DNA of 64,000 nucleotides from Microbacterium sp. XT11. Its GTDB lineage: Bacteria; Actinomycetota; Actinomycetes; Actinomycetales; Microbacteriaceae. This document shows, in pieces, positions 1 to 64,000 of the stretch. The stretch spans positions 745,081-809,080 of the forward strand of contig NZ_CP013859.1 of NCBI RefSeq assembly GCF_001513675.1. Direction: 5' to 3'. The translations under genes were made by a program, and so were the position numbers. The notes under the pieces are model-generated. The model searched no databases. It worked only from the letters and a program-made list of their open reading frames with translations, and had not been told where the DNA came from. The stretch's first letter is position 1. Each line of letters opens with the position of its first letter.

Positions 1-1289
1 AGCTGCCGGCATGGCTCATCACAGGAGGTGCGGATGCCACAGCCGAGGCCATCCTCGGCCTCACCGCCGCGGCTGCTGCCGGCGACTCGCGCAGCCGTCG
101 CGCCCTGGAGACCTACGGCGAGGGCGTCGCCGCGATGGCGACCGACCCGTCGGCGGGATGGCCGTTCGGCGCGGTGCTGCCGTGGACCGGTTCGCTCGGC
201 TTCTGGCACGCGTGGGGTGGCGCCGCGCCGGAGGCGCTCGCTCGGGCCGGAGCGGCGCTGGGGCGACGCGACTGGATCGCGGCATCCGTCGCCGACGCCG
301 GGCGTTTCACGCCGCAGGTGCTCGCCTCGGGCGGACCGCACAACGCGTGGACTCCACTGCCCGGCGAGGCGCAGATCGCCTACGGCACCCACGGCCGGGT
401 CGCCGGTGCCGTGCAGGCCGCGGCGGTCGCCGGTGAAGGGCTGCGTGTGCTCGCGGGGCTCGCCGCCGGCTGGTTCTTCGGTGCGAACACGGCGGGCGTG
501 CCGGTGTACGACCCGGCGACCGGTGTGACCTTCGACGGCGTCGAGACCGACGGTCGCGTGAACCGCAACTCGGGTGCGGAGTCGACGATCCACGGCCTGC
601 TGACCATGCAGCTGCTCGATGCGAACCCCGACATCGCGGCGATCGCGACGTCGATCACGGGGCTCCGTTCGTTCTCCGGCCTGCGGTCGATCGATGCGGA
701 GGGCGCCCGCCTCTCCCCTGGGTGCACGGTCGTGCGGCCCGACGGCGGGGCGTGGACCGGAGAGGGCAACCTGTCGGGCGGCGCCTACGTGCACGTGCCG
801 GCCGGCGAGTCGGTCGAGTTCGATGTGACCGAGCCCGGCGGCATCCTGCACGGCCTCGTCTGGCGTCAGGCGGCGGAGGCCGGCGAGGCGGTGTGGGAGA
901 TCTTCGCGGGCTCACGGCTGCTGTGGAGCGCCCGCACGGAGGCCGGGGGCACGGGCGACCGCGGCCTCACCGAGGCCGACGGCATGCTCGTGCCGCAGCT
1001 GCTCGGCGGCGACCTGCCAGACGGCACACTGACGGTGCGGTGCACGAGCACGGGCGACCTGCGGCTCGATGCACTCGTGGTGCAGCCGCGCGTCGCGACG
1101 GCCGTGTACGCCACCACGACCGGCTCGGCGGTGCTGTACGCGAACGGCACGGCATCCGATGTGCGCGTCGCGCCCCTCGCCCCCGGGTCCGGCCGCGCTT
1201 ACGAGGCTGACGGGTCGCAGCGCGGACACGCCGCCGCGAGCGGGCAGGTGCGCGTGCGCGGCGGGGGCTTCACGATCACGCGCGGCTGA
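1..1289 (+). CDS. Glycosidase-like protein, C-terminal part (5' end outside window)
   Basis: The reading frame is open from the left edge of the window (first complete codon at position 3), so the N-terminus is missing; about 428 residues are visible. The central stretch contains the segments YDPATGVTFDGV and NRNSGAESTIHGLL, then LLDANP. I associate these with actinobacterial proteins of the six-hairpin, (alpha/alpha)6-barrel glycosidase type found near carbohydrate genes. The last ~170 residues look like a beta-rich accessory domain (YVHVPAGESVEFDV, TVRCTSTGDLRLDALVVQP). No signal peptide can be judged and I cannot point to catalytic residues. The gene is certainly real because of its frame, length and codon use; the family assignment is a recollection of motifs and is only moderately sure. 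A GC-rich hairpin follows the stop codon. Confidence 0.65.
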   Translation, partial: LPAWLITGGADATAEAILGLTAAAAAGDSRSRRALETYGEGVAAMATDPSAGWPFGAVLPWTGSLGFWHAWGGAAPEALARAGAALGRRDWIAASVADAGRFTPQVLASGGPHNAWTPLPGEAQIAYGTHGRVAGAVQAAAVAGEGLRVLAGLAAGWFFGANTAGVPVYDPATGVTFDGVETDGRVNRNSGAESTIHGLLTMQLLDANPDIAAIATSITGLRSFSGLRSIDAEGARLSPGCTVVRPDGGAWTGEGNLSGGAYVHVPAGESVEFDVTEPGGILHGLVWRQAAEAGEAVWEIFAGSRLLWSARTEAGGTGDRGLTEADGMLVPQLLGGDLPDGTLTVRCTSTGDLRLDALVVQPRVATAVYATTTGSAVLYANGTASDVRVAPLAPGSGRAYEADGSQRGHAAASGQVRVRGGGFTITRG

Positions 1290-1345
1290 CGGCGGGCCAT
1301 CCCCGGCACCGCCCGGGCAGATGCCGGCGAGACGGCGGATGCCGT

Positions 1346-1363
1346 GGCCGCGGATGCGCGGCC
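1346..1363. terminator. Hairpin between convergent genes
   Basis: GGCCGCG (1346-1352) pairs perfectly with CGCGGCC (1357-1363) around a 4-base loop. It lies between the end of the glycosidase-like gene and the end of the convergent marR gene. There is no T-tract, as is common for actinobacterial terminators. Confidence 0.4.
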
Positions 1364-1366
1364 GCC

Positions 1367-1822
1367 TCAGGCCTGCGGAACGGCGGTCAGGGAGCGGACC
1401 ATGCTCCGCAGCAGCCGGAACGCCTCGGTCTGTTCGGCGGGTGAGAGCTCCGCCAGCATCCTCGCCTCGACGTCGCGCACCGCGACCGTCGCCGCCGCGA
1501 GCCGCCGCCGCCCGAGCGGGGTGAGCTGCACGGGCACGGCCCTGCCCACGCGGTCCTCTGCGATCCTCTCGATCGAGCCGTCGCGCTCCAAGCCCTGCAG
1601 CAGCACGTTCATCGATTGCCTCGTCACGAACGCGCCGCGGGCGAGAGCGGAGCCGGAGAGCCCCGGGCGCTGCGCGAGCAGCTCGAGGCAGGAGTACTGC
1701 GCCATGCTCAGCCCGAGCGGCCGGAGCACGGCCTCCATGGCGGAGCGCAGCGCGCTCGACGCCTCCTTCAGCAGGTAGCCGAGTGACGTGTCGAGATCGA
1801 TGCCAGGCCGTTCTTGACTCAT
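1367..1822 (-). CDS. MarR-family transcriptional regulator
   Basis: The product is a 151-residue winged-helix protein typical of MarR in length and layout: N-terminal dimerisation helices, a recognition region around AQYSCLELLA and SALARGAFVTRQSMNVLLQGLERDG, a wing with RVGRAVPVQLTPLGRR, and a C-terminal helix. I chose the ATG at 1822 rather than the in-frame start 20 codons upstream, because the promoter and operators lie in that upstream stretch. It is divergent from a VOC-family gene and two matching inverted repeats sit between the two start codons, so autoregulation plus control of the neighbour is likely. The ligand is unknown; such pairs often respond to phenolic or electrophilic compounds. 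Confidence 0.9.
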   Translation of the reverse strand: MSQERPGIDLDTSLGYLLKEASSALRSAMEAVLRPLGLSMAQYSCLELLAQRPGLSGSALARGAFVTRQSMNVLLQGLERDGSIERIAEDRVGRAVPVQLTPLGRRRLAAATVAVRDVEARMLAELSPAEQTEAFRLLRSMVRSLTAVPQA

Positions 1823-1843
1823 GTCAGTATTCTGACATACGCT
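1814..1843 (+). promoter_or_regulatory. Promoter of the VOC gene
   Basis: TTGACT (1814-1819) is a near-consensus -35 box, followed by an 18-base spacer and TACGCT (1838-1843). Transcription would start near 1850, about 20 bases before the GAAAGGAG ribosome-binding site. The downstream part of this promoter lies in the operator pair. Confidence 0.6.
1822..1837. promoter_or_regulatory. MarR operator O1
   Basis: TGTCAG-TATT-CTGACA is a perfect 6-base inverted repeat. It covers the marR start codon and -10 box and lies inside the VOC promoter spacer. It shares the pattern TGTCA-N6-TGACA with the site 28 bases away. Confidence 0.7.
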
Positions 1844-1855
1844 CATGCATGTCAA
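1826..1855 (-). promoter_or_regulatory. Promoter of marR, consensus -35
   Basis: On the minus strand TTGACA (1855-1850) matches the -35 consensus exactly and is followed 18 bases later by AATACT (1831-1826). The expected transcription start falls next to the ATG at 1822, so the mRNA would be leaderless or nearly so. It overlaps the VOC promoter face to face. Confidence 0.6.
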
Positions 1856-1865
1856 AAACCTGACA
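1850..1865. promoter_or_regulatory. MarR operator O2
   Basis: TGTCA-AAAACC-TGACA has the same length and the same arms as O1, centre to centre 28 bases away. It covers the marR -35 box and the predicted VOC transcription start, so occupancy of both sites would shut both genes. Confidence 0.7.
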
Positions 1866-1885
1866 TTCATGAAAGGAGCCACCCC

Positions 1886-2254
1886 ATGCCCGCCACCGGA
1901 CCCGACTTCATCTCCCTCCAGGTCAGCGACCTCGCACGCTCACAGGCGTTCTACGAGCGCTACCTCGGACTCGTGCGCTCCCCCGCCGGACCCCCTCACG
2001 CGGTCGTCTTCGACACGGCGCCGATCGCCTTCGCCGTCCGTGACATCGTTCCCGGCACTGATCCGGCCTCGGCGCCGCAGCCCGGCATCGGCGTCGCCGT
2101 GTGGCTCCACGCGACAGGCGTCCAGGAGATCCACGACGCCCTGGTCGCCGACGGGCATCCCATCGTGACGGCGCCCTTCGACGGTCCGTTCGGACGCACC
2201 TTCACATTCGCCGACCCCGACGGCTACCACGTGACGTTGCACGACCGCGCCTGA
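1886..2254 (+). CDS. VOC-family (glyoxalase/bleomycin-resistance fold) protein
   Basis: The product is 122 residues, one pair of beta-alpha-beta-beta-beta modules. The family start DFISLQVSDLARSQAFYERYLGL and the ending FTFADPDGYHVTLHD are clear. Start ATG 1886 follows GAAAGGAG at 1871-1878, and an upstream in-frame start would run through the operator region. VOC proteins include glyoxalases, dioxygenases and drug-binding resistance proteins; nothing here fixes the substrate. Divergent pairing with marR suggests a stress-inducible detoxification role. Confidence 0.88.
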   Translation: MPATGPDFISLQVSDLARSQAFYERYLGLVRSPAGPPHAVVFDTAPIAFAVRDIVPGTDPASAPQPGIGVAVWLHATGVQEIHDALVADGHPIVTAPFDGPFGRTFTFADPDGYHVTLHDRA

Positions 2255-2283
2255 CCGGCGTCCGCGGTCGGGCATTCCGGTAC

Positions 2284-2306
2284 TTCTTTTGAATCACTAA
2301 AAAGAA
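2284..2306. promoter_or_regulatory. Fur-type box
   Basis: TTCTTTT (2284-2290) and AAAAGAA (2300-2306) form a perfect 7-base inverted repeat with a 9-base AT-rich spacer, a conspicuously AT-rich island in this genome. It covers the -35 box (TTTGAA, 2288-2293) and most of the spacer of the fur-like gene's promoter, which predicts autorepression. Confidence 0.7.
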
Positions 2307-2316
2307 CGTGTAGGGT
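2288..2316 (+). promoter_or_regulatory. Promoter of the fur-like gene (leaderless)
   Basis: TTTGAA (2288-2293), a 17-base spacer, then TAGGGT (2311-2316), only 6 bases before the ATG at 2323. Transcription would begin at or next to the start codon, which explains why no good ribosome-binding site is present. Confidence 0.55.
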
Positions 2317-2322
2317 CGAGGC

Positions 2323-2745
2323 ATGGACACCGACCTCGACTCCGCGCTTCGCGACGCGGGGCTTCGTGCGACTGCGGGCCGCGTCGCCGTTCTCGAGGCT
2401 CTGGAGTCCATGGCCCACACGGATGCCGAGCGGATCTTCCGCGCGGTGTCCACCGTGCTCCCGACCACGTCGATCCAGTCGGTGCACAACATCCTCGCGG
2501 ACCTGACGACGGCGGGCCTGATCCGCCGGATCGAACCGGCAGGCTCCGCGGCGCTCTACGAACGGCGCATCGGCGACAACCACCACCACGTCGTCTGCAC
2601 CTCCTGCGGTGCGGTCGGCGACGTGGACTGCGTCGTCGGCGAGGCGCCGTGCCTCGACCCCTCGATCACGGGGGGATTCACCGTCCAGACAGCAGAAGTC
2701 ACCTTCTGGGGCCTGTGCCCCAGCTGCCAGAACGCCGCGCGCTGA
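2323..2745 (+). CDS. Fur-family metalloregulator (FurA/PerR-like)
   Basis: 140 residues. The N-terminal winged helix includes [14 protein letters not shown] and [21 protein letters not shown]. The dimerisation domain carries the HHH motif at 87-89 and two CxxC pairs (C92/C95 and C132/C135), the structural zinc site of the family. The gene sits 70 bases upstream of a catalase gene, the classic furA-katG or perR-katA arrangement, so a peroxide- or iron-sensing repressor of catalase is the best reading. An AT-rich palindrome overlaps its own promoter. PerR and Fur cannot be told apart with certainty from sequence alone. Confidence 0.9.
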
Positions 2746-2815
2746 GCATCCGCCGATCGCGCCCGCCCGCGAGGGAGGGGCGGTGTTCGTCGTGCCCGCG
2801 CGCAGAAGGAGAACC

Positions 2816-4267
2816 ATGACCAACCCGTCCACGACCACGCAGACCGGCACGCCCGTGGCGAGCGACGCGCACTCGCTCACCGTCGGGCCCGACGGCCCCA
2901 CCGTTCTCCACGACCGCTACCTCGTCGAGAAGCTCGCCTCGTTCAACCGCGAGCGCGTTCCCGAGCGCAACCCGCACGCCAAGGGCGGTGGCGCGTTCGG
3001 GACCTTCGAGGTCACCGAGGACGTGTCGGCCTACACCCGCGCCGCGGTGTTCCAGCCCGGCACTGTGAGCGAGACGCTGCTGCGCTTCTCGTCGGTCGCC
3101 GGCGAGCAGGGCTCCCCCGACACCTGGCGCGATGTGCGCGGTTTCGCCCTGCGCTTCTACACGACCGAGGGCAACCTCGACATCGTCGGCAACAACACCC
3201 CGACGTTCTTCCTGCGCGACGCCATGAAGTTCCCCGACTTCATCCACTCGCAGAAGCGCCTCGGCGACTCCGGCCTCCGGGATGCCGACATGCAGTGGGA
3301 CTTCTGGACCCTCTCGCCCGAGTCCGCGCACCAGGTGACCTACGTGATGGGCGACCGGGGCCTGCCTCGCAGCTGGCGGCACATGAACGGCTACGGCTCG
3401 CACACCTACCAGTGGGTGAACGCATCCGGCGAGCGCTTCTGGGTGCAGTACCACTTCCTGTCGAAGCAGGGTGTGGAGCGCATGGACGCCGCCGAGGCCG
3501 AGCAGCTCGCCGGTTCGGATGCCGACTACTACCGCCGCGACCTCTTCGAGGCGATCGCCCGGGGCGAGTTCCCGTCGTGGGACGTGTACGTGCAGATCAT
3601 GCCGTACGAGGAGGCGAAGACCTACCGGTTCAACCCGTTCGACCTCACCAAGACCTGGTCGAAGAAGGACTACCCGCGCATCAAGGTCGGCACGTTCACC
3701 TTGAACCGCAACCCGCAGAACTTCTTCGCAGAGATCGAGCAGGCGGCGTTCTCGCCCGGCAACCAGGTGCCGGGCACCGGCATCTCGCCCGACAAGATGC
3801 TCATGGCCCGCGTGTTCGCATACGCCGACGCGCAGCGCTACCGCATCGGGGCGAACTACAACCAGCTGCCGGTCAACCAGCCGCACGCGGCCGAGGTGCG
3901 CAACTATATGCACGAGGGACAGATGCAGTACCGCTTCAACCCGGCCGAGCACCGCGTGTACACGCCGAACTCGTTCGGTCCCGCTGGTGGCCCGACCGCC
4001 GATCCCGCTGCCGGCGTGGAGGCGAGCTGGGAGGCCGATGGCGAGCTCATCCGCTCGGCTGCCACGCTGCACGCCGAGGACGACGACTTCGGCCAGGCCG
4101 GCACACTGTACCGCGAGGTGTTCGACGACGCGGCACGCGCGCGCTTCCTCGACACCCTCACGGGTCAGGGCAAGGCCATCACGGTCGACGCGATCCGCGA
4201 GCGGTTCTTCCAGTACTGGACCAACGTGGATGCGGCGCTCGGCGAGGCGCTGCGCGCCCGGGTCTGA
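2816..4267 (+). CDS. katA: Monofunctional haem catalase
   Basis: 483 residues, the normal length of a small-subunit catalase; it splits hydrogen peroxide to water and oxygen in the cytoplasm. The catalytic His is H54 in [11 protein letters not shown], the distal Asn is in GNNTPTFF near residue 126, and the proximal haem Tyr lies in [17 protein letters not shown]. Start ATG 2816 follows AGAAGGAG; the frame is open further upstream but without a better start. It is cotranscribed with, or directly downstream of, the Fur-family gene. A 14-base-pair hairpin follows. Confidence 0.96.
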
Positions 4268-4287
4268 CGGTCGCGCCGTCTCATCGC

Positions 4288-4319
4288 ACGGGGGCGGATG
4301 CTGCGGCATCCGCCCCCGT
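4288..4319 (+). terminator. Strong hairpin terminator after katA
   Basis: A perfect 14-base-pair stem (4288-4301 with 4306-4319) closes a TGCG loop. There is no T-tract. It separates the catalase from the hydrolase gene downstream. Confidence 0.8.
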
Positions 4320-4353
4320 CCTGCGTCCGCGTGGCTCGGGGGGAGGGCGATGG

Positions 4354-5190
4354 ATGCCGGGCGACTCAGGGAAGAGGAAGATGGATGCCGTGGCCGTACC
4401 TCTCGCAGATCTGATCAGCATGCCGTCGCCCCAGCACGTGTACGCGGCCGACGGCACGAGGCTCGCGACATACTCCTGGGGTGAACTCGACGCGCCGGTC
4501 GTGGTCGTCGTGCACGGCTTCGCCTCCAGCGCCCGGGATACCTGGGTCCTCACAGGGTGGGTGCGCGAGCTCACGCGCGCGGGATACCGCGTGCTCGCAC
4601 TCGACCAGCGAGGCCACGGCCTCAGCGAGAAGCCGCACGAACCGGGCGCCTACGGCATCCGCACCCTCGCCGCTGACGTCGAGACCGTCATGGACACGTA
4701 CCTCGTCGACGATGCGTTCTATCTCGGCTATTCGCTCGGCGCCCGCGTCGGCTGGGAGGTCGTGCGCGACCTGCCGCAGCGCATCGGCCGCGCCGTGCTG
4801 GGCGGGGTACCCGACGGCATCCCCCTCGCCCGCCTGAATCTCGACCAGGTGCGCGCGTACCTCGACGACGGCACGCCGGTCTCCGATCCCACGACGCAGA
4901 ACTACATCGCCCTGACCGAACGGGTGCCCGGCAACGATCTGCGCGCCCTGATCGCTCTCGCCGAGGGAATGCGCGCCTCCCGCACGATCGACCCCGACCC
5001 CGCGGACGCCCCGACCCGGCCGATCCTCTTCGCGACCGGGTCGAAGGATGCAATCATCGAGGGCTCACGCGCACTCGCCTCCGCCGCACCGAACGGCCGC
5101 TTCTTCGAGATCCCCGACCGCAATCACTTCAACGCCCCCGGCTCGCGCGCTTTCAAGGAGGCCGCACTCGCGTTCCTCGCCGAGGCGTAG
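4354..5190 (+). CDS. Alpha/beta-hydrolase
   Basis: 278 residues if translation starts at ATG 4354, which has GGGAGG 8 bases upstream; an alternative ATG at 4381 would remove 9 residues. The oxyanion region is HGFASS, the nucleophile elbow is GYSLG with S127, the acid is probably D232 in GSKD, and the base is H258 in RNHFNAP. All three triad positions are present, so it should be an active hydrolase. LDQRGHGLSEKP is typical of epoxide-hydrolase/haloperoxidase-like members. The substrate cannot be assigned. Confidence 0.88.
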   Translation: MPGDSGKRKMDAVAVPLADLISMPSPQHVYAADGTRLATYSWGELDAPVVVVVHGFASSARDTWVLTGWVRELTRAGYRVLALDQRGHGLSEKPHEPGAYGIRTLAADVETVMDTYLVDDAFYLGYSLGARVGWEVVRDLPQRIGRAVLGGVPDGIPLARLNLDQVRAYLDDGTPVSDPTTQNYIALTERVPGNDLRALIALAEGMRASRTIDPDPADAPTRPILFATGSKDAIIEGSRALASAAPNGRFFEIPDRNHFNAPGSRAFKEAALAFLAEA

Positions 5191-5228
5191 TCCTGCACCT
5201 CGTGGACGCGTAGCCCGCACGCAGAACA

Positions 5229-5289
5229 GGAGTTCGCACGGTCCGCAGGAGACGATGACGTCATCGCTCCTGCGGATCGAGTGAACTCC
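5229..5289. terminator. Long imperfect cruciform between convergent genes
   Basis: CCGCAGGAG (5243-5251) pairs with CTCCTGCGG (5267-5275), the inner CGATGAC/GTCATCG is self-complementary, and the outer GGAGTTC-CAC pairs with GTG-AACTCC. The whole 61-base segment can fold into one bulged hairpin. It lies between the convergent hydrolase and msrA genes, so a bidirectional terminator is likely. Confidence 0.6.
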
Positions 5290-5297
5290 TTCAGTAC

Positions 5298-5320
5298 GGG
5301 GCGCGCAGCACGCGCGCCCC
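5298..5320. terminator. Second hairpin before msrA end
   Basis: GGGGCGCGC (5298-5306) pairs perfectly with GCGCGCCCC (5312-5320) over a 5-base loop, next to the end of msrA. On the minus strand it would terminate the msrB-msrA transcript. Confidence 0.6.
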
Positions 5321-5325
5321 GCGGA

Positions 5326-5865
5326 TCAGACCTCCGCCCGCTTCGGCAGCACCCATCCCGCACGCGGGAAGTGGCACGTGTAGCCGTTGGGGTAGCGGAT
5401 CAGGTAGTCCTGGTGCTCGGGCTCGGCCTCCCAGAACGGGCCTGCGGGCTCGATCGTCGTGACGGCCTTGCCCGGCCAGAGCCCTGAGGCGTCGACATCC
5501 GCGATCGTCTCGCGCGCGACGCGCTCCTGCTCCGGCGTGAGCGGGAAGATCGCCGAGCGGTAGCTCGTGCCGATGTCGTTGCCCTGGCGGTTGAGGGTCG
5601 TGGGGTCGTGGATCTGGAAGAAGAACGCGAGGATGTCGCGGTACGTCGTCTTCGTGGGGTCGAAGACGATCTCGACGGCCTCCGCGTGGCCGGGGTGGTT
5701 GCGGTAGGTCGCGTGGTCGTTCTCGCCGCCGGTGTAGCCGACGCGGGTGTCGAGCACGCCGGGCTGGCGGCGGATGAGGTCTTCCATGCCCCAGAAACAG
5801 CCGCCGGCGAGCACGGCGGTCTCGGTGCCGGGGGTTCGGGTGATGGTTCCGGTGTCGTCGGTCAT
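5326..5865 (-). CDS. msrA: Peptide-methionine (S)-S-oxide reductase MsrA
   Basis: 179 residues. The catalytic Cys is C23 in the family signature GGCFWG, with ETRVGYTGG-like context ([17 protein letters not shown]) and [12 protein letters not shown] second Cys, C164 in YTCHF, could act as resolving residue. It repairs the S-epimer of oxidised methionine. The start ATG at 5865 overlaps the msrB stop codon by four bases, so the two are translated from one mRNA. Confidence 0.95.
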
Positions 5866-6374
5866 GACTGCTCCTCGGGGGTGTCGGATGCGGTGTCGGG
5901 CGTGGAGTCGGATGCGGTGGCGCCTGATGCGCTCGTGAAGAGGCCGCTGTATCGACCGTAACCCTCCTCCTCGAGCCTGTCGGCCGGGATGAAGCGGAGG
6001 GCCGCGGAATTCATGCAGTAGCGCAGGCCGCCGGCATCCGCGGGTCCGTCGTCGAAGACGTGACCGAGGTGGCTGTCTGCGCCCGTGGAGCGTGCCTCGG
6101 TGCGCTCCATCCAGAGCGTGCGGTCGGTGCGGGTGGTCACGGCACCCGCGTCGATCGGCTTGGTGAAGCTGGGCCATCCGGTGCCGCTGTCGTACTTGTC
6201 GAGCGACGAGAACAGCGGCTGGCCCGAGACGACGTCGACGTAGATGCCGTCGTCGTGGTTGTCCCAGTAGGCGTTGCGGAACGGCGGCTCCGTCGCGTCG
6301 TTCTGGGTCACCTCGTACTGCAGCGGGGTGAGGGCGCTGAGACCCTCGGGGGTCGTGCGGCGGTGGTGCGACAT
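5862..6374 (-). CDS. msrB: Peptide-methionine (R)-S-oxide reductase MsrB
   Basis: 170 residues from ATG 6374; a second ATG at 6380 is only two bases from the AAGGAG site, so 6374 is the better start. The family motifs [19 protein letters not shown] and [11 protein letters not shown] are present, with catalytic C120. C120 is the only cysteine: the zinc CxxC pairs and the usual resolving Cys are absent, so recycling must use an external reductant. The tail after about residue 145 is a Ser/Thr/Asp-rich extension. It is first in an operon with msrA. Confidence 0.94.
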
Positions 6375-6528
6375 GTCCATGTCTCCTTGTCTGACGCGAC
6401 TGGCTGCGGCGTCATCAGGGTCAACGGATGCCGGCGCGGTTTTGGTCCCGCGGGGCTGGGAGCGCGCTGTGAGTTTCCGCGCACTCGATAGTCTTGCTGT
6501 CCGAGACCACGAACCGAGGGGGACGCAC

Positions 6529-7443
6529 ATGTCGGTGGGACTGCTTGCCGTCGTCGACGACATCCTGAGCGCCGCGATGAAGGCCTCCGCCAAGGCGGCG
6601 GGAGTGGTGATCGACGACGCCGCCGTCACGCCGCAGTACGTGCAGGGGATCACCCCCGCACGCGAGCTGCCGGTGGTCGGCAAGATCGCGCTCGGCTCCC
6701 TGGCCAACAAGTTCGTCATCATCATCCCCGTGGCGCTGCTGCTCACGGCGTTCGCGCCGTGGGTGCTGCCGTTCCTGCTCATCGTCGGCGGCACGTACCT
6801 CTGCTTCGAAGGCGCCGAGAAGGTGCTGGAGTGGTTCGGCGTGCAGCACGGACACGAAGACGAGAGCGCGCGCGACGAGAAACGGCTCGTGCTCGGCGCC
6901 GTGCGCACCGACCTCATCCTCTCCACCGAGATCATGCTCATCTCGCTCGCCAGCCTCGACAAGGGCCTGGACATCTGGACGACCCTCGCGATCCTCGCCG
7001 TGATCGCCGTCGTCATGACCGGCGTCGTCTACGGCGCGGTCGCCCTGCTGGTGAAGATCGACGACATCGGGCTGAAGATGGCCAAGAGCTCGGAGCAGCG
7101 GGTGCGCCACACCGGCACGCGCATCGTGCGGTCGATGCCCGCGGTGTTCCGATTCATCAGCATCCTCGGCACCGTCGCCATGCTCTGGGTCGGCGGCCAC
7201 CTCGTGCTCGTCAACCTCGCCGAGGTGGGCGTGCCGTTCGGCGCCGACATCCTGCACGCCATCGAGCACGCACTGCACGGCCTCGGCCCCGTGATCGTGT
7301 GGATCGGCGACACCCTGTTCTCGGCGATCGCCGGACTCGCCGTCGGTCTCGTCATCGTCGGGATCGTGCTCGGCATCGGGCGGATGCTGGGCAAGAAGCC
7401 GTCGTTCCACGAGGGCGAGGAGACGCCGGCCTCGGCGCACTGA
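6529..7443 (+). CDS. DUF808 family integral membrane protein
   Basis: 304 residues with at least five hydrophobic segments (for example [45 protein letters not shown]). It begins [34 protein letters not shown], the conserved opening of DUF808 (YedI) proteins, and contains the conserved region [19 protein letters not shown]. Start ATG 6529 is preceded by GAGGGGG. The family has no firm biochemical role. It is divergent from msrB, though nothing seen here ties it to oxidative stress. Confidence 0.88.
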
Positions 7444-7462
7444 GCTGCGAGAGAGGATGCCG

Positions 7463-8218
7463 ATGAAGATCGCGATCGCCGGCGGAACCGGAACGGTGGG
7501 CGCGCACATCGTGCGGGCCGGGCAGGATGCCGGGCATGAGGTGCTCGTGCTCTCACGCTCGTCGGGAGTCGACGTGCTCACCGGCGCGGGCCTCGACCCG
7601 GCGCTGCGCGGCGTCGACGCCGTGATCGACGTGACGAACCTCACGTCGCTCTCCGCCGCCAAGGCGCGCGACTTCTTCACGACCGGAACGCGTCACCTTC
7701 TGGACGCGGAGCACAGGGCGGGCGTCGGTCACCACGTCGCCCTGTCGATCGTCGGCATCGACGGGATCGACGCCTCGTACTACGCGGGCAAGCTCGCGCA
7801 GGAACGAGCGGTCGCCGACGGCCCCGTGCCCTTCACCATCGCCCGCGCGGCGCAGTTCCACGAGTTCGCCGGCCAGCTGCTGGCGAGCACTCCCGGTCCG
7901 TTCGCGCTGATCCCGAAGGCTCCGGTGCGCCCCGTCGCGGCCCGCGAGGTCGGCGCACACCTCATCCGCGTCGCCGAGGCGGGCCCCCGGCAGAGAGCGG
8001 CCGACCTCGTCGGCCCTCGCGACGAGATCCTTGCCGACCTCGCCAGGCGGCAGCTCGCCGCCGACGGCATCCGCCGACGCGTGCTGGAAGTGCGCCTGCC
8101 CGGCACCTATGGAAGGGGTCTGGCTTCTGGGGCGCTTCGCGGAGGACCGGATGCCGTGAAGGGCACGATCACCTTCGACGATTGGCTGGCGAGCGAGGAT
8201 CACTCCCAGCACGCGTGA
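7463..8218 (+). CDS. NAD(P)-binding NmrA/atypical SDR protein
   Basis: 251 residues. It opens with the dinucleotide-binding motif MKIAIAGGTGTVGAHIVRAG and continues in the NmrA/NAD(P)H-binding pattern (GVDAVIDVTNLTSLS, FTIARAAQFHEFAGQLL). I chose ATG 7463, six bases after GAGAGG; the ATG at 7457 is directly adjacent to that site. Such proteins are reductases, epimerase-like enzymes or redox sensors; the substrate cannot be inferred. It follows the DUF808 gene by 19 bases and may be cotranscribed. Confidence 0.85.
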   Translation: MKIAIAGGTGTVGAHIVRAGQDAGHEVLVLSRSSGVDVLTGAGLDPALRGVDAVIDVTNLTSLSAAKARDFFTTGTRHLLDAEHRAGVGHHVALSIVGIDGIDASYYAGKLAQERAVADGPVPFTIARAAQFHEFAGQLLASTPGPFALIPKAPVRPVAAREVGAHLIRVAEAGPRQRAADLVGPRDEILADLARRQLAADGIRRRVLEVRLPGTYGRGLASGALRGGPDAVKGTITFDDWLASEDHSQHA

Positions 8219-8270
8219 CACGGCGACGGTACGATCGGCGGTGCGCACCCGACGCGCAGAGGAGCCCGCA

Positions 8271-8831
8271 GTGCAGATCAGGGATGCCGGGATCGTCGAC
8301 CTGGAGGCGATCACAGCGATCTACAACGACGCCGTGGAGAACACCACGGCCATCTGGAACGAGACCGTCGTCGACGTGGACGACAGGGCCGCGTGGCTCG
8401 CCGACCGCGTGAGGCAGGGATTCCCCGTGATCGTCGCGGTCGACGACACCGGAGTGCTGGGCTACGCGACGTTCGGCTCGTGGCGTCCCCACGACGGATA
8501 CCGGCACACGGTGGAGCACTCCGTGTACGTGCGCGGCGATCAGCGCGGCCGCGGCCTCGGCACGGCCCTCATGAGCGAGCTGATCTCGCGCGCCCGCGAC
8601 CTCGGGCTGCACGTCATGATCGCGGCGGTCGAGAGCGGCAACACCGGGTCGATCGCGCTGCACCAGCGCCTGGGCTTCGTGGAGACGGGACGGATGCCGC
8701 AGGTCGGCGCCAAGTTCGGGCGCTGGCTGGACCTGGTCCTCCTGCAGCTCGTCCTCGACGACCGCCCGACGCCACGCGCCCCTGACGCCGCCGCCTACGA
8801 CGGACCCTCCCCCGCTCCCGCGCGCGGATGA
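8271..8831 (+). CDS. GNAT N-acetyltransferase, phosphinothricin-acetyltransferase-like
   Basis: 186 residues from GTG 8271, spaced six bases from GAGGAG. VQIRDAGIVDLEAITAIYND and the segment NTTAIWNETVVD are typical of the Pat/Bar subgroup; the acetyl-CoA pyrophosphate loop is RGDQRGRGLGTAL, and SGNTGSIALHQRLGFVETG completes the fold. These enzymes acetylate phosphinothricin, methionine sulfoximine or related amines; the physiological substrate is unknown. Its stop overlaps the pnuC start (ATGA). Confidence 0.88.
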   Translation: MQIRDAGIVDLEAITAIYNDAVENTTAIWNETVVDVDDRAAWLADRVRQGFPVIVAVDDTGVLGYATFGSWRPHDGYRHTVEHSVYVRGDQRGRGLGTALMSELISRARDLGLHVMIAAVESGNTGSIALHQRLGFVETGRMPQVGAKFGRWLDLVLLQLVLDDRPTPRAPDAAAYDGPSPAPARG

Positions 8832-9538
8832 ACCTCCTCGCCTGGCTCGCCGAGGTCTTCACCGCCCACTGGGTGCTTCCCGGCGGACAGACGCTGCTCG
8901 TCCGCGAGGTCGTCGGCAACGCGTTCGGACTCGCGAGCGCCCTCGGCGGCATGCGGCGCAGGGTGTGGGCGTGGCCCGTCGGCATCGTCGGCAACGGGCT
9001 GCTCCTCACCGTGTTCCTCGGGTCGATCCTGAACCCGGATCACGAGCTGCCCAGCCTGCTCGGGCAGGCCGCGCGGCAGGTGATGTTCATCTCGGTTGCG
9101 GTCTACGGGTGGGTGCGCTGGCGGCACGCGGCGGCTCAGGGCGGCCACGTGACTCCGCGGTGGGCGCCGTGGAGCGCCCGCATCGGCATCGTGCTGGTCA
9201 TGGTCATCGGCACGGTCGCACTGACGCCGGTGTTCCGGATGCTCGGATCGTGGGAGCCGGTCTGGGCCGACGCGTGGACGTTCGTCGGCTCGCTCCTGGC
9301 GACCTACGGCATGGCCCGAGGCTGGACCGAGTTCTGGTTGATCTGGATCGCGGTCGACGTCGTCGGCGTGCCGCTGCTGTTCGGTTCCGGGTACTACGCC
9401 ACGGGCCTCATGTACGTGTTCTACGGCGCCTTCACCGCGACCGGGTTCGTGGTCTGGGTCAGGGCCAACCGGACGCGGAAGCCCGCCGTCGACACGCACC
9501 TCCCGCCGCCGCAGGTGCAGCGCCCAGAGGACGCCTGA
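8828..9538 (+). CDS. pnuC: Nicotinamide riboside transporter PnuC-type
   Basis: 236 residues with about seven membrane segments. Family features include WAWPVGIVGNGLLLTVF, GQAARQVMFISVAVYGWVRW, the W-rich helix TEFWLIWIAVDVVGVPL, and the glycine/tyrosine-rich region YYATGLMYVFYGAF. PnuC proteins facilitate entry of nicotinamide riboside, trapped by phosphorylation inside. The C-terminal tail is cytoplasmic and Pro-rich. Translational coupling with the acetyltransferase upstream (ATGA) may be incidental. Confidence 0.9.
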   Translation: MNLLAWLAEVFTAHWVLPGGQTLLVREVVGNAFGLASALGGMRRRVWAWPVGIVGNGLLLTVFLGSILNPDHELPSLLGQAARQVMFISVAVYGWVRWRHAAAQGGHVTPRWAPWSARIGIVLVMVIGTVALTPVFRMLGSWEPVWADAWTFVGSLLATYGMARGWTEFWLIWIAVDVVGVPLLFGSGYYATGLMYVFYGAFTATGFVVWVRANRTRKPAVDTHLPPPQVQRPEDA

Positions 9539-9540
9539 GG

Positions 9541-10299
9541 TCAGGCGCGCACCCGGGCGAGGAACTCGGCGGTCGCCGGATGCTGCGGAGCGTCGAAGAT
9601 CTGCTCCGGCGGACCCTGCTCGACGAGCACGCCCTCCTTGAGGAACACCACCCGATCGGCGACCTCGCGGGCGAACGACATCTCGTGCGTGGCCATGACG
9701 ATGGTCGTGCCGCGCCGCTTCAGCTCGCGCACGAGGTCGAGCACCTCGCCGACGAGCTGCGGGTCGAGTGCGCTCGTGATCTCGTCGAGCAGCAGCACCT
9801 CGGGCTCGGTGAGGATCGCCCGCACGATGGCCACGCGCTGCTGCTGTCCTCCGGAGAGCCGGTCGGGGTACTCCCCCGCCTTCGCGCCGAGACCCAGCGA
9901 CTCCAACAGCTCGAGCCCGCGGGCGCGCGCCTCCGCCACCGGCCGGCGATGCACCTTGCGGGCGGCGAGCGTGACGTTGTCGAGCACGGTGAGATGCGGG
10001 AACAGATTGAAGTGCTGGAACACGACGCCGATGCGCGACCGCACCCTGTCGGCGTCGACGCGCGGATCGGTGATGTCGTCTCCGCTGAGGAAGATCTGCC
10101 CGTCGTCGACGCGCTCGATGAGGTTCATGGTCTTCAGCAGCGTCGATTTGCCGGAGCCCGAGGCGCCGATCAGCACCACCACCTCGTGCGGGGCGACGGC
10201 GAGGTCGAGACCGCGCAGCACATCGTGGTCGCCGAAGCGCTTGCGCACGCCGCGCGCCTCGATGACCGGCACGAGGGCTGAGCCGTCTGCGGCGGTCAT
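9541..10299 (-). CDS. Amino-acid ABC transporter ATP-binding protein
   Basis: 252 residues. Walker A is GASGSGKS at 45-52, the Q-loop region is GVVFQHFNLFPHLTVLDN, the signature is LSGGQQQR, Walker B is VLLLDEITSALD and the switch His is in MATHEMSF. FQHFNLFPHLT and EITSALD mark the polar amino-acid (PAAT) subgroup such as GlnQ/HisP. Its start overlaps the stop of the permease gene (ATGA). It is the last gene of a five- or six-gene minus-strand operon. Confidence 0.95.
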   Translation of the reverse strand: MTAADGSALVPVIEARGVRKRFGDHDVLRGLDLAVAPHEVVVLIGASGSGKSTLLKTMNLIERVDDGQIFLSGDDITDPRVDADRVRSRIGVVFQHFNLFPHLTVLDNVTLAARKVHRRPVAEARARGLELLESLGLGAKAGEYPDRLSGGQQQRVAIVRAILTEPEVLLLDEITSALDPQLVGEVLDLVRELKRRGTTIVMATHEMSFAREVADRVVFLKEGVLVEQGPPEQIFDAPQHPATAEFLARVRA

Positions 10300-11162
10300 A
10301 CGACGCCTCCCGCCTGCTCGCGCCGGTTGAGCCGCGCCGTCACGGCATCCGTGAGGCGGATCATGGGCCAGCTGAGCACGATGAAGAACAGTCCGGCCAC
10401 GACGTACGGCGTGTAGTTGTAGGTGTGGGCGACCTGCAGCTGCGCTGCGCGCACGGCGTCGACGGCGCCGAGCACCGAGATGAGGCCGACGTCCTTCTGC
10501 ATGGACACGAAGTCGTTCATCAGCGCGGGCACGACCTTGCGCACGCCCTGCGGGATCACGACGATGCGCAGGGTCTGCGCATGGCTCAGTCCGAGCGAGC
10601 GCGCGGCGACGCGCTGCGACGGGTGCACAGCCTCCATGCCGGCGCGCAGCACCTCGGCCACGTACGCCGAATAGGTGACGATGATCGCGATGGTTCCCCA
10701 GAACGCCGGGGGCATGCGCGGGAAGATCATGAGCGCGGGGATGCCGAAGCCGATCAGGTAGAGCACGATCAGCAGGGGGATGCCGCGGAAGAAGTCGGTG
10801 TACGCCGCGGCGAGCGCGCGCAGCGGGAAGAACACCGGTCCCCGCAGAGAGCGGACGGTGGCGAGCAGCGTGCCGAACACCGCGACGCCGACGACCGCGA
10901 CCGCGAGGACGAGGAGGTTCGTGAGCAGCCCCTGGAAGACGGGGCCGATGCTCGCGAGAGCGACCTCGGGGTCGAAGAACGTCTGCCGCACGACCGCCCA
11001 CCCCGGGGTGTTCACCACGACGATCGCGATCACCGTGAGCAGCACGACGCTGCTCACGAACGCGACGAGCACGGAGCGCGTCGTCGCGCGGCGCCGCAGA
11101 GCACGGCGCGACAGCTCGAGCTCGCTCGGCTGCCACGCCGTCTCGGCGGTGGGAACGGTCAC
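10296..11162 (-). CDS. Amino-acid ABC transporter permease
   Basis: 288 residues. A basic N-terminal region precedes a first membrane helix (SVLVAFVSSVVLLTVIAIVV); the rest is the HisM/GlnP fold with YTDFFRGIPLLIVLYLIGFG, the cytoplasmic EAA loop EVLRAGMEAVHPSQRVAARSLG, and IPQGVRKVVPALMNDFVSMQKDVGL. It starts with GTG at 11162, overlapping the TGA of the binding-protein gene. It is probably homodimeric because only one permease gene is present. Confidence 0.94.
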   Translation of the reverse strand: MTVPTAETAWQPSELELSRRALRRRATTRSVLVAFVSSVVLLTVIAIVVVNTPGWAVVRQTFFDPEVALASIGPVFQGLLTNLLVLAVAVVGVAVFGTLLATVRSLRGPVFFPLRALAAAYTDFFRGIPLLIVLYLIGFGIPALMIFPRMPPAFWGTIAIIVTYSAYVAEVLRAGMEAVHPSQRVAARSLGLSHAQTLRIVVIPQGVRKVVPALMNDFVSMQKDVGLISVLGAVDAVRAAQLQVAHTYNYTPYVVAGLFFIVLSWPMIRLTDAVTARLNRREQAGGVV

Positions 11163-12010
11163 TGCAGGACGGGGACGTCGACCGCGTCGCTGAGCCACTT
11201 CTGCTGCAGCTCGTCGAGAGTGCCGTCTTCGCGCAGGGCGTCGACGGCATCCGATACGGCGCCGGTGAGCGCGGAGCCCTTCGGCAGCACGAAGGCGAAC
11301 TGGTCGCCGCCGTCGCTGCTCGGGAACTGACCCGTGACGACGGAGTCGTCGACGACGGCCCCGGTGATGTAGAAGGCACCGGGGAGGTCGGTGACCATCG
11401 CGTCGATCTGACCGCCCTTGAGCGCGAGCACCACGTCGTCGACGGTGTTGAACACGCTCAGCGCGGCCTCGCCGAGCTGCTCCTTCGCGACCGTGTAGCT
11501 GGTCGTTCCCGCGGCCACGCCGACGGTGGCGGACTTCAGCGCGTCGATGCTGGTGGCGGATGCCGCCGGCGAGTCCTTCAGTGCCACGACGGCCTGCGTC
11601 GTCGTGTAGTACGGCGACGAGAAGTCGACGGCCTTCTTGCGCTCGTCGGTGACGGAGAACTGCTGGATGTTGAGGTCCCAGTCCTTGGGACCGGGCGCGA
11701 TGGCGGCATCGAAGCCGGTGCGCACCCAGGCGATGTGGTCGGCGTCGAAGCCGAGCTTCTCGGCGACGGCGTTGGCGACCGCACCTTCGAACCCCTTGCC
11801 GTTCGCGGGGTCGTCGTCGACGAACCAGGGCTCGTAGTTCGGCTCTCCCGTGGCGATCGTGAGCGTGCCGGGCGTGACGGTCTGCAGACCGTCGTCTGCA
11901 CCGCCGGACGACGAGGGCGCGGGGGTCGAGGCGCAGGCCGCGAGCGAGACGGCGGCGGCGACGGCGATGGCGGCGGCGGCCGCGTGGCGAAGGGTGCGGA
12001 AGACGGGCAC
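11159..12010 (-). CDS. Amino-acid ABC transporter substrate-binding lipoprotein
   Basis: 283 residues with a lipoprotein signal peptide, lipobox LAAC (C26). The mature part is an SBP_bac_3 protein: TVTPGTLTIATGEPNYEPWF, GFEGAVANAVAEKLGFDADHIAWV, DWDLNIQQFSVTDERKKAVDFSSPYYTTTQAVV. It starts with GTG at 12010; its CAGGAG site lies inside the last codons of the cupin gene two bases upstream. The operon's SAH-hydrolase-like and deaminase-like genes suggest a ligand such as a thioether amino acid or a nucleoside-linked amino acid, but this is inference. Confidence 0.93.
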   Translation of the reverse strand: MPVFRTLRHAAAAAIAVAAAVSLAACASTPAPSSSGGADDGLQTVTPGTLTIATGEPNYEPWFVDDDPANGKGFEGAVANAVAEKLGFDADHIAWVRTGFDAAIAPGPKDWDLNIQQFSVTDERKKAVDFSSPYYTTTQAVVALKDSPAASATSIDALKSATVGVAAGTTSYTVAKEQLGEAALSVFNTVDDVVLALKGGQIDAMVTDLPGAFYITGAVVDDSVVTGQFPSSDGGDQFAFVLPKGSALTGAVSDAVDALREDGTLDELQQKWLSDAVDVPVLQ

Positions 12011-12012
12011 GG

Positions 12013-12468
12013 TTACTCCTGCAGAGTGTTCGGGTTCGGCTTAACAGTAGGGGACTCGGCCAGACGCCAATCGGCGAAGTCGAAACCTGGGGAAACGAAG
12101 CACGACACGAGAACCTCCGCGTCGTCGAGCGGACGTGCCGCCTGCCACACGCCCGCCGGCACGAGCGCCTGCGCGGCATCCGCCGGTCCGAGCACGATGG
12201 TCGTGGACGCGCCGGGCTGCTCTCCGTCGCCGCCGAGGCTCAGCTCCAGGCGCCCAGGACCGTGCCACAGCCACAGCTCGTCGCTCGTGACGACGTGCCA
12301 CTCGCTCCGCTCGTGCGGCTGGAGCAGGTAGTGGATGCAGGTGCCCGCCGGGCGCTGGCCGTTCGGGGTGTCGACGGCGACCGGGCTCGTCCAGGTGCGG
12401 CGGAACCAGCCTCCCTCGGGGTGCGGCGCCAGGTCCAGCCGGTCGGCGGTGGCGGGGCGTGCGGTCAT
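12013..12468 (-). CDS. DUF985 cupin protein
   Basis: 151 residues. LAPHPEGGWFRRTW, TCIHYLLQPHERSEWHVVTSDELWLWHGPGRLEL and VSCFVSPGFDFADWRLA are diagnostic of the DUF985 cupins (YML079w-like). The jelly roll carries a His-rich pocket (HERSEWHVV, WHG) that may bind metal or a small ligand. No reaction is established for the family. ATG 12468 overlaps the deaminase stop (ATGA) and the binding-protein gene follows at two bases, so it belongs to this transport/catabolic operon. Confidence 0.9.
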   Translation of the reverse strand: MTARPATADRLDLAPHPEGGWFRRTWTSPVAVDTPNGQRPAGTCIHYLLQPHERSEWHVVTSDELWLWHGPGRLELSLGGDGEQPGASTTIVLGPADAAQALVPAGVWQAARPLDDAEVLVSCFVSPGFDFADWRLAESPTVKPNPNTLQE

Positions 12469-13793
12469 GCGAGGTGTCCTTCCTGACTGCGGCCGGCGTG
12501 GTGCGCTGCCGCGTCGGTGTCGAGCTCGACCCCCGGGCCGACGTAGCGCACCTCGCCGGAGACGATGGTGGCTGCCGCCCGCCCCGCGCCCGCTTCGACG
12601 AGCTCGGCGACGGCGTCCGGGCCGGCCGATACGTCGAACAGCGCGAGGTCGGCCAGGGCCCCCACGGCGAGATAGCCGGTGCGGTCCGGCCCGACGTCGA
12701 TGCCCATCGCGTGCGCGCCGCCGATGGTCGCCGCGCCCAGCAGCCGCGCGTGCAGGTCGCGGTCGGTGTACCCCTGCGCACGTGCGATGCGGGCGAGCTC
12801 TCCGACGTCGGCGAGCACGTCGAGCGATGGGCTCGACGACAGCGAGTCCGTGCCGACGGCGATGGGGCTGCCCTCGCGCAGGTACGCGGCGATGGGCGGC
12901 TCCTCGAGCCCGATCACGGCGTTCGACCGCGGGCACAGCGCGACGGTCGTTCGGCGCTCACGCAGGATGGCGCGGTCCCGCGCGCTCATGTACACGCCGT
13001 GGGCGATGTGGCAGTCGGGACCGAGCACCCCGAGCTGGTCGACGAACTCCGTCGCGCTGGTGCCGAAGCCCGCCGCGCGCAGCTCCTGGAAGCTGCCCAG
13101 TCCTGCGGTGTGCCAGGCCTGCGGATGCTCGTGCGCGAGCTCGCGCTCGAAGGCGGCCTCGCCGAGATGGATGTGGATGCGTCCGCCGCGCTCACGGACG
13201 ATGTCGGGGATCTCCAGGAGCGGTTCGACCTCGAGCGAGTACGGCGCGTGCGGCGACAGCCCCGTGCCAGGGGGTGTCGGCAGGGCGTCGAGCGCGCGTT
13301 CGACCTGACTGCGGCCGGTGCGCGCCCACTCGGCGTTGGTCCAGCTCATGACCTCCCAGTAGGTGATGCCGTGCAGGCGCGCGTCGTGCAGGGCGGATGC
13401 TGCGACGGCATCGGTCACGACGTCCGCGACGGCCGTCGTGCCGCTCTGCAGCACGAGCTCGGCTCCGGCCGCGGCATCCGCTCCCCAGTCGCGGCCTGCC
13501 TCGTACACCGGGTCGAAGGCGCGTACCCAGTCGTCGAAGCCGTCGTACCGGCCCTGACCCACCGGGGCCATGCCGGTGTACTGCAGATGGGTATGCGCGT
13601 TGACGAGTCCAGGGGTGAGCACGCCCGGCCAGTGCACCTCACGGTGTCGCATGCCGCGCTCCGACAGCGAGCGCAGCACCCAGGCCCGTTCACCCACGTG
13701 CATGATCCGGCCGTCGCGCACGGCCACGGCTCCGTCGGCGATCGGGGGTGCCGTGATCGGGAGCACGAGCCCTGCGGAGTAGACGGTGATCAT
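12465..13793 (-). CDS. ATZ/TRZ-type aminohydrolase (MTA/SAH-deaminase-like)
   Basis: 442 residues of the amidohydrolase superfamily. Metal ligands are seen in NAHTHL (H67, H69), in HIHLGE, and in VGTDSLSSSPSLD; SPHAPYS and HGVYM are further family marks. These fit the subgroup with 5'-methylthioadenosine/S-adenosylhomocysteine deaminase, aminofutalosine deaminase and atrazine/guanine-type deaminases. Directly upstream in the same operon is a SAH-hydrolase-like gene, with a four-base overlap, which favours an adenosyl-thioether substrate. The exact substrate remains inference. Confidence 0.88.
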   Translation of the reverse strand: MITVYSAGLVLPITAPPIADGAVAVRDGRIMHVGERAWVLRSLSERGMRHREVHWPGVLTPGLVNAHTHLQYTGMAPVGQGRYDGFDDWVRAFDPVYEAGRDWGADAAAGAELVLQSGTTAVADVVTDAVAASALHDARLHGITYWEVMSWTNAEWARTGRSQVERALDALPTPPGTGLSPHAPYSLEVEPLLEIPDIVRERGGRIHIHLGEAAFERELAHEHPQAWHTAGLGSFQELRAAGFGTSATEFVDQLGVLGPDCHIAHGVYMSARDRAILRERRTTVALCPRSNAVIGLEEPPIAAYLREGSPIAVGTDSLSSSPSLDVLADVGELARIARAQGYTDRDLHARLLGAATIGGAHAMGIDVGPDRTGYLAVGALADLALFDVSAGPDAVAELVEAGAGRAAATIVSGEVRYVGPGVELDTDAAAHHAGRSQEGHLA

Positions 13794-15226
13794 GCGGATG
13801 CTCCGCGGTACCGCGGCGAGCGCCAGTCGTCGAGAGCCTCGCGCTGGGCCGTGCTGGGCTGGTCGATGCGCTCCCGTCGCGCGGCGAGCGCGGCGTGGGC
13901 GATGGCGCGGTCGGCCTCGGCGGGGAAGGGATGCAAGCCCGGCGGGAGCTCGGCGGTGAGGAGCTGTTCGACGGCGCCGAGCTGCACCGCGAAGGAGAGG
14001 TCCATGATCTCGATCGGGTTGCCCTCGGCAGCCGCGAGGTTCACGCATCCGCCCCGTGCGACGAGGAGCGCACCGTCGCCGACACGGTCGAGATGTGGCG
14101 CGACCGGGCGCAGCACCGCGGGGTCGACGTCGACCTCTCGCGGCACCCCGCCCGCGACGGCGACCACGGCCGCGGACGCCAACACGTCGGCGCCGACCGT
14201 GTGTGGAGCGCCGGTGGCCGAGACGACCAGCGCGCCGGGAGCGAGGTCGCGGAGCGGTCCGATGCGGAAGCCGTCATGCGCCGCGCGGAGCGCACGGACC
14301 GGGTCGGTCTCGGCGACCGCGACCTCGGCGCCCATGGCACGCAGGTGCGCAGCCACGCCCTCGCCCACCGGGCCGTAGCCGATCACCACGGCCGGCTGGT
14401 CGCGCACGGTGCGCTCGATGCCGTCGAGCACGTCGGCGATCGCGAAGACGCACGACTGACCGGTGCCGTACCGGTTGTCGAAGGAGGTCTTCATGGGCGC
14501 GTCGTTGACGGCGATCACCGGCACGGCGAGCTCTCCGCGTGCCGCCATGAGCCGCAGCGGCGTGAGTCCGCTCGTGGTCTCCTCGGCCGCGCCGCGCAGG
14601 CCCGGGGTGATCCCCTCCTCGTGGGCGAGGCGGATGAGGTGCGAGCCGTCGTCGAGCAGCAGATCGAGCCCCTGCCGCAGGAAGGCCGCCGCGGCGTCGC
14701 GTTCGGCAGCGCCGGAGAGCGACGGGTCGCCGGTCACGGGCATGCCGCGCGCCCGCAGGGCCTCGGCCACGTCGAGGTCGATCTCGTCGGGGTGGGCGTA
14801 CACCGACACCACGGCACCGGCATCCCGCAGCAGCAGGGCGAGCTGTGCGGTCTTCGGCTCGAGCACCATGGCGATGCCGATGCGGATGCCGCGCACGACC
14901 CCGTCGCGCGACAGACGGCGGGCGATGCCTGCTGAGACCGGCATGTGCGCGCCGGCGCGGTCGACGCGCTCGTCCGCCGTGACGGTGTCTGCGAGCGGGG
15001 TCCGGCCGAGCAGGATGCTGTCGTCGGCCGGCACGAAGGTCACGGCACCGTCGGCGCGGGCGTCGGCGTCGGAGAGGTGGGCGCCGAGTGCGCGCAGCAG
15101 GCTGCGCAGCTCCGCCGAGACGGCATCCGACCCCTCGACGGCGACGGTGCGACCGGCGACGAGAAGGTTGGTGCGGCGGGGGGAGCGGCGCACGAGACGC
15201 TCGGCGAGAGTGCGCGGGTCGGTCAC
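13790..15226 (-). CDS. S-adenosylhomocysteinase-like protein, divergent
   Basis: 478 residues. SAH-hydrolase landmarks are present: LDDG, the EETT motif in GAAEETTSGL, the Lys and Asp of MKTSFDNRYG, and a Rossmann loop GYGPVGEGVAAHL for the tightly bound NAD. The usual N-terminal substrate region is poorly matched, and several normally invariant stretches differ (SFDNRYGTGQS instead of KFDNLYG). It may cleave a modified thioether nucleoside such as S-inosylhomocysteine rather than SAH. GTG 15226 is preceded by a -10 box at leaderless spacing; it leads the operon with deaminase, cupin and amino-acid ABC transporter. Confidence 0.85.
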   Translation of the reverse strand: MTDPRTLAERLVRRSPRRTNLLVAGRTVAVEGSDAVSAELRSLLRALGAHLSDADARADGAVTFVPADDSILLGRTPLADTVTADERVDRAGAHMPVSAGIARRLSRDGVVRGIRIGIAMVLEPKTAQLALLLRDAGAVVSVYAHPDEIDLDVAEALRARGMPVTGDPSLSGAAERDAAAAFLRQGLDLLLDDGSHLIRLAHEEGITPGLRGAAEETTSGLTPLRLMAARGELAVPVIAVNDAPMKTSFDNRYGTGQSCVFAIADVLDGIERTVRDQPAVVIGYGPVGEGVAAHLRAMGAEVAVAETDPVRALRAAHDGFRIGPLRDLAPGALVVSATGAPHTVGADVLASAAVVAVAGGVPREVDVDPAVLRPVAPHLDRVGDGALLVARGGCVNLAAAEGNPIEIMDLSFAVQLGAVEQLLTAELPPGLHPFPAEADRAIAHAALAARRERIDQPSTAQREALDDWRSPRYRGASA

Positions 15227-15233
15227 CCGTAAA

Positions 15234-15239
15234 AGCGTA
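15234..15239 (-). promoter_or_regulatory. -10 box of the SAH-hydrolase-like operon (leaderless)
   Basis: On the minus strand TACGCT lies 7 bases before the GTG at 15226, and no Shine-Dalgarno sequence is visible between them. I see no convincing -35 box. Confidence 0.4.
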
Positions 15240-15325
15240 GTGCGCGGCAGCGCGTCCGCCGTCGCGGCGAGGCGCCGTATGACGCGGCGACGGATGCCGG
15301 CGGGCCGGGCCCTCGCGCTCCGGGC

Positions 15326-15331
15326 TACGAT
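15326..15331 (+). promoter_or_regulatory. -10 box of the S4-domain gene (leaderless)
   Basis: TACGAT ends 7 bases before the ATG at 15339. Transcription starting at the usual distance would begin on the start codon. It is divergent from the SAH-hydrolase-like promoter. Confidence 0.4.
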
Positions 15332-15338
15332 GTGCCTC

Positions 15339-15566
15339 ATGCCGAAGCCCGACCCCATCGACGAGATCTCCATCGGCGGCGACGTCATCCGCCTTGGGCA
15401 GTTCCTGAAGTTCGCGGGGCTCCTCGACTCCGGCGGAGACGCGAAGGAGGTCATCATCGACGGCTTCGTGCAGGTGAACGGCGAGGAGGAGCGGCGCCGC
15501 GGACGGCAGCTGCACGACGGCGACCTGGTGACGTTCCAGGGGCGCACGGTGCGCGTCCGCCCCTGA
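15339..15566 (+). CDS. Small S4-domain RNA-binding protein (YbcJ-like)
   Basis: 75 residues made of a single S4 domain: ISIGGDVIRLGQFLKFAGLLDSGGDAKEVI followed by GFVQVNGEEERRRGRQLHDGDLV. S4 domains bind structured RNA, often rRNA. I chose ATG 15339 because the -10 box spacing places the transcript start there; an in-frame ATG at 15330 would overlap the promoter. The function of the stand-alone family is not known in detail. Confidence 0.85.
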   Translation: MPKPDPIDEISIGGDVIRLGQFLKFAGLLDSGGDAKEVIIDGFVQVNGEEERRRGRQLHDGDLVTFQGRTVRVRP

Positions 15567-15596
15567 CGGCTCCTCGCTGCAACGACGGTCGGGCGG

Positions 15597-16163
15597 TCAG
15601 CTCTCCGGCGGTCCGTCGAGCACGGTCGGCACGTACTCCAGCAGCTGGAGGCGTCCGTCGAAGGTGCGCGACTCGATGAGACCGAGACGCACGTCGGGGT
15701 AGCCGTCGAAGATGCGGTCGCGCCCCGTCGCCCCCGTGATCACGGGGAACAGCACCACGCGGAACCGATCCGCGAGCCCCGCTTCGAGCAGAGAGCGGCA
15801 CAGCGACACGCTGCCCAGCGTGCGCAACGGCCGATCGGACTCCTGCTTGAGACGGCGCACGAACCCGACCGCATCCGAGCGCACCAGGGTCGAGTTCTGC
15901 CACGCGAGCGGCTCGGCGAGCGACGACGAGAACACGTACTTCTGGATGTCGTTGAGCACCTCGGTGCCCGGCTCGCCCTCGGCGACCAGGCCGGACATGA
16001 CCCGATAGGTCGTCGCACCCATGAGCAGCGGTGCATCGCGGTCGATCGCCGTCTCCAGCCATTCGGCGTACTCGGGCCCGCCCATGCCCCACAGCCCCGG
16101 CCACCCCTCGGCAGCGCCGTATCCGTCGAGCGAGCAGATGAAGTCGATCGTGAGCGTCTGCAT
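15597..16163 (-). CDS. Dihydrofolate reductase-family protein (RibD C-terminal-like)
   Basis: 188 residues. The start TLTIDFICSLDGY, the segment LLMGATTYRVMSGL and TLGSVSLCRSLLEAGLADRFRVVLFPVITGATGRDRIFDG are typical of the YyaP/YwjB group of DHFR-like reductases. It should bind NAD(P)H, but the true substrate is unknown; these are not housekeeping DHFRs. It stands alone, convergent with the S4 gene. Confidence 0.88.
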   Translation of the reverse strand: MQTLTIDFICSLDGYGAAEGWPGLWGMGGPEYAEWLETAIDRDAPLLMGATTYRVMSGLVAEGEPGTEVLNDIQKYVFSSSLAEPLAWQNSTLVRSDAVGFVRRLKQESDRPLRTLGSVSLCRSLLEAGLADRFRVVLFPVITGATGRDRIFDGYPDVRLGLIESRTFDGRLQLLEYVPTVLDGPPES

Positions 16164-16345
16164 GTCGCCTCCTCATCCGCGGTGCCGCGGGCGGTCCACG
16201 GAACCGGATGCATCGCGCAGAGTCTAGAACCAGCGGGGCGCGACCGACAGGGGGTCGCGATCACTGCGCCGGGAGGCACCCGCCGTCGACGATAACTCCG
16301 CCTTCGCCACACCACCCGCAGGTCTGGTCTGTCAGGCCAGAGGGG

Positions 16346-16351
16346 TACGGT
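16346..16351 (+). promoter_or_regulatory. -10 box of the histidine-phosphatase gene (leaderless)
   Basis: TACGGT ends six bases before the GTG at 16358. No Shine-Dalgarno sequence lies between them. Confidence 0.4.
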
Positions 16352-16357
16352 GGCGGT

Positions 16358-17014
16358 GTGGATGCACCAGACCCGCTGCCCGACCACCCGGCACCCGACA
16401 ACCCGCAGGGCAAACTCGTGCTGCTCCGGCATGGCGAGACGGAGTGGTCGAAGAGCGGACGCCACACCGGGCTCACCGACATCCCCCTCACGCCGCGCGG
16501 CGAGGAGCTCGCCCGTGCCGCAGGTGAGCTCGTGCGCGACTACGACTTCGGGCTCATCCTCTCGTCACCTCTGCAGCGTGCGCGGCGCACGGCCGAGCTC
16601 GCCGGCCTGGATGCCGAGATCGACCCGCTGCTCGTCGAATGGGACTACGGCGGGTACGAGGGGCGCACGACCGCCGACATCCGCGCCGAGCTCGGGTACA
16701 ACTGGACGGCCTTCGCGCACGGCGTCATCCGGGGGAAGACCCCGGGAGAGACGGTGGAGGAGGTCGCGGCCCGTGCCTCGCGCGTGCTCACCCGCGTGCT
16801 CCCGGCGATGGCCAAGGGCGACGTCGCGCTGATCGCCCACGGGCACTACCTCCGCATCCTCACGGCGGTGTTCCTGCGGGAGGCGCCACGGTTCGCCGCG
16901 CGCATCACCCTCGACGCCGGCTCCGTCTCGGTGCTCGGCTATTACCGGGAGCAGCCCGCCATCCTCGCCTGGAACCACGGGCCGCAGCTGCCCCTGCAAC
17001 CGTCGGAGTCATGA
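16358..17014 (+). CDS. Histidine phosphatase (phosphoglycerate-mutase-like)
   Basis: 218 residues from GTG 16358. The catalytic motif is LLRHGETEW with phospho-accepting H25; SSPLQRARRTAELAG, the acidic region LLVEWDYGGYEGR and the second His in LIAHGHYLR complete the active site. The length and the EWDYGGYEG segment match acid-phosphatase-like members rather than glycolytic phosphoglycerate mutase. The substrate is unknown. The 139 bases after it, up to the convergent regulator gene, show no gene and no clear hairpin. Confidence 0.9.
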   Translation: MDAPDPLPDHPAPDNPQGKLVLLRHGETEWSKSGRHTGLTDIPLTPRGEELARAAGELVRDYDFGLILSSPLQRARRTAELAGLDAEIDPLLVEWDYGGYEGRTTADIRAELGYNWTAFAHGVIRGKTPGETVEEVAARASRVLTRVLPAMAKGDVALIAHGHYLRILTAVFLREAPRFAARITLDAGSVSVLGYYREQPAILAWNHGPQLPLQPSES

Positions 17015-17153
17015 CCGGGCCGGTGCGGCATCCGACTGGGGCACCAGGTCTTCGTGACCCGCTGCGGTGAACGGCGCTCAGCACGGCGGCTCTCGCTTCC
17101 TTCGGCCTGATGCTGCGCGGCCGGCAGTGAGCGCGACCAGGGCGACAGGCAGG

Positions 17154-19049
17154 TCATCGCGGCTGCAACGAACGCCGCAGTCCCTCCAGGCGCACAGCCG
17201 CCTGCAGCCGGAACCGGTACTCGGCGTCATCCGGATCTGCGTCGAGGAGCGTCCAGATGCGATCCAGACGCTGTTGCACCGTGTTGACGTGCACGCGCAA
17301 CGCCGCAGACGTCGCCTGCTTGCTCTCTCCGGCGTCGAAGTACGCGCACAGGGTGTCGACGAGCGCCGTCCCGCGGCGCGCGTCCCAGTCGCGCACGGGC
17401 CCGAGCAGTGCGTCGACGAAGCGCACGACGGCGTCCGGCTCCGCCGAGGTCAGCACGTGGTACGGCGCGAAGTCGTCGGAGCGCACCGAGGCACCCGTGA
17501 TGCCGAGCGGCCGAAGGAAGTGCAGATCGCGGGAGATGCGGTCGACGGACGCCCGCAACCCGGGAAGATCCGCGACGGCAGGCCCGACCACCGCCGTCGC
17601 CTCGGTGCCGGGCGACTCCGCGAGCAGCCGCCGCACGCGCTCGGTGGCGTCCGCCGCATCGGCGTGCACCCATCCGATGACGAGCCGGCCATCACGCAGC
17701 GCGACGAGCCCGTCGTCGCCGACGGCCTCCGCGGCGAGAACCAGTGCGCCCTTGCGCCCGCCCGCATCGACCACGGCCGCTGCGCGCAGCGGACGGTCGA
17801 TCTCCGCCGACAACGACGCCGCTTCCGCGGTGCCATCGAGCACCGAGCCCAGCAGCCGCGATCGTCGCTCGGCGCGGATGGCCGACACCGCGTCGCGCTT
17901 GAACTCGACGAGCGCCGCCACGTGCGCCGCGCGCTCCAGCGTCGGTCGCGCGATGTCGTCGGTCGGTGCACGCTGCGGGTCCTCCTCGGCGACCATGGCC
18001 CCGAGAACGCGGTCGACGCCGAGGATCGCGACGATGATCCAGCTCCGGCCGTCGTGGCGCACGATGGCGGCGTGCCCGCTGGCGCGGCTCTCCCTGATCG
18101 CGTCGGCGAGCGCACGACGGCGCGGAAGTCCGGCCGGCGCGGCCCTGGCATCGAGCGGCCGCCCCGACTCGTCGACCGCGTGCACGCGCCGCCCCAGCCG
18201 ATCCGACACGGTGGCGACGAGGTCGATGAGGCTCGCCCCCGACACGACCGCAGTGGTGAGCTCCTCATGGATCGCGCTGACGAGGTGGGTGGCCGTCAGG
18301 TGCCGTTCGAGCTCGCGGTAGGCGGTCTCGGCGTGCGCCCTGGCGGCGGCGCTCTCCGCCAGGACCCTGGCGCTGTGCAGCACGGCCGCGGCGTGATCGG
18401 CGAACGCCGACAGGAGCAGCACCTGGTCGGGAGTGAAGTCGTGCGCGAACCGGTTGCACGCGAACAAGGCGCCGAGCACCTCGTCGCCGACGGCCAGCGG
18501 TACGCCGAGGAACGACACGAGACCCTCGCGCTCGACCGCGAGATCGATGGCGGGATCGTGCGGAGCATCCGCCATGCTCGCGTACTGGCGCACCCAGGCC
18601 GGTTCGCGAGTGGTGGCGACCAGACTCGCCAGGCCGAATCCCGCAGGCACCAAGAGGTCGCGGAACTCGGGCGTGACGGTGCCGGCCGAGTACCGCACGC
18701 GGAGATCACCGCGCTCGTTGTCGACCTCGGACAGATAGGTGACGTCGGTGCCCATGAGCTCGTGCGCGCGCTCCACCAGGCGTCGCAGCACATCGGTGAC
18801 GTCCTGCAGCCGTACGAGCTCTCGTGCCGTGGAGAAGAGCGCTTCGAGTTCCGCCGTCCGCCGTCGCAGCCTCGCCGTCAGCTGCTGAGAGTCCCGCACC
18901 GACGCGACGAGCTCGTCGACCTCCTCGGGGTCGACGCCGGCCTGTCCCAGCAGTCGGGTGAGCGCGTCCACCCGCTCCCCCGGCTCCGCCTGAGTGGCCG
19001 CGACGACCTCACGGACGAGGCGTAACGGCGTCGCACGATCGTCACCCAC
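17154..19049 (-). CDS. GAF-domain PucR/CdaR-type transcriptional regulator
   Basis: 631 residues. A helical segment (about 45-75) precedes a GAF domain (about 75-230; LFSTARELVRLQDVTDVLRR, YLSEVDNE, FLGVPLAVGDEVLGALFACNR). A middle domain leads to the C-terminal PucR helix-turn-helix around AALRVHVNTVQQRLDRIW. GTG 19049 follows GAGGAGG. It is the last gene after MFS, CoA-transferase and enoyl-CoA hydratase genes on the same strand and probably controls them by sensing a pathway metabolite. It has a paralogue of the same architecture at 46310. Confidence 0.9.
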   Translation of the reverse strand: MGDDRATPLRLVREVVAATQAEPGERVDALTRLLGQAGVDPEEVDELVASVRDSQQLTARLRRRTAELEALFSTARELVRLQDVTDVLRRLVERAHELMGTDVTYLSEVDNERGDLRVRYSAGTVTPEFRDLLVPAGFGLASLVATTREPAWVRQYASMADAPHDPAIDLAVEREGLVSFLGVPLAVGDEVLGALFACNRFAHDFTPDQVLLLSAFADHAAAVLHSARVLAESAAARAHAETAYRELERHLTATHLVSAIHEELTTAVVSGASLIDLVATVSDRLGRRVHAVDESGRPLDARAAPAGLPRRRALADAIRESRASGHAAIVRHDGRSWIIVAILGVDRVLGAMVAEEDPQRAPTDDIARPTLERAAHVAALVEFKRDAVSAIRAERRSRLLGSVLDGTAEAASLSAEIDRPLRAAAVVDAGGRKGALVLAAEAVGDDGLVALRDGRLVIGWVHADAADATERVRRLLAESPGTEATAVVGPAVADLPGLRASVDRISRDLHFLRPLGITGASVRSDDFAPYHVLTSAEPDAVVRFVDALLGPVRDWDARRGTALVDTLCAYFDAGESKQATSAALRVHVNTVQQRLDRIWTLLDADPDDAEYRFRLQAAVRLEGLRRSLQPR

Positions 19050-19110
19050 CGCGCCTCCTCGTCGCCTCCGTCACCGCACTCCCTGCAGTCTATGAGCAGG
19101 TGGGCGGCGA

Positions 19111-19908
19111 CTACCCGCGCACGCCCCCGGCCGATGACGTCCGCGACGGGAACACCGGCGTGCGACGCTGCGCGAACGCGGCGAGGCCTTCCCGCGCGTC
19201 GTCGCTCGCGAACGCGCGCTGACCGAGCACCGCCTCGCGACGGAACGCCTCCTCGTACGGCAGGTCGGCCAGCGCCCGCACGGCGCTCTTCACGGTGGCG
19301 AGGGCCGTCGCGCTCTTGGCCAGCAGCCCCTCGGCGACCGCGATCGACTCCGGCACGAGCCGCTCGGCCGGCACGACGCGGTTGACGAGCCCGTAGCGCA
19401 GCGCGGTCTCGGCATCGATGCGCGTTCCGCACAGCATGAGCTCCATGGCGAAGGCATAGGGGATCTGCCGGATCAGCCGCACGAGCGTGCCGCCGGCGGG
19501 CACCACACCCACCCCGGTCTCGGGCAGCGCGAACTGCGCCTCGGTCGACGCGAGCCGCACATCCGTGGAGAGCATGATCTCGAAGCCGCCGCCCAGGCAC
19601 AGCCCGTTGACGGCCGCGATGACCGGCTTGTCGAGCACGGAGTGCTTCTGGTGCGCGGCATCCCATTCACTGATGTCGAAGCGCTCCTCGGTGAGGGCGG
19701 GGATCGACTCGCCGAGGTCGGCGCCGACGCAGAACGCCCGGTCGCCCGCGCCCGTGAGCACCGCCACCCCGATGCGCGGATCGTCACGCACCTCGGCGAA
19801 CGCCGCGCCGAGGTCGTCGTACATGGCCAGAGTGAGCGCGTTGAGCTTGTCGGGCCGATCGATCGTGATGAGGCCGATGCCGCCGGAGCGATCCAGGCGC
19901 ACGCCCAT
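19111..19908 (-). CDS. Enoyl-CoA hydratase/isomerase (crotonase) family
   Basis: 265 residues. The CoA-binding and oxyanion segments are AFCVGADLGE and NGLCLGGGFEIMLSTDVRLAS; both catalytic glutamates are present, in GGGFE and in LPETGVGVVPAGG, so it should hydrate an enoyl-CoA. Its ATG overlaps the stop of the CoA-transferase gene by one base (TGATG), strong evidence that the CoA-transferase makes its substrate. In fungi a crotonase of this type (SidH) interconverts mevalonyl-CoA and anhydromevalonyl-CoA; that is one of several possible roles. Confidence 0.92.
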   Translation of the reverse strand: MGVRLDRSGGIGLITIDRPDKLNALTLAMYDDLGAAFAEVRDDPRIGVAVLTGAGDRAFCVGADLGESIPALTEERFDISEWDAAHQKHSVLDKPVIAAVNGLCLGGGFEIMLSTDVRLASTEAQFALPETGVGVVPAGGTLVRLIRQIPYAFAMELMLCGTRIDAETALRYGLVNRVVPAERLVPESIAVAEGLLAKSATALATVKSAVRALADLPYEEAFRREAVLGQRAFASDDAREGLAAFAQRRTPVFPSRTSSAGGVRG

Positions 19909-21179
19909 CAGACCGCACCGCCTGCCCGCAGCGCCTCGACCTCGGCGGCCGAGTATCCCAGAAGGTCCTCCAGCACCGCCGCGGTGTGCTGACCCGCACC
20001 GGGCGCCAAGCCCGCCGTGTGCGGGGGCGTGCGCTCGAGCTTCACCGGCGACCCGAACGTGCGCAGCGTCCCGTGCCCCGGGTATTCGCGCTCGACGATC
20101 ATGCCGCGCGCGGCGATCTGCGGGTCGTCGACGACCTCGCCGATGTCCTTCACGGCGCTGAGCGGCACGAGGTCGCCGGCCAGCTGCTCCAGTTCGGCCT
20201 TCGTGCGGTGTGCGAACCATCGGACGATCATCGGATGCACCTTCTCGCGGTAGACCTCGGCGTCGAAGCGTCCGGCCATCGTGTGCAGCTCGGGGTGGTC
20301 GTCCCAGTCGGCGCTCGTGCCGAAGGTGTCGCACGACAGCCGCCAGAACTTGTCGGTGTAACCGCCGAAGAACACGAACCCGTCGGCGCACGGGAAGAGC
20401 GAATAGGGGCGCACGAACGGATGCTCGTTGCCGAGCGGTCGCGCGATCTCGCCGTCGACGGTGTATGACACCACGGCGTTCTCGGTGAGGGTGAGCACGG
20501 AGTCCTGCTGGGAGATGTCGACGAGCTGCCCCTCGCCCGTCTGCTCGGCATGCCGCAGCGCCGCCAGGACTCCGATCACGCCGTACAGGCTGGCCGCGAG
20601 GTCGCCGATGATCGTGCCGACGCGCGTCGGCGGGCGGTCCGGTTCTCCGTTCATCGACCACAGCCCGCCCGTGGCCTGCGCGCTGTTGTCGTAGGCGGGG
20701 CGCAGGCGGTACGGACCCGTCTGCCCGAACCCGCTGAGCGCGGCGTACACCAGGCGGGGGTTGATCCGGCGCAGCCGCTCGTAACCGTGGCCGAGGCGCT
20801 CCATCGTGCCCGGCCGGAAGTTCTCGACCAGCACGTCCGCGCGCTGCACCAGTCGGTCGAGCACCTCGGCTGCCTCCGGGCTCTTGAGGTTCAGGGTGAT
20901 GCCGAGCTTGTTGCGGTTGAACTGCGCGAAGAACCCGCTCAGCGGCTCGGCATCCTCGTCTCCGCCGCGCAGAAGCGGAGGGAATGTGCGGGTGTAGTCG
21001 GGATCGTCGGGGTTCTCGACCTTGATCACGGTCGCACCGAGGTCGGCCAGGATCATCGAGCAGTAGGGGCCGGCCACCACCCGGGTGATGTCGAGCACGA
21101 CGACACCGGCGAGCGACCCCGGCGCGGCGTCGGATCCCCCGAGCCGCCCGAGCAGGGCGCGCGTGAGGTCGTCGATCAT
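19908..21179 (-). CDS. CaiB/BaiF (class III) CoA-transferase
   Basis: 423 residues. Class III features are LAGVVVLDITRVVAGPYCSMILADLGATVIKVE, NLKSPE, VENFRPGTMERLG, and the catalytic Asp in IIGDLAASLYG. It moves CoA from a donor such as succinyl-CoA to a carboxylic acid. It closely resembles the protein at 41745-42974, sharing segments such as SMNG and ALRHAE, so the two are paralogues. The start overlaps the MFS stop (ATGA), so transporter, CoA-transferase and hydratase are one unit. Confidence 0.94.
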   Translation of the reverse strand: MIDDLTRALLGRLGGSDAAPGSLAGVVVLDITRVVAGPYCSMILADLGATVIKVENPDDPDYTRTFPPLLRGGDEDAEPLSGFFAQFNRNKLGITLNLKSPEAAEVLDRLVQRADVLVENFRPGTMERLGHGYERLRRINPRLVYAALSGFGQTGPYRLRPAYDNSAQATGGLWSMNGEPDRPPTRVGTIIGDLAASLYGVIGVLAALRHAEQTGEGQLVDISQQDSVLTLTENAVVSYTVDGEIARPLGNEHPFVRPYSLFPCADGFVFFGGYTDKFWRLSCDTFGTSADWDDHPELHTMAGRFDAEVYREKVHPMIVRWFAHRTKAELEQLAGDLVPLSAVKDIGEVVDDPQIAARGMIVEREYPGHGTLRTFGSPVKLERTPPHTAGLAPGAGQHTAAVLEDLLGYSAAEVEALRAGGAV

Positions 21180-22534
21180 CGCCGCCCGCCCTCCGCCGTC
21201 GAGCCGTCGGCGGCCGATCCGCGGCGGCCGATGCGGGTGAGCAGCGCCGCCGAGGCGAGCGTGACGAGGCCGGCCGCGACGATGTAGAGCGAGATCGCCC
21301 ATGACCCGCCGGTGAGGGACAGCAGCTCGAGATAGATCATCGGCACGAAGGCCGAGCCGATAATGGTTCCGATGCCGAGCGCCAGAGACATTCCGGTGTA
21401 GCGGATGCGCACGTCGAAGGCCTGCGCGTAGAGCACGCCCAGCGTGCCGTAGGTGGCGCAGAAGGCCACGGTCATGGCGATGTACGCGGCGTACGCCGCA
21501 GCGAGGCCACCCGTGTCGATGAGCCAGAACGCGGGGAACGCGAGCAGGATCGACACGATCGTGCCGGCGGCGAACACCCGGCCGACGCCGTAGCGGTCGG
21601 CGAGCCACCCGGCCAGGGGCAGTCCGCCCAGCGCGAGCACGGAGCACACCGTGGCGATCGTCAGCATCTCGGACTGCGCATGGCCGACGAACTCCGTGCC
21701 GTAGGTGAGGCTGAACGTGAACAGCATGTAGAAGACGGCTCCGATCACGGCGAAGCTGAGGGCGGCGAGGATCACCTGGGCGGGGTGGCTGCGCAGCGTC
21801 TCCCACAGCGGCACGCGAGCCGTCGCCCCCGCACGGCGCATGCTCTCGAACTCGGGGGTCTCGGTGATGCGCAACCGGATGAACAGGCCGACGAGCACGA
21901 GCACGGCGCTGACGAGGAACGGCACGCGCCAGCCCCACACGGCGAACGCGTCTCCGGGCAGGGCCACCAGGGGAAGGAACACGAGCGTCGAGAGCGTCAG
22001 CCCGAGCGCCAGGCCCACCTGAGGGAAGCTGCCGAGGAACGCGCGGCGCCGCGGCTCGGCGTGCTCGACGACGAGCAGGACCGCACCGCCCCACTCGCCG
22101 CCGAGGGCGAAGCCCTGCACGAGGCGCAGCGCCATCAGCAGGATGGGAGCCGCTACACCGATGACGGCGTACGTCGGCAGGAGACCGATGAGGAAGGTGG
22201 CGAGTCCCATGAGCACGAGCGAGACGACGAGCATCCGCTTGCGTCCGATCCGGTCGCCGAAGTGCCCGAACACGATCGATCCGAGCGGACGGCCGAAGTA
22301 GCCGACGGCGATACCCCCGAACGCGAGGATCGTGCCGACCAGAGGGTCGTAATCGGGGAAGAACAGTCCGTTGAGGATCAGGGCCGCGGCGGTCGAGTAG
22401 GCGAAGAAGTCGAACCACTCGACCGTGGTGCCGACGACGCTGGACGCGACGATGGTGCGGATCTGCGATCGCGGGGTGCTCCCCGGGGCGGACGGTGCGG
22501 CGGAGCCGTGCGTCGCGGTGGATGCCGAGGTCAT
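21176..22534 (-). CDS. MFS transporter, metabolite:H+ symporter (MHS) family
   Basis: 452 residues, twelve predicted membrane helices. The MHS opening SSVVGTTVEWFDFFAYSTAAAL, loop 2-3 motif GHFGDRIGRKRML and helix 4 RLVQGFALGGEWGGAVLL are clear; a second family motif, GWLADRYGVGR, lies after helix 8. MHS members import organic acids and related solutes (citrate, ketoglutarate, shikimate, betaine). It is the first gene of the operon with CoA-transferase and hydratase, suggesting it imports the acid they activate. Confidence 0.93.
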   Translation of the reverse strand: MTSASTATHGSAAPSAPGSTPRSQIRTIVASSVVGTTVEWFDFFAYSTAAALILNGLFFPDYDPLVGTILAFGGIAVGYFGRPLGSIVFGHFGDRIGRKRMLVVSLVLMGLATFLIGLLPTYAVIGVAAPILLMALRLVQGFALGGEWGGAVLLVVEHAEPRRRAFLGSFPQVGLALGLTLSTLVFLPLVALPGDAFAVWGWRVPFLVSAVLVLVGLFIRLRITETPEFESMRRAGATARVPLWETLRSHPAQVILAALSFAVIGAVFYMLFTFSLTYGTEFVGHAQSEMLTIATVCSVLALGGLPLAGWLADRYGVGRVFAAGTIVSILLAFPAFWLIDTGGLAAAYAAYIAMTVAFCATYGTLGVLYAQAFDVRIRYTGMSLALGIGTIIGSAFVPMIYLELLSLTGGSWAISLYIVAAGLVTLASAALLTRIGRRGSAADGSTAEGGRR

Positions 22535-22652
22535 GAGTGCGTATCCCTTCCACCGGCCTCACCGTTGATGCCGGCCTGTCCAGGCTGACAGCGCGCCCAC
22601 GCCCTGTTCCATGTCTGTGACGGCCATATCCGGCGGTGCCGCATGGCTGCCA

Positions 22653-22664
22653 CCGACATGTCGG
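22653..22664. promoter_or_regulatory. Perfect 12-base palindrome in the divergent MFS intergenic region
   Basis: CCGACATGTCGG is a perfect palindrome, 119 bases upstream of the minus-strand MFS gene and 166 bases upstream of the plus-strand one. A CACGTG palindrome lies a few bases away. It is an operator candidate, possibly for the GAF/PucR regulator. The 295-base intergenic region otherwise holds no gene. Confidence 0.4.
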
Positions 22665-22771
22665 GTTGCACGTGACGACACCGCACGGCTCCGCACGGCC
22701 CTGTGGGCTGCGCCCATCCCCGCCGCGCAACGGTGTGCCCCTCGCACATGAGGCCGCGCGGCGGCCGTTCC

Positions 22772-22777
22772 TAGCCT
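22772..22777 (+). promoter_or_regulatory. -10 box candidate for the second MFS gene
   Basis: TAGCCT at 22772-22777 would start transcription about 45 bases before the ATG at 22830. The -35 region is weak. Confidence 0.3.
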
Positions 22778-22829
22778 GGATGGTGCCGGCCATGAGCGCC
22801 GGCATGCCCCGCCGACACGAAGGAGTGCC

Positions 22830-24191
22830 ATGGACATCGACATCGCCGACGACATCGATCGACCCGGACTGGACCCGCGCGCGCAGCGCCGTCGGGCGGT
22901 GATCGGAAGCTCGGTCGGGACGGTCATCGAGTGGTACGACTTCACCCTCTACGGCCTGGCATCGGCCCTCGTCTTCGCGCCGCTCTTCTTCCCCGGCGGC
23001 GGCGAGTTCGCGGGCCTCCTCGGCGCCTTCGCCACCTTCGCCGTCGGCTTCGGCGCACGCCCGATCGGCGGGCTCGTGTTCGCGCACTTCGGCGACCGCA
23101 TCGGCCGCAAGGGCACGCTGCTCGCGACGCTGCTGATGATGGGCACCGCCACGACGCTCATCGGCGTTCTGCCCACGGCCGACGCGATCGGCGTGTGGGC
23201 GCCGATCCTGCTCATCCTGATGCGTCTCGTGCAGGGCGCGGGAGCCGGCGCGGAGTTCGCCGGCGCCATGACCATGGCGAGCGAGTCGTCCGAGACACGC
23301 AACCGCGCCTTCGTCGCAGGCTTCCCCGGGGCGTCGGTGTACCTCGGCATGGCGCTCGCGACAGCCACGTTCGCCCTCATCAGCCTCTTGCCGGTCGAGC
23401 ATTTCCAGGCCTGGGGCTGGCGCATCCCGTTCATCGCGAGCATCGTCATCGTGGCGTTCGCCCTGTACTTCCGCCTGCGGGTCAAGGAGACCGCCGCGTT
23501 CGAGGCGGCGGAGCGCGAGGGCGAGGTCGCGCGGGCTCCGCTCGCGCTCGCCGTGCGGTCGCACTGGCGCACGCTGCTCGCCGGCATGGCGCTCTTCGTC
23601 TTCGCCCTGCCCTGGGTGTACATCGTGCAGACGTTCTCGATCTCGTACACCACGGGCACGCTGAGCGTGAACCCGACGCACGCCCTCGTCGGCCTCATCG
23701 TCGCCGAGCTGCTGACCATCCCCGCCACGCTCGGCTTCGGCAGGCTCGCCGACCGCGTCGGCCGCAAGCCCGTGCTGCTGGGCGCCGCGATCTTCGCGAT
23801 CGTCTTCGCCTTCCCGCTGTTCCTGCTCTTCCAGACCGAGAACTCGTTCCTCGTCGCCGTCGGGCTGATCCTCGGGCTGGCCGTCGTGCAGGGTGCCACG
23901 ATCGGCGTCAGCGCGGCCATGCTGGCCGAACTCTTCCCCACGCGGATGCGGTGGAGCGGCATCGCGATCTCCCGCGAGATCCCCGCGGCGCTCGTCGGCG
24001 GCACGGCGCCGCTCGTCGCGACCGCCCTCGTCGGACTCGCAGGCGGGGCGCCCTGGCTCGTCGCGACCTATCTCGTGGGTCTCAGCGTGATCGGACTCAT
24101 CGGCATCGCCGCGCTGCCCGAGACCCTGCGGCCGGCGACGGGCGAGTCCCCGCTCACGGCAGCGTCCGTCGCACCCGCCTCGGCGGACTGA
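22830..24191 (+). CDS. MFS transporter, MHS family (second copy)
   Basis: 453 residues with twelve predicted helices. MHS motifs are IGSSVGTVIEWYDFTLYGLASALVF, AHFGDRIGRKGTLLAT and RLVQGAGAGAEFAGAMTMASE, with the second-half motif GRLADRVGRKPVLL. It is divergent from the first MHS gene but of clearly different sequence. It ends before a strong hairpin and has no partner gene on its strand. The substrate, probably an organic acid, cannot be named. Confidence 0.93.
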   Translation: MDIDIADDIDRPGLDPRAQRRRAVIGSSVGTVIEWYDFTLYGLASALVFAPLFFPGGGEFAGLLGAFATFAVGFGARPIGGLVFAHFGDRIGRKGTLLATLLMMGTATTLIGVLPTADAIGVWAPILLILMRLVQGAGAGAEFAGAMTMASESSETRNRAFVAGFPGASVYLGMALATATFALISLLPVEHFQAWGWRIPFIASIVIVAFALYFRLRVKETAAFEAAEREGEVARAPLALAVRSHWRTLLAGMALFVFALPWVYIVQTFSISYTTGTLSVNPTHALVGLIVAELLTIPATLGFGRLADRVGRKPVLLGAAIFAIVFAFPLFLLFQTENSFLVAVGLILGLAVVQGATIGVSAAMLAELFPTRMRWSGIAISREIPAALVGGTAPLVATALVGLAGGAPWLVATYLVGLSVIGLIGIAALPETLRPATGESPLTAASVAPASAD

Positions 24192-24200
24192 TCCTCACCC

Positions 24201-24241
24201 GGGCGGCGGAGGTCCCTGACGTCCGACGATCTCCGCCGCCC
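24201..24241. terminator. Bidirectional hairpin between MFS and M20 genes
   Basis: GGGCGGCGGAG (24201-24211) pairs perfectly with CTCCGCCGCCC (24231-24241), 11 base pairs with a 19-base loop, between convergent genes. Confidence 0.65.
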
Positions 24242-24258
24242 TCAGGAGCCCGTCTCGG

Positions 24259-25443
24259 TCAGCCGCGCGCGAGGCGCCGCCAGGCGAGCTCCGCGAGAAC
24301 CGAGGCCTGCAGCGGCAGCACCGAGTCGTCGAACACGGCGTGCTCGGAGTGCAGCGGCATCGGCCCGCTCTCGGGCGCGGCTCCGACGAACACCAGCGTG
24401 CCCGGCACCTCCTGCAGCACGTACGAGAAGTCCTCCGACGCCATCGACGGCGCCTCGAGCCTCGTGACCCGCTCGGGCCCGACGAGCTCGTCGAGCACGG
24501 CCAGCACCTCGCGCGTCTCGGCCGGATCGTTGTAGGTGACCGGGTATGACGGGATGAACTCGGCGTCGAGGCGGCATCCGTTGGCCTCGGCGATGCCGGC
24601 GAGCAGCGGCGGCAGCTGCTCGCGCACCGTGTCGAGCGTCGCCATCGACAGCGTGCGGATGTTGGCCTCCATGCGCACGGTCGCCGACAGCACGTTGCCG
24701 GCCTCGGAGTCGCCGCGGATGCGTGTGATCGAGATCACGGCCTGGTCGGTGGCGGGCAGTCGGCGCGCGGCGAACGCCTGCACGGCGAGGATCAGCTGCG
24801 CGGCCACGGGCACGGGGTCGATCGCATGCTGCGGGAACGCCGCGTGGCCTCCCGTGCCGTGCACAGTGAGGCGCAGCGCGCTCGCACTCGCCATCATGGC
24901 CCCCTCGCGGGTCACCAGCTGCCCGCGCGGCGTGGCGCTGTCGACGTGGATGGCGTAGGCCGCGACGGGTCGCTCACCCGCGGCCTCGAGCACGCCCTCC
25001 TCGATCATGATGCGGCCGCCTGCCTGCCCCTCCTCGCCGGGCTGGAACATGAAGACCACGGTGCCGGGCAGCTCGTCACGGCGCGCGGCGAGCAACCGCA
25101 CCGCCCCGAGCACACCGGCCATGTGCAGGTCGTGACCGCACGCATGCATCGCCCGCGACGTCGACGCGAACGGCAGCCCCGTCGCCTCGGCGATGGGCAG
25201 GCCGTCCATGTCGCCGCGCACGAGCACCACGGGGCCGGGCCGAGCGCCGCGGAGCACGGCGGTGACCGACGAGAGCGAGTCGCCCGTCGAGATCTCCAGC
25301 GGAAGCCCCTCCAGCTCGCGGAGCACGATCCTCTGGGTCTCCGGCAGGTCGAGCCCGGTCTCCACCGCCCGGTGCAGCTCCCTGCGCACCGCGACGAGAT
25401 CGTCGCGCAGCGCCTCCGCCGCCTCGCCGAACATCGCCGTCAT
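24259..25443 (-). CDS. M20-family amidohydrolase (M20D, hippuricase/N-acyl-amino-acid type)
   Basis: 394 residues. The metal-centre motifs are HACGHDLHMAG (C102, H104), PGEEGQAGG (E137/E138) and IHVDS, with the lid-domain segment GTGGHAAFPQHAIDPV. M20D enzymes hydrolyse N-acyl amino acids, hippurate, indole-acetyl-amino acids and similar amides. It is last in an operon with an oligopeptide-type ABC importer, so it probably cleaves the imported amide in the cytoplasm. ATG 25443 overlaps the stop of the ATPase gene. Confidence 0.94.
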   Translation of the reverse strand: MTAMFGEAAEALRDDLVAVRRELHRAVETGLDLPETQRIVLRELEGLPLEISTGDSLSSVTAVLRGARPGPVVLVRGDMDGLPIAEATGLPFASTSRAMHACGHDLHMAGVLGAVRLLAARRDELPGTVVFMFQPGEEGQAGGRIMIEEGVLEAAGERPVAAYAIHVDSATPRGQLVTREGAMMASASALRLTVHGTGGHAAFPQHAIDPVPVAAQLILAVQAFAARRLPATDQAVISITRIRGDSEAGNVLSATVRMEANIRTLSMATLDTVREQLPPLLAGIAEANGCRLDAEFIPSYPVTYNDPAETREVLAVLDELVGPERVTRLEAPSMASEDFSYVLQEVPGTLVFVGAAPESGPMPLHSEHAVFDDSVLPLQASVLAELAWRRLARG

Positions 25444-26210
25444 GCGAACCGCATCCTCTCGCCGAGAACCGGGACCGCGTCGAGCAGGTCCCTCGTGTAG
25501 GGATCGGCGGGGGGCGCGAGCAGCTGCTCGGTGGGGCCGGCCTCGACCAGCCGGCCGTGGCGCATCACGCACACCTCGTCGCTGATGTAGCGCACCACGG
25601 CGAGGTTGTGCGAGATGAAGAGCATCGACAGCCCCAGCTCCTGCTGCACCTCGCGCAGCAGGTTGAGGATCGCCCCCTGCACCGACACATCGAGCGCGCT
25701 CGTCACCTCGTCGGCGATGAGCACCGACGGCTCACCGGCGAGCGCCCTGGCGATGGTGATGCGCTGGCGCTGCCCGCCCGAGAACGCCGCGGGCCGCTCG
25801 TCCGCCCGATCGGGATCGAGATGCACGAGGGCGAGGAGCTCCCGCACGCGGGCGACGCGCTCGGCACGGGTCCAGCGGCGCCCGGTCGCCCGCAGCGCCT
25901 CGGCGATGGAGTCGCCGATCGGCATGAGCGGGTCGAGGGCCGAGAACGGATCCTGGAACACCAGCTGCATCCGGCGCCTCGCGCGGTGCGCGGCACGTCC
26001 GCGCCCCGCCGCCTCGACACCGTCGATGCGGATCGATCCGGACTCGGGCCGCACGAGCCCCACCGCAGCCGCCGCGATGGTGCTCTTGCCCGAGCCCGAC
26101 TCGCCGACCAGGCCCACCGTGCGTCCCTTCGGCACCCGCAGGCTCACCGACTCCACCACGCGCGTGCGGCCGTAGGCGACGTTCAGGTCGTCGATCTCCA
26201 GTGCGTTCAC
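25440..26210 (-). CDS. Oligopeptide ABC transporter ATPase (OppF/DppF-like)
   Basis: 256 residues from GTG 26210, which overlaps the stop of the fused permease/ATPase gene (GTGA). Walker A is GESGSGKS, then VFQDPFSALDPLMPIGDSI, signature FSGGQRQR, Walker B VLIADEVTSALD, and the C-terminal Opp extension ending PADPYTRDLLDAVPVLG. It forms the second ATPase of the importer together with the ATPase half of its neighbour. Confidence 0.95.
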   Translation of the reverse strand: MNALEIDDLNVAYGRTRVVESVSLRVPKGRTVGLVGESGSGKSTIAAAAVGLVRPESGSIRIDGVEAAGRGRAAHRARRRMQLVFQDPFSALDPLMPIGDSIAEALRATGRRWTRAERVARVRELLALVHLDPDRADERPAAFSGGQRQRITIARALAGEPSVLIADEVTSALDVSVQGAILNLLREVQQELGLSMLFISHNLAVVRYISDEVCVMRHGRLVEAGPTEQLLAPPADPYTRDLLDAVPVLGERMRFA

Positions 26211-27973
26211 GCCGGCACCTCCTCGTCGAGCGCTTCCGGCACGAGGTCGGCCGGGATCACCGGCAGAGGCCGCGAACGGTCGCTGGTCATGTCGGGCAGG
26301 CACGCGATCAGCGCTTTCGTGTACGGGTGCGAGGCGTCCTCGCGGATGCGGTCTGCGGCGAGGCTCTCGACCACCTGTCCGTCCTTCATCACGATCACCC
26401 GGTCGCAGAACGCCGACACCAGCGCGATGTCATGGGAGATGAAGACGATCGCCGCCCCCGTCTCCTCCTGCGCGCGCCTCAGCACCCCCATGACCTGCCG
26501 CTGCACGGTCACGTCGAGCGCGGTGGTCGGCTCGTCGGCGATGATGAGGCGCGGTCGCCCTGTCAGCGCCATGCCGATCATCGCCCGCTGCCGCATGCCG
26601 CCGGAGAACTCGTGCGGGTACTGCGACAGGCGCGACGCCGCGTTCGGGATGCCGACGGCGGTGAGCGCATCCGCGGCCCTCGCCCGCGCCTCCCGCCTGC
26701 GCATGCCCATGTGCACCTCTGGCACCTCGGTGAGCTGCCGTCCGATCGTCAGCGCGGGGTTGAGCGAGGTGAGCGGGTCTTGGAAGATCATGCCCAGCTC
26801 GACGCCCAGCCGCGACTTGTCGGCGGCGGTCAGCGGCCGGCTCATGTCGATGTCGTCGAAGCGGTGCGTCGAGCAGGCGATGCGGGCGTCGTCGCCGAGC
26901 AGGCCGGCCAGCGCCATCGCCGTGAGCGACTTGCCCGATCCCGACTCCCCCACGATGCCTACGATCTCGCCGCGGGCGATGCGCAGATCCACCCCGTGCA
27001 CGCGCTCGATCGTCCCGCCGTCCGGCGTCGCGAAGGCGATGCGCAGGTCGGCGATCTCGGCGACGGTCTCGCCCGGCGTCGAGGCGGGCGACACGTCCGG
27101 CGAACGACGCTTCGACGTCAGCGTCACGCCGCCGGTGGCCCTGCGCGCCACGGCCCGCCATCCCTGGCCCTGGCCGCCCGCGACCGCTTCGCTGAGCAGG
27201 GTGAACACGAGGCCGGCGAGCACGATGGCGATGCCGGGGCCGATCGCCGCGAAGGGGTTGATGTAGATGCGCAGGATGCCCTCCTGCAGCATCCGCCCCC
27301 AGTCGTACTCCGGCGCCTGCACGCCCAGGCCGAGGAACGAGAGCCCGGCGAACGACAGCAGCGTCACGCTCGCCGTGGCCGCCGTGTTGACGAAGAACGG
27401 ATTGGCGATGTTCGGCAGCACGTGACGCAGCAGGATGCCGACGGGTCCCACTCCGACGACCCTGGCGGCGCGGACGTAGTCCCGGCCCGACACGGACGAC
27501 GCGAGGTTGTAGATCAACCGGGCGAACGACGGGATGCCGGCGAAGCCGATGGCCAGCATCGCGCCGGTGGCGGTGGCGCCCCAGATCACCGTGAAGAAGA
27601 GGACCATGAGCAGCCACGGGAACGCGAGCAGGATGTCGAGCAGACCGGTGAACCAGCGCCGGGGGTACGTGGGCAGGATGCTCGCCACGAGCCCGAAGGC
27701 GATGCCGCCGGTGACGGCGATCGCCGTCGCGCCGAGCGTGAGCAGGAGCGTGAGCCTCGTCGACGTCAGCACCCTGGCGAGGATGTCGCGTCCCAGCTCA
27801 TCGGTGCCGAACGGATGCGCCAGGCCGGCGCCGAGCAGCCGCGACGAGACGTCGGTCGTGTCGGCCGCCTGACCCCACAGGGCGGGGCCCGCGACGGCGA
27901 GGAACACGAGCACCGCGCTGCCGACGACGGCCGAGATCGCGGTGGGGGTGAGGAGCTTCGAGCGCGCGGACAT
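26207..27973 (-). CDS. Fused oligopeptide ABC permease (DppC) and ATPase (DppD)
   Basis: 588 residues in one uninterrupted frame. Residues about 1-270 are a DppC-type permease with six helices, FGTDELGRDILARVL, the EAA-like loop ending RHVLPNIANP, and LGLGVQAPEYDWGRML. After a linker rich in Ser, Arg and Pro, residues about 300-588 are a DppD-type ATPase (GESGSGKS, FQDPLTSLNPALTIGRQL, FSGGMRQR, LIIADEPTTALD, ASHPYTKALIACLP). The fusion replaces two separate subunits. It lies between permease DppB and ATPase DppF. Confidence 0.94.
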   Translation of the reverse strand: MSARSKLLTPTAISAVVGSAVLVFLAVAGPALWGQAADTTDVSSRLLGAGLAHPFGTDELGRDILARVLTSTRLTLLLTLGATAIAVTGGIAFGLVASILPTYPRRWFTGLLDILLAFPWLLMVLFFTVIWGATATGAMLAIGFAGIPSFARLIYNLASSVSGRDYVRAARVVGVGPVGILLRHVLPNIANPFFVNTAATASVTLLSFAGLSFLGLGVQAPEYDWGRMLQEGILRIYINPFAAIGPGIAIVLAGLVFTLLSEAVAGGQGQGWRAVARRATGGVTLTSKRRSPDVSPASTPGETVAEIADLRIAFATPDGGTIERVHGVDLRIARGEIVGIVGESGSGKSLTAMALAGLLGDDARIACSTHRFDDIDMSRPLTAADKSRLGVELGMIFQDPLTSLNPALTIGRQLTEVPEVHMGMRRREARARAADALTAVGIPNAASRLSQYPHEFSGGMRQRAMIGMALTGRPRLIIADEPTTALDVTVQRQVMGVLRRAQEETGAAIVFISHDIALVSAFCDRVIVMKDGQVVESLAADRIREDASHPYTKALIACLPDMTSDRSRPLPVIPADLVPEALDEEVPA

Positions 27974-27976
27974 GAG

Positions 27977-29020
27977 TCAGCCCTCCGTGATCGACGAGCG
28001 CGGGTCGATGGTGGCGAGGATGACGTCGACGACGAGGTTGATGCCGAGGACGATGAGCGCGTAGACGATGACGACGCCCTGCACCATCGGATAGTCCTTC
28101 GCTCCGACCGACGAGACCATGATCGTACCGAGGCCGGGGATGGCGAACACGGTCTCGATGAGCACGGTCGCCGCCGTGAGGCTCGCGAGGATCAGGCCGC
28201 CGACGGTGAGCGAGGCCGTCACGATGTTCGGCAGCGCGTGCCGCAGGTACAGCAGGCGCCGCGGCAGCCGCTTGGCCCGCGCCGTCGTCATGTAGGTGGT
28301 GCCGAGAACGGCCAGCATCTCGACCTGCACGATGCGCACGAGGTACGCCATCGGCCCGATGGCGAGGGCGATGACCGGCAGCACGGCGTCCTGGGGCTTT
28401 CCCCATCCGGCGACGGGAAGCCAGCCGAGCTGCACCGCGAACACCCAGATGAGGCCGACGGCGACGAGGAAGCTGGGAACGGCGATGAGGATGCCGAGCA
28501 CGGCGGAGAGCGTGGCCGACAGACCGCGCCGCCGACCGGAGCGGGCGAGGACCGCCGCACCGATGCCTGCGGGCAGGGCGCCGACGACGGCGATGACGAA
28601 GGCCAGCACGGCGAGCAGGAGCGTCGTCGGGAACCGCTGGGCGATGACGTCGGCCACCGGCCTCTGCAACCGCACCGAGGTGCCGAGGTCGCCCGTGAAC
28701 AGCCCGCCGACGAAGCGGAAGAACTGCTCCCACATCGGGCGGTCGAGCCCCAGCTGCGTGCGCGTGGCCTCGACCAGCTGCGGCGTTGCGCTCTGCCCGA
28801 GCGCCGCACGCACCGGGTCACCCGGCACGAGGTACATGAGCAGGAACGAGGCGATCACCACGACGGCGAGCGAGATCACCAGTCGGCCGAGGCGACGCAG
28901 CAGGAACGCGGTGCGCGGGGAGAGCCCCCTGCGCAGACGGCGCTCCTCCGCCCGCGCCGCCAGCGTGGCCGTGCGGGCGTCTGCCATCTCTGCGACGGCG
29001 GGCGGAGGGGTTGTCGTCAT
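27977..29020 (-). CDS. Oligopeptide ABC transporter permease (DppB-like)
   Basis: 347 residues from ATG 29020. An N-terminal cytoplasmic extension of about 50 residues (including the LRRG LSPR basic stretch) precedes the DppB fold: LGRLVISLAVVVIASFLLMYLVPGDPV, LGLDRPMWEQFFRF, the EAA loop ARAKRLPRRLLYLRHALPN, and IETVFAIPGLGTIMVSSVGAKDYPMVQG. One base separates it from the binding-protein gene upstream. Confidence 0.93.
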   Translation of the reverse strand: MTTTPPPAVAEMADARTATLAARAEERRLRRGLSPRTAFLLRRLGRLVISLAVVVIASFLLMYLVPGDPVRAALGQSATPQLVEATRTQLGLDRPMWEQFFRFVGGLFTGDLGTSVRLQRPVADVIAQRFPTTLLLAVLAFVIAVVGALPAGIGAAVLARSGRRRGLSATLSAVLGILIAVPSFLVAVGLIWVFAVQLGWLPVAGWGKPQDAVLPVIALAIGPMAYLVRIVQVEMLAVLGTTYMTTARAKRLPRRLLYLRHALPNIVTASLTVGGLILASLTAATVLIETVFAIPGLGTIMVSSVGAKDYPMVQGVVIVYALIVLGINLVVDVILATIDPRSSITEG

Positions 29021-29021
29021 G

Positions 29022-30611
29022 TCAGCCGAGCATCCGGATCGAGGTGGGCTGGATGTAGTTCGGCTGGTCGAAGACCGCACCGGACTGGTAGGTCGGCAGG
29101 ATGTTGTCGATCACCGGGAACACGTCGAAGCGGTTGATGAGCTCGGCCTCCGCGTCCTGCCAGATGTCGCACGTGTCCTCGGGGGACGCGCTCGACGCCT
29201 CCGCGACGAGGGCCGAGTACTCGGGGTTGTCGACCCACATGAAGTTCAGGCCGCCCTCGGTCGGCATCGCGCCGTCGAAGAAGGTCGACAGCACCAGCGG
29301 GCCGCCGGGGACGACCTGGATCCAGCCGGTGTCCCAGTCGAACGTCGACCAGAGCTGCTCCGACCAGGCCGCCGCGTCGTTCGCCGCGAGCACGGTCGTG
29401 ACGCCCAGCCCGTCCCAGGCCTTCTTGACGAGCTCCGCGGCGGGGGCATGCGTCGAGGTGGGCGCGTTGTAGATGAACTTGATCGTCAGCGGTTGACCGT
29501 CCTTGTAACGCAGACCGTCGGCACCCTCGACCCAGCCCGCCTCGTCGAGCAGCTCGGCAGCCCGGTCGAGATCGGTGTCGGGCAGCTTCCACTTCGGGCC
29601 GTCTGCGACGCACAGCAGCGGCGTCTTCGTGACGAGCGAGACGGGCTCGATGCCCTCGCCGTCGGCGATGACGGTGCCGACCTCGTCGCGATCGATCGCG
29701 ATCGACAGCGCTTCGCGCACGAGCGGATCGGCGAACGGGCGCCCCTCCTTCTCGTTGAAGAGCATCATGCCGACGGGGTTGCGCACGCCGACGTGGCTCA
29801 GCCCGGCACCGTCGAGACGCGTGCGGTCGGCCCCGGAGATGGACGCGGCGTTGATCTCGCCCGAGATCAGCAGGTTCGCCGCGGTGCTCTCGTCGGTCAC
29901 GACGCGCGCCTCGATCGTGTCGGGGAGACCCTCGGTGTCGCTCGCGACCCCGTCGGGTCCCCACGTGTAGTCGTCGCGCTTGGTGAACGTGTAGGTGTCG
30001 CCGGGCTTGAGGTCGGTCAGGGAGAACAGGCCGGTGCCGTCGGTCGCATCCGACAGCGTCGACGGGTCGGCCAGGCCCGCGTCGCACACCATGAGGATGG
30101 TGCCGATGTTGACGGCCAGGAACGGCGAGTTCTCGGTGCTCGTGACGGTGACGGTGTCGCCGTCGGCCACGGCCGAGACCTTCTCGTCGATGACCGAGCC
30201 GTAGGAGAAGGTCGCGTTCGCCGGGTCTGCGTTGTAGTTGATGTTGTCGGCGACCGTCTGGGCGGTGAACTCCGAGCCGTCGGCGCAGGTGATCCCCTTC
30301 TTCAGGGTGAACACCACCTCGGTGCCGGTCTCCTCCCAGCTCTCGGCGAGCCACGGTTCGAAGTCGCCCTCGGGGGTGACGGAGATCAGCGACTCGTACG
30401 CGAGGCTGATGACGCCCCAGGTGTCGGGCGAGATGGCGGTGAACGGGTTGAGGTCGCCCGGATCGTCTTTCACGGCGGTCACGAACGTGCCGCCGGAGAC
30501 GAAGTCGCCCTCGCCGGGTGCGGGCTGTCCTGACGATCCCGCGCACGACGTCAGTGTCAGCGCGAGAGCGCAGGCGACGGCGACCACGGGTACTGCGGTA
30601 CTGCGTTTCAT
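29022..30611 (-). CDS. Oligopeptide-type substrate-binding lipoprotein (SBP_bac_5)
   Basis: 529 residues. Signal peptide with lipobox LTSC (C23), then a Ser/Gly/Pro linker. The mature protein follows the family-5 pattern: GGTFVTAVKDDPGDLNPF, YESLISVTPEGDFEPWLAESWE, VTFTLK-like strands, and NEKEGRPFADPLVREALSIAIDRDEV. Family 5 proteins bind peptides, glycosides, nickel or opine-like ligands, so the ligand is not fixed. It follows the HyuA-like gene by 35 bases and precedes permease genes. Confidence 0.93.
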   Translation of the reverse strand: MKRSTAVPVVAVACALALTLTSCAGSSGQPAPGEGDFVSGGTFVTAVKDDPGDLNPFTAISPDTWGVISLAYESLISVTPEGDFEPWLAESWEETGTEVVFTLKKGITCADGSEFTAQTVADNINYNADPANATFSYGSVIDEKVSAVADGDTVTVTSTENSPFLAVNIGTILMVCDAGLADPSTLSDATDGTGLFSLTDLKPGDTYTFTKRDDYTWGPDGVASDTEGLPDTIEARVVTDESTAANLLISGEINAASISGADRTRLDGAGLSHVGVRNPVGMMLFNEKEGRPFADPLVREALSIAIDRDEVGTVIADGEGIEPVSLVTKTPLLCVADGPKWKLPDTDLDRAAELLDEAGWVEGADGLRYKDGQPLTIKFIYNAPTSTHAPAAELVKKAWDGLGVTTVLAANDAAAWSEQLWSTFDWDTGWIQVVPGGPLVLSTFFDGAMPTEGGLNFMWVDNPEYSALVAEASSASPEDTCDIWQDAEAELINRFDVFPVIDNILPTYQSGAVFDQPNYIQPTSIRMLG

Positions 30612-30646
30612 GGCGTTCTCCTGTGTCGGGTGGAGCGGGATGCGGG

Positions 30647-32221
30647 TCAGTGCACGGGCGCGTCGGCGGTGAGCCGGGCCAGAGGGCCGGCGGCCTTGAC
30701 GGTCACGGTGATGGTGGGCTGGGTGGTGTAGGGGACGTGCGTCTCGATGACCTCGACCACCGACACCTGCAGCGGATCGGCTCCGGCCTGGATGGCCTTG
30801 GCGATCGCGGCATCCGACGCCTGCTCGATGGCCCGCTCGCGCTCGCCCATCGGCGCCATCTGGTCGGCGCGGCCGCCGGCGAGCGAGATCGCCGCGCCGA
30901 CGGCGTTGGCGACGCCGCCGTGTTCGGGGCGCAGGATGCTGCCGGCGCTCGCCAGCCGGTCGGGGACGAGGAACCCGCCGCCGCCGACGACGACGAGGGG
31001 GAAGTCCATGCGGCCGAGGGAGAGCCGTTCGACCGCCTCCTCGAGGCGGTCGGCGACCACGGCGAGCGCCTGCTCCAGCGCGGAGGCTGTGCGTGCGTCG
31101 AGCGCGGGGAGCGTGCGCCCCGCCACCCGCGAGCCGGCCATCGCCGCGGCATCCGTCAAGGTGGGCGTCGAGCCGCCGAACAGCAGGCCCTCTCGATCGA
31201 TGCGGTAGCCGACCGACTGGGGACCCACGCGGCCCGACTCGACGTCGACGACCGTGCCGCCGCCGATGCCGACGCTGAGCACGTCAGGCATGCGGAAGTT
31301 GGTGCGCACGCCGCCGATCTCGCGCGGCAGCGTGGACTCGCGGGGGAATCCGCCCACGACGACTCCGAGGTCGGAGGTCGTGCCGCCGACGTCGATCACG
31401 ATCGCGTCGTCGTGCCCCGACAGGTAGGCGGCGCCGCGGATGGAGTTCGCCGGGCCGGAGCCGATCGTCAGCACGGGGTACTGGGCCGCGTAGTCGAGCG
31501 ACATCAGCGTGCCGTCGTTCTGGGCGAAGAAGGTCGTGGCGTCGAGTCCCTCCTCGGCGACCACGGTGACGAGGGCCGCGGTGACCGACCGGGCGACGCT
31601 GTACAGCGCGGCGTTGAGCAATGTGGCGTTCTCGCGCTCCAGCAGACCGGTCGGCCCGATGTCCTGGCTCAGGAACACCCGCACATCGGGGCCGAGGTGC
31701 CCGCGCAGCAGCTCGGCGACCTCCAGCTCCTGCTCCGGAGATGTCGGGCTGAAGATGCCGGCCACGGCGATCGCGTCGAAGCCGTCGAGACCGTCGATGA
31801 AGCGCAGGATGCCGTCGCGGTCGAGCGGCGCGATCGGCGTGCCGTCGACCATGTGACCGCCGCCGAGCATCGCCGAACCCGCCAGCACCATGCTCTTCAG
31901 GTCTTCGGGCCAGCCGGTGAGCGGCGGATACTCGGTCGCCGCGGGCGCCCCGAGGCGGATCATCGCGACCCGGTCGAGCTGACGGCGCTGCACGATCGCG
32001 TTGGTGGCGTGGGTGGTGCCGAGCATGACGCGCGACACTCGCGACCGGTCGTCTCCGATGGCGGCCAGCACGTCTCGGATGCCGGCGCGGATGCCCCCGG
32101 TGATGTCGTCGGTCGTGGCGCGCTTGGTCCAGGCCAGCACGCGGCCGTCGCCGTCGAGGACGACGGCATCCGTGTTGGTCCCGCCGACGTCGACGCCGAT
32201 GGACAGGTCGCGCGCGGTCAT
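30647..32221 (-). CDS. Hydantoinase/oxoprolinase A-type ATPase (HyuA-like)
   Basis: 524 residues. It starts SIGVDVGGTNTDAVVLDGDGRVLAWTK, the HyuA N-terminal ATP-binding motif, with VMLGTTHATNAIVQRR, SGPANSIRGAAYLSG and VIDVGGTTSDLGVVVGG following in the usual order. These enzymes use ATP to open or carboxylate lactam and ketone substrates (hydantoin, 5-oxoproline, acetone). No HyuB partner is present; instead the gene overlaps a DUF917 gene by four bases. That pairing recurs in many genomes, but its reaction is not established. Confidence 0.92.
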   Translation of the reverse strand: MTARDLSIGVDVGGTNTDAVVLDGDGRVLAWTKRATTDDITGGIRAGIRDVLAAIGDDRSRVSRVMLGTTHATNAIVQRRQLDRVAMIRLGAPAATEYPPLTGWPEDLKSMVLAGSAMLGGGHMVDGTPIAPLDRDGILRFIDGLDGFDAIAVAGIFSPTSPEQELEVAELLRGHLGPDVRVFLSQDIGPTGLLERENATLLNAALYSVARSVTAALVTVVAEEGLDATTFFAQNDGTLMSLDYAAQYPVLTIGSGPANSIRGAAYLSGHDDAIVIDVGGTTSDLGVVVGGFPRESTLPREIGGVRTNFRMPDVLSVGIGGGTVVDVESGRVGPQSVGYRIDREGLLFGGSTPTLTDAAAMAGSRVAGRTLPALDARTASALEQALAVVADRLEEAVERLSLGRMDFPLVVVGGGGFLVPDRLASAGSILRPEHGGVANAVGAAISLAGGRADQMAPMGERERAIEQASDAAIAKAIQAGADPLQVSVVEVIETHVPYTTQPTITVTVKAAGPLARLTADAPVH

Positions 32222-33324
32222 CGTGCGGCTCCTTCGAAGGGGACGTAGGGCAGGTCGTAGCCGAACGCCGCGGGACCCGCGAGCTCCAGCCCGCGCGGCG
32301 TGCGCCAGATCGGGTCGCACGCCCAGGCCAGCACCGAGACGCGCTGGCCGAAGCGGAGCATCTCGGTGGTGATGGCATGGCCCGTCTCGGCGTCGATGAT
32401 CGTGATGAGGTCGGGAACGCTCACCAGCACCTCGCCGTCTTCGAGCACGAGGAGGTTCTCGTTCTGCAGCTCGAGGCGCTGGAGTCGGCCGCGGTCGGCA
32501 CCGGTCCCGGTGATCGTGACGGAGCCGCGAACGAAGCCGCCGGCGGTCCTGCGGTCGAGGTCGGTGATCTTGCCGGTCATGAGCACACGGGCGTCGAGCT
32601 CGGCGGCGACGGCCGACACCGGGTCGGGCGACGACATCAGGGCATGCCCGACGCGGATGGCGGCGCTCACGGTGCCCTCGATGACGGCGCCCTTCACGGT
32701 GTCGGCGGTCATGGGGTAGTGCGCTCCGATGCAGATCGAGCCGCTCGCGACGGTGAGGGCGCGGGCGTGTCGCTCGAGCCAGTGCAGGTCGATGGTCTTC
32801 ATGACCGAGATGTTGCCGACGACGTCGCTCTGCACGGCCCACTCGCACGGCACGCCGGCGACGTTCATGGCGACCATGGCGGCGTCGGGGAAGGCGCGGC
32901 CCATGCCGTCGGCGTCGAGCACCTTCAGCCCGAGGCGTGCGGCCCATCCGATCGGCTGCACGCCGTTGCTCCCGCCGATCTCGGCCGCCATCAGCGTGGT
33001 CACCGGACGACCGAGCAGCCGCTCGGCCTCGGCCAGCAGCGCGTGGATCTGCCCCGTGGCCGAGAGCATCTCGATGCCGACGGTCGGCGCGCCGATGCCC
33101 GACATGAGGATCACGACGTCGTCGGGGCCGAGGTCGTCGACGCTCACGAGCGGCACGGGGCCGTGTGCGCGCAGCGCGTTCTCGACCGTGATCTGAGCGG
33201 TGTACACGGCGCCGCCGCCGCCGGTGCCGAAGATCGCGGTGCCCACGCCGAGCGCGGCGATGTCGTCCGCCGTGATCTCGGTGAGGGGTGCCGCTGTGCG
33301 CACCGCGGATGAAGTCTGGACCAT
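32218..33324 (-). CDS. DUF917-family protein
   Basis: 368 residues. LTEITADDIAALGVGTAIFGTGGGGAVYTA, VVILMSGIGAPTVGIEM and MAAEIGGSNGVQPIGWAARLGLKVLDADGMGRAFP are the conserved DUF917 blocks; the Asp/Gly-rich motif in the last block suggests a metal or cofactor site. DUF917 genes regularly accompany HyuA-like genes and may replace HyuB. It heads the operon DUF917 - HyuA - peptide ABC - M20 amidohydrolase and is divergent from a PucR-type regulator. Confidence 0.92.
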   Translation of the reverse strand: MVQTSSAVRTAAPLTEITADDIAALGVGTAIFGTGGGGAVYTAQITVENALRAHGPVPLVSVDDLGPDDVVILMSGIGAPTVGIEMLSATGQIHALLAEAERLLGRPVTTLMAAEIGGSNGVQPIGWAARLGLKVLDADGMGRAFPDAAMVAMNVAGVPCEWAVQSDVVGNISVMKTIDLHWLERHARALTVASGSICIGAHYPMTADTVKGAVIEGTVSAAIRVGHALMSSPDPVSAVAAELDARVLMTGKITDLDRRTAGGFVRGSVTITGTGADRGRLQRLELQNENLLVLEDGEVLVSVPDLITIIDAETGHAITTEMLRFGQRVSVLAWACDPIWRTPRGLELAGPAAFGYDLPYVPFEGAAR

Positions 33325-33388
33325 GCCCTCACGCTACGGAGGCCGGTCCGCCCGGACAATGTCGCAAGCATCCAGTGTTTCCGTGCAG

Positions 33389-33407
33389 ACTGTGCTCATG
33401 ACACAGT
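33389..33407. promoter_or_regulatory. Inverted repeat over the PucR-type start codon
   Basis: ACTGTG (33389-33394) and CACAGT (33402-33407) are perfect 6-base arms around a 7-base spacer that contains the ATG at 33398. It lies in the 73-base divergent region between the regulator and the DUF917 operon, a good place for autoregulation. Confidence 0.5.
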
Positions 33408-34876
33408 ATGCGTTGCGCGATCTCGTCGACGATGCGGATCGGCTGGGTCTGCGGTTGACCGCCGGACCGGTAGACGACCGCGAGGTCGCGCGCGTCGACA
33501 TCTCCGCCGTCGACCGGCTCGACGCGCTCGGCGAGGGCACCCTCGCGCTCATCCCCGGCGACGAGCAGCCGCCGCCGTTCCGCATCGACGTGGCGCTGCG
33601 GCAGGCCAGCGCACGCGGCCTGGCTGGTCTCGTGTTCACGGCTCCCCTCACGCTCGCCGAGACGGCCAGGGTGCTCGCCGACCGCGGCCGTGTGCCGGTG
33701 TTCTCGGCCCCCGGTGCCGGAGCCGCCGAACTGGCCACGACGATCGACCGCGCGATCTCGGGCGGAGCGTCCGAGGCGATGATGCGCGGGGCGCGCGCCG
33801 TCACCCTGGCGACGGAGGCCGCAGCCGCACCGGACAGCACGCCGGACAGCATCCTCGCCACCGCGGGGGCCGCCCTCGGGATCGCGCTGGAGATCGTGCA
33901 GGACCCCACCGCCGCGTGGAACGACCCGCACGCCGTCTTCATCGGCGAGGTCGCGATCGGCCGCGTCACCGCGGAGCGGACCGACGGGGCCACCGACGTG
34001 GCGCTCCCGGTCATCGCCGCCCTGGTCTCGCGCGTCGCGCAGCGGCGGAGCCGCGATCGGTACGCGCCGGTGCAGTCGCGATCCGACCTGCTCGTCGAGC
34101 TCGTGCTGGCCGACGCCTCGCGCGCCGAGGGCTTCGTCGCGCAGGCCGCCCGCCTCGGCCTGCCGCTCCCCCAATCGCACGTCGTGGCGTGGCTGACGCC
34201 CACGGGCAGGAGCGATCCGGATGCCCTGGCTCCCCGCAGCGTGCAGCCGGCCCTGGAGCTGTTCGCGCTGCAGCTCGTCGAGGGTCGCGACGAGATGTGG
34301 CACGTGGCGTTCCTGCAGGACGACCTGATGCTCGTCTGCACCGAGGAGCACGGCGCAGGCGACCACCAGCGACGGGTCCGCGAGGTCGCGACGCAGGTGC
34401 AGCACCGTGCCCAGGAGATCGCGGGGTCGGACTGGGCGTACACGCTCGGTCTCGGCACCCCGCAGGTGGGGGCGCTGGGGTTGCGTCAATCCGCGGCCGA
34501 GGCGCGCGTGGCCGCGGAGTCCGCCATCGCCGCCGGGCGCCTCGGCGGCGTGGAGCTGACCGATGTGACGGGACTGCGTCGCGTGCTCCTCGACCTGTAC
34601 GCGTCGCCGATCAGCCGCGAGCTGCTCGACGACATCCTGCGCCCCCTCGATCGGCTCGGGCCGGAGCGCGCCCTGCAGTCGGTGCGCACGCTGCTCGCCT
34701 ACCTCGCGCACGAAGGGTCGCTCGTGCACGCGGGGAAGGAGCTCATGCTGCACCCCAACGGAGTCGGATATCGGATGCGGCGCATCAGGGAGCTCCTCGG
34801 CATCGACCTCGACGACCGCGACGCACGCTTCGCGGTCGAGCTCGCGTGCCGCGTGCGTCTGCTCGGCGCCCGCTGA
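33398..34876 (+). CDS. PucR-family transcriptional regulator
   Basis: 492 residues. The N-terminal part (MTQYALRDLVDDADRLGLRLTAGPVDDREV, ALGEGTLALIPGDE) matches the purine-catabolism-regulator-like domain; the C-terminus carries the PucR helix-turn-helix with LAYLAHEGSLVHAGKELMLHPNGVGYRMRRIRELLG. There is no GAF domain, unlike the other two regulators here. It is divergent from the DUF917/HyuA/ABC operon, which is its most likely target. ATG 33398 lies inside an inverted repeat, and no ribosome-binding site is evident, so translation may be leaderless. Confidence 0.92.
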   Translation: MTQYALRDLVDDADRLGLRLTAGPVDDREVARVDISAVDRLDALGEGTLALIPGDEQPPPFRIDVALRQASARGLAGLVFTAPLTLAETARVLADRGRVPVFSAPGAGAAELATTIDRAISGGASEAMMRGARAVTLATEAAAAPDSTPDSILATAGAALGIALEIVQDPTAAWNDPHAVFIGEVAIGRVTAERTDGATDVALPVIAALVSRVAQRRSRDRYAPVQSRSDLLVELVLADASRAEGFVAQAARLGLPLPQSHVVAWLTPTGRSDPDALAPRSVQPALELFALQLVEGRDEMWHVAFLQDDLMLVCTEEHGAGDHQRRVREVATQVQHRAQEIAGSDWAYTLGLGTPQVGALGLRQSAAEARVAAESAIAAGRLGGVELTDVTGLRRVLLDLYASPISRELLDDILRPLDRLGPERALQSVRTLLAYLAHEGSLVHAGKELMLHPNGVGYRMRRIRELLGIDLDDRDARFAVELACRVRLLGAR

Positions 34877-34893
34877 GAGGTCGCGAACAGCGT

Positions 34894-34909
34894 CGCACCT
34901 CCCGGTGCG
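34894..34909. terminator. Short hairpin between convergent genes
   Basis: CGCACC (34894-34899) and GGTGCG (34904-34909) flank a TCCC loop in the 87-base gap between the PucR gene and the convergent CoA-transferase gene. The stem is short, so confidence is low. Confidence 0.3.
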
Positions 34910-34963
34910 GGTGCTCGGGGATTCAGGGGACCGGGGCGAGGTCCAGCGCGGTTCAGCGGGGGT

Positions 34964-36106
<1,143 letters not shown>

Positions 36107-36125
36107 GTGCCGATGCCCCTCTCGT

Positions 36126-37709
36126 TCAGCGCACGAAGACCCGTTCGCCGCGGATCCAGGTCTCGGCCACGCGCACCGACGAGATCTCGTCGTCGGCGAC
36201 CGTGAAGACGTCGCGATCGAGCACCGCGAAGCTGCCGTCGGCGCCGGGTGTGAGAGCACCCACTCCGGCCAGCGGCGACAGCGATGCCGCTCGCGAGGTG
36301 TAGAGCAGCAGCGCCTGCGCGACGGTGATCGCGGCCTCGGGGCCGAACTCGACGCCGTTGTATGCGCGGCGGCGAACGGCAGCCTCGACCGACAGCATCA
36401 CGTCGTCGGCCCCGCTCCACGCCGTGGCCGGCCGGTCGGACGAGAGGGCGAGCGGCTGCAGCCCCGCGTACAGGCGGGCGATCGGATAGGCGTCTGGCAC
36501 CTGCTCGACGCGCAGCGCCTTCTCGTAGCCGTCGTACTCGGCGAAGAAGAACACCGTATGCGTCGCGATGCCGAAAGTCATCCGCGCCGTGCGCAGCCGT
36601 TCGAGGTACGCGTCCGAGACGATCGTCGCGTGCTCGATGCGCACCGACGGGATGCCGTCGAGCCACGGCTCTTCGTTCTCGAACAGCTCGACGACGCGGT
36701 ACAGCGCGCTGTCGCCCATCGCGTGCACGGCGAGCTGCACGCCGTTGCGGCGCGCCCAGCCGGCAGCGGCGAGCACATCGGCGTCGTCGACGAGGCGCAG
36801 GCCGTGATCGCAGGAGTCCGGATAGGGCTCGGCGACCCAGGCCGTGCGGTTCGAGTACGCACCGTCGAGCACGACCTTCACGCCGGCGACGCGGATCCGG
36901 CCCTCGCGATCGCCGGGCTCGAGGTCGGCGAGCGGGGCAGCCGGGTCCCACCCAGGGTAGAGCGCGACCCGGGTGCGCAGCCCGCGTTCTGCCGCTGCCC
37001 TGAAGGTGGCCAACGGCTCCTGGATGCGGTTCGACAGCAGGTCGCACACCGCCACGATCCCCCGCGACGCCCACTCCTCGCCGAGCGCGAGGATCGCGGC
37101 GATCTGCTCGTCGCGCGTCGGCGGCGGGATGTGCGCGGCGACGGCGTTCACGGCGGCGATCTCGGTGAGCACGCCGTTCGGGCGCCCCTCGGCATCGCGC
37201 TCGAACCGTGCACCGTCGGGGTCGGGAGTGTCGGCCGTGATGCCCGCGATCTCGAGCGCCCTGGTGTTGCATACCGCGGAATGCGCGTCGCAGCGCCACA
37301 CGAGCACCGGCCGTTCGGTCGACACCCGATCGAGGTCGGCGGCGGTGGGGCCGTCTCGCCCGGGGAACTTCGTGTCGTCGTAGCCCCGGCCGAGCACCCA
37401 GGCGCGCGGAGAGGTGAGCGTCTCGGCGTGCGCGCGCAGCACGTCGACGAGGTCGCCGCGAGAGAGCACGGCGGGCGGGAAGCACTCCACGGCGGCCGCC
37501 GTGCCCGCGAGAAGCGCTGGATGCGTGTGGCTGTCGATCAGCCCCGGCACAACCGTGCGGCCGCCGAGGTCGACGGCATCCGGATCGGTCACCTCGGCGG
37601 CGTCGCCGACCCAGTCGACGACGCCGTCGACGATGCGGAACGCCGAGGCGAAGGCGGTCTCCGACTCCCCGGTGAACACGCGCGCGTTCGTGACGGTGAT
37701 GCTCGCCAT
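36126..37709 (-). CDS. Amidohydrolase, YtcJ-like (Amidohydro_3)
   Basis: 527 residues. ITVTNARVFTGE and VVPGLIDSHTHPAL (first metal His pair), KVVLDGAYSNRTAW, LAVHAMGDSALYRVVELFE and VRIEHATIVSD are the Amidohydro_3/YtcJ pattern, and LALSSDRPATAWS carries the late Asp. Members hydrolyse N-substituted formamides, N-acyl amino acids and related amides. It lies one base downstream of a second, related amidohydrolase gene, so the pair may act on two bonds of one substrate. Confidence 0.92.
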   Translation of the reverse strand: MASITVTNARVFTGESETAFASAFRIVDGVVDWVGDAAEVTDPDAVDLGGRTVVPGLIDSHTHPALLAGTAAAVECFPPAVLSRGDLVDVLRAHAETLTSPRAWVLGRGYDDTKFPGRDGPTAADLDRVSTERPVLVWRCDAHSAVCNTRALEIAGITADTPDPDGARFERDAEGRPNGVLTEIAAVNAVAAHIPPPTRDEQIAAILALGEEWASRGIVAVCDLLSNRIQEPLATFRAAAERGLRTRVALYPGWDPAAPLADLEPGDREGRIRVAGVKVVLDGAYSNRTAWVAEPYPDSCDHGLRLVDDADVLAAAGWARRNGVQLAVHAMGDSALYRVVELFENEEPWLDGIPSVRIEHATIVSDAYLERLRTARMTFGIATHTVFFFAEYDGYEKALRVEQVPDAYPIARLYAGLQPLALSSDRPATAWSGADDVMLSVEAAVRRRAYNGVEFGPEAAITVAQALLLYTSRAASLSPLAGVGALTPGADGSFAVLDRDVFTVADDEISSVRVAETWIRGERVFVR

Positions 37710-37710
37710 G

Positions 37711-39180
37711 TCAGACCTCCCTGTGGGTGAAGCGACCGCCGAGCAGGGTCGCGGCGACGGGCATGGTGCGCAGCTCATCACGGTCACTGGCATAAGGGTC
37801 GCGGTCGACGAGCACGAGGTCGGCCGGCTGCCCGACCGCGACCGACGTGCGCACGGATGCCGCGAGCGCGACGTCGAGCGGAAGCCGCTGCTCGGGATGC
37901 CAGGCGTCCCGGTCGCCGCGGCTGCGCGAGGTGGCGGCGCTGAGCGAGATCCACGGGTCCAGGGGCGCGACCGGCGCATCGGAGCCGAGGCGCAGCTCTA
38001 CCCCCGACCGGTGCAGCGATCCGAACGCGAACGCCCGTCCGGTGCGGCCGGCCCAGTGGTGGTCTGCGATGTCGCGGTCGTCCATCGCGTGCTCGGGCTG
38101 CACGCTCGCGATGAGTCTGAGCCGGGCGAAGCGGGCGAAGTCCTCGTCGCGGACGAGTTGCGCGTGCTCGATCACGCCCGTCATGCCGAGCGATTCGAAC
38201 GTGTCGAGCACCTCGGTGTTCGCGCGATCGCCGATCGCGTGCACGGCCGCGCCGATGCCGACGTCCCTGGCCCTTTCGAGCAGACGCCGCAGTTCCGCGA
38301 CCGGCACGCTCTCCAGGCCGCACGCGTGCGGGTGCGACGGGTCCATGCCGGGATACGGGTCCCAGCACCACGCGGTGCGGGTGTTCAGCGAGCCGTCGAC
38401 GACCACCTTGAGCCGGCCGAACGTCACCAGCCCCGCCTCGTCGACGACGTCGCCGGTGCGTCGTCCGTCGGCGACGGCCTGCTCCAGCAGGTCGGGCCAC
38501 ACCGCGATCTCGGTGCGCAGCGACGTGATCCCGGCCGCCGTCCTGGCCGACCACTCGGTGACGTTGTCGGTGTTCTCGTACTCCACGACGCCCACGACAC
38601 CGCGGGCCGCCGCGGCGGCGGCCGCCTCAGCGTACGCCTCCGCGGGAAGGTGCGAGGCCTCGTCGAAGGAGTGCAGCAGTGCGATCCAGGGCCCCTCGCG
38701 CAGCAGGCCGGTCTCGTCGAGCTCGACGCCGAAGCGCCGGGCGGCCGCGCGGTTCATCCATCCGCAGTGCAGATCGCCGCTGACGAGCACGACGGGGAGG
38801 TCGGAGACGGTCTCCTCCAGCGCCTCCAGCGTCGCGGGTGCGGGCCACAACCCGTCGCGGAACCCGTAGCCCATGAGGACGCCGTCGGTGAGGGGCGCCC
38901 CGCCGGCGCGGGCGCGGCGGACGACCGCGAGCACGTCGTCGGCGCTGTGCGTCTCGGTCAGATCGAGTCGGCGGCGACGGATGACGTGCTGCGTGAAGTG
39001 CACGTGCGCGTCCCAGAGCCCGGGACCGACCCAGCGTCCGTCGGCGTCGACGACCTCCCCCGCCGGCACGACGGATCCCGCGGGGCCGAGTTCCGCGATG
39101 ACGCCGTCGCGCACGAGCAGGTCGATCGGCTCCCCCCCGTCATAGCGGCGCGCACCGCGGAGGGTGAGGGTCTCGGTCAT
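37711..39180 (-). CDS. Amidohydrolase, YtcJ-like (second copy)
   Basis: 489 residues. TLTLRGARRYDG, VGPGLWDAHVHFTQHV (HxH), FGRLKVVVDGSLNTRTAWCW, IGAAVHAIGDRANTEVLDTFE and GVIEHAQLVRDEDFARF place it in the same subfamily as its neighbour; LRLGSDAPVAPLDPW holds the late Asp. It carries the family's full metal set. The substrate is unknown. Operon context (CoA-transferases, ornithine cyclodeaminase family, HMG-CoA enzymes) favours an amide of an amino acid or diamine. Confidence 0.92.
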   Translation of the reverse strand: MTETLTLRGARRYDGGEPIDLLVRDGVIAELGPAGSVVPAGEVVDADGRWVGPGLWDAHVHFTQHVIRRRRLDLTETHSADDVLAVVRRARAGGAPLTDGVLMGYGFRDGLWPAPATLEALEETVSDLPVVLVSGDLHCGWMNRAAARRFGVELDETGLLREGPWIALLHSFDEASHLPAEAYAEAAAAAAARGVVGVVEYENTDNVTEWSARTAAGITSLRTEIAVWPDLLEQAVADGRRTGDVVDEAGLVTFGRLKVVVDGSLNTRTAWCWDPYPGMDPSHPHACGLESVPVAELRRLLERARDVGIGAAVHAIGDRANTEVLDTFESLGMTGVIEHAQLVRDEDFARFARLRLIASVQPEHAMDDRDIADHHWAGRTGRAFAFGSLHRSGVELRLGSDAPVAPLDPWISLSAATSRSRGDRDAWHPEQRLPLDVALAASVRTSVAVGQPADLVLVDRDPYASDRDELRTMPVAATLLGGRFTHREV

Positions 39181-39211
39181 GATGCTCCTCTCAGCGCAGG
39201 CGGCGCGGCGG

Positions 39212-40240
39212 TCAGGCGACGGGGACGGGCGATGTCGCGAACCCGAACAGATCTTTCGGGTCGTCGGGGGCGGCGACGAGGTCGATCTCGCGGCCGAGTC
39301 CGGTGCCGGCGATGTCGGCGCGCAGGTGCCGGAGAGCGGAGAAGTCCTCGATCGCGAACCCGACCGAGTCGAAGATCGTCACCTGGTCGGGCGACGTGCG
39401 CCCCTCCGCGTCGCCCGTGAGCACCCGCCAGAACTCCGTCACCGGGAAGTCCGGTGCCACGTTCTGGATCTCGCCCTCGATGCGGGTCTGCGGTGTGTAC
39501 TCCACGAACACCGGTCCCCGCTCGAGGATGCGCGGGTCGAGCTCGGTCTTTCCGGGGCAGTCGCCGCCGATCGTGTTGATGTGCATGCCGGGGGCCACGT
39601 CGGCATCCGTCAGCACCTGCGCGATGGCCTTGTCAGCCGTGCACGTCGTCACGATGTCCGCGCCCTCCGCAGCCTCCGCCGCCGAGGAGCAGACCGTGAC
39701 GTCGAACCCCCGCGGCACGAGGTTGCGGACCAGCTTGGCGGACGCCGCGGGGTCGACGTCGAACACCCGCAGCCGCGACACCCCGAGCACACCGCGGAAC
39801 GCGAGGGCCTGGAACTCGGCCTGGCTGCCGGCGCCCACCATCGCCATCACCGCGGAGTCGGGACGAGCCAGCCGCCGGGCCACCATCGCCGAGGTCGCCG
39901 CCGTGCGCAGCGCCGTGAGAACGGTCATCTCGGCCAGGAATACCGGATACCCGTTGTGCACATCCGCGAGCATCCCGAACGCCGTGACGGTCTGGAAGCC
40001 GCGGGCGGGGTTGAACGGGTGCCCGTTCACGTACTTGAACGCGTACACGTCGGGGTCGCTCACGGGCATGAGCTCGATCACCCCGAACGGCGTGTGGTTG
40101 GCGATGCGATGGCTCTTGTCGAACGACTCCCACCGCCGGAAATCGGCCTCGATCGTGTCAGCCATCGCGGTCATGATCGCCTCCGGGCCGCGCTGTGCGA
40201 CCCACTCGACCATGTCCGACACTCCGACGAACGCCGTCAT
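39212..40240 (-). CDS. Ornithine cyclodeaminase/mu-crystallin family protein
   Basis: 342 residues. The Rossmann motif MVGAGSQAEFQALAF, the substrate-side segment YAFKYVNGHPFNPARGFQTV, and TTCTADKAIAQVLTDADVAPGMHINTIGGDCPGKTELD are typical; FVEYTPQTRIEGEIQ resembles ornithine cyclodeaminases of about 340-355 residues. Ornithine cyclodeaminase turns ornithine into proline with NAD; other members reduce ketimines or oxidise alanine, so the activity needs proof. Its ATG overlaps the paiB stop by four bases. Confidence 0.9.
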   Translation of the reverse strand: MTAFVGVSDMVEWVAQRGPEAIMTAMADTIEADFRRWESFDKSHRIANHTPFGVIELMPVSDPDVYAFKYVNGHPFNPARGFQTVTAFGMLADVHNGYPVFLAEMTVLTALRTAATSAMVARRLARPDSAVMAMVGAGSQAEFQALAFRGVLGVSRLRVFDVDPAASAKLVRNLVPRGFDVTVCSSAAEAAEGADIVTTCTADKAIAQVLTDADVAPGMHINTIGGDCPGKTELDPRILERGPVFVEYTPQTRIEGEIQNVAPDFPVTEFWRVLTGDAEGRTSPDQVTIFDSVGFAIEDFSALRHLRADIAGTGLGREIDLVAAPDDPKDLFGFATSPVPVA

Positions 40241-40890
40241 GCCCCGGCCCCCTCTCCATCCAGCACGGCGCGATTCACCGCGGCGATGCGCGCGGCCAAC
40301 CGCGGATTCTCATACGGACCCGGTCGCCGCAGCGCGTCGACGACGCGCGCGATCACCTCGGCCGGCTTGTCCTGGCTCATCTTCTCCTTGGCCTCGAACC
40401 TCTCCACCCGCAGCCGGAACCCCACCGTGCCGTGCACGATGCGCTCGGCGTACGCGGTGTTCTCGAGCGTCCTCGTCATGAGGAACGGCTCCGGCAGCGG
40501 CCTCTCGAACCACTCGACGAGCCGATCCAGCACCCGCAGGTTCTCCTCGTCGGAGAGGATCTCGGGGGTGCCGAACAGGTGCGCGACCGCGAAGTCCCAC
40601 GTCGGCACGGCAGGCGACACTCCGTACCATCCCGGGGAGACGTAGCCCTGCGGCCCGTAGACGATCACCATCGTCTCGTGTCGCCCGAGCTCGTGCAGCC
40701 GCTCATCCGGGCGCCCGACGTGGCTGAGCAGCACGATGCCGTCGGCGTCCTCGTCGAGCAGCACCGGATAGTGCGACGCGACGAGTCCCGCACCGGGCAC
40801 ATGGCTGACGATCGTCGCCCACGGGTTCTCGCGCACGAGCGCACGGATCGTCTCGACGTCGTCGAGCGCGTAGTCGGGGTTATGCCTCAT
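40237..40890 (-). CDS. PaiB-like FMN-binding protein
   Basis: 217 residues. MRHNPDYALDDVETIRALVRENPWATIVSH, VASHYPVLLDED, LLSHVGRPDER, ETMVIVYGPQGYVSPGWYG and VPTWDFAVAHLFG are the PaiB landmarks. Proteins of this family bind FMN; in Bacillus PaiB modulates sporulation and degradative-enzyme genes, but many copies sit in catabolic operons with unknown roles. It sits between the MaoC-type hydratase and the ornithine cyclodeaminase family gene. Confidence 0.92.
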   Translation of the reverse strand: MRHNPDYALDDVETIRALVRENPWATIVSHVPGAGLVASHYPVLLDEDADGIVLLSHVGRPDERLHELGRHETMVIVYGPQGYVSPGWYGVSPAVPTWDFAVAHLFGTPEILSDEENLRVLDRLVEWFERPLPEPFLMTRTLENTAYAERIVHGTVGFRLRVERFEAKEKMSQDKPAEVIARVVDALRRPGPYENPRLAARIAAVNRAVLDGEGAGA

Positions 40891-40929
40891 GAGCTCTCCT
40901 GGTGGTGGCGGCGCGGCCGCACGGGGCTG

Positions 40930-41748
40930 TCATGCCCATCGGATGTCGGCGGTGGCGAGCACCACGTCGTCGGCGTCGACCGCGGTGACGACCGTCGAGC
41001 CGGCCGAGGTGCGACCCGCGATGCGCAGCGGGCGGTCCACGAGCACAGGGGCGACGGCGCGCACGTCGAGCTGCGCCGGAATGCGGCCGGGCTCGTGCGT
41101 GCGAGCCGCGTCCATGAGCAGGATGCGGGTGAGCGGCCCGTGCACGAGGAGGTCGGGCAGCCCTTCGACCTGGCGCGCCCATTCGCGGTCGTAGTGGATC
41201 AGGTGCGTGTTGAACGTCAGCGCCGAGAAGCGGAACAGCTGCCGCGCGTCGAGCGTCCGCTCGTCGACCCAGTCGGCCTCCGCGACGATCGAGGCATCCG
41301 CACGGGGCGGCCGTGCGGGAGCATCCGGATCGGCCGCCTCGAGGAACACGTCGTGCCACACGCTGCGCACCGCGATATCGCCGTCGACCGCGTACTCGCG
41401 CTCGATGTCGACGAACACGAGCCGTCCTCGCGACCCCGACTTCTCGACGACCGAGCCGAGCGAGGTGGTCTGCGTGACCTCGTCGCCGATGCGGATCGGG
41501 CGGAGGAACTCGGTGGTCTCGCCCGCGTACATGCGCCGCGGCAGATCGATCTCGGGCACGACGCCGTCTCGCGCCGGCGTGCCGTCGGGGCGCAGGTCGG
41601 CCAGGGCGGCGTCGAACGGGAAGAAGACGCCTTCCCAGCCGGGCGGCAGGGCGTCGCCGGCGCCGAGGGCGTGCTCGTGCCCGGCGAACGTGCCGCGGTA
41701 CGCCTCGACGGTCGAGGCATCGATTCGTTCGCTCCGCACGACGCTCAC
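40930..41748 (-). CDS. MaoC/HTD2-type hydratase (mesaconyl-C4-CoA-hydratase-like)
   Basis: 272 residues with two hot-dog halves. The N-terminal half has LPPGWEGVFFPFDAALADLRPDGTP and RRMYAGETTEFLRPIRIGDEVTQTT; the C-terminal half has LFRFSALTFNTHLIHYDREWA and LLVHGPLTRILLMD, where the Asn/His of the hydratase active site lie. It fits fumaryl/mesaconyl-CoA hydratases (the Meh family). GTG 41748 overlaps the stop of a CaiB CoA-transferase gene, so it probably hydrates the enoyl-CoA made by that enzyme, perhaps 3-methylglutaconyl- or anhydromevalonyl-CoA. Confidence 0.9.
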   Translation of the reverse strand: MSVVRSERIDASTVEAYRGTFAGHEHALGAGDALPPGWEGVFFPFDAALADLRPDGTPARDGVVPEIDLPRRMYAGETTEFLRPIRIGDEVTQTTSLGSVVEKSGSRGRLVFVDIEREYAVDGDIAVRSVWHDVFLEAADPDAPARPPRADASIVAEADWVDERTLDARQLFRFSALTFNTHLIHYDREWARQVEGLPDLLVHGPLTRILLMDAARTHEPGRIPAQLDVRAVAPVLVDRPLRIAGRTSAGSTVVTAVDADDVVLATADIRWA

Positions 41749-42974
41749 GGCAGTGCTCCCGCCGCGCGGAGCTCCGCGATGCGCGCAGCGTCATAGCCCG
41801 CGAACTCCGCGAGCACCCGGTCGGCGTGCTCGGCGAAGCGGTTGGCCGTGCGTGCGGGCGTCGCCGGGGTGGCGGAGAGCTTGATCGGCTGCCCGAACAT
41901 GCGCAGCACGCCCAGGTCGCCGTAGTCGGCCTCGACGATCATGTCGCGCTCTGCGGTGCCGGGGTCGTCGACCACTTCGCCGATCGTCTTGACGGCCGTG
42001 AGCGGCACGACGTCACCGGCGAGGTCCTCGAGCTCCTGCTTCGTGCGGCCCGCGAGCCATCCGGCCACGATCGGCTTGACCTTGCGCTCGTAGACGTCGG
42101 GGTCGAACCGCTTGCGCATGGTGTCGATCTCGGGATCGTCCTTGTGCTCGGGCGTGCCGAACAGATCGCAGCTCGCGTTCCACAGCCGGTCGGTGTACGC
42201 GCCGAAGAAGACCTGGCCGTCCGCGCAGTCGAACAGCTCGTACGGACGCACCCAGGCGTGGGCGTTGCCCTGCGGTGAGGCGACGGCGCCGGTCACGGTG
42301 TAGTCGACCACCGCCGTCTCGGTGAGGGCGATGATGCTGTCGACCTGCGCGACGTCGACGACCTGCCCCTGGCCGGTCGCCTCGGCATGGCGCAGCGCGG
42401 CGAGCGTGCCGATCACGGCGAACAGCGTGGCCGAGAGGTCGCCGATCGTCACGCCGACGCGCACGGGCGGATGCTCGGCGTAGCCGTTCATCGACCAGAT
42501 GCCGCCCGCTGCCTGAGCGGTGTTGTCGAACGCGGGGCGACGGCTGCGCGATCCGGTGCGGCCGTAGCCGGAGATGGCGGTGTACACGAGCCGCGGGTTG
42601 ATCTCGCGCAGCACCTCGTAGCCGACACCGAGCTTCTCCATCGTGCCGGGGCGGAAGTTCTCGACGAGCACGTCGGCACCCCGCACGAGGTCCTTGAGCA
42701 CCTCTTTGCCCTCGGGCGTCGCGAGGTCGATCCCCACCCCGAGCTTTCCGCGGTTGTACTGCGCGTAGTAGGCGCTGAACTCCTCCTCCCCGTCGGTGAG
42801 GTAGGGCGGGAAGCCGCGGGAGACGTCGGGGTCGCGAGGGTTCTCGACCTTGATGACGGTCGCGCCGAGGTCGGCGAGCATCTGCGCCGCGTAGGGACCC
42901 GCGAGCACGCGAGAGAGGTCGATCACGGTGACTCCGGCGAGCGCGCCGGGGGCGGGGAGAGAGGTGTCGATCAT
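41745..42974 (-). CDS. CaiB/BaiF CoA-transferase (paralogue of 19908-21179)
   Basis: 409 residues. LAGVTVIDLSRVLAGPYAAQMLADLGATVIKVENPRDPD, LVRGADVLVENFRPGTMEKLG and the catalytic Asp in TIGDLSATLFA are as expected for class III CoA-transferases. It is very similar to the protein encoded at 19908-21179, including SMNG and ALRHAEATGQGQ. ATG 42974 overlaps the HMG-CoA lyase stop (ATGA), so the two are coupled. Confidence 0.94.
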   Translation of the reverse strand: MIDTSLPAPGALAGVTVIDLSRVLAGPYAAQMLADLGATVIKVENPRDPDVSRGFPPYLTDGEEEFSAYYAQYNRGKLGVGIDLATPEGKEVLKDLVRGADVLVENFRPGTMEKLGVGYEVLREINPRLVYTAISGYGRTGSRSRRPAFDNTAQAAGGIWSMNGYAEHPPVRVGVTIGDLSATLFAVIGTLAALRHAEATGQGQVVDVAQVDSIIALTETAVVDYTVTGAVASPQGNAHAWVRPYELFDCADGQVFFGAYTDRLWNASCDLFGTPEHKDDPEIDTMRKRFDPDVYERKVKPIVAGWLAGRTKQELEDLAGDVVPLTAVKTIGEVVDDPGTAERDMIVEADYGDLGVLRMFGQPIKLSATPATPARTANRFAEHADRVLAEFAGYDAARIAELRAAGALP

Positions 42975-43951
42975 GCGGGCGTGACCTCCTGGTCGGTGGC
43001 TGAGGTGTCGAGCCCGGCTGCGGCGAGCGCGCGGGCCACGTTCGAGGCGGGGCGGACGCCACGGAGTCGCGAGAGCCACAGCGTGGTCGCGGCCAGGGCT
43101 TCGAGATCGAGTCCGGTCTCGATGCCGAGGCCGTGCAGCATCCACACGAGGTCCTCCGTCGCGAGATTACCGGTCGCGCCCTTCGCGTACGGGCACCGCC
43201 CCAGGCCGCCCACCGAGGAGTCGAACTCGGCGACCCCGAGACGAAGCGCCGCGTGCACGTTCGCGAGCGACTGCCCGTAGGTGTCGTGCAGGTGCAGCGC
43301 GATCGCGCCAACGGGTATGCCCGCCGCCACGACGGCGTCGATGACGGCGGCGGTATGCCCTGGTGTGGCCACGCCGATCGTGTCGCTGATCGCCACGGTG
43401 CGTGCGCCCGCCTCGCACAGCGACACCGCTGCGGCCACCACGGCTGCCGTGTCGACCGCGCCCTCCCAGGGATCGCCGAACGCCATCGACACGTAGCCCC
43501 GCACGGGGACGCCCTGTGCGGTGGCGGCGGCGATCACGTCGACCGCGCGCTCGATCGCGCCCGCCCTCGTCGTGTTGAGGTTGGCCTGCGCGAACGCCTC
43601 GGTCGCGCTGACCACGACGGAGACGTCGCGGATGCCGGCATCCAGGGCCCTGTGCAGGCCGCGCAGATTCGGCACGAGGCCGACGGCCCTGGCGCCGTCC
43701 GGCACGTCGAGGTCGGCGACGACCTGTTCGGCGTCGGCGAGCTGCGGTATCCAGGTGGGCGGCACGAAGCTGGTGACCTCGAGCGCGCGACTGCCGGCAG
43801 CGTAGAGCCGGCGGCACAGCTGCACCTTCACCGGAGCGGGGATGATGTCGGTCTCGGCCTGCAGGCCGTCGCGGGGGCCGACCTCGAACACCGTGACGCG
43901 CGACGGCAGCCCCTCTTCGGGGACGACCCTCGGCGCGGGGAGCTCGGTCAT
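42971..43951 (-). CDS. HMG-CoA lyase family protein
   Basis: 326 residues. TVFEVGPRDGLQAE (metal/catalytic Arg-Asp), TEAFAQANLNTTRAGAIER, the HxH metal ligands in HLHDTYGQSLANV, and the flexible loop signature GGLGRCPYAKGATGNLATEDLVWML with the catalytic Cys are all there. The reaction would split (S)-HMG-CoA to acetoacetate and acetyl-CoA; citramalyl-CoA-cleaving relatives exist, so the neighbouring HMG-CoA reductase is what makes HMG-CoA most likely. Its ATG overlaps the reductase stop. Confidence 0.93.
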   Translation of the reverse strand: MTELPAPRVVPEEGLPSRVTVFEVGPRDGLQAETDIIPAPVKVQLCRRLYAAGSRALEVTSFVPPTWIPQLADAEQVVADLDVPDGARAVGLVPNLRGLHRALDAGIRDVSVVVSATEAFAQANLNTTRAGAIERAVDVIAAATAQGVPVRGYVSMAFGDPWEGAVDTAAVVAAAVSLCEAGARTVAISDTIGVATPGHTAAVIDAVVAAGIPVGAIALHLHDTYGQSLANVHAALRLGVAEFDSSVGGLGRCPYAKGATGNLATEDLVWMLHGLGIETGLDLEALAATTLWLSRLRGVRPASNVARALAAAGLDTSATDQEVTPA

Positions 43952-45225
43952 GCGCCCCCCTCGCCGCGCAGCTCGGCCAGCACCTCGCGAGCGTGCTCGA
44001 TGCGGATGCGGCGGTCGGCGACGATGCGCGCGGCGACCGCCGCGACCTCGTGCACCTCGGCGCCGGCACTCGCGGCGATCGTGCGGGCGTGCAGCGTCAT
44101 GTGCCCGCGCTGGATGCCCTCGGCGGCCAGCGCGCGGCACGCCGCGAGGTTCTGCGCGAGGCCGACGGCGGCGATGACGCCGGCGAGCTCACGCGCGGTC
44201 TGCACCCCCAGCATCCGCACGGCGGCCTGCGCCGTGGGGTGCGCGCGGGTGGCGCCGCCGACGAGGCCGACCGCGAGCGGCACCTCGAGCGTGCCGACGA
44301 GGTTGCCCTCCGCGTCCTTCTCGAACTGCGACAGCGCCGCGTACCGCCCCGAGCGCGCGGCGTGCGAGTGGCAGGCGGCCCCGACGGCGCGGGTGTCGTT
44401 GCCCGTGGCGAGCACGACAGCCGTGATGCCGTTCATGATCCCCTTGTTGTGCGTCGCGGCACGGTACGGGTCGGCCTCGGCGAAGGCGCTCGCGGCGACG
44501 ATGTCATCGACCACCTGCGCCCCGCCCAGCAGTTCGGCGTCGAACACGGCGCGGGCGCGCGTGAGGCGCAGCTCCGCCTTGTTGGTGAGGATGCGCAGCA
44601 GCGTGCGGGTGCCGGCGAGCTCGGCGACGCGCGGCGCGATCGCCTCGGCCATCGTGTTGACGGCGTTCGCACCCATGGCGTCGCGCACGTCGACGTGCAG
44701 GTGCAGGATCACCTGCACACCCGCGCGCGTCGGCAGCACGCGCACCGAGATGTCGAACGCTCCCCCGCCGAGCGATACGAGCATCGGGTCCTGCTCGTTG
44801 GCGAGCGCGAGGAGCTCGGGGGCGGCCTCGAGCAGCGCGAAGCGGGTGCCGTGCGGGTCGACCGCGTCGAGCACCTGGATCTGCGCGATCATCACGTCAC
44901 CCGTGTACGAAGTGGTGAAGCCGCCGTGGACGCGTGCCATGCGGGCGGCGTTGGATGCGGCGGCCACCACGCTGGGCTCCTCGGTCGCCATCGGGATGAG
45001 GCGGTCGCGGCCGTCGATCGTGAAGTTGGTCGCGACGCCGACGGGCACGCCGATCATGCCGACGACGTTCTCGATCATGTGGTCCGCCGCGGCGAGGGAG
45101 AGCCCGGCTTCCGGCTGCAGGGCGCTCAGGTCGCCCGGCTCGAGTCCGGCGCCCTCCGCCACGAGCGCGAGCCTGTCGCCCGGCGTGTGGTCGCGGAGTC
45201 CGGGGATTCGGCTGTTGATCGACAT
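43948..45225 (-). CDS. Class II hydroxymethylglutaryl-CoA reductase (degradative type)
   Basis: 425 residues. Catalytic residues are recognisable: Glu in ENVVGMIGVPVGVA (E52), Lys in THNKGIMNGI, Asp in ATGNDTRAVGAACH, and His in HMTLHAR. The cofactor loop VRDAMGANAVNTMAE has the Asp associated with NAD use in Pseudomonas mevalonii HMGR. Most class II enzymes either make mevalonate or, with NAD, oxidise it to HMG-CoA. Being first in an operon followed by HMG-CoA lyase argues for the degradative direction. Confidence 0.93.
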   Translation of the reverse strand: MSINSRIPGLRDHTPGDRLALVAEGAGLEPGDLSALQPEAGLSLAAADHMIENVVGMIGVPVGVATNFTIDGRDRLIPMATEEPSVVAAASNAARMARVHGGFTTSYTGDVMIAQIQVLDAVDPHGTRFALLEAAPELLALANEQDPMLVSLGGGAFDISVRVLPTRAGVQVILHLHVDVRDAMGANAVNTMAEAIAPRVAELAGTRTLLRILTNKAELRLTRARAVFDAELLGGAQVVDDIVAASAFAEADPYRAATHNKGIMNGITAVVLATGNDTRAVGAACHSHAARSGRYAALSQFEKDAEGNLVGTLEVPLAVGLVGGATRAHPTAQAAVRMLGVQTARELAGVIAAVGLAQNLAACRALAAEGIQRGHMTLHARTIAASAGAEVHEVAAVAARIVADRRIRIEHAREVLAELRGEGGA

Positions 45226-45279
45226 CGGCCACCTTTCTGGGAGTCAGCAGCCGGATCCTCGGCGCTGCGGTCAAGGACG

Positions 45280-45285
45280 ACACTA
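45280..45285 (-). promoter_or_regulatory. -10 box candidate of the HMG-CoA reductase operon
   Basis: On the minus strand TAGTGT is read at 45285-45280, giving a leader of about 50 bases. Its -35 region would fall in the inverted repeat at 45301-45331. Confidence 0.35.
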
Positions 45286-45300
45286 GGAGCGACATCCGGG

Positions 45301-45331
45301 CGCGGCGATGGGTGGAGCATCCATCGCCGCG
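45301..45331. promoter_or_regulatory. 11-base inverted repeat in the HMG-CoA reductase promoter
   Basis: CGCGGCGATGG (45301-45311) is perfectly inverted at 45321-45331 with a 9-base spacer. It lies in the 202-base divergent region between the reductase operon and an alpha/beta-hydrolase gene, over the expected -35 region of the operon, so an activator or repressor site is likely. The GAF/PucR regulator at 46310 is the nearest candidate. Confidence 0.55.
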
Positions 45332-45378
45332 GCGTCGCTATATGCGCTCGACACATCACCGGGCATCCGCAGGAAGCC

Positions 45379-45384
45379 TAGACT
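45379..45384 (+). promoter_or_regulatory. -10 box candidate of the alpha/beta-hydrolase gene
   Basis: TAGACT at 45379-45384, about 44 bases before the ATG at 45428. The -35 region is not obvious. Confidence 0.35.
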
Positions 45385-45427
45385 CGGCACCACCCGAGAA
45401 CGCCACGCTCACGCGCGAGGAGACCTC

Positions 45428-46282
45428 ATGCCCTACACCGATTCCGCCGATGTGCGCCTGTACTACGAGGTGTTCGGCGACGACGACGCCCCGGTGCTCG
45501 TGCTGGTCTCGGGAGGCGGCGCACAGCTGCTGAGCTGGGACGAGGAGTTCATCCGGATGCTGACCGACGGCGGGCTGCGGGTCGTGCGATTCGACAACCG
45601 CGACACCGGGTACTCGCAGCGCTTCGGCGGCGAAGACTACCTGGACGGCGGGTACGGACTCGGCGACATGGCGGAGGACGTGCTGCGCGTGCTCGACGAC
45701 CTGGGCGTCGAACGCGCGCACGTCGCAGGTCATTCGATGGGCGGCATGATGGCGCAGATGCTCGCCATCGAGCATCCGGAGCGCGTGTCCAGCCTCGGAT
45801 TGCTGTCGACGATCCCCGGCCAGTCGCCTCGGTACGTGCTGCACGGCGAGCGGCCAGAGCTCTCCGAGAAGCCGGTGCGTGTCACGCGCGAGCAGGCCGT
45901 CGAGGCGGCAGCAGCCGCGGTCGCATCGACCGGGGGCCGCTACGACCCGCAGGTCGAGTGGCATCGCCGCGCCGCCAGGGAGGCCTACGACCGCGGCTAC
46001 TCGCCCGACGGCTACGCCAGGCAGTGGGCGGCGCTGCGGCGAGCGCCCGAGCGCCTCGAAGCGCTGCGATCGGTGACCGTGCCCACCCTGGTGTTCCACG
46101 GCCGCGAGGACGACGTGCTGCACTGGGCGTCGGCCGTCGACATCGCCGAGGCGATCCCCGGCGCCGAGCTGCAGGTGCACGCCGACATGGGGCACCTCAT
46201 CCCGCACGAGCTGTGGCCCGATCTCGCCTCCGCCCTGCTGCGCACGGCGGCGCGCGGCGAGGAGTCACGCCTCGGCGCCTGA
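45428..46282 (+). CDS. Alpha/beta-hydrolase
   Basis: 284 residues from ATG 45428, preceded by GAGGAG. LYYEVFGDDDAPVLVLVSGGGAQLLSW, RFDNRDTGYSQR, nucleophile elbow GHSMGGMMAQ, VFHGREDDVLHW (acid) and DMGHLIPHELW (base His) form a full catalytic set. FDNRDTG is typical of the DhmA/carboxylesterase-like group near anthracycline esterases. It is divergent from the HMG-CoA reductase operon and 27 bases upstream of the GAF/PucR regulator, so it may share their regulation; a lactone or ester of the pathway acid is one possible substrate. Confidence 0.9.
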   Translation: MPYTDSADVRLYYEVFGDDDAPVLVLVSGGGAQLLSWDEEFIRMLTDGGLRVVRFDNRDTGYSQRFGGEDYLDGGYGLGDMAEDVLRVLDDLGVERAHVAGHSMGGMMAQMLAIEHPERVSSLGLLSTIPGQSPRYVLHGERPELSEKPVRVTREQAVEAAAAAVASTGGRYDPQVEWHRRAAREAYDRGYSPDGYARQWAALRRAPERLEALRSVTVPTLVFHGREDDVLHWASAVDIAEAIPGAELQVHADMGHLIPHELWPDLASALLRTAARGEESRLGA

Positions 46283-46309
46283 ACCGGACGAGTTGAGAGG
46301 GGCACGCGG

Positions 46310-48283
46310 ATGCTCGACACTGAAGTCGTGCGCCAGCCAGCGCCGCCACCGCCGCCGCCCGAAGGATCCCGGATGACCCTGCACCACGACGCCGTCCTGT
46401 CGCTGCTGGACGCGGCCTACGATCCGGAGCTCGTTGGTCCGACCGGGGTCAGCGACGCGCTCGCCCTGCTCGGTGCGACCGGGCAGGAGGGCGCCGCGAT
46501 CGCCGACCTGGTGGCGCGATCGCAGCGCGAGCTGTCTCGTCTGCGCAGGCGGGAGCACGAGCTGACGGCACTCTTCTCCAGCGCCCGCGAACTCGCCGAG
46601 CTGCGCGACAGCGACGCGGTGCTCGCCCGGCTCGTGCAGCGAGCACGCGAGATGATGGGGGTCGACCTCGCCTACCTCTCCGAGTTCGATCCCGACACCT
46701 CAGAGCTGCGCGTGCGCGAGACGAGCGGTTCGGTGAGCGCGTCGTTCCAGCGGCTGCGCGTGCCGCCCGGCCGCGGGCTCGCTAGCGTCGTCGTGGAGTC
46801 GCGCACCGCGCAGTGGGTCGCCGACTACACCGCCTACGCGGCCGAGCGGCACGACGCCGGCATCGACGACGCCGTCTCGGCCGAGGGCCTGGTCTCGCTG
46901 CTCGGTGTGCCGATGCTCAGCAGCGACGACGTGCTCGGCGTGTTGTTCGTCGGCAACCGCGAGGAGAAGAGCTTCTCACCCGATGAGGTGGCGCTGCTGT
47001 CGGCGCTGGCCGACCACGCCTCGGTGATCCTGCAGACGACGCAGACGCTGCGTGACCTGCGGATCTCGGAGGACGCGAGTCGTCGCACCCTGGAGAGCCT
47101 CACGGCGCACCTCGTCGAACGCGACAGGGCCAACACCGTGCATCAGGAGCTCGTGCAGGCGGTGCTCGCGGGAGGCGGCTTCGGTCCCGTCGCCGAGACT
47201 CTCGCCTCGGCTCTCGGCAGGGCCGTGGCTATCATCGACGCCGACGAGAACGTGATCGCCGCCGCCGGGCTCCCGCTCTCGCCAGGGATGCTCGCCCTCG
47301 ACGCGCCCGTGCGCGAGGCTCTCGCCGAGAGCCGCCGCCACGGCCACTGCGTGCCGGTGACCGGCCACGAGGTACGGGCCGTCGCGGCGCTCACGGCGGG
47401 AAGCCGGCACTTCGGCGCGCTGCTGCTGGGTGACGGTGACTTCGAGCTCGGAGCCGTCGACCTGCGCACGATCGAGAGGGCGGCTCAGGTGGGTGCTCTG
47501 CTCGAGCTGCAGCAGGAGGCGGCATCCGGGGCCGACCGCCGCGTGCGCAGCGAGCTGATCGCCGATCTGCTCGACGACGTGCCCGAGCGCAGGGCCGATG
47601 TCGAACGACGCGCGCGCCGCCTCGGCGTCGATCTCGACGGGCTCGACTCGCTGCTCCTGCTCTCGGTTCCGGGCGACCAGCAGGCGGCTGCCACACGCGC
47701 CCTGGTGCGGCTGCTCGACGACCGCGCCCTCATCGGCGAATACCGGGGCTTCGTGGTCGCCGCGTACTCCGCCCGGCGAGGCGAGGTCGACGCCGAGCAG
47801 CTGCGCGGCCAGGTCGCCGCCGCGCTCGCCGAGCCGGTCACGGCGGTGATCGCGCCACCGGCCAAGGATCCGCTGCCGGTGGCGTTCCAGGCCGCACGCC
47901 GCACCGCCCGCCTGCTGGCAGCGCTGGAGACGACCGGCCTCACGGCGCGCGTCGAGGACTTCCTCCCCTACTCCGCGGTGCTCGACACCGACGCGCAGGG
48001 GTTGTCGTCGTTCCTCCGCGCCACCGTCGGTCCCGTGCGCCGGTACGACGCGGAACGCAACACCGATCTGCTCGGCACGCTCCGGGCGTTCGTGCACCAC
48101 GGCGGCAGTCCCACGCGCACCGCGCGCGCCCTGAACTTCCACACCAACACCATCCTGCAGCGCCTCGACCGGCTCGATCAGATCCTCGGCGAGGAGTGGC
48201 GTGAGGAGGAGCGGATGTTCCGCATCGGCATCGCCGTGCGCCTCGACGAGCTGCGCGAGAAGCTGCTCGGCCCTGGCGACTGA
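46310..48283 (+). CDS. GAF-domain PucR/CdaR-type transcriptional regulator (paralogue)
   Basis: 657 residues from ATG 46310, after GAGAGGGG. The layout repeats that of the regulator at 17154: helical segment ELTALFSSARELAELRD, GAF domain (YLSEFDPD, SLLGVPMLSSDDVLGVLFVGNR), middle domain and C-terminal PucR helix-turn-helix with RTARALNFHTNTILQRLDRLDQIL. The N-terminus has a Pro run. Similar phrases at matching positions show common descent. Its place next to the HMG-CoA operon and hydrolase gene suggests it controls them. Confidence 0.9.
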   Translation: MLDTEVVRQPAPPPPPPEGSRMTLHHDAVLSLLDAAYDPELVGPTGVSDALALLGATGQEGAAIADLVARSQRELSRLRRREHELTALFSSARELAELRDSDAVLARLVQRAREMMGVDLAYLSEFDPDTSELRVRETSGSVSASFQRLRVPPGRGLASVVVESRTAQWVADYTAYAAERHDAGIDDAVSAEGLVSLLGVPMLSSDDVLGVLFVGNREEKSFSPDEVALLSALADHASVILQTTQTLRDLRISEDASRRTLESLTAHLVERDRANTVHQELVQAVLAGGGFGPVAETLASALGRAVAIIDADENVIAAAGLPLSPGMLALDAPVREALAESRRHGHCVPVTGHEVRAVAALTAGSRHFGALLLGDGDFELGAVDLRTIERAAQVGALLELQQEAASGADRRVRSELIADLLDDVPERRADVERRARRLGVDLDGLDSLLLLSVPGDQQAAATRALVRLLDDRALIGEYRGFVVAAYSARRGEVDAEQLRGQVAAALAEPVTAVIAPPAKDPLPVAFQAARRTARLLAALETTGLTARVEDFLPYSAVLDTDAQGLSSFLRATVGPVRRYDAERNTDLLGTLRAFVHHGGSPTRTARALNFHTNTILQRLDRLDQILGEEWREEERMFRIGIAVRLDELREKLLGPGD

Positions 48284-48342
48284 GCCGACGGTCGCGGGCC
48301 GGGGCCCATCGGGCGCGGGCCCGTCCTCCCGGGACCGGGACG

Positions 48343-48368
48343 GTCGACCCGGATCGGGACGGGTCGAC
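48343..48368. terminator. Hairpin between convergent regulator and ABC genes
   Basis: GTCGACCCG (48343-48351) pairs perfectly with CGGGTCGAC (48360-48368). It is followed by the end of the convergent ATPase gene. Further GC-rich repeats lie just upstream. Confidence 0.5.
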
Positions 48369-48376
48369 GACAGCCC

Positions 48377-49150
48377 TCAGGTGCGGTACAGCACCGGCAT
48401 CGACTCGATCAGGGTACGGGTGTACGGATGCTCTGGGGCGTTCATCACCTGCTCGCCCGTGCCCTCCTCCACCACCCTGCCCCGGTGCATCACCGCGACG
48501 CGGTGGGCGATGTGGTGCACCACCGAGAGGTTGTGCGTGATGAAGAGGTACGTCGTGCCGGTTTCGCGCTGCAGCTCCACGAGGAGGTTCAGCACCTGCG
48601 CCTGCACCGAGACGTCGAGGGCCGAGGTGGGCTCGTCGAGCACGACGAACTCGGGCTCCGCGGCCATGGCCCTGGCGATGGCGATGCGCTGGCGCTGTCC
48701 CCCCGAGAACTCGTGCGGGTAGCGGCCGGCCACGTCGCCGGTGAGGCCGACCCGATCCAACCAGTCGGCGATCCGTCGGCGGCGCTCCTTGGGCGCCACC
48801 CCCGCAGCGACCAGGGGCTCCGCGATCGATCGCGCCACGGTGAACCGCGGGTCGAGCGAGTCGTTCGGATCCTGGAAGACCATCTGCACGCGACGGCGAT
48901 GGCGGCGCAGGGCGCTGCCCCGCAACCCGGTCACGTCGGCGCCGTCGAACTCGATGGTGCCGAGGGTCGGTCGGCGCATGAGCAGGATGGCGCGGGCGAG
49001 GGTGCTCTTGCCCGATCCGGACTCCCCCACCAGGCCGAGCGTCTCGCCGCGCCGCACGCCGAGACTCACGTCGTCGAGCGCGGTCATGGCTCCCGCGCCG
49101 TGCCCGAACCTCTGGGTCACGCCGCGCACGCGCAGCACCTCGTCGGTCAT
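48377..49150 (-). CDS. Oligopeptide ABC transporter ATPase (DppF-like)
   Basis: 257 residues. Walker A GESGSGKS, VFQDPNDSLDPRFTVARSIAEPL, signature FSGGQRQR, Walker B FVVLDEPTSALD, and the Opp C-terminal extension APEHPYTRTLIESMPVLY. It is last in a five-gene dpp-type operon. The ATG overlaps the stop of the first ATPase gene. Confidence 0.95.
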   Translation of the reverse strand: MTDEVLRVRGVTQRFGHGAGAMTALDDVSLGVRRGETLGLVGESGSGKSTLARAILLMRRPTLGTIEFDGADVTGLRGSALRRHRRRVQMVFQDPNDSLDPRFTVARSIAEPLVAAGVAPKERRRRIADWLDRVGLTGDVAGRYPHEFSGGQRQRIAIARAMAAEPEFVVLDEPTSALDVSVQAQVLNLLVELQRETGTTYLFITHNLSVVHHIAHRVAVMHRGRVVEEGTGEQVMNAPEHPYTRTLIESMPVLYRT

Positions 49151-50049
49151 GACACCTCCTCCAGCACCGGCGGCACGTCTGCGAAGTCGTTGACGGCGGG
49201 GATCACGGCGAGCGGCGAGCGCACCGGAACGGACGGACGCGGGATGCTCTCGAGCAGCGCGCGCGTGTAGGGATGCCGCGGGTTCTCCAGCACGCGGCGG
49301 GCCGCCCCGGTCTCGACGATCCGTCCGCGGTACATGACCGCCACCCGTTCGCAGAGCTGGCCAATGACGCCGAGGTCGTGGCTGATGAAGAGCACGCCCA
49401 TCCCCGTCTCGTCACGCAGGCTCCGGATGAGCTCGAGGATCTGCGCCTGCACCGTCACGTCGAGCGCGGTGGTCGGCTCGTCGGCGACGAGCAGGTCGGG
49501 CCCGGCGGCCACGGCGATCGCGATCACCACGCGCTGCCGCTGTCCGCCGGAGAGCTGATGCGGGTAGTAGTCGAGCCGCTTCTCGGCATCCGGCATCCTC
49601 ACGAGTTCGAGGATCTCGAGCGCGCGCGCCCTCGCCCTCCTCTTGTCGGCCTTTCCGTGGATCCGCAGCACCTCGGCGATCTGCGCCCCGATGCGCATGC
49701 ACGGGTTCAGCGCCGACATCGGCTCCTGGAACACCATCGACGCCTTCGCGCCGCGCACCCGGCACCAATCGCGCTCGCGCGCGCCCAGCATGTCGACGCC
49801 CGCCACTTCCAGGCTCTCCGCCCTCACGGTGGCCGAGTCCGGCAGCAGCCCCATCATCGCCAGAGCGATGCTGGACTTGCCGCTGCCGGACTCGCCGATC
49901 ACCCCGACGATCTCGCCCCGGCGCACGCGCAGCGAGACGCCGGATACCGACGGCGCCGCCGCACCGTACGAGATGCTGAGCTCGTCGACGCGCAGCGCGT
50001 CCGCGCTGATCGCCGGATGCTCCGGCCGGAGGTCGGGGTGACCGGACAT
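49147..50049 (-). CDS. Oligopeptide ABC transporter ATPase (DppD-like)
   Basis: 300 residues from ATG 50049. Walker A GESGSGKS, VFQEPMSALNPCMRIGAQI, signature LSGGQRQR, Walker B LLVADEPTTALD and the extension NPRHPYTRALLESIPRP. It overlaps the stop of the binding-protein gene by one base (TGATG) and the following ATPase start by four. Confidence 0.95.
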   Translation of the reverse strand: MSGHPDLRPEHPAISADALRVDELSISYGAAAPSVSGVSLRVRRGEIVGVIGESGSGKSSIALAMMGLLPDSATVRAESLEVAGVDMLGARERDWCRVRGAKASMVFQEPMSALNPCMRIGAQIAEVLRIHGKADKRRARARALEILELVRMPDAEKRLDYYPHQLSGGQRQRVVIAIAVAAGPDLLVADEPTTALDVTVQAQILELIRSLRDETGMGVLFISHDLGVIGQLCERVAVMYRGRIVETGAARRVLENPRHPYTRALLESIPRPSVPVRSPLAVIPAVNDFADVPPVLEEVS

Positions 50050-51623
50050 CACTGCGAGAGCCAGGCGTGGTCGAGGGCGGACCGGGAGTAGAACGCGTCG
50101 CTCTCGTAGCCGTGCAGCTTGTCGGCGTCCCAGACCTCGAAGTACACGGGCACCGCGGCGGGCACGAACTCGAGCACCTGCTCCGCCGTCTCGGTGGCGA
50201 GCTGGTCGACGAGGTCGGCGTACTCCTCTGGCGAGGTGGCGGCCTTGGCCTGCGTCAGCAGCTCGCGCGCCTTGTCGGCGTCGGGGTTCCCGTCCCAGTG
50301 GTTGTACACGCCGCCTTCGAGCAGCACCGGCTCGAGATAGAACACCGCAGAGGCGCGAGGGCTGCCGGGGATGGCGACGAGGTCGGTCCACGATTCACCC
50401 GTGGTGAAGATCGGCGAGATCTCGGCGAGAGGGGTCGCCTTGAGGTTCAGCGTGATGCCCGCCTCAGCGAGCTGCTGCTGCATCATCTCGTACACCGGGT
50501 GGTGCGCAGCGGCGACGTCGCCCATGTAGCTGAGGGTGATCTCCGGGTTCGGCTGGCCCGCCTCCTTCAGCAGACGCTTGGCCTCGTCGACGTCGCGCGT
50601 GTAGTACGGCAGGTTCTCGGCATCCGGCGCGCCAGGGTCGCCGGCGGGTGGCACGAACGACACTCCGGCGTTGCCGAGCATCGCCGTGTCGACCAGCGCC
50701 TGGCGGTCGAGGGCGAGCGAGAACGCCCGCCGCACGTTCACGTCGGCGAGGGGGCCGGACTCGGGGTTGATGTAGATCGCCAGGTTCTGACGGAAGGCCG
50801 CGTCGCCCAGGGTGAAGCCGGAGCTCGCCGCCTGCTGGGCGAGGCTGCCGTCGATGAACGACGCCGCCTGCACGCTGCCCTGCTGCACGGCGGCCAGAAG
50901 CGTGTTCTCGTCGGGGTACAGCTCGAACACGATCTTGTCGAGGTACGGCTCCTCGCCCCAGTAGTTCTCGTTCTTCTCCATCGTGATCGAGACACCCTGC
51001 TTCCACTCCGTCACCTGGTAGGCCCCGGTGCCGGCACTCGTGGTCTGGCGCTCCTCCTCGCTGGCGGTGCCGTACCCCTCCTCGCTCACGATGAAGAAGG
51101 TCTGCCGCGCCGACACCGCGTCGAGGAACGTGCCGTCCGGCTGGCTGAAGTGGAACGTGACCTCGTGGTCGCCCGTGGCCTCGACGCTCTCCATGCTGCT
51201 GAGATAGGTCGCGTTCGAGCCGCCGTCCTTGCGGGTCTCGAACGAGTACACGACGTCTCCGGCATCGAACGGCGAGCCGTCCGAGAACGTCACGTCGTCG
51301 CGCAGCTGGAACACCCAGGTCAGCTCGTCGGGCTGTTCCCACTCGGTGGCCAGAGCGGGCTGCACGGTGCCGTCGTCGTCGCGCGTGAGGAGGGTGTCGT
51401 AGGCGATCGAGTCGATGACCTCGGCGGCGATGGCCGAGGCGACCATCGGGTCGATGCCGCCGGCCGACGGCTCCGCCGGGACGCCCCACGTGAGGGTTCC
51501 GCCGGAGACCGGCTCACCGGCGTCGCCGGAACCTGTCCCGCCTCCGCTGCCGGACGAGCATCCGGCGATCGTCAGGGTGGCGACGGCGAGCGCCGCCGCC
51601 CCCGCCCAGTGTCGTCTGTTCAT
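50049..51623 (-). CDS. Oligopeptide-type substrate-binding lipoprotein (SBP_bac_5)
   Basis: 524 residues. Signal peptide with lipobox IAGC (C22) and a Gly/Ser-rich linker. Family-5 features: GGTLTWGVPAEPSAGGIDPM, YDTLLTRDDDGTVQPALATEWEQ, WVFQLRDDVTFSDGSPF, NENYWGEEPYLDKIVFELYPDENT and VRRAFSLALDRQALVD. It is only distantly like the binding protein at 29022, so the two importers have different ligands. Start ATG 51623 follows GAAGAGG. Confidence 0.94.
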   Translation of the reverse strand: MNRRHWAGAAALAVATLTIAGCSSGSGGGTGSGDAGEPVSGGTLTWGVPAEPSAGGIDPMVASAIAAEVIDSIAYDTLLTRDDDGTVQPALATEWEQPDELTWVFQLRDDVTFSDGSPFDAGDVVYSFETRKDGGSNATYLSSMESVEATGDHEVTFHFSQPDGTFLDAVSARQTFFIVSEEGYGTASEEERQTTSAGTGAYQVTEWKQGVSITMEKNENYWGEEPYLDKIVFELYPDENTLLAAVQQGSVQAASFIDGSLAQQAASSGFTLGDAAFRQNLAIYINPESGPLADVNVRRAFSLALDRQALVDTAMLGNAGVSFVPPAGDPGAPDAENLPYYTRDVDEAKRLLKEAGQPNPEITLSYMGDVAAAHHPVYEMMQQQLAEAGITLNLKATPLAEISPIFTTGESWTDLVAIPGSPRASAVFYLEPVLLEGGVYNHWDGNPDADKARELLTQAKAATSPEEYADLVDQLATETAEQVLEFVPAAVPVYFEVWDADKLHGYESDAFYSRSALDHAWLSQ

Positions 51624-52582
51624 GAGGGCCTCTTCTCCGTTCGGGTGTGCTGCGTGGATGTGGTGGTGCGGTCCGGATGCGCCGGGGCGCGGCGGGGCGA
51701 GCGCCGCCCCAGCGAGAAGGCTGGTTCGCGCCTCGGCGCGAGGTAGTCCTGCAGCCCGTCGGCGAGCAGGTTCCATGCGGCGGACAGCAGGATGATCACG
51801 AGCGACGGGAGGATGATGAGCAGCGGCTGCAGCTGCATGAACCGGGTGAACTCGCTGATCATGCGGCCCGCCGACGGCTCCGGGGCCTGCACGCCCTGCC
51901 CGAGGTAGCTCAGCGCCGCCTCGATGAGCACCACCTGCGACGCGACGGAGGCGAACTGCACGAAGAGGGGCGTCAGCACGTTCGGCAGCAGGTGCTCCAC
52001 GACGATCCGGGCGGGGCGCACTCCGCTCAGCGTCGCGGCGAGCACGAAGTCGCGCTCGCGCAGGGCGATGACCGGCGCGCGCATGACGCGTGCGAAGCCG
52101 GGAGCGTAGACGAGGCCGAGGGCGAGGATCAGCGGCCACGGACCGTTACCGATCACCACGCCGACGACGAGCGCGACGAGGATCGCGGGGAGGGCCAGCA
52201 CCGCGTCGACGACGCGCATGATGACGGCGTCGACCCATCCGCCGACGTACCCCGCGACGAGCCCGAAGAACGTGCCCACCATGGCACCGAGCAGCGCGGC
52301 GGCGCCCGAGATCAGCAGGCTGGTGCGGGCCGCCAGCGCGAGGCGCGTGAACGTGTCGCGACCCAGGTTGTCGGTGCCGAGCAGGTGGTCGATACCGGGA
52401 CCGAGAAGGGCGGGCCCGGATGCGCCGAAGGGGTCGTGCGGCGGCCACAGCGACATCCATCCCGCGGCGATCAGGATCACGGCGAGGATGCCGGCGCCGC
52501 TCCAGAACGACGGGCCGAGCCGGCGCCGTCGTGCGCGGGTGCCGACGACCTCGGCCAGGGCGAGTTCGCGTGTGACGGTCAT
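51620..52582 (-). CDS. Oligopeptide ABC transporter permease (DppC-like)
   Basis: 320 residues. LLGTDNLGRDTFTRLALAARTSLLIS, GGWVDAVIMRVVDAVLALPAILVAL, the EAA loop to VEHLLPNVLTPLFV, and YLGQGVQAPEPSAGRM are typical DppC. The last ~30 residues are a Ser/Arg/Pro/Thr-rich tail. It is separate here, unlike the permease-ATPase fusion at 26207. It overlaps both neighbours by four bases. Confidence 0.94.
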   Translation of the reverse strand: MTVTRELALAEVVGTRARRRRLGPSFWSGAGILAVILIAAGWMSLWPPHDPFGASGPALLGPGIDHLLGTDNLGRDTFTRLALAARTSLLISGAAALLGAMVGTFFGLVAGYVGGWVDAVIMRVVDAVLALPAILVALVVGVVIGNGPWPLILALGLVYAPGFARVMRAPVIALRERDFVLAATLSGVRPARIVVEHLLPNVLTPLFVQFASVASQVVLIEAALSYLGQGVQAPEPSAGRMISEFTRFMQLQPLLIILPSLVIILLSAAWNLLADGLQDYLAPRREPAFSLGRRSPRRAPAHPDRTTTSTQHTRTEKRPS

Positions 52583-53529
52583 CGCGTGTGCACTCTCACT
52601 CGGGGGTCGATCAGCGGATACAGCAGGTCGACGACCACGTTGATCACGACGTAGACCGCGCCGATCAGCAGGACGGTCGCCTGGATGATGGGATAGTCGG
52701 ACGAGCGGATGCCGGTGAGCAGCAGCGACCCCATGCCCGGCAGCGAGAAGACCGCCTCGATGACGACGGTTCCCCCGACGAGCGCGGCCAGCTCGATGCC
52801 GATCACCGTCGTGACGGGGATGAGGGCGTTGCGCAGCGCGTGCCGGACGACGAGCCGCCCAGGGGTCGCCCCCTTCGCCCTGGCGGTGCGGACGAAGTCC
52901 TGCCCGAGCGTGTCGAGCAGGGTGCCGCGGGTGTACCGGGCGACGATCGCGGCGAGCACGATGCCGATGAGCAGGGCGGGCAGGATCAGCACGCCGAATG
53001 CGCGCAGCGGATCGGATGCGGCGCCCGAATAGCCGACCAGCGGCAGCCGCAGCGTGAGCGAGTTGACGAGGATCAGCACCGTGCCGAGCACGAACGGCGG
53101 TGTCGCCAGCAGCACGAACGACAGACCTCGCACGACCTGGTCGGGCAGACGCCGCCACCGGGTCGCCGCGAGGACGCCGGCCGGGATGCCGATGAGTGTG
53201 CCGAACACCGTCGCCATGACGGCGAGCGTGAGACTGAGCGGCAGCCGCGTCGCGATCAGCGTGGAGACCTCGCCCGGCACGGTGATCGCGCGGCCGAAGT
53301 CGCCCTGCACCACGCCGAGCAGCCACACGAAGTACTGGGTGATCCACGGCTGGTCGAGGCCGAGCTCGGTCCGAAGGGCGGCGAGCTTCTCGGGGTCGGG
53401 GTTGGCGGGGTCCGCGAAGGCGGCGAGCGGGTCTCCCGGGATGATCCGCACCATCGAGAACACGATGACCGACAGCACGAAGAGCACGAACAGCGACGAC
53501 AGCAGCCGATGAAGGATGTACCGGATCAT
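52579..53529 (-). CDS. Oligopeptide ABC transporter permease (DppB-like)
   Basis: 316 residues. MIRYILHRLLSSLFVLFVLSVIVFSMVRIIPGDPL, LGLDQPWITQYFVWLLGVVQGDFG, the EAA loop RAKGATPGRLVVRHALRNALIP, and IEAVFSLPGMGSLLLTGIRSSDYPIIQ are standard DppB. It is the first gene of the dpp-type operon. Confidence 0.95.
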   Translation of the reverse strand: MIRYILHRLLSSLFVLFVLSVIVFSMVRIIPGDPLAAFADPANPDPEKLAALRTELGLDQPWITQYFVWLLGVVQGDFGRAITVPGEVSTLIATRLPLSLTLAVMATVFGTLIGIPAGVLAATRWRRLPDQVVRGLSFVLLATPPFVLGTVLILVNSLTLRLPLVGYSGAASDPLRAFGVLILPALLIGIVLAAIVARYTRGTLLDTLGQDFVRTARAKGATPGRLVVRHALRNALIPVTTVIGIELAALVGGTVVIEAVFSLPGMGSLLLTGIRSSDYPIIQATVLLIGAVYVVINVVVDLLYPLIDPRVRVHTR

Positions 53530-53547
53530 CGCATCGCCCTCCTGACC

Positions 53548-53578
53548 GCTCGGCGGTCGCTCTCGCTGGCCGCCGAGC
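53548..53578. promoter_or_regulatory. Inverted repeat in the leader of the dpp-type operon
   Basis: GCTCGGCGG (53548-53556) is perfectly inverted at 53570-53578. It lies 19 bases upstream of the dppB start, between the start and a -10-like TAGCGT on the minus strand (53631-53626). It could be an operator or an RNA hairpin. The 202 bases between dppB and the flavoenzyme gene hold no gene. Confidence 0.4.
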
Positions 53579-53731
53579 GACCGCGGGGTCGCCCAGCGAA
53601 GGGTGTCGTCGATGACATGGCGGTCACGCTACCCAGCCGCTCACGGCGCCTGTACGGTGCGGCATCCCATGAGAACGGTCGCACGGTGGGTGAATCGTCC
53701 ATGGCAGGGCGTCCGCTGCCCGGCATCCGGT

Positions 53732-54859
53732 TCAGACCGCCATCGACGCGGCGGCCGAGAACTCGCGCAGATCGTCGGTCGACTCGCCGTCGAGGGCGAG
53801 CTCGGCGAGCACGCGCCCGAGAGCGGGCGTGAACTTGAAGCCGTGCCCGGCCGCGAGGCCCACGATGATGTCGGGGTGCTGAGGCAGCGCGCTGAGCACG
53901 AAGCGACGATCCTTCGTGAGCGCGTACTGGCACGTGACGGTGCGAAGCTCCGATCCCGAGCCCGGGATCAGCTCGTGCATGAATCCGGCGAGCTCCGCGG
54001 TGAGCTCCGCGGAAGGCTCGAACGTCCGCTCCGCCGGAGTCATCCGGTTCTCCGACACGTCGCGCGCGGCCTTGATGGTCGGCTCGCCGTACGTGGGGAA
54101 GCCGTAGAAGCAGCGGTCGTCCTCCCAGATCCAGACCGGGAACTCCGCGCGGTCGTAGCGCTCCGGCTCGACGGGACGGAAGTAACTGACCTGCTCCTGC
54201 ATGATGTCGAGCGGGATCGTGGCGCCGAGCGGATCGAGCAGCTCGTTCGTCCAGGCATCCGCAGTGAGCACCACCTTGCGCGCGCGGACGTCGCCGTTCG
54301 CGGTGTGCACGATGACGCCGTCACCGTCGGGCACGAGGCTCTCCACAGGCGTGCGATCGCGGATGTCGGCGCCGAACGCCCTCGCACGCATCTGCAGCGT
54401 CGCGACGGTGCGGGCGGCATGGGCGATGCCGGTGTCGGCCGTGTAGACGGTCTCGACGCCGTCGGGCACGCGGAACTGCGGCCAGCGGGCCTGCACCTCG
54501 GCGGGTGAGAGGAGTTCGTGGGGCACACCGCATTCCGTGAGCGCGGCGGTGAAGTCGGATGCCGCGTAGGGGCCGTCGATCGGCAGGAAGATCACGCCGC
54601 CGGTGATGGTGAGCAGGCGCTCGCCCGATTCGCGCTCGAGGTCGGCCCAATCGCTGTAGGCCGACTGGGCGAGCCGCACGTACGCACTGGATCCGTACGA
54701 CGTGCGGACGATGCGCGAGGTGTCGTGCGAGGCGCCGCGCACGTGGCCGAGCTCGTACTGCTCGAACGCGACGACCTTCGCGCCTCGCCGGGCCAGGTGG
54801 TACGCGGAGGCGCTGCCCAGCGCCCCCATGCCGACGACTGCGACCTCGAACGACTCCAT
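53732..54859 (-). CDS. Sarcosine oxidase/N-methyltryptophan oxidase-like flavoenzyme
   Basis: 375 residues. The FAD-binding motif is VAVVGMGALGSASAYHLARRG, followed by GASHDTSRIVRTSYGSSAYVRLA; the C-terminal block holds TCQYALTKDRRFVLSALPQHPDI and GLAAGHGFKFTPALG. C310 is in the position of the cysteine that carries FAD covalently in monomeric sarcosine oxidase. The enzyme would oxidise an N-methyl or secondary amine to an imine with release of hydrogen peroxide. It is divergent from a GntR gene and downstream, on the same strand, of no other gene; the dpp operon follows. Confidence 0.92.
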   Translation of the reverse strand: MESFEVAVVGMGALGSASAYHLARRGAKVVAFEQYELGHVRGASHDTSRIVRTSYGSSAYVRLAQSAYSDWADLERESGERLLTITGGVIFLPIDGPYAASDFTAALTECGVPHELLSPAEVQARWPQFRVPDGVETVYTADTGIAHAARTVATLQMRARAFGADIRDRTPVESLVPDGDGVIVHTANGDVRARKVVLTADAWTNELLDPLGATIPLDIMQEQVSYFRPVEPERYDRAEFPVWIWEDDRCFYGFPTYGEPTIKAARDVSENRMTPAERTFEPSAELTAELAGFMHELIPGSGSELRTVTCQYALTKDRRFVLSALPQHPDIIVGLAAGHGFKFTPALGRVLAELALDGESTDDLREFSAAASMAV

Positions 54860-55248
54860 GATGCTCCGTCTCCCGCGGGGCCGGTGCGCATCACCGGCCG
54901 TCGTCAGTCAGTGTGGGCGTCGACGGGAGAGCGGCGGAATGTGGCGAGAGTCCACAGTGCGGGCGGATGACTGTGCCGAAAGCACCCCGTGCGGCGCGCG
55001 ATCACGCGGGGCGGCGGCGCGGAGTCGGAGGACCGGTGGCGCGGAGAGTGGGCGGCGCTGTGAGCCGGAGCGGAGCGGATCGCGGAATCACACGGCGCGG
55101 CGGCAGGTCAAGCCGGGCCCGGATCCCGAGTGCCAAGGCCCGGCTTGAACAGCCGAGGCACGCCTCCCCATCCGAGCCTGACCCCCACGGCTGCCGGCCC
55201 CCACACCGGAGCACCCATTCAGCCTACCCAGCCGGTGCTCTGCGGTAT
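54860..55248. other. Non-coding stretch between divergent genes
   Basis: Between the flavoenzyme start and the tandem repeat I see no reading frame with plausible codon use and no RNA gene. It is GC- and purine-rich, with repeated GGCGCGGAG-like words near 55010-55060 that I could not turn into a defined element. Confidence 0.4.
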
Positions 55249-55284
55249 TGGCATTCCAGAATGGCGCATGGCATTCCAGAATGG
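55249..55284. promoter_or_regulatory. Tandem operator, two identical 16-base units 20 bases apart
   Basis: TGGCATTCCAGAATGG occurs at 55249-55264 and again at 55269-55284 without a mismatch. Each unit contains the inverted repeat CATTC-CA-GAATG. A period of 20 bases, close to two helical turns, puts the two dyads on the same DNA face. It lies upstream of the GntR-family gene (start 55453) and is the most likely binding site of that regulator. Confidence 0.7.
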
Positions 55285-55332
55285 TGCGTTCGACGCGGCC
55301 CGTCAGCCGCGTTTCGCGACGGCGAGCGGATC

Positions 55333-55338
55333 TAGCAT
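55333..55338 (+). promoter_or_regulatory. -10 box candidate of the GntR gene
   Basis: TAGCAT at 55333-55338 would give a leader of about 110 bases. The tandem operator is about 50 bases upstream. Confidence 0.35.
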
Positions 55339-55452
55339 GAGGCTCGTCACTTCGGGAGCGACCACTCGGCCTTACGCCACGCCTGTGCTCACGCCCCGAT
55401 CCGCGCGTCGATGCCTCCGGGCCCGCGCCCCTCCCCTTTTCAAGGACGGTTC

Positions 55453-56130
55453 ATGGCCACTTCTGGTTCCACGCCCCCACGGCTCGAGATCCCTGCGGCG
55501 CCGCCGCGGCCGCAGGTGCCCCCGGGGCACGGACGCAGGGATGCCGGTCGCCTGGCGGACGAGGTGTTCCATGACATCGCGAGCCGGATCGTCCATGGTG
55601 ACTATCCGCCCGGGTCGCGCATCAACGACCGGGCGCTGGCCATCGAGCTCGGGGTCTCACGCACGCCCGTGCGGGAGGCCATGCTGCGTCTCGAGCGCAT
55701 CGGCCTGGTCGCCGTGCATCCCAGCCGATTCACGATGGTCACCGAGATCACCGAGGAGATGGCCCGGTCGACCTGGGAGTTCTCGGGTCTGTATGCGGGC
55801 AACATCGTGCGGCTGGCCTTCCCGCACCTGAGCCAGGAGGCGCGCGCGCACGCGCTGACGCTCATCGAGGCGGCGGCCACGACGGTCGATTCGCCGACGG
55901 AGTGGCTGTCGGCGCACATCGCCCTCTTCTCGTTTCTCGCCGAGCGCAGCGGCAACGAGCTGTATCGCACCCTGCTCGGCGACTCCTGGTATCTGGTGCT
56001 TCGCAACCTCATCCACGTGGGCATCCCGGACGGCGCGACCGCATCGTTCCGCGCGCTTGCGCGCGCGATCATCGCCGAGGACCGAGAAGCCGCCGAACGT
56101 GCGGCACGCAGAGTGTTCGGCGTCGACTAG
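55453..56130 (+). CDS. GntR-family regulator with FCD domain
   Basis: 225 residues from ATG 55453, six bases after AAGGAC. After a Pro-rich N-terminal tail comes the GntR winged helix (IVHGDYPPGSRINDRALAIELGVSRTPVREAMLRLERIGLV), then an all-helical FCD effector domain with acidic and His residues expected for metal-assisted binding of organic acids. It is divergent from the sarcosine-oxidase-like gene and 27 bases upstream of a permease gene. The tandem palindromic element upstream suggests autoregulation. Confidence 0.92.
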   Translation: MATSGSTPPRLEIPAAPPRPQVPPGHGRRDAGRLADEVFHDIASRIVHGDYPPGSRINDRALAIELGVSRTPVREAMLRLERIGLVAVHPSRFTMVTEITEEMARSTWEFSGLYAGNIVRLAFPHLSQEARAHALTLIEAAATTVDSPTEWLSAHIALFSFLAERSGNELYRTLLGDSWYLVLRNLIHVGIPDGATASFRALARAIIAEDREAAERAARRVFGVD

Positions 56131-56157
56131 GAGGCGCCGCGCGGAGAGAATCGGGGC

Positions 56158-57135
56158 ATGTACGCAGTCGTGGGGTGGATGGAGCGATACCAGGTTCCGC
56201 TCTACCTCGGTGCTCTCGCGCTGGGAGCCGGGATCGGCCTGCTGTTCCCGGCGGTCGCGCATCCTGCGGAGCTGGCGATCAACCCGATGCTCGGGCTGCT
56301 GCTCTACGCGACGTTCCTCGGCGTCCCGTTTGCGAAGATCGGGCAGGCGTTCCGGGACTGGCGGTTCCTGATAACCGTCGTGGCCGTCAATTTCGTCGCC
56401 GTACCGATCGTGGTCTTGCTGCTGTCGCGGATCGTCGCGCATGACCAGGCGCTGCTGATCGGAGTGCTGTTCGTGCTGCTCACGCCGTGCGTGGACTACG
56501 TCATCGCGTTCACCGGCATCGCCGGCGGCGCAAAGGACCGCCTCCTCGCCGCAGCGCCCTTGCTGATGCTCGCGCAGGTGCTCTTCCTCCCGCTCTATCT
56601 CTGGGCGTTCGTCGGGGCCGAGTTCGCCACCGGCGTCAGCCTCGGACCGTTGATCGAAGCGTTCCTGCTGCTCATCGTCCTACCGCTGGCTGCTGCCGGG
56701 GTCACCCAGCTCACGGCCGCTCACGCCCGCTGGGGCGCCGGCATCCGGAGTGTCGCGCTGGGGGCGATGGTGCCACTGATGATGCTCACTCTGGCTGTCG
56801 TCGTCGCCTCCCAGATCGCCGACGTCGGGGCCAGCATCGGGTCGCTCCTCCTCGCGATCCCGGTGTATGTGCTGTTCGCCGCTCTCATGGTCCCGGTCGG
56901 CATGATCGCCGGCCGGGCTGCACGGCTCGACGGCCCCAGCAGACGAGCGATCGTATTCAGCGGCGCGACCCGGAACTCACTCGTCGTTCTCCCGCTCGTC
57001 CTCGCCCTTCCCGCCGCTTTCGACCTCGCCCCGCTCGTCGTCGTCACCCAGACCCTCGTCGAACTCACGGCCATGGTCATCTTCGTCCGCCTCATCCCGC
57101 ACCTGGTCCGTGAGGAGGCGGCCGTCGCGGCATAG
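56158..57135 (+). CDS. BASS/ACR3-type permease
   Basis: 325 residues with about ten hydrophobic segments. The segment VLLTPCVDYVIAFTGIAGGAKD, with C111, corresponds to the essential Cys motif of ACR3 arsenite carriers and related bile-acid:sodium symporter family members; PLYLGALALGAGIGLLFP and SGATRNSLVVLPLVLALP are further family marks. No arsR, arsC or arsenate gene is nearby, so an organic-anion transporter remains an alternative. It follows the GntR gene by 27 bases and probably shares its promoter. Confidence 0.85.
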   Translation: MYAVVGWMERYQVPLYLGALALGAGIGLLFPAVAHPAELAINPMLGLLLYATFLGVPFAKIGQAFRDWRFLITVVAVNFVAVPIVVLLLSRIVAHDQALLIGVLFVLLTPCVDYVIAFTGIAGGAKDRLLAAAPLLMLAQVLFLPLYLWAFVGAEFATGVSLGPLIEAFLLLIVLPLAAAGVTQLTAAHARWGAGIRSVALGAMVPLMMLTLAVVVASQIADVGASIGSLLLAIPVYVLFAALMVPVGMIAGRAARLDGPSRRAIVFSGATRNSLVVLPLVLALPAAFDLAPLVVVTQTLVELTAMVIFVRLIPHLVREEAAVAA

Positions 57136-57156
57136 CAGACAGAACCGCCCAACCTG

Positions 57157-58530
57157 CTAGTTGAAGTCGCCGCCCGGCGCCATGTCGGCGAACCGCGAAT
57201 AGTGGCCCTGGAACGCGACGGTGATCGTGGCGGTCGGGCCGTTACGGTGCTTGGCGACGATGAGGTCGGCCTCGCCGGGGCGCACGTCCTTGTCGTACAC
57301 CGAGTCGCGATGCAGCAGGATGACCATGTCGGCATCCTGCTCGATCGACCCGGACTCACGCAGGTCGCTGATCGCGGGCTTCTTGTCCTGCCGCTGCTCG
57401 GGACCACGGTTCAGCTGCGACAGCGCGATCACCGGAACCTGCAGCTCCTTCGCGAGCAGCTTGAGGGCACGCGAGAACTCCGAGACCTCCTGCTGACGCG
57501 ATTCGACGCGCTTGCCCGACGTCATGAGCTGGAGGTAGTCGATGATGACCATCTTCAGCCCGGCCCGCTGCTTGAGGCGACGGCACTTCGCGCGGATCTC
57601 GACGAGCGTCATGTTGGGGCTGTCGTCGATGTACAGCGGCGCGTCGTTGATGCGGCCGCGCGTCGCGGCGACGGTCGTCCAGTCGCGCGGGTCGAGCGTT
57701 CCCTTGCGCATGCTCTGCAGCGGGATGGCCCCCTCGGCGCTGAGCAGGCGCATCGCGATCTCGCTCTTGCCCATCTCGAGCGAGAAGAAGATCGACGGGT
57801 GGTTGTGGCCGATGGATGCCGCACGCGCGAAGTCCAGCGCAAGCGTCGACTTACCCATCGCGGGTCGCGCGGCCACGACGATCATCTGACCGCCGTGGAG
57901 GCCGTTGGTCAGCTCGTCGAGCTCGCGGAACCCGGTCGGGATGCCGGTCATGGTGCCGTCGCGGCCGGTCGCCGCTTCGATCTCCTCGACGGCGGCGTCG
58001 ACCGCGACGGTGAGCGGCACGTAGTCTTCGGCCGTCTCGGAACCGGTGACCGAGTAGATCTCGGCCTGTGCGTTGTTGACGATGTCGGTCGCATCGCCCT
58101 GACCCTCATAGCCCAGCTGCACGATGCGGGTTCCCGCATCGACGAGCCGCCGCAGGATCGCACGCTCGGACACGATGCCGGCGTAGTAGCCGGCGTTCGC
58201 CGCCGTCGGCACGATCGAGGTCAGGGTGTGCAGGTAGTCGGCACCGCCGGCGCGGCTGAGCTCGCCTGTCTTGATCAGCTCGTCGGTGACGGCGACGACG
58301 TCGGTGGGCTCTCCATGGGAGTACAGCGAGAGGATCGCTTCGAAGATCAGCTCGTGCTTGGGGATGTAGAAGTCGGCGCCCTTGAGCGTCTCGATCACAT
58401 CGGCGACGGCGTCTTTCGAGAGGAGCATGCCGCCAAGGGCGCTCTGCTCTGCGAGGAGGTCGTGGGGCGGCGTGCGCTCCGGCTGACGCTGCCCGCCCAG
58501 ACGTTCGTCGGTGATGTCCGCGATCGACAC
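57157..58530 (-). CDS. dnaB: Replicative DNA helicase DnaB
   Basis: 457 residues from GTG 58530, preceded by GGGAG. The N-terminal domain holds PPHDLLAEQSALGGMLLSKDAVADVIETLKGADFYIPKHELIFEAI; the RecA-like domain has Walker A ARPAMGKSTLALD, FFSLEMGKSEIAMRLLSAE, Walker B MVIIDYLQLM, and LSQLNRGPEQRQDKKPAISDLRESGSIEQDADMVILLHRD. No intein interrupts it. It unwinds the replication fork as a hexamer. The gene is separated from rplI by the secreted-protein gene, which runs the opposite way. Confidence 0.97.
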   Translation of the reverse strand: MSIADITDERLGGQRQPERTPPHDLLAEQSALGGMLLSKDAVADVIETLKGADFYIPKHELIFEAILSLYSHGEPTDVVAVTDELIKTGELSRAGGADYLHTLTSIVPTAANAGYYAGIVSERAILRRLVDAGTRIVQLGYEGQGDATDIVNNAQAEIYSVTGSETAEDYVPLTVAVDAAVEEIEAATGRDGTMTGIPTGFRELDELTNGLHGGQMIVVAARPAMGKSTLALDFARAASIGHNHPSIFFSLEMGKSEIAMRLLSAEGAIPLQSMRKGTLDPRDWTTVAATRGRINDAPLYIDDSPNMTLVEIRAKCRRLKQRAGLKMVIIDYLQLMTSGKRVESRQQEVSEFSRALKLLAKELQVPVIALSQLNRGPEQRQDKKPAISDLRESGSIEQDADMVILLHRDSVYDKDVRPGEADLIVAKHRNGPTATITVAFQGHYSRFADMAPGGDFN

Positions 58531-58697
58531 ACTGCTCCCTTCGATGCGACGGAGTGGATGGTTCTGGCAGCGGCCGAATGGGGCCGTTCGCCGCGGCTCC
58601 TTGCCCTTCGTCGGCCACGTGCACAGCGAATCACGGGCCCCGGACATTCGGTCGCTGGACCACGCTATTCACGCCGTGTTCACCCCGCAACAGCGCC

Positions 58698-58840
58698 TGT
58701 GGATAACCATGTGGAAAGCGTGCGGAGAATCTCGGAGTGTCTGTGCAGAACTCATGTGGATAACGTGGTGCACTACTCCCGTCGGTGACTTTTTTCTTCG
58801 GGCTGATCTGCGCTTTCTTGTTTCCTCACCCTGTGGATGG
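58698..58840 (+). promoter_or_regulatory. DnaA-box cluster upstream of dnaB
   Basis: TGTGGATAA, the reverse complement of the DnaA box TTATCCACA, is perfect at 58698-58706 and 58755-58763. Two degenerate copies in the same orientation are at 58710-58718 (TGTGGAAAG) and 58832-58840 (TGTGGATGG). A T-rich tract at about 58788-58825 lies between them. This is not a full oriC, since dnaA and dnaN are absent, but it may titrate DnaA or regulate dnaB. The 528-base gap contains no gene. Confidence 0.55.
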
Positions 58841-58972
58841 AAATCGGTTTAAAGCGGAGATTGAAGGTTGTCCCCATCCACCGGGGATGTGTAGAACCTG
58901 GGGAAAGTCAAGCCGGAGTCCGGCTCGGGCGCGTCGTGCGACGGCGTCGGCGGACCGCATCCGAAATACCCA

Positions 58973-59001
58973 TGGACAGCACCACGCACCCGGAGTATTC
59001 T
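58973..59001 (+). promoter_or_regulatory. Promoter of the secreted repeat protein gene
   Basis: TGGACA (58973-58978) and TATTCT (58996-59001) are separated by exactly 17 bases, a strong vegetative-type promoter. A GAGGGGGAGG ribosome-binding site follows at about 59043. Confidence 0.65.
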
Positions 59002-59058
59002 CGGCGCATCGACGCGACCGCGCCGACCTGCGTTTGCCTTCAGAGGGGGAGGTGGACC

Positions 59059-59886
59059 GTGCACGCTCATGCCGCCGCGCATCGTGTGCGCACCACCGTG
59101 CTCTGGGGCGGTCTGGGCGTTCTCGCGTGGGCGCTCCTCACCCTCGTCACCGGCGGCGGCACAGCCCACGCCGACGAGAGCGCGCCCGATCCGGTGGGCG
59201 GGCTCACCGGCCTCGTGAGCGACGCGGTCGACGCGACGACGACCACGGTCTCCTCGGTCGTGGCGCCCGCCATCGAAGCCGTCGTGGCACCTGCCGTCGA
59301 AGCGGTCGTGGTACCGACGGTCGAAGCCGTCGTGGCGCCGACGGTCGAAGCCGTCGTGGCGCCGGCCGTCGAAGCCGTCGTCGCGCCCGTGCAGGAGGCT
59401 GCCCCTGTCGTCCAGGCCGCGACGTCGGCCGTGGCGACCATCGCGCCTGTTCCGGCGGCCGCGGTGGTCTCGCAGATCAGGCGTCCGCTCACGGATGCCG
59501 TCTCGCAGGTTCCCGTCATCGGGGGCGTGCTCGACGACCTCGGCGTGACGGAGGCGCTCGACGACGTGACCGGTGCGGTCGACGACAGTGCCGGCACCAT
59601 CGGCTCGGTCATCGATTCCACGGTGCCGCCTGTGGTCGGTGCGCTCACTCCCGAGGCCCCCAGACCTCCCGACTCATCGGTCGGCGAAGAGACGCCGGCG
59701 TCACCGCAGCCCGCCTCGCCGCACACTTCGCCGCACGCCTCGGCACCGTCCGCAGGATCGAGCTCCGCCGACGTGAGCACTGCGGATCCCGGCTCTTCAG
59801 CGGCGCACCTCGCGGATCCGACATCTGCTGCCCCCCGCAAGGAGATACCGCGCCGCCGGGCACATCGCGGGTTTCGAGTCGCATGA
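59059..59886 (+). CDS. Secreted octapeptide-repeat protein of unknown function
   Basis: 275 residues from GTG 59059. A basic N-terminus and hydrophobic helix (VLWGGLGVLAWALLTLVTGGGTAHA) form a signal peptide with an AHA cleavage site. Residues about 67-114 are six tandem octads of the form VVAP-(A/T)-(V/I)-EA. A Pro/Ser/Thr-rich C-terminal third follows and the protein ends with a short basic tail. No LPXTG motif or known domain is visible. I recognise no family. Low-complexity cell-surface or cell-wall-spanning proteins look like this. The stop codon lies inside an inverted repeat. Confidence 0.82.
   Translation: MHAHAAAHRVRTTVLWGGLGVLAWALLTLVTGGGTAHADESAPDPVGGLTGLVSDAVDATTTTVSSVVAPAIEAVVAPAVEAVVVPTVEAVVAPTVEAVVAPAVEAVVAPVQEAAPVVQAATSAVATIAPVPAAAVVSQIRRPLTDAVSQVPVIGGVLDDLGVTEALDDVTGAVDDSAGTIGSVIDSTVPPVVGALTPEAPRPPDSSVGEETPASPQPASPHTSPHASAPSAGSSSADVSTADPGSSAAHLADPTSAAPRKEIPRRRAHRGFRVA
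59257..59400 (+). repeat. Six tandem 24-base repeats
   Basis: Units begin at 59257, 59281, 59305, 59329, 59353 and 59377 and encode the octads of the secreted protein. Units 2-5 are nearly identical and the outer two diverge, so the copy number may vary between strains. Confidence 0.85.
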
Positions 59887-59931
59887 TCTGCCCCGAAAAG
59901 CCGAATTCGAGGGCAAATCATGCGACTCGAA
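59873..59931. repeat. 21-base inverted repeat over a stop codon
   Basis: The arms 59873-59893 and 59911-59931 pair with one mismatch (15 bases without any). The loop contains the palindrome CGAATTCG. The left arm holds the TGA stop codon of the secreted protein gene. It may be a terminator, or a copy of a dispersed palindromic element. Confidence 0.6.
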
Positions 59932-59942
59932 CCGGCAAGAGG

Positions 59943-59962
59943 CCCCGGCCACCCGGCCGGGG
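59943..59962. terminator. Perfect 8-base hairpin
   Basis: CCCCGGCC (59943-59950) and GGCCGGGG (59955-59962) close an ACCC loop. It is the second of three consecutive hairpins between convergent genes. Confidence 0.55.
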
Positions 59963-59965
59963 GCA

Positions 59966-60021
59966 CCGCGAACGCAGAACGCCCCCTGACCCGAAGGAGA
60001 GGAGGCGTTCCGCGTTCGCGG
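59966..60021 (-). terminator. Terminator of the rpsF operon
   Basis: The arms 59966-59983 and 60004-60021 pair over 18 positions with one mismatch. The structure starts 9 bases after the rplI stop on the minus strand, so it is the natural end of the rpsF-ssb-rpsR-rplI transcript. Confidence 0.75.
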
Positions 60022-60030
60022 CCGTCGCGC

Positions 60031-60483
60031 TTACTTGGCGGCGACGACCTGCAGCGTGATGACAGCGGTCACGTCGTCGTGCAGACGAACCGTGGCCTCG
60101 TGCTCACCGACCTGCTTGATGGTCGAGGTGATGTGCACCTTGCGCTTGTCGATCGAGCCGAGGCCGGCAGCCTCGACGGCGGCGGCCACGTCGGCCGTCT
60201 TGACCGAGCCGAAGAGGCGACCCTCGGCGCCCGCCTTGACGGCGAGACGCACCTTGGTGCCCTCGAGCGTGTTCTTCAGCGCCACGGCCTCGTCGCGGTC
60301 GTGGATCGCGCGAGCCTGGCGAGCAGCCTGGATCGAGGCGACCTGCTTTTCGCCACCGCGGGTCCACGCCGTAGCGAAGCCCTGCGGGATGAGGTAGTTG
60401 CGGGCGTACCCGTTCTTGACCTCGACCACGTCACCGGCGCTTCCGAGCCCGGCGACCTCGTTCGTGAGAATCAGCTTTGCCAT
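60031..60483 (-). CDS. rplI: 50S ribosomal protein L9
   Basis: 150 residues. The N-terminal RNA-binding domain [37 protein letters not shown] is diagnostic; a long connecting helix and the C-terminal domain ending [16 protein letters not shown] follow. It binds 23S rRNA near the L1 stalk. It is the last gene of the rpsF operon, 11 bases after rpsR. Confidence 0.97.
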
Positions 60484-60494
60484 GTCGGTACCCC

Positions 60495-60749
60495 TCAGCG
60501 GCCGGCGCCGGCGTAGGGCAGGAGAGCCATCTCGCGAGCGTTCTTGATCGCCTTGGCGATCAGACGCTGCTCCTGCACGGACACACCGGTGATACGACGG
60601 GCGCGGATCTTGCCGCGCTCCGAGATGAACTTGCGGAGGGTCGCGACGTCCTTGTAGTCGATGACACCAACGCGGATGGACTTCGCGGGAGCGGCGTTCT
60701 TCGCGCCCTTCCGCGGCTTGCGGCGGTCGCCGCTCGACTTTCCAGCCAT
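60495..60749 (-). CDS. rpsR: 30S ribosomal protein S18
   Basis: 84 residues. [50 protein letters not shown] is the S18 core. The N-terminal zinc cysteines of some S18 forms are absent, so this is the zinc-independent type. It binds the 30S platform together with S6, which is encoded in the same operon. Confidence 0.97.
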
Positions 60750-60799
60750 TGTGTTTCCTTAGTTGTGAGTCGGATGCCGCAGCATCCGGAGATCCTTGA

Positions 60800-61306
60800 T
60801 CAGAAGGGGGTGTCGTCGCCGAAGCTGCCCGGAGTGCTCCAGGCATCCGCGCTCGTGGACGAGCCGGGCGTGGACCACGGCTCCTCCGACACCTGCTGCT
60901 GCGGGCGGGACTGACCGCCGCCCTGGAAGCCGCCACCGTTCGACGCCGCACGGGTGACCTGCGCGGTCGCGTAGCGGAGCGAGGGGCCGATCTCGTCGAC
61001 CTCCAGCTCGATCGCGGTGCGCTGGTTGCCCTCGCGGTCCTGGTAGGAGCGCTGACGCAGGCGGCCGGTCGCGATGACCCGCATGCCCTTGGTCAGAGAA
61101 CCCGCCACGTGCTCGGCGAACTCGCGCCACACCGATGCGCGGAGGAACAGCGCCTCGCCGTCCTTCCACTCATTGGTGGCGCGGTCGAAGTTGCGAGGCG
61201 TCGACGCGATGGTGAAGTTCGCCACCGGCAGTCCGTTCTGCGTGTACCGCAGCTCGGGGTCGGCCGTGAGGTTGCCCACCACGGTGATGACTGTTTCGCC
61301 GGCCAT
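60800..61306 (-). CDS. ssb: Single-stranded DNA-binding protein
   Basis: 168 residues. The OB fold is seen in [35 protein letters not shown] and [45 protein letters not shown] Gly/Gln/Ser-rich linker leads to the acidic tip DDTPF that recruits partner proteins. It lies 5 bases after rpsF, the usual bacterial order. Confidence 0.97.
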
Positions 61307-61311
61307 GAGAC

Positions 61312-61677
61312 TTACGCCTTCGCAGCCTTGGGCTTGCGGGCGGCCTTCTCCTCGGCGCGCTTGGCTTCGGCGGCGACCATGGCCTGTGCCTCCTCGGCAC
61401 GCAGGACCTTGGTGCGCATGATCGACTCGTTCAGCTTGAGCTGACGGTCGAGCTCCTGCGTGGCCTCGCTGGTCGCGGTGAAGTTCACGACGGCGTAGAT
61501 GCCCTCGGTCTTCTTCTGGATCTCGTACGCGAGACGGCGCTTGCCCCAGATGTCGACCTTGTCGATCGAGCCACCATCGTTAGTGATGACCTTCAGGAAC
61601 TTGTCGAGCGTGGGGGCGACCGTGCGCTCGTCGATCTCGGGGGTCAGAATGACCATGAGTTCGTACTGGTGCGTCAC
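61312..61677 (-). CDS. rpsF: 30S ribosomal protein S6
   Basis: 121 residues from GTG 61677, seven bases after [37 protein letters not shown] and [25 protein letters not shown] are the S6 landmarks; the C-terminus is Lys/Ala-rich. It is first in the rpsF-ssb-rpsR-rplI operon. Confidence 0.97.
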
Positions 61678-61707
61678 TTACCCACCTCCTTCGGACTAGA
61701 ACGGCTC

Positions 61708-61722
61708 CCGGGACTTTCCCGG
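61708..61722 (-). promoter_or_regulatory. Hairpin in the rpsF leader
   Basis: CCGGGA (61708-61713) and TCCCGG (61717-61722) pair around three bases, 30 bases upstream of the rpsF start. Many bacteria have an S6:S18-binding RNA here that gives feedback control; this hairpin may be part of it, but the full motif was not checked. Confidence 0.3.
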
Positions 61723-61785
61723 AAGCAGGAGGGTGTGTAGCACGTCGTCGTCCCGGCATCCGATGGACGCCCGCAGACAGACAAC

Positions 61786-61798
61786 CTAGACAGTCTAG
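61786..61798. promoter_or_regulatory. Palindrome with -10 box upstream of rpsF
   Basis: CTAGAC-A-GTCTAG is a perfect 6-base dyad. On the minus strand it contains TAGACT, a good -10 box for the rpsF operon, about 115 bases before the start codon. Confidence 0.4.
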
Positions 61799-61860
61799 CG
61801 GAGTTTCCTCGGGAGCGCCTGCCAGCCTGCGCGGGCGTGCTTGGCATGCTGGAGGGGTGT

Positions 61861-61877
61861 CCGGTGAGGGTCACCGG
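61861..61877. promoter_or_regulatory. Inverted repeat before the lipoprotein gene
   Basis: CCGGTGA-GGG-TCACCGG is a perfect 7-base dyad 23 bases upstream of the ATG at 61901. It could be an operator or an RNA hairpin just ahead of the ribosome-binding site. Confidence 0.35.
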
Positions 61878-61900
61878 CACGAGACTGGAGGGGGGACGCC

Positions 61901-62608
61901 ATGCGCGTCACCAACAAGTGGGGCGTCGGCGTCATCGTCGCCGCTGCCGTGCTGCTGACCGGATGCTCCGGCACGTCGGAGAAGCCCGAACCGTCGTCGG
62001 CTTCGGACGCACCCGCATCGCAGGAGGCGGACGCTCCGCAGAGCGACTGCCCCGAACTCACCGTGGGCGCGACCATCGACGGCGCCACGCTCGGGCCGTG
62101 CATCGCCGACGCCATGGCCGACACCGCGGGCTACGCCGCGAAGACCAGCGTCATGGGCGTCGAGTCGACCACGCGCTTCAACCCGGGCGAGCACGCCATC
62201 GAGTCGGACTCGCCCGTCGGGTCGATCATCGTCATCGGCGACGACGTGTGGGTGAAGTCGGCTGCGAGCGAGTGGCAGACCGCGGACCCCGCGTCGAGCG
62301 ACCCGATCGTGGCCGCGCTGAGCAGCAGCGCAGCCCAGGTGGCATCGCTCGACCCGGCCGCGATGGCGACCGCGCTCACCGGAGACTTCACGGTGACGGG
62401 AACCGGCACGCGACTCGGCCAGGAGGTGTTCCTGCTGAGCGGCCAGGTGCAGCAGCAGGGCGCCACGGTCGAGATCGTGTCGGAGGTCACCGCGGACTAC
62501 GTGACGCTGGCATCGACCAGCTCCGCGTCGCTCAACGGCCAGTCGGTGCAGATCTCCATGGAGGTCACCGAGTGGGACGTGAAGCAGGACATCGTCGCGC
62601 CGCTCTGA
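61901..62608 (+). CDS. Lipoprotein, LppX/LprG-like in outline, function unknown
   Basis: 235 residues. Signal peptide with lipobox LLTGC (C22), then a Ser/Ala/Pro/Glu linker. The mature region (DCPELTVGATIDGATLGPCIADAMADTAGYAAKTSVMG, then SIIVIGDDVWVKSAASEWQTADPAS) has alternating strands resembling actinobacterial LppX/LprG-type lipoproteins. I do not recognise a specific family with certainty. Start ATG 61901 follows GGAGGGGGG. It stands alone and ends at a strong hairpin. Confidence 0.82.
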   Translation: MRVTNKWGVGVIVAAAVLLTGCSGTSEKPEPSSASDAPASQEADAPQSDCPELTVGATIDGATLGPCIADAMADTAGYAAKTSVMGVESTTRFNPGEHAIESDSPVGSIIVIGDDVWVKSAASEWQTADPASSDPIVAALSSSAAQVASLDPAAMATALTGDFTVTGTGTRLGQEVFLLSGQVQQQGATVEIVSEVTADYVTLASTSSASLNGQSVQISMEVTEWDVKQDIVAPL

Positions 62609-62619
62609 GCGGGCCGACA

Positions 62620-62653
62620 GCGGAGGGCCGGGGCCGATGCCCCGGGCCTCCGC
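62620..62653 (+). terminator. Terminator after the lipoprotein gene
   Basis: The arms 62620-62634 and 62639-62653 pair over 15 positions with one mismatch around a CGAT loop, 12 bases after the stop codon. The erm promoter begins immediately after it. Confidence 0.75.
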
Positions 62654-62657
62654 GCGT

Positions 62658-62667
62658 TTGCTAGTCT
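62658..62667 (+). promoter_or_regulatory. Extended -10 promoter of the erm leader
   Basis: TTGC then TAGTCT (62662-62667) carries the TGn extension of an extended -10 promoter. Transcription would start about 62674, exactly at the GTG of the leader peptide, so the leader mRNA is probably leaderless. No consensus -35 is visible. Confidence 0.55.
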
Positions 62668-62673
62668 CGACGC

Positions 62674-62742
62674 GTGGGAATGATAGACAACGCGCCCGTG
62701 ACGGGGCGCTTCTTCTTCACCTTCCGCGACCGCCGCGCCTGA
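62674..62742 (+). CDS. Erm leader peptide (macrolide-sensing)
   Basis: A short frame of 22 codons from GTG 62674, or 20 from ATG 62680, ending at TGA 62740-62742. It encodes GRFFFTFRDRRA at its C-terminus. The R-D-R triplet fits the Arg/Lys-X-Arg/Lys motif at which macrolide-bound ribosomes stall. Its stop codon overlaps the left arm of a hairpin, and the erm gene follows 124 bases later. Stalling here would disturb the hairpins downstream and open the erm ribosome-binding site. The role is inferred from position, motif and RNA pairing. Confidence 0.7.
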   Translation: MGMIDNAPVTGRFFFTFRDRRA

Positions 62743-62862
62743 CGGCGCGCTCGCTCACGCTCGCAGAAGCGCGCCGTCCTCCGAGATCCTCTGCACCTCG
62801 GACGGGCGCTCTCGCGTACTCTCACGCCGCCTCACGGGGTGCTCCATCGACTTCGGGAGCAC
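62741..62862 (+). promoter_or_regulatory. Translational attenuator of erm
   Basis: Three hairpins lie in series. Stem 1 is perfect over 11 bases (62741-62751 with 62768-62778) and overlaps the leader stop. Stem 2 pairs TCCGAG (62780-62785) with CTCGGA (62797-62802). Stem 3 pairs GTGCTCC (62839-62845) with GGAGCAC (62856-62862) and buries the GGGAG ribosome-binding site of erm. An alternative stem, GCGCC with GGCGC across the leader stop codon, can compete with stem 1. This is the layout of an inducible erm gene. Confidence 0.7.
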
Positions 62863-62866
62863 GCTC

Positions 62867-63625
62867 ATGTCTCGTTCTCTGCACGGCGGCCGGCACGAAC
62901 TCGGCCAGAACTTCCTCACCCACGCCCCCACCATCCGCACCATCATCCGGCTCGTCCATGCGACGCGCGGCCCGATCCTCGAGCTCGGCGCCGGCGACGG
63001 CGCGCTGACGAGGCACCTGGCCGCGACCGGCCGCCCTGTGACCGCCATCGACATCGACGAGCATCGGGTGCGCCGGCTGCGCACGGCACTGCCGCACGTC
63101 GAGGTCGTGCACGCGGATGCTCTGCGGCATCCGGTGCGCACGCCGACGGTCGTCGGCAACGTGCCGTTCCACCTCACGACCCCGATTCTGCGCAGGCTCC
63201 TGAATGAGCGACGGTGGGAGGAGGCGATCCTCGTCACGCAGTGGGAGGTCGCCCGCAAGCGCGCGGGCGTCGGCGGGCACACTCTGATGACCGCGCAGCA
63301 CGCGCCCTGGTTCACGTTCGGGCTGCACGGCAGGGTACCGAGCTGGGGGTTCACCCCGCGCCCGAGCGTCGACGGCGGCATCCTCACCATCACGCGCCGC
63401 GGCTCCCCGCTCGTGCCGCACGCCGAGCGGCGGGCGTACGAGGGGTTCGTCCGCGCGGTGTTCTCGGGGCGCGGCGGCCGGCTCGACCGCATCGTGCAGG
63501 CGGCCGCACACGTCGACAGGGCGACCGCGGCCGCGGCCGTCGCGCGGATCGGTGCCGCGAAGGCCCTGCCCCGCGACCTCGACGCACGCCAGTGGGCCAC
63601 CCTGTGGCACGCCCTGCGGCGGTGA
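62867..63625 (+). CDS. erm: 23S rRNA (adenine-N6) methyltransferase, Erm family
   Basis: 252 residues. Motif X is GQNFLTHAPT, motif I ELGAGDGALTRHLA, motif II AIDIDEHRVRRL, motif III HADALRHP, and the catalytic motif IV GNVPFHLTTPILRRLL; the C-terminal helical domain ends RQWATLWHALRR. KsgA homologues lack the NVPFHLTTPI pattern. It methylates A2058 of 23S rRNA and gives macrolide-lincosamide-streptogramin B resistance. ATG 62867 lies seven bases after a GGGAG site held in stem 3 of the attenuator. Composition matches the surrounding DNA, so there is no sign of recent transfer. Confidence 0.93.
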   Translation: MSRSLHGGRHELGQNFLTHAPTIRTIIRLVHATRGPILELGAGDGALTRHLAATGRPVTAIDIDEHRVRRLRTALPHVEVVHADALRHPVRTPTVVGNVPFHLTTPILRRLLNERRWEEAILVTQWEVARKRAGVGGHTLMTAQHAPWFTFGLHGRVPSWGFTPRPSVDGGILTITRRGSPLVPHAERRAYEGFVRAVFSGRGGRLDRIVQAAAHVDRATAAAAVARIGAAKALPRDLDARQWATLWHALRR

Positions 63626-63626
63626 C

Positions 63627-64000
63627 TCAGCCGACGACCGGCGGCACCTCCGCCCACAGCATCCGCTCGTCCCCCGACGGGGCCGCCGGAATCCGGCCGG
63701 CTCCGTCGGGCTCGGGGATCGCGGCGAGCAACGCCTGCGTGTACGGATGCTGCGGCGCCTCCCACACGCGTTCGGTCGGTCCCGATTCGAGCACGCGGCC
63801 CGAGTACATGACGAACGTGCGGTCGGCGATACGGCGCACCACGGCGAGGTCGTGCGAGATGAAGAGCATCCCGGCTCCGGCCTCCGCGACGAGGTCGCGC
63901 ATGAGACCGGCGACGCTCGTCTGCGTCGACGCGTCGAGGGCCGAGATCGGCTCGTCGGCGACCAGCAGCGACGGACGGGCGGCGAGCGCGCGGGCGATCG
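63627..64000 (-). CDS. Oligopeptide ABC transporter ATPase, C-terminal part (5' end outside window)
   Basis: The last 124 codons are visible; the gene continues past the right edge. Walker B is LLVADEPISALD, the switch His is in LFISHDLAVVRRIAD, and the C-terminal extension APQHPYTQALLAAIPEPDG is that of Opp/Dpp ATPases. It converges on erm with a single-base gap. It would be the third peptide-type importer of the window. Confidence 0.92.
   Translation of the reverse strand, partial: IARALAARPSLLVADEPISALDASTQTSVAGLMRDLVAEAGAGMLFISHDLAVVRRIADRTFVMYSGRVLESGPTERVWEAPQHPYTQALLAAIPEPDGAGRIPAAPSGDERMLWAEVPPVVG

Follow-up and report, generated by a model that had tools for sequence, protein, structure and literature searches.

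Attenuation of erm expression by way of a leader peptide is textbook knowledge. R-x-R is a known arrest motif for macrolides and ketolides, with X in the P site (PMC8298421, PMC6851288), where the peptidyl-X-tRNA fails to react with Arg-tRNA (PMC8298421). In the presence of tylosin, for example, ribosomes stall on the tlrB leader when the P site holds Tyr and the A site Arg (PMC6851288). Within the actinomycetes, attenuation has already been proposed for erm(X) (PMC3350403). Mycobacterial erm(37) is generally presented as an exception under WhiB7 control (PMC4128351). When the regions upstream of erm genes were surveyed, no pattern common to all uORFs emerged, and independent origins were proposed (PMC11264731). 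We found no direct description of leaderless erm leaders from Actinomycetes in the open-access papers searched; older subscription papers could hold one.

The locus described here lies in a stretch of 64,000 nucleotides (the window) from Microbacterium sp. XT11, a soil actinobacterium whose genome is a single contig of 3.475 Mb; the erm gene is chromosomal. All coordinates are those of the window, and erm and the elements of its leader region are on the + strand. The gene at 62867-63625 (ATG at 62867, stop ending at 63625) encodes 252 amino acids and is, judged by family model and sequence, an Erm family methyltransferase, for which methylation of 23S rRNA at A2058 and MLS resistance are predicted. 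The protein passes the generic NCBIfam model NF000499 with 240 bits (cut-off, 212) and also matches RrnaAD (PF00398). It reaches the cut-off of no named class among the NCBIfam class models, the nearest being Erm(46) at 257.9 versus the required 503, and the closest solved structure is that of Erm(38). At an E value of ≤1e-20, 116 of 367 genomes of the same genus gave a match; about 105 of these are true erm relatives with 57 to 100% identity, and the rest are KsgA-like, with about 35% identity. The distribution of erm in the genus is patchy. In three same-genus genomes (loci L107, L108, and L109 in G193, G326, and G261, respectively), erm is disrupted by split frames or a missing start, and at L108 an intact RDRRS leader still precedes the broken gene. 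Leader and erm are 100% identical over 980 bp at L036, L115, L116, and L177 to L182, on contigs labeled as Kocuria, Propioniciclava, Homoserinimonas, Intrasporangiaceae, and other Microbacteriaceae; if these MAG labels hold, the copies reflect recent transfer of a whole regulated module between families. Phage sequences gave no DNA match. In the window, a ribosomal and replication cluster resembling rpsF-ssb-rpsR-rplI-dnaB adjoins erm (region 57157-62608, read from the open reading frames), and a lipoprotein-like gene without a Pfam match lies beside it at 61901-62608.

Upstream of erm, an extended -10 box, TGCTAGTCT (TG-C-TAGTCT), is found at 62659-62667, and no match to a sigma-70 -35 element was found before the leader. 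The box predicts a transcription start at about 62674, where a GTG, seven bases after the last base of the -10 hexamer, opens a frame of 22 codons (62674-62742) encoding VGMIDNAPVTGRFFFTFRDRRA. No Shine-Dalgarno (SD) sequence precedes this leader, and the erm start lies 124 nt past it. The peptide ends in R-D-R-R-A; the R-D-R triplet (CGC GAC CGC, 62725-62733) is the predicted site of a macrolide stall, in which Asp would occupy the P site and Arg the A site. Codons 2 to 4 (62677-62685) are AT-rich across the genus, and GGA, ACA, and ATA look rare for a high-GC genome; such early codons perhaps keep the leaderless 5' end unstructured.

There were 103 usable Microbacterium loci, that is, loci with a sufficiently long upstream region and a placeable erm start, and every one of them carries a short frame upstream of erm that ends in R-x-R-[RS]-x-stop. 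The commonest form in the genus has 21 residues, (M/V)-G-T-I-x-x-A-P-(V/M)-(M/T)-x5-(F/V/I)-R-D-R-R-A, and two outliers (L104 and L106) have MAYTxHGAFGRLALTRLRSA, again with R-x-R plus two residues. All 103 loci have a TANNNT hexamer whose first base lies 12 or 13 nt ahead of the leader start (72 at -13 and 31 at -12); in upstream windows of four bases, the mean background is 0.5 per 103. SD-like tetramers precede the leader in only 4 of the 103 loci and the erm start in 93. Because the -10 spacing is fixed and SD sequences are so rare, the leader would appear to be leaderless by rule in the genus, with a transcription start placed from the spacing. The original prediction had pointed to the extended -10 box and to a short leaderless frame with R-D-R near its end, and both held up, with frame, spacing, and motif occurring far beyond chance. 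It had also called the leaderless start unusual, which proved mistaken, as this start is the rule for actinomycete erm leaders.

A further 138 upstream regions, drawn from family and class sweeps, named genome contigs, and named plasmids, were searched for a TANNNT box 11 to 14 nt before a start codon together with R-x-R within the last residues of the frame. The same design was present in 123 of these 138 regions, which are not independent, as they overlap with the Microbacterium loci and include identical copies; reverse complements gave 0 and shuffles gave 0 to 3. In the family and class subset alone, it was found in 44 of 50 regions. The leaders of erm(X) (MLISGTAFLRLRTNR, with TATAAT 13 nt before its start), erm(36) (MGSPSIAVTRFRRF), and erm(55) (a GTG start and then GITSVAVIRIRRF) all fit. 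By the same search, the regions upstream of erm(46), erm(50), and erm(51) lack the design, three others (L145, L198, and L237) show the R-x-R frame but no box, and the one distant ErmE-type gene sampled (L164) has no such frame. Among 142 distinct leader peptides, all have R-x-R and never lysine, though lysine was allowed, and 138 have exactly two residues between the motif and the stop, where zero to four were allowed. The residue before the motif is I, V, or F in 117 of the 142, and X is D in 95. Large-genome actinomycetes (L147 to L153 and L155 to L158) often have leaders of 12 or 13 residues, such as MLAFPCFVRIRRS and MSVFALIRMRRF, perhaps a minimal form of the sensor. On balance we favor the view that actinomycete erm genes share one sensor, a leaderless open reading frame starting at the first base of the mRNA and encoding a peptide that ends in R-x-R-z-z-stop.

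Conservation of RNA helices between the leader and erm was examined in an alignment of 89 loci. The erm SD sequence, GGGAG at 62855-62859, lies in arm g (GGGAGCAC, 62855-62862), which is buried by arm f (CGGGGTGCTCC, 62835-62845) through its segment GGTGCTCC. Across the alignment, 99.7% of cells are paired in this stem, which joins 62838-62845 to 62856-62862. The first 8 nt of f can instead pair with arm d' (GCACCTCG, 62793-62800), which is covered in turn by the pairing of d5 (CCGAG, 62781-62785) with CTCGG at 62797-62801. Two mutually exclusive sets result: an OFF-type set of the d5:d' hairpin and f:g, and an ON-type set of d':f (98.2% of cells) and B:C (95.9%), where B overlaps the leader stop codon and C lies downstream. 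Both sets are about 96 to 97% paired and show covariation, whereas sliding the partners by 1 to 3 columns lowers pairing to 30 to 53%. Alignment column pairs that covary are 91-178 (AU/GC), 94-175 (UA/CG), 95-174 (CG/GC), 76-95, and 77-94; on the Erm tree, parsimony requires the CG/GC switch at 95-174 to have arisen independently five times or more. Both d':f and d5:d' covary, the latter as GC/CG and AU/GC. When arms are exchanged between species, pairing weakens for d':f (z, -12.0), for d5:d' (z, -10.1), and for the leader with C (z, -9.7) in permutation tests that ignore the relatedness of the species; control arm pairs showed no effect. RNAalifold, unaided, returns B:C and d':f. In the fold of the isolated RNA from 62674 to 62880, f:g forms, and the stability of this RNA exceeds that of shuffled sequences (z, -3.6). 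No relevant Rfam family was found.

The pairing of the leader involves two near-repeats, TGACGGGGCGC in arm A (TGACGGGGCGCTTC, 62699-62712, leader codons 9 to 13) and TGACGGCGCGC in arm B (TGACGGCGCGCT, 62740-62751), each complementary to GCGCGCCGTC in arm C (GAAGCGCGCCGTCCT, 62766-62780). Arm e (GGACGGGCGC, 62800-62809) is a weaker alternative partner of C (z, -2.7); arm swaps showed no coevolution of the leader arm with e or of e with its 3' neighbor. In all 89 sequences, A:C is stronger than expected from synonymous codons (-18.9 versus -13.6 kcal/mol for the null) and, by this comparison, is selected beyond codon choice. A small hairpin at the stop codon (CGCGCC-TGAC-GGCGCG) was considered as a selected element and rejected, with -13.5 kcal/mol versus -13.8 for the null and no coevolution. 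The original prediction of a first stem over the leader stop codon thus survives in part: the conserved helix of the stop region is B:C (62741-62751 with 62768-62778), the small hairpin is not selected, and the comparisons suggest that the stem is better described as arms A and B competing for C. The last stem, predicted to bury the erm ribosome-binding site, corresponds to f:g, and its conservation in relatives extends to the leader, the R-x-R motif, the leaderless start, and the alternative helices, all kept in about 100 of them.

For the leader RNA of the window, a ribosome footprint set over the predicted stall position, with the Asp codon in the P site, reduced A:C from 9.2 to about 0 expected pairs in the computed fold and raised B:C from 0.6 to 7.6; a footprint at termination left A:C in place. 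In a transcript ending at f, the stall raised d':f from 1.5 to 3.6 expected pairs, compared with about 0 for a ribosome at termination; this rise is consistent with a switch that acts cotranscriptionally. Folding with forced helices likewise gave a rise of d':f upon stalling in the transcript ending at f (0.84 versus 0.67), and a decrease in the full-length RNA (0.33 versus 0.50). At equilibrium, the SD sequence of the full-length RNA was about 97% paired at every ribosome position, so that these calculations did not reproduce its release; nearest-neighbor folding is a weak judge of GC-rich RNA.

We consider it very probable that this chromosomal erm gene is preceded by a translational attenuator that responds to macrolide stalling at R-D-R. 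Transcription would start at or beside the GTG at 62674, as its spacing from the -10 box suggests, and translation of the 22-codon leader would begin at the 5' end of the mRNA and use no ribosome-binding site. With no drug present, the leader would be read through, f:g would hold the erm SD sequence, and C would pair with A or e. A ribosome bearing a macrolide would presumably stall at R-D-R, with the Asp codon in the P site and the Arg codon in the A site. There it would cover the last codons, abolish A:C and the stop-codon hairpin, and free B for C, the flip seen in the computed folds. B:C may then favor d':f in the growing transcript, which would take f off the SD sequence so that Erm is made and A2058 methylated. 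Counted against this reading are the equilibrium folds of the full-length RNA, in which the SD sequence stays paired and d':f does not rise upon stalling, and the observation that erythromycin stalling is sometimes independent of R-x-R (PMC8298421), so that the inducing drug may be another macrolide or a ketolide. Leader, motif, spacing, and both helix sets can be regarded as established by comparison among relatives, and we infer that the gene would be inducible by macrolide. The macrolide attenuator of the original prediction is therefore supported as to kind by a leader, R-x-R, and stems kept in about 100 relatives.

The alternative that survives best, though we regard it as unlikely, is transcription attenuation, in which the stalled ribosome prevents termination between the leader and erm, as for whiB7 and in part for tlrB. 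Indeed, whiB7 leaders of actinobacteria work in this way (PMC10727445), and tlrB of Bacillus joins both modes (PMC6851288). Inside the leader, at 62692-62709, there is also a terminator-like GC hairpin of six pairs followed by a TTCTTCTTC tail, whose halves coevolve (z, -5.2); it may act as a pause site or belong to the folding of arm A. However, no GC stem with a U-run occurs between the leader stop at 62742 and erm at 62867, though Rho could in principle act there, and the conserved complementarity targets the SD sequence itself. It is more improbable still that erm is constitutive or driven by WhiB7, as mycobacterial erm(37) and erm(41) are under WhiB7 control (PMC4128351, PMC10727445), with the R-x-R frame a passive remnant; about 100 species preserve the leader, the position of the motif, and both alternative sets of helices, unlike passive sequence, which disfavors this reading. 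WhiB7 dependence of the promoter could coexist with attenuation by the leader. We give almost no credence to an untranslated frame with RDRRA conserved solely for RNA pairing around the stop codon. In its favor, the codons (CGC GAC CGC CGC GCC) scarcely vary within the genus. Across the class, however, the R-x-R residues stay while the Arg codons vary (CGC, CGG, CGT, AGG, and CGA), the stop hairpin does not exceed its synonymous null, and the leader start codon and -10 spacing are fixed.

Attenuation at R-D-R, the reading we prefer, is itself of a known type; what would be new is the leaderless sensor, the two-repeat switch, and the class-wide rule of R-x-R-z-z-stop. The common pattern of a leaderless start and R-x-R-z-z-stop occurs in about nine of ten of the actinomycete regions examined, including those of the plasmid-borne erm(X), erm(36), and erm(55). 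If the shared design is real, it contradicts the view that there is no universal uORF (PMC11264731), at least within Actinomycetes. Drug sensing would in that case require leaderless (70S-type) initiation and a ribosome stalled at a fixed distance from the leader stop codon, while the RNA arms downstream of the shared sensor diverge. Given the common leader pattern, inducible macrolide resistance would therefore be predictable from sequence, and the part played by leaderless initiation in sensing antibiotics can be tested directly. The pattern further suggests a ribosome-based sensor of their own in some erm genes of the mycobacterial type, which are usually explained by WhiB7.

Among known systems, the Microbacterium locus resembles ermC, ermA, ermB, and ermD of the Firmicutes in having a short leader, a predicted macrolide-dependent stall, and alternative hairpins that would control the erm ribosome-binding site, and it shares the R-x-R arrest motif with the RLR leader ermDL (PMC8298421). 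Unlike those of the Firmicutes, its leader appears to be leaderless, the peptide is unrelated, only two residues separate R-x-R from the stop, and a single arm is contested by two near-repeats, of which one lies within the leader and the other over the stop. The tlrB (yxjB) leader of Bacillus subtilis likewise has R-Y-R at its C terminus and an SD-sequestering hairpin (PMC6851288), but it governs an RlmA-II (G748) methyltransferase, has an SD sequence of its own, and works with transcription termination and NusG pausing. The attenuators of whiB7 rely on an antibiotic-stalled ribosome on an actinobacterial uORF, as predicted here; there the control element is a Rho-independent terminator and the target a transcription factor, whereas here they are the SD sequence and erm. 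The erm(X) gene of corynebacteria, on plasmid pNG2, is likewise an actinomycete erm, whose leader, MLISGTAFLRLRTNR, has RLR near its end; it differs in its Erm protein, about 47 to 51% identical, and in its leader and RNA arms.
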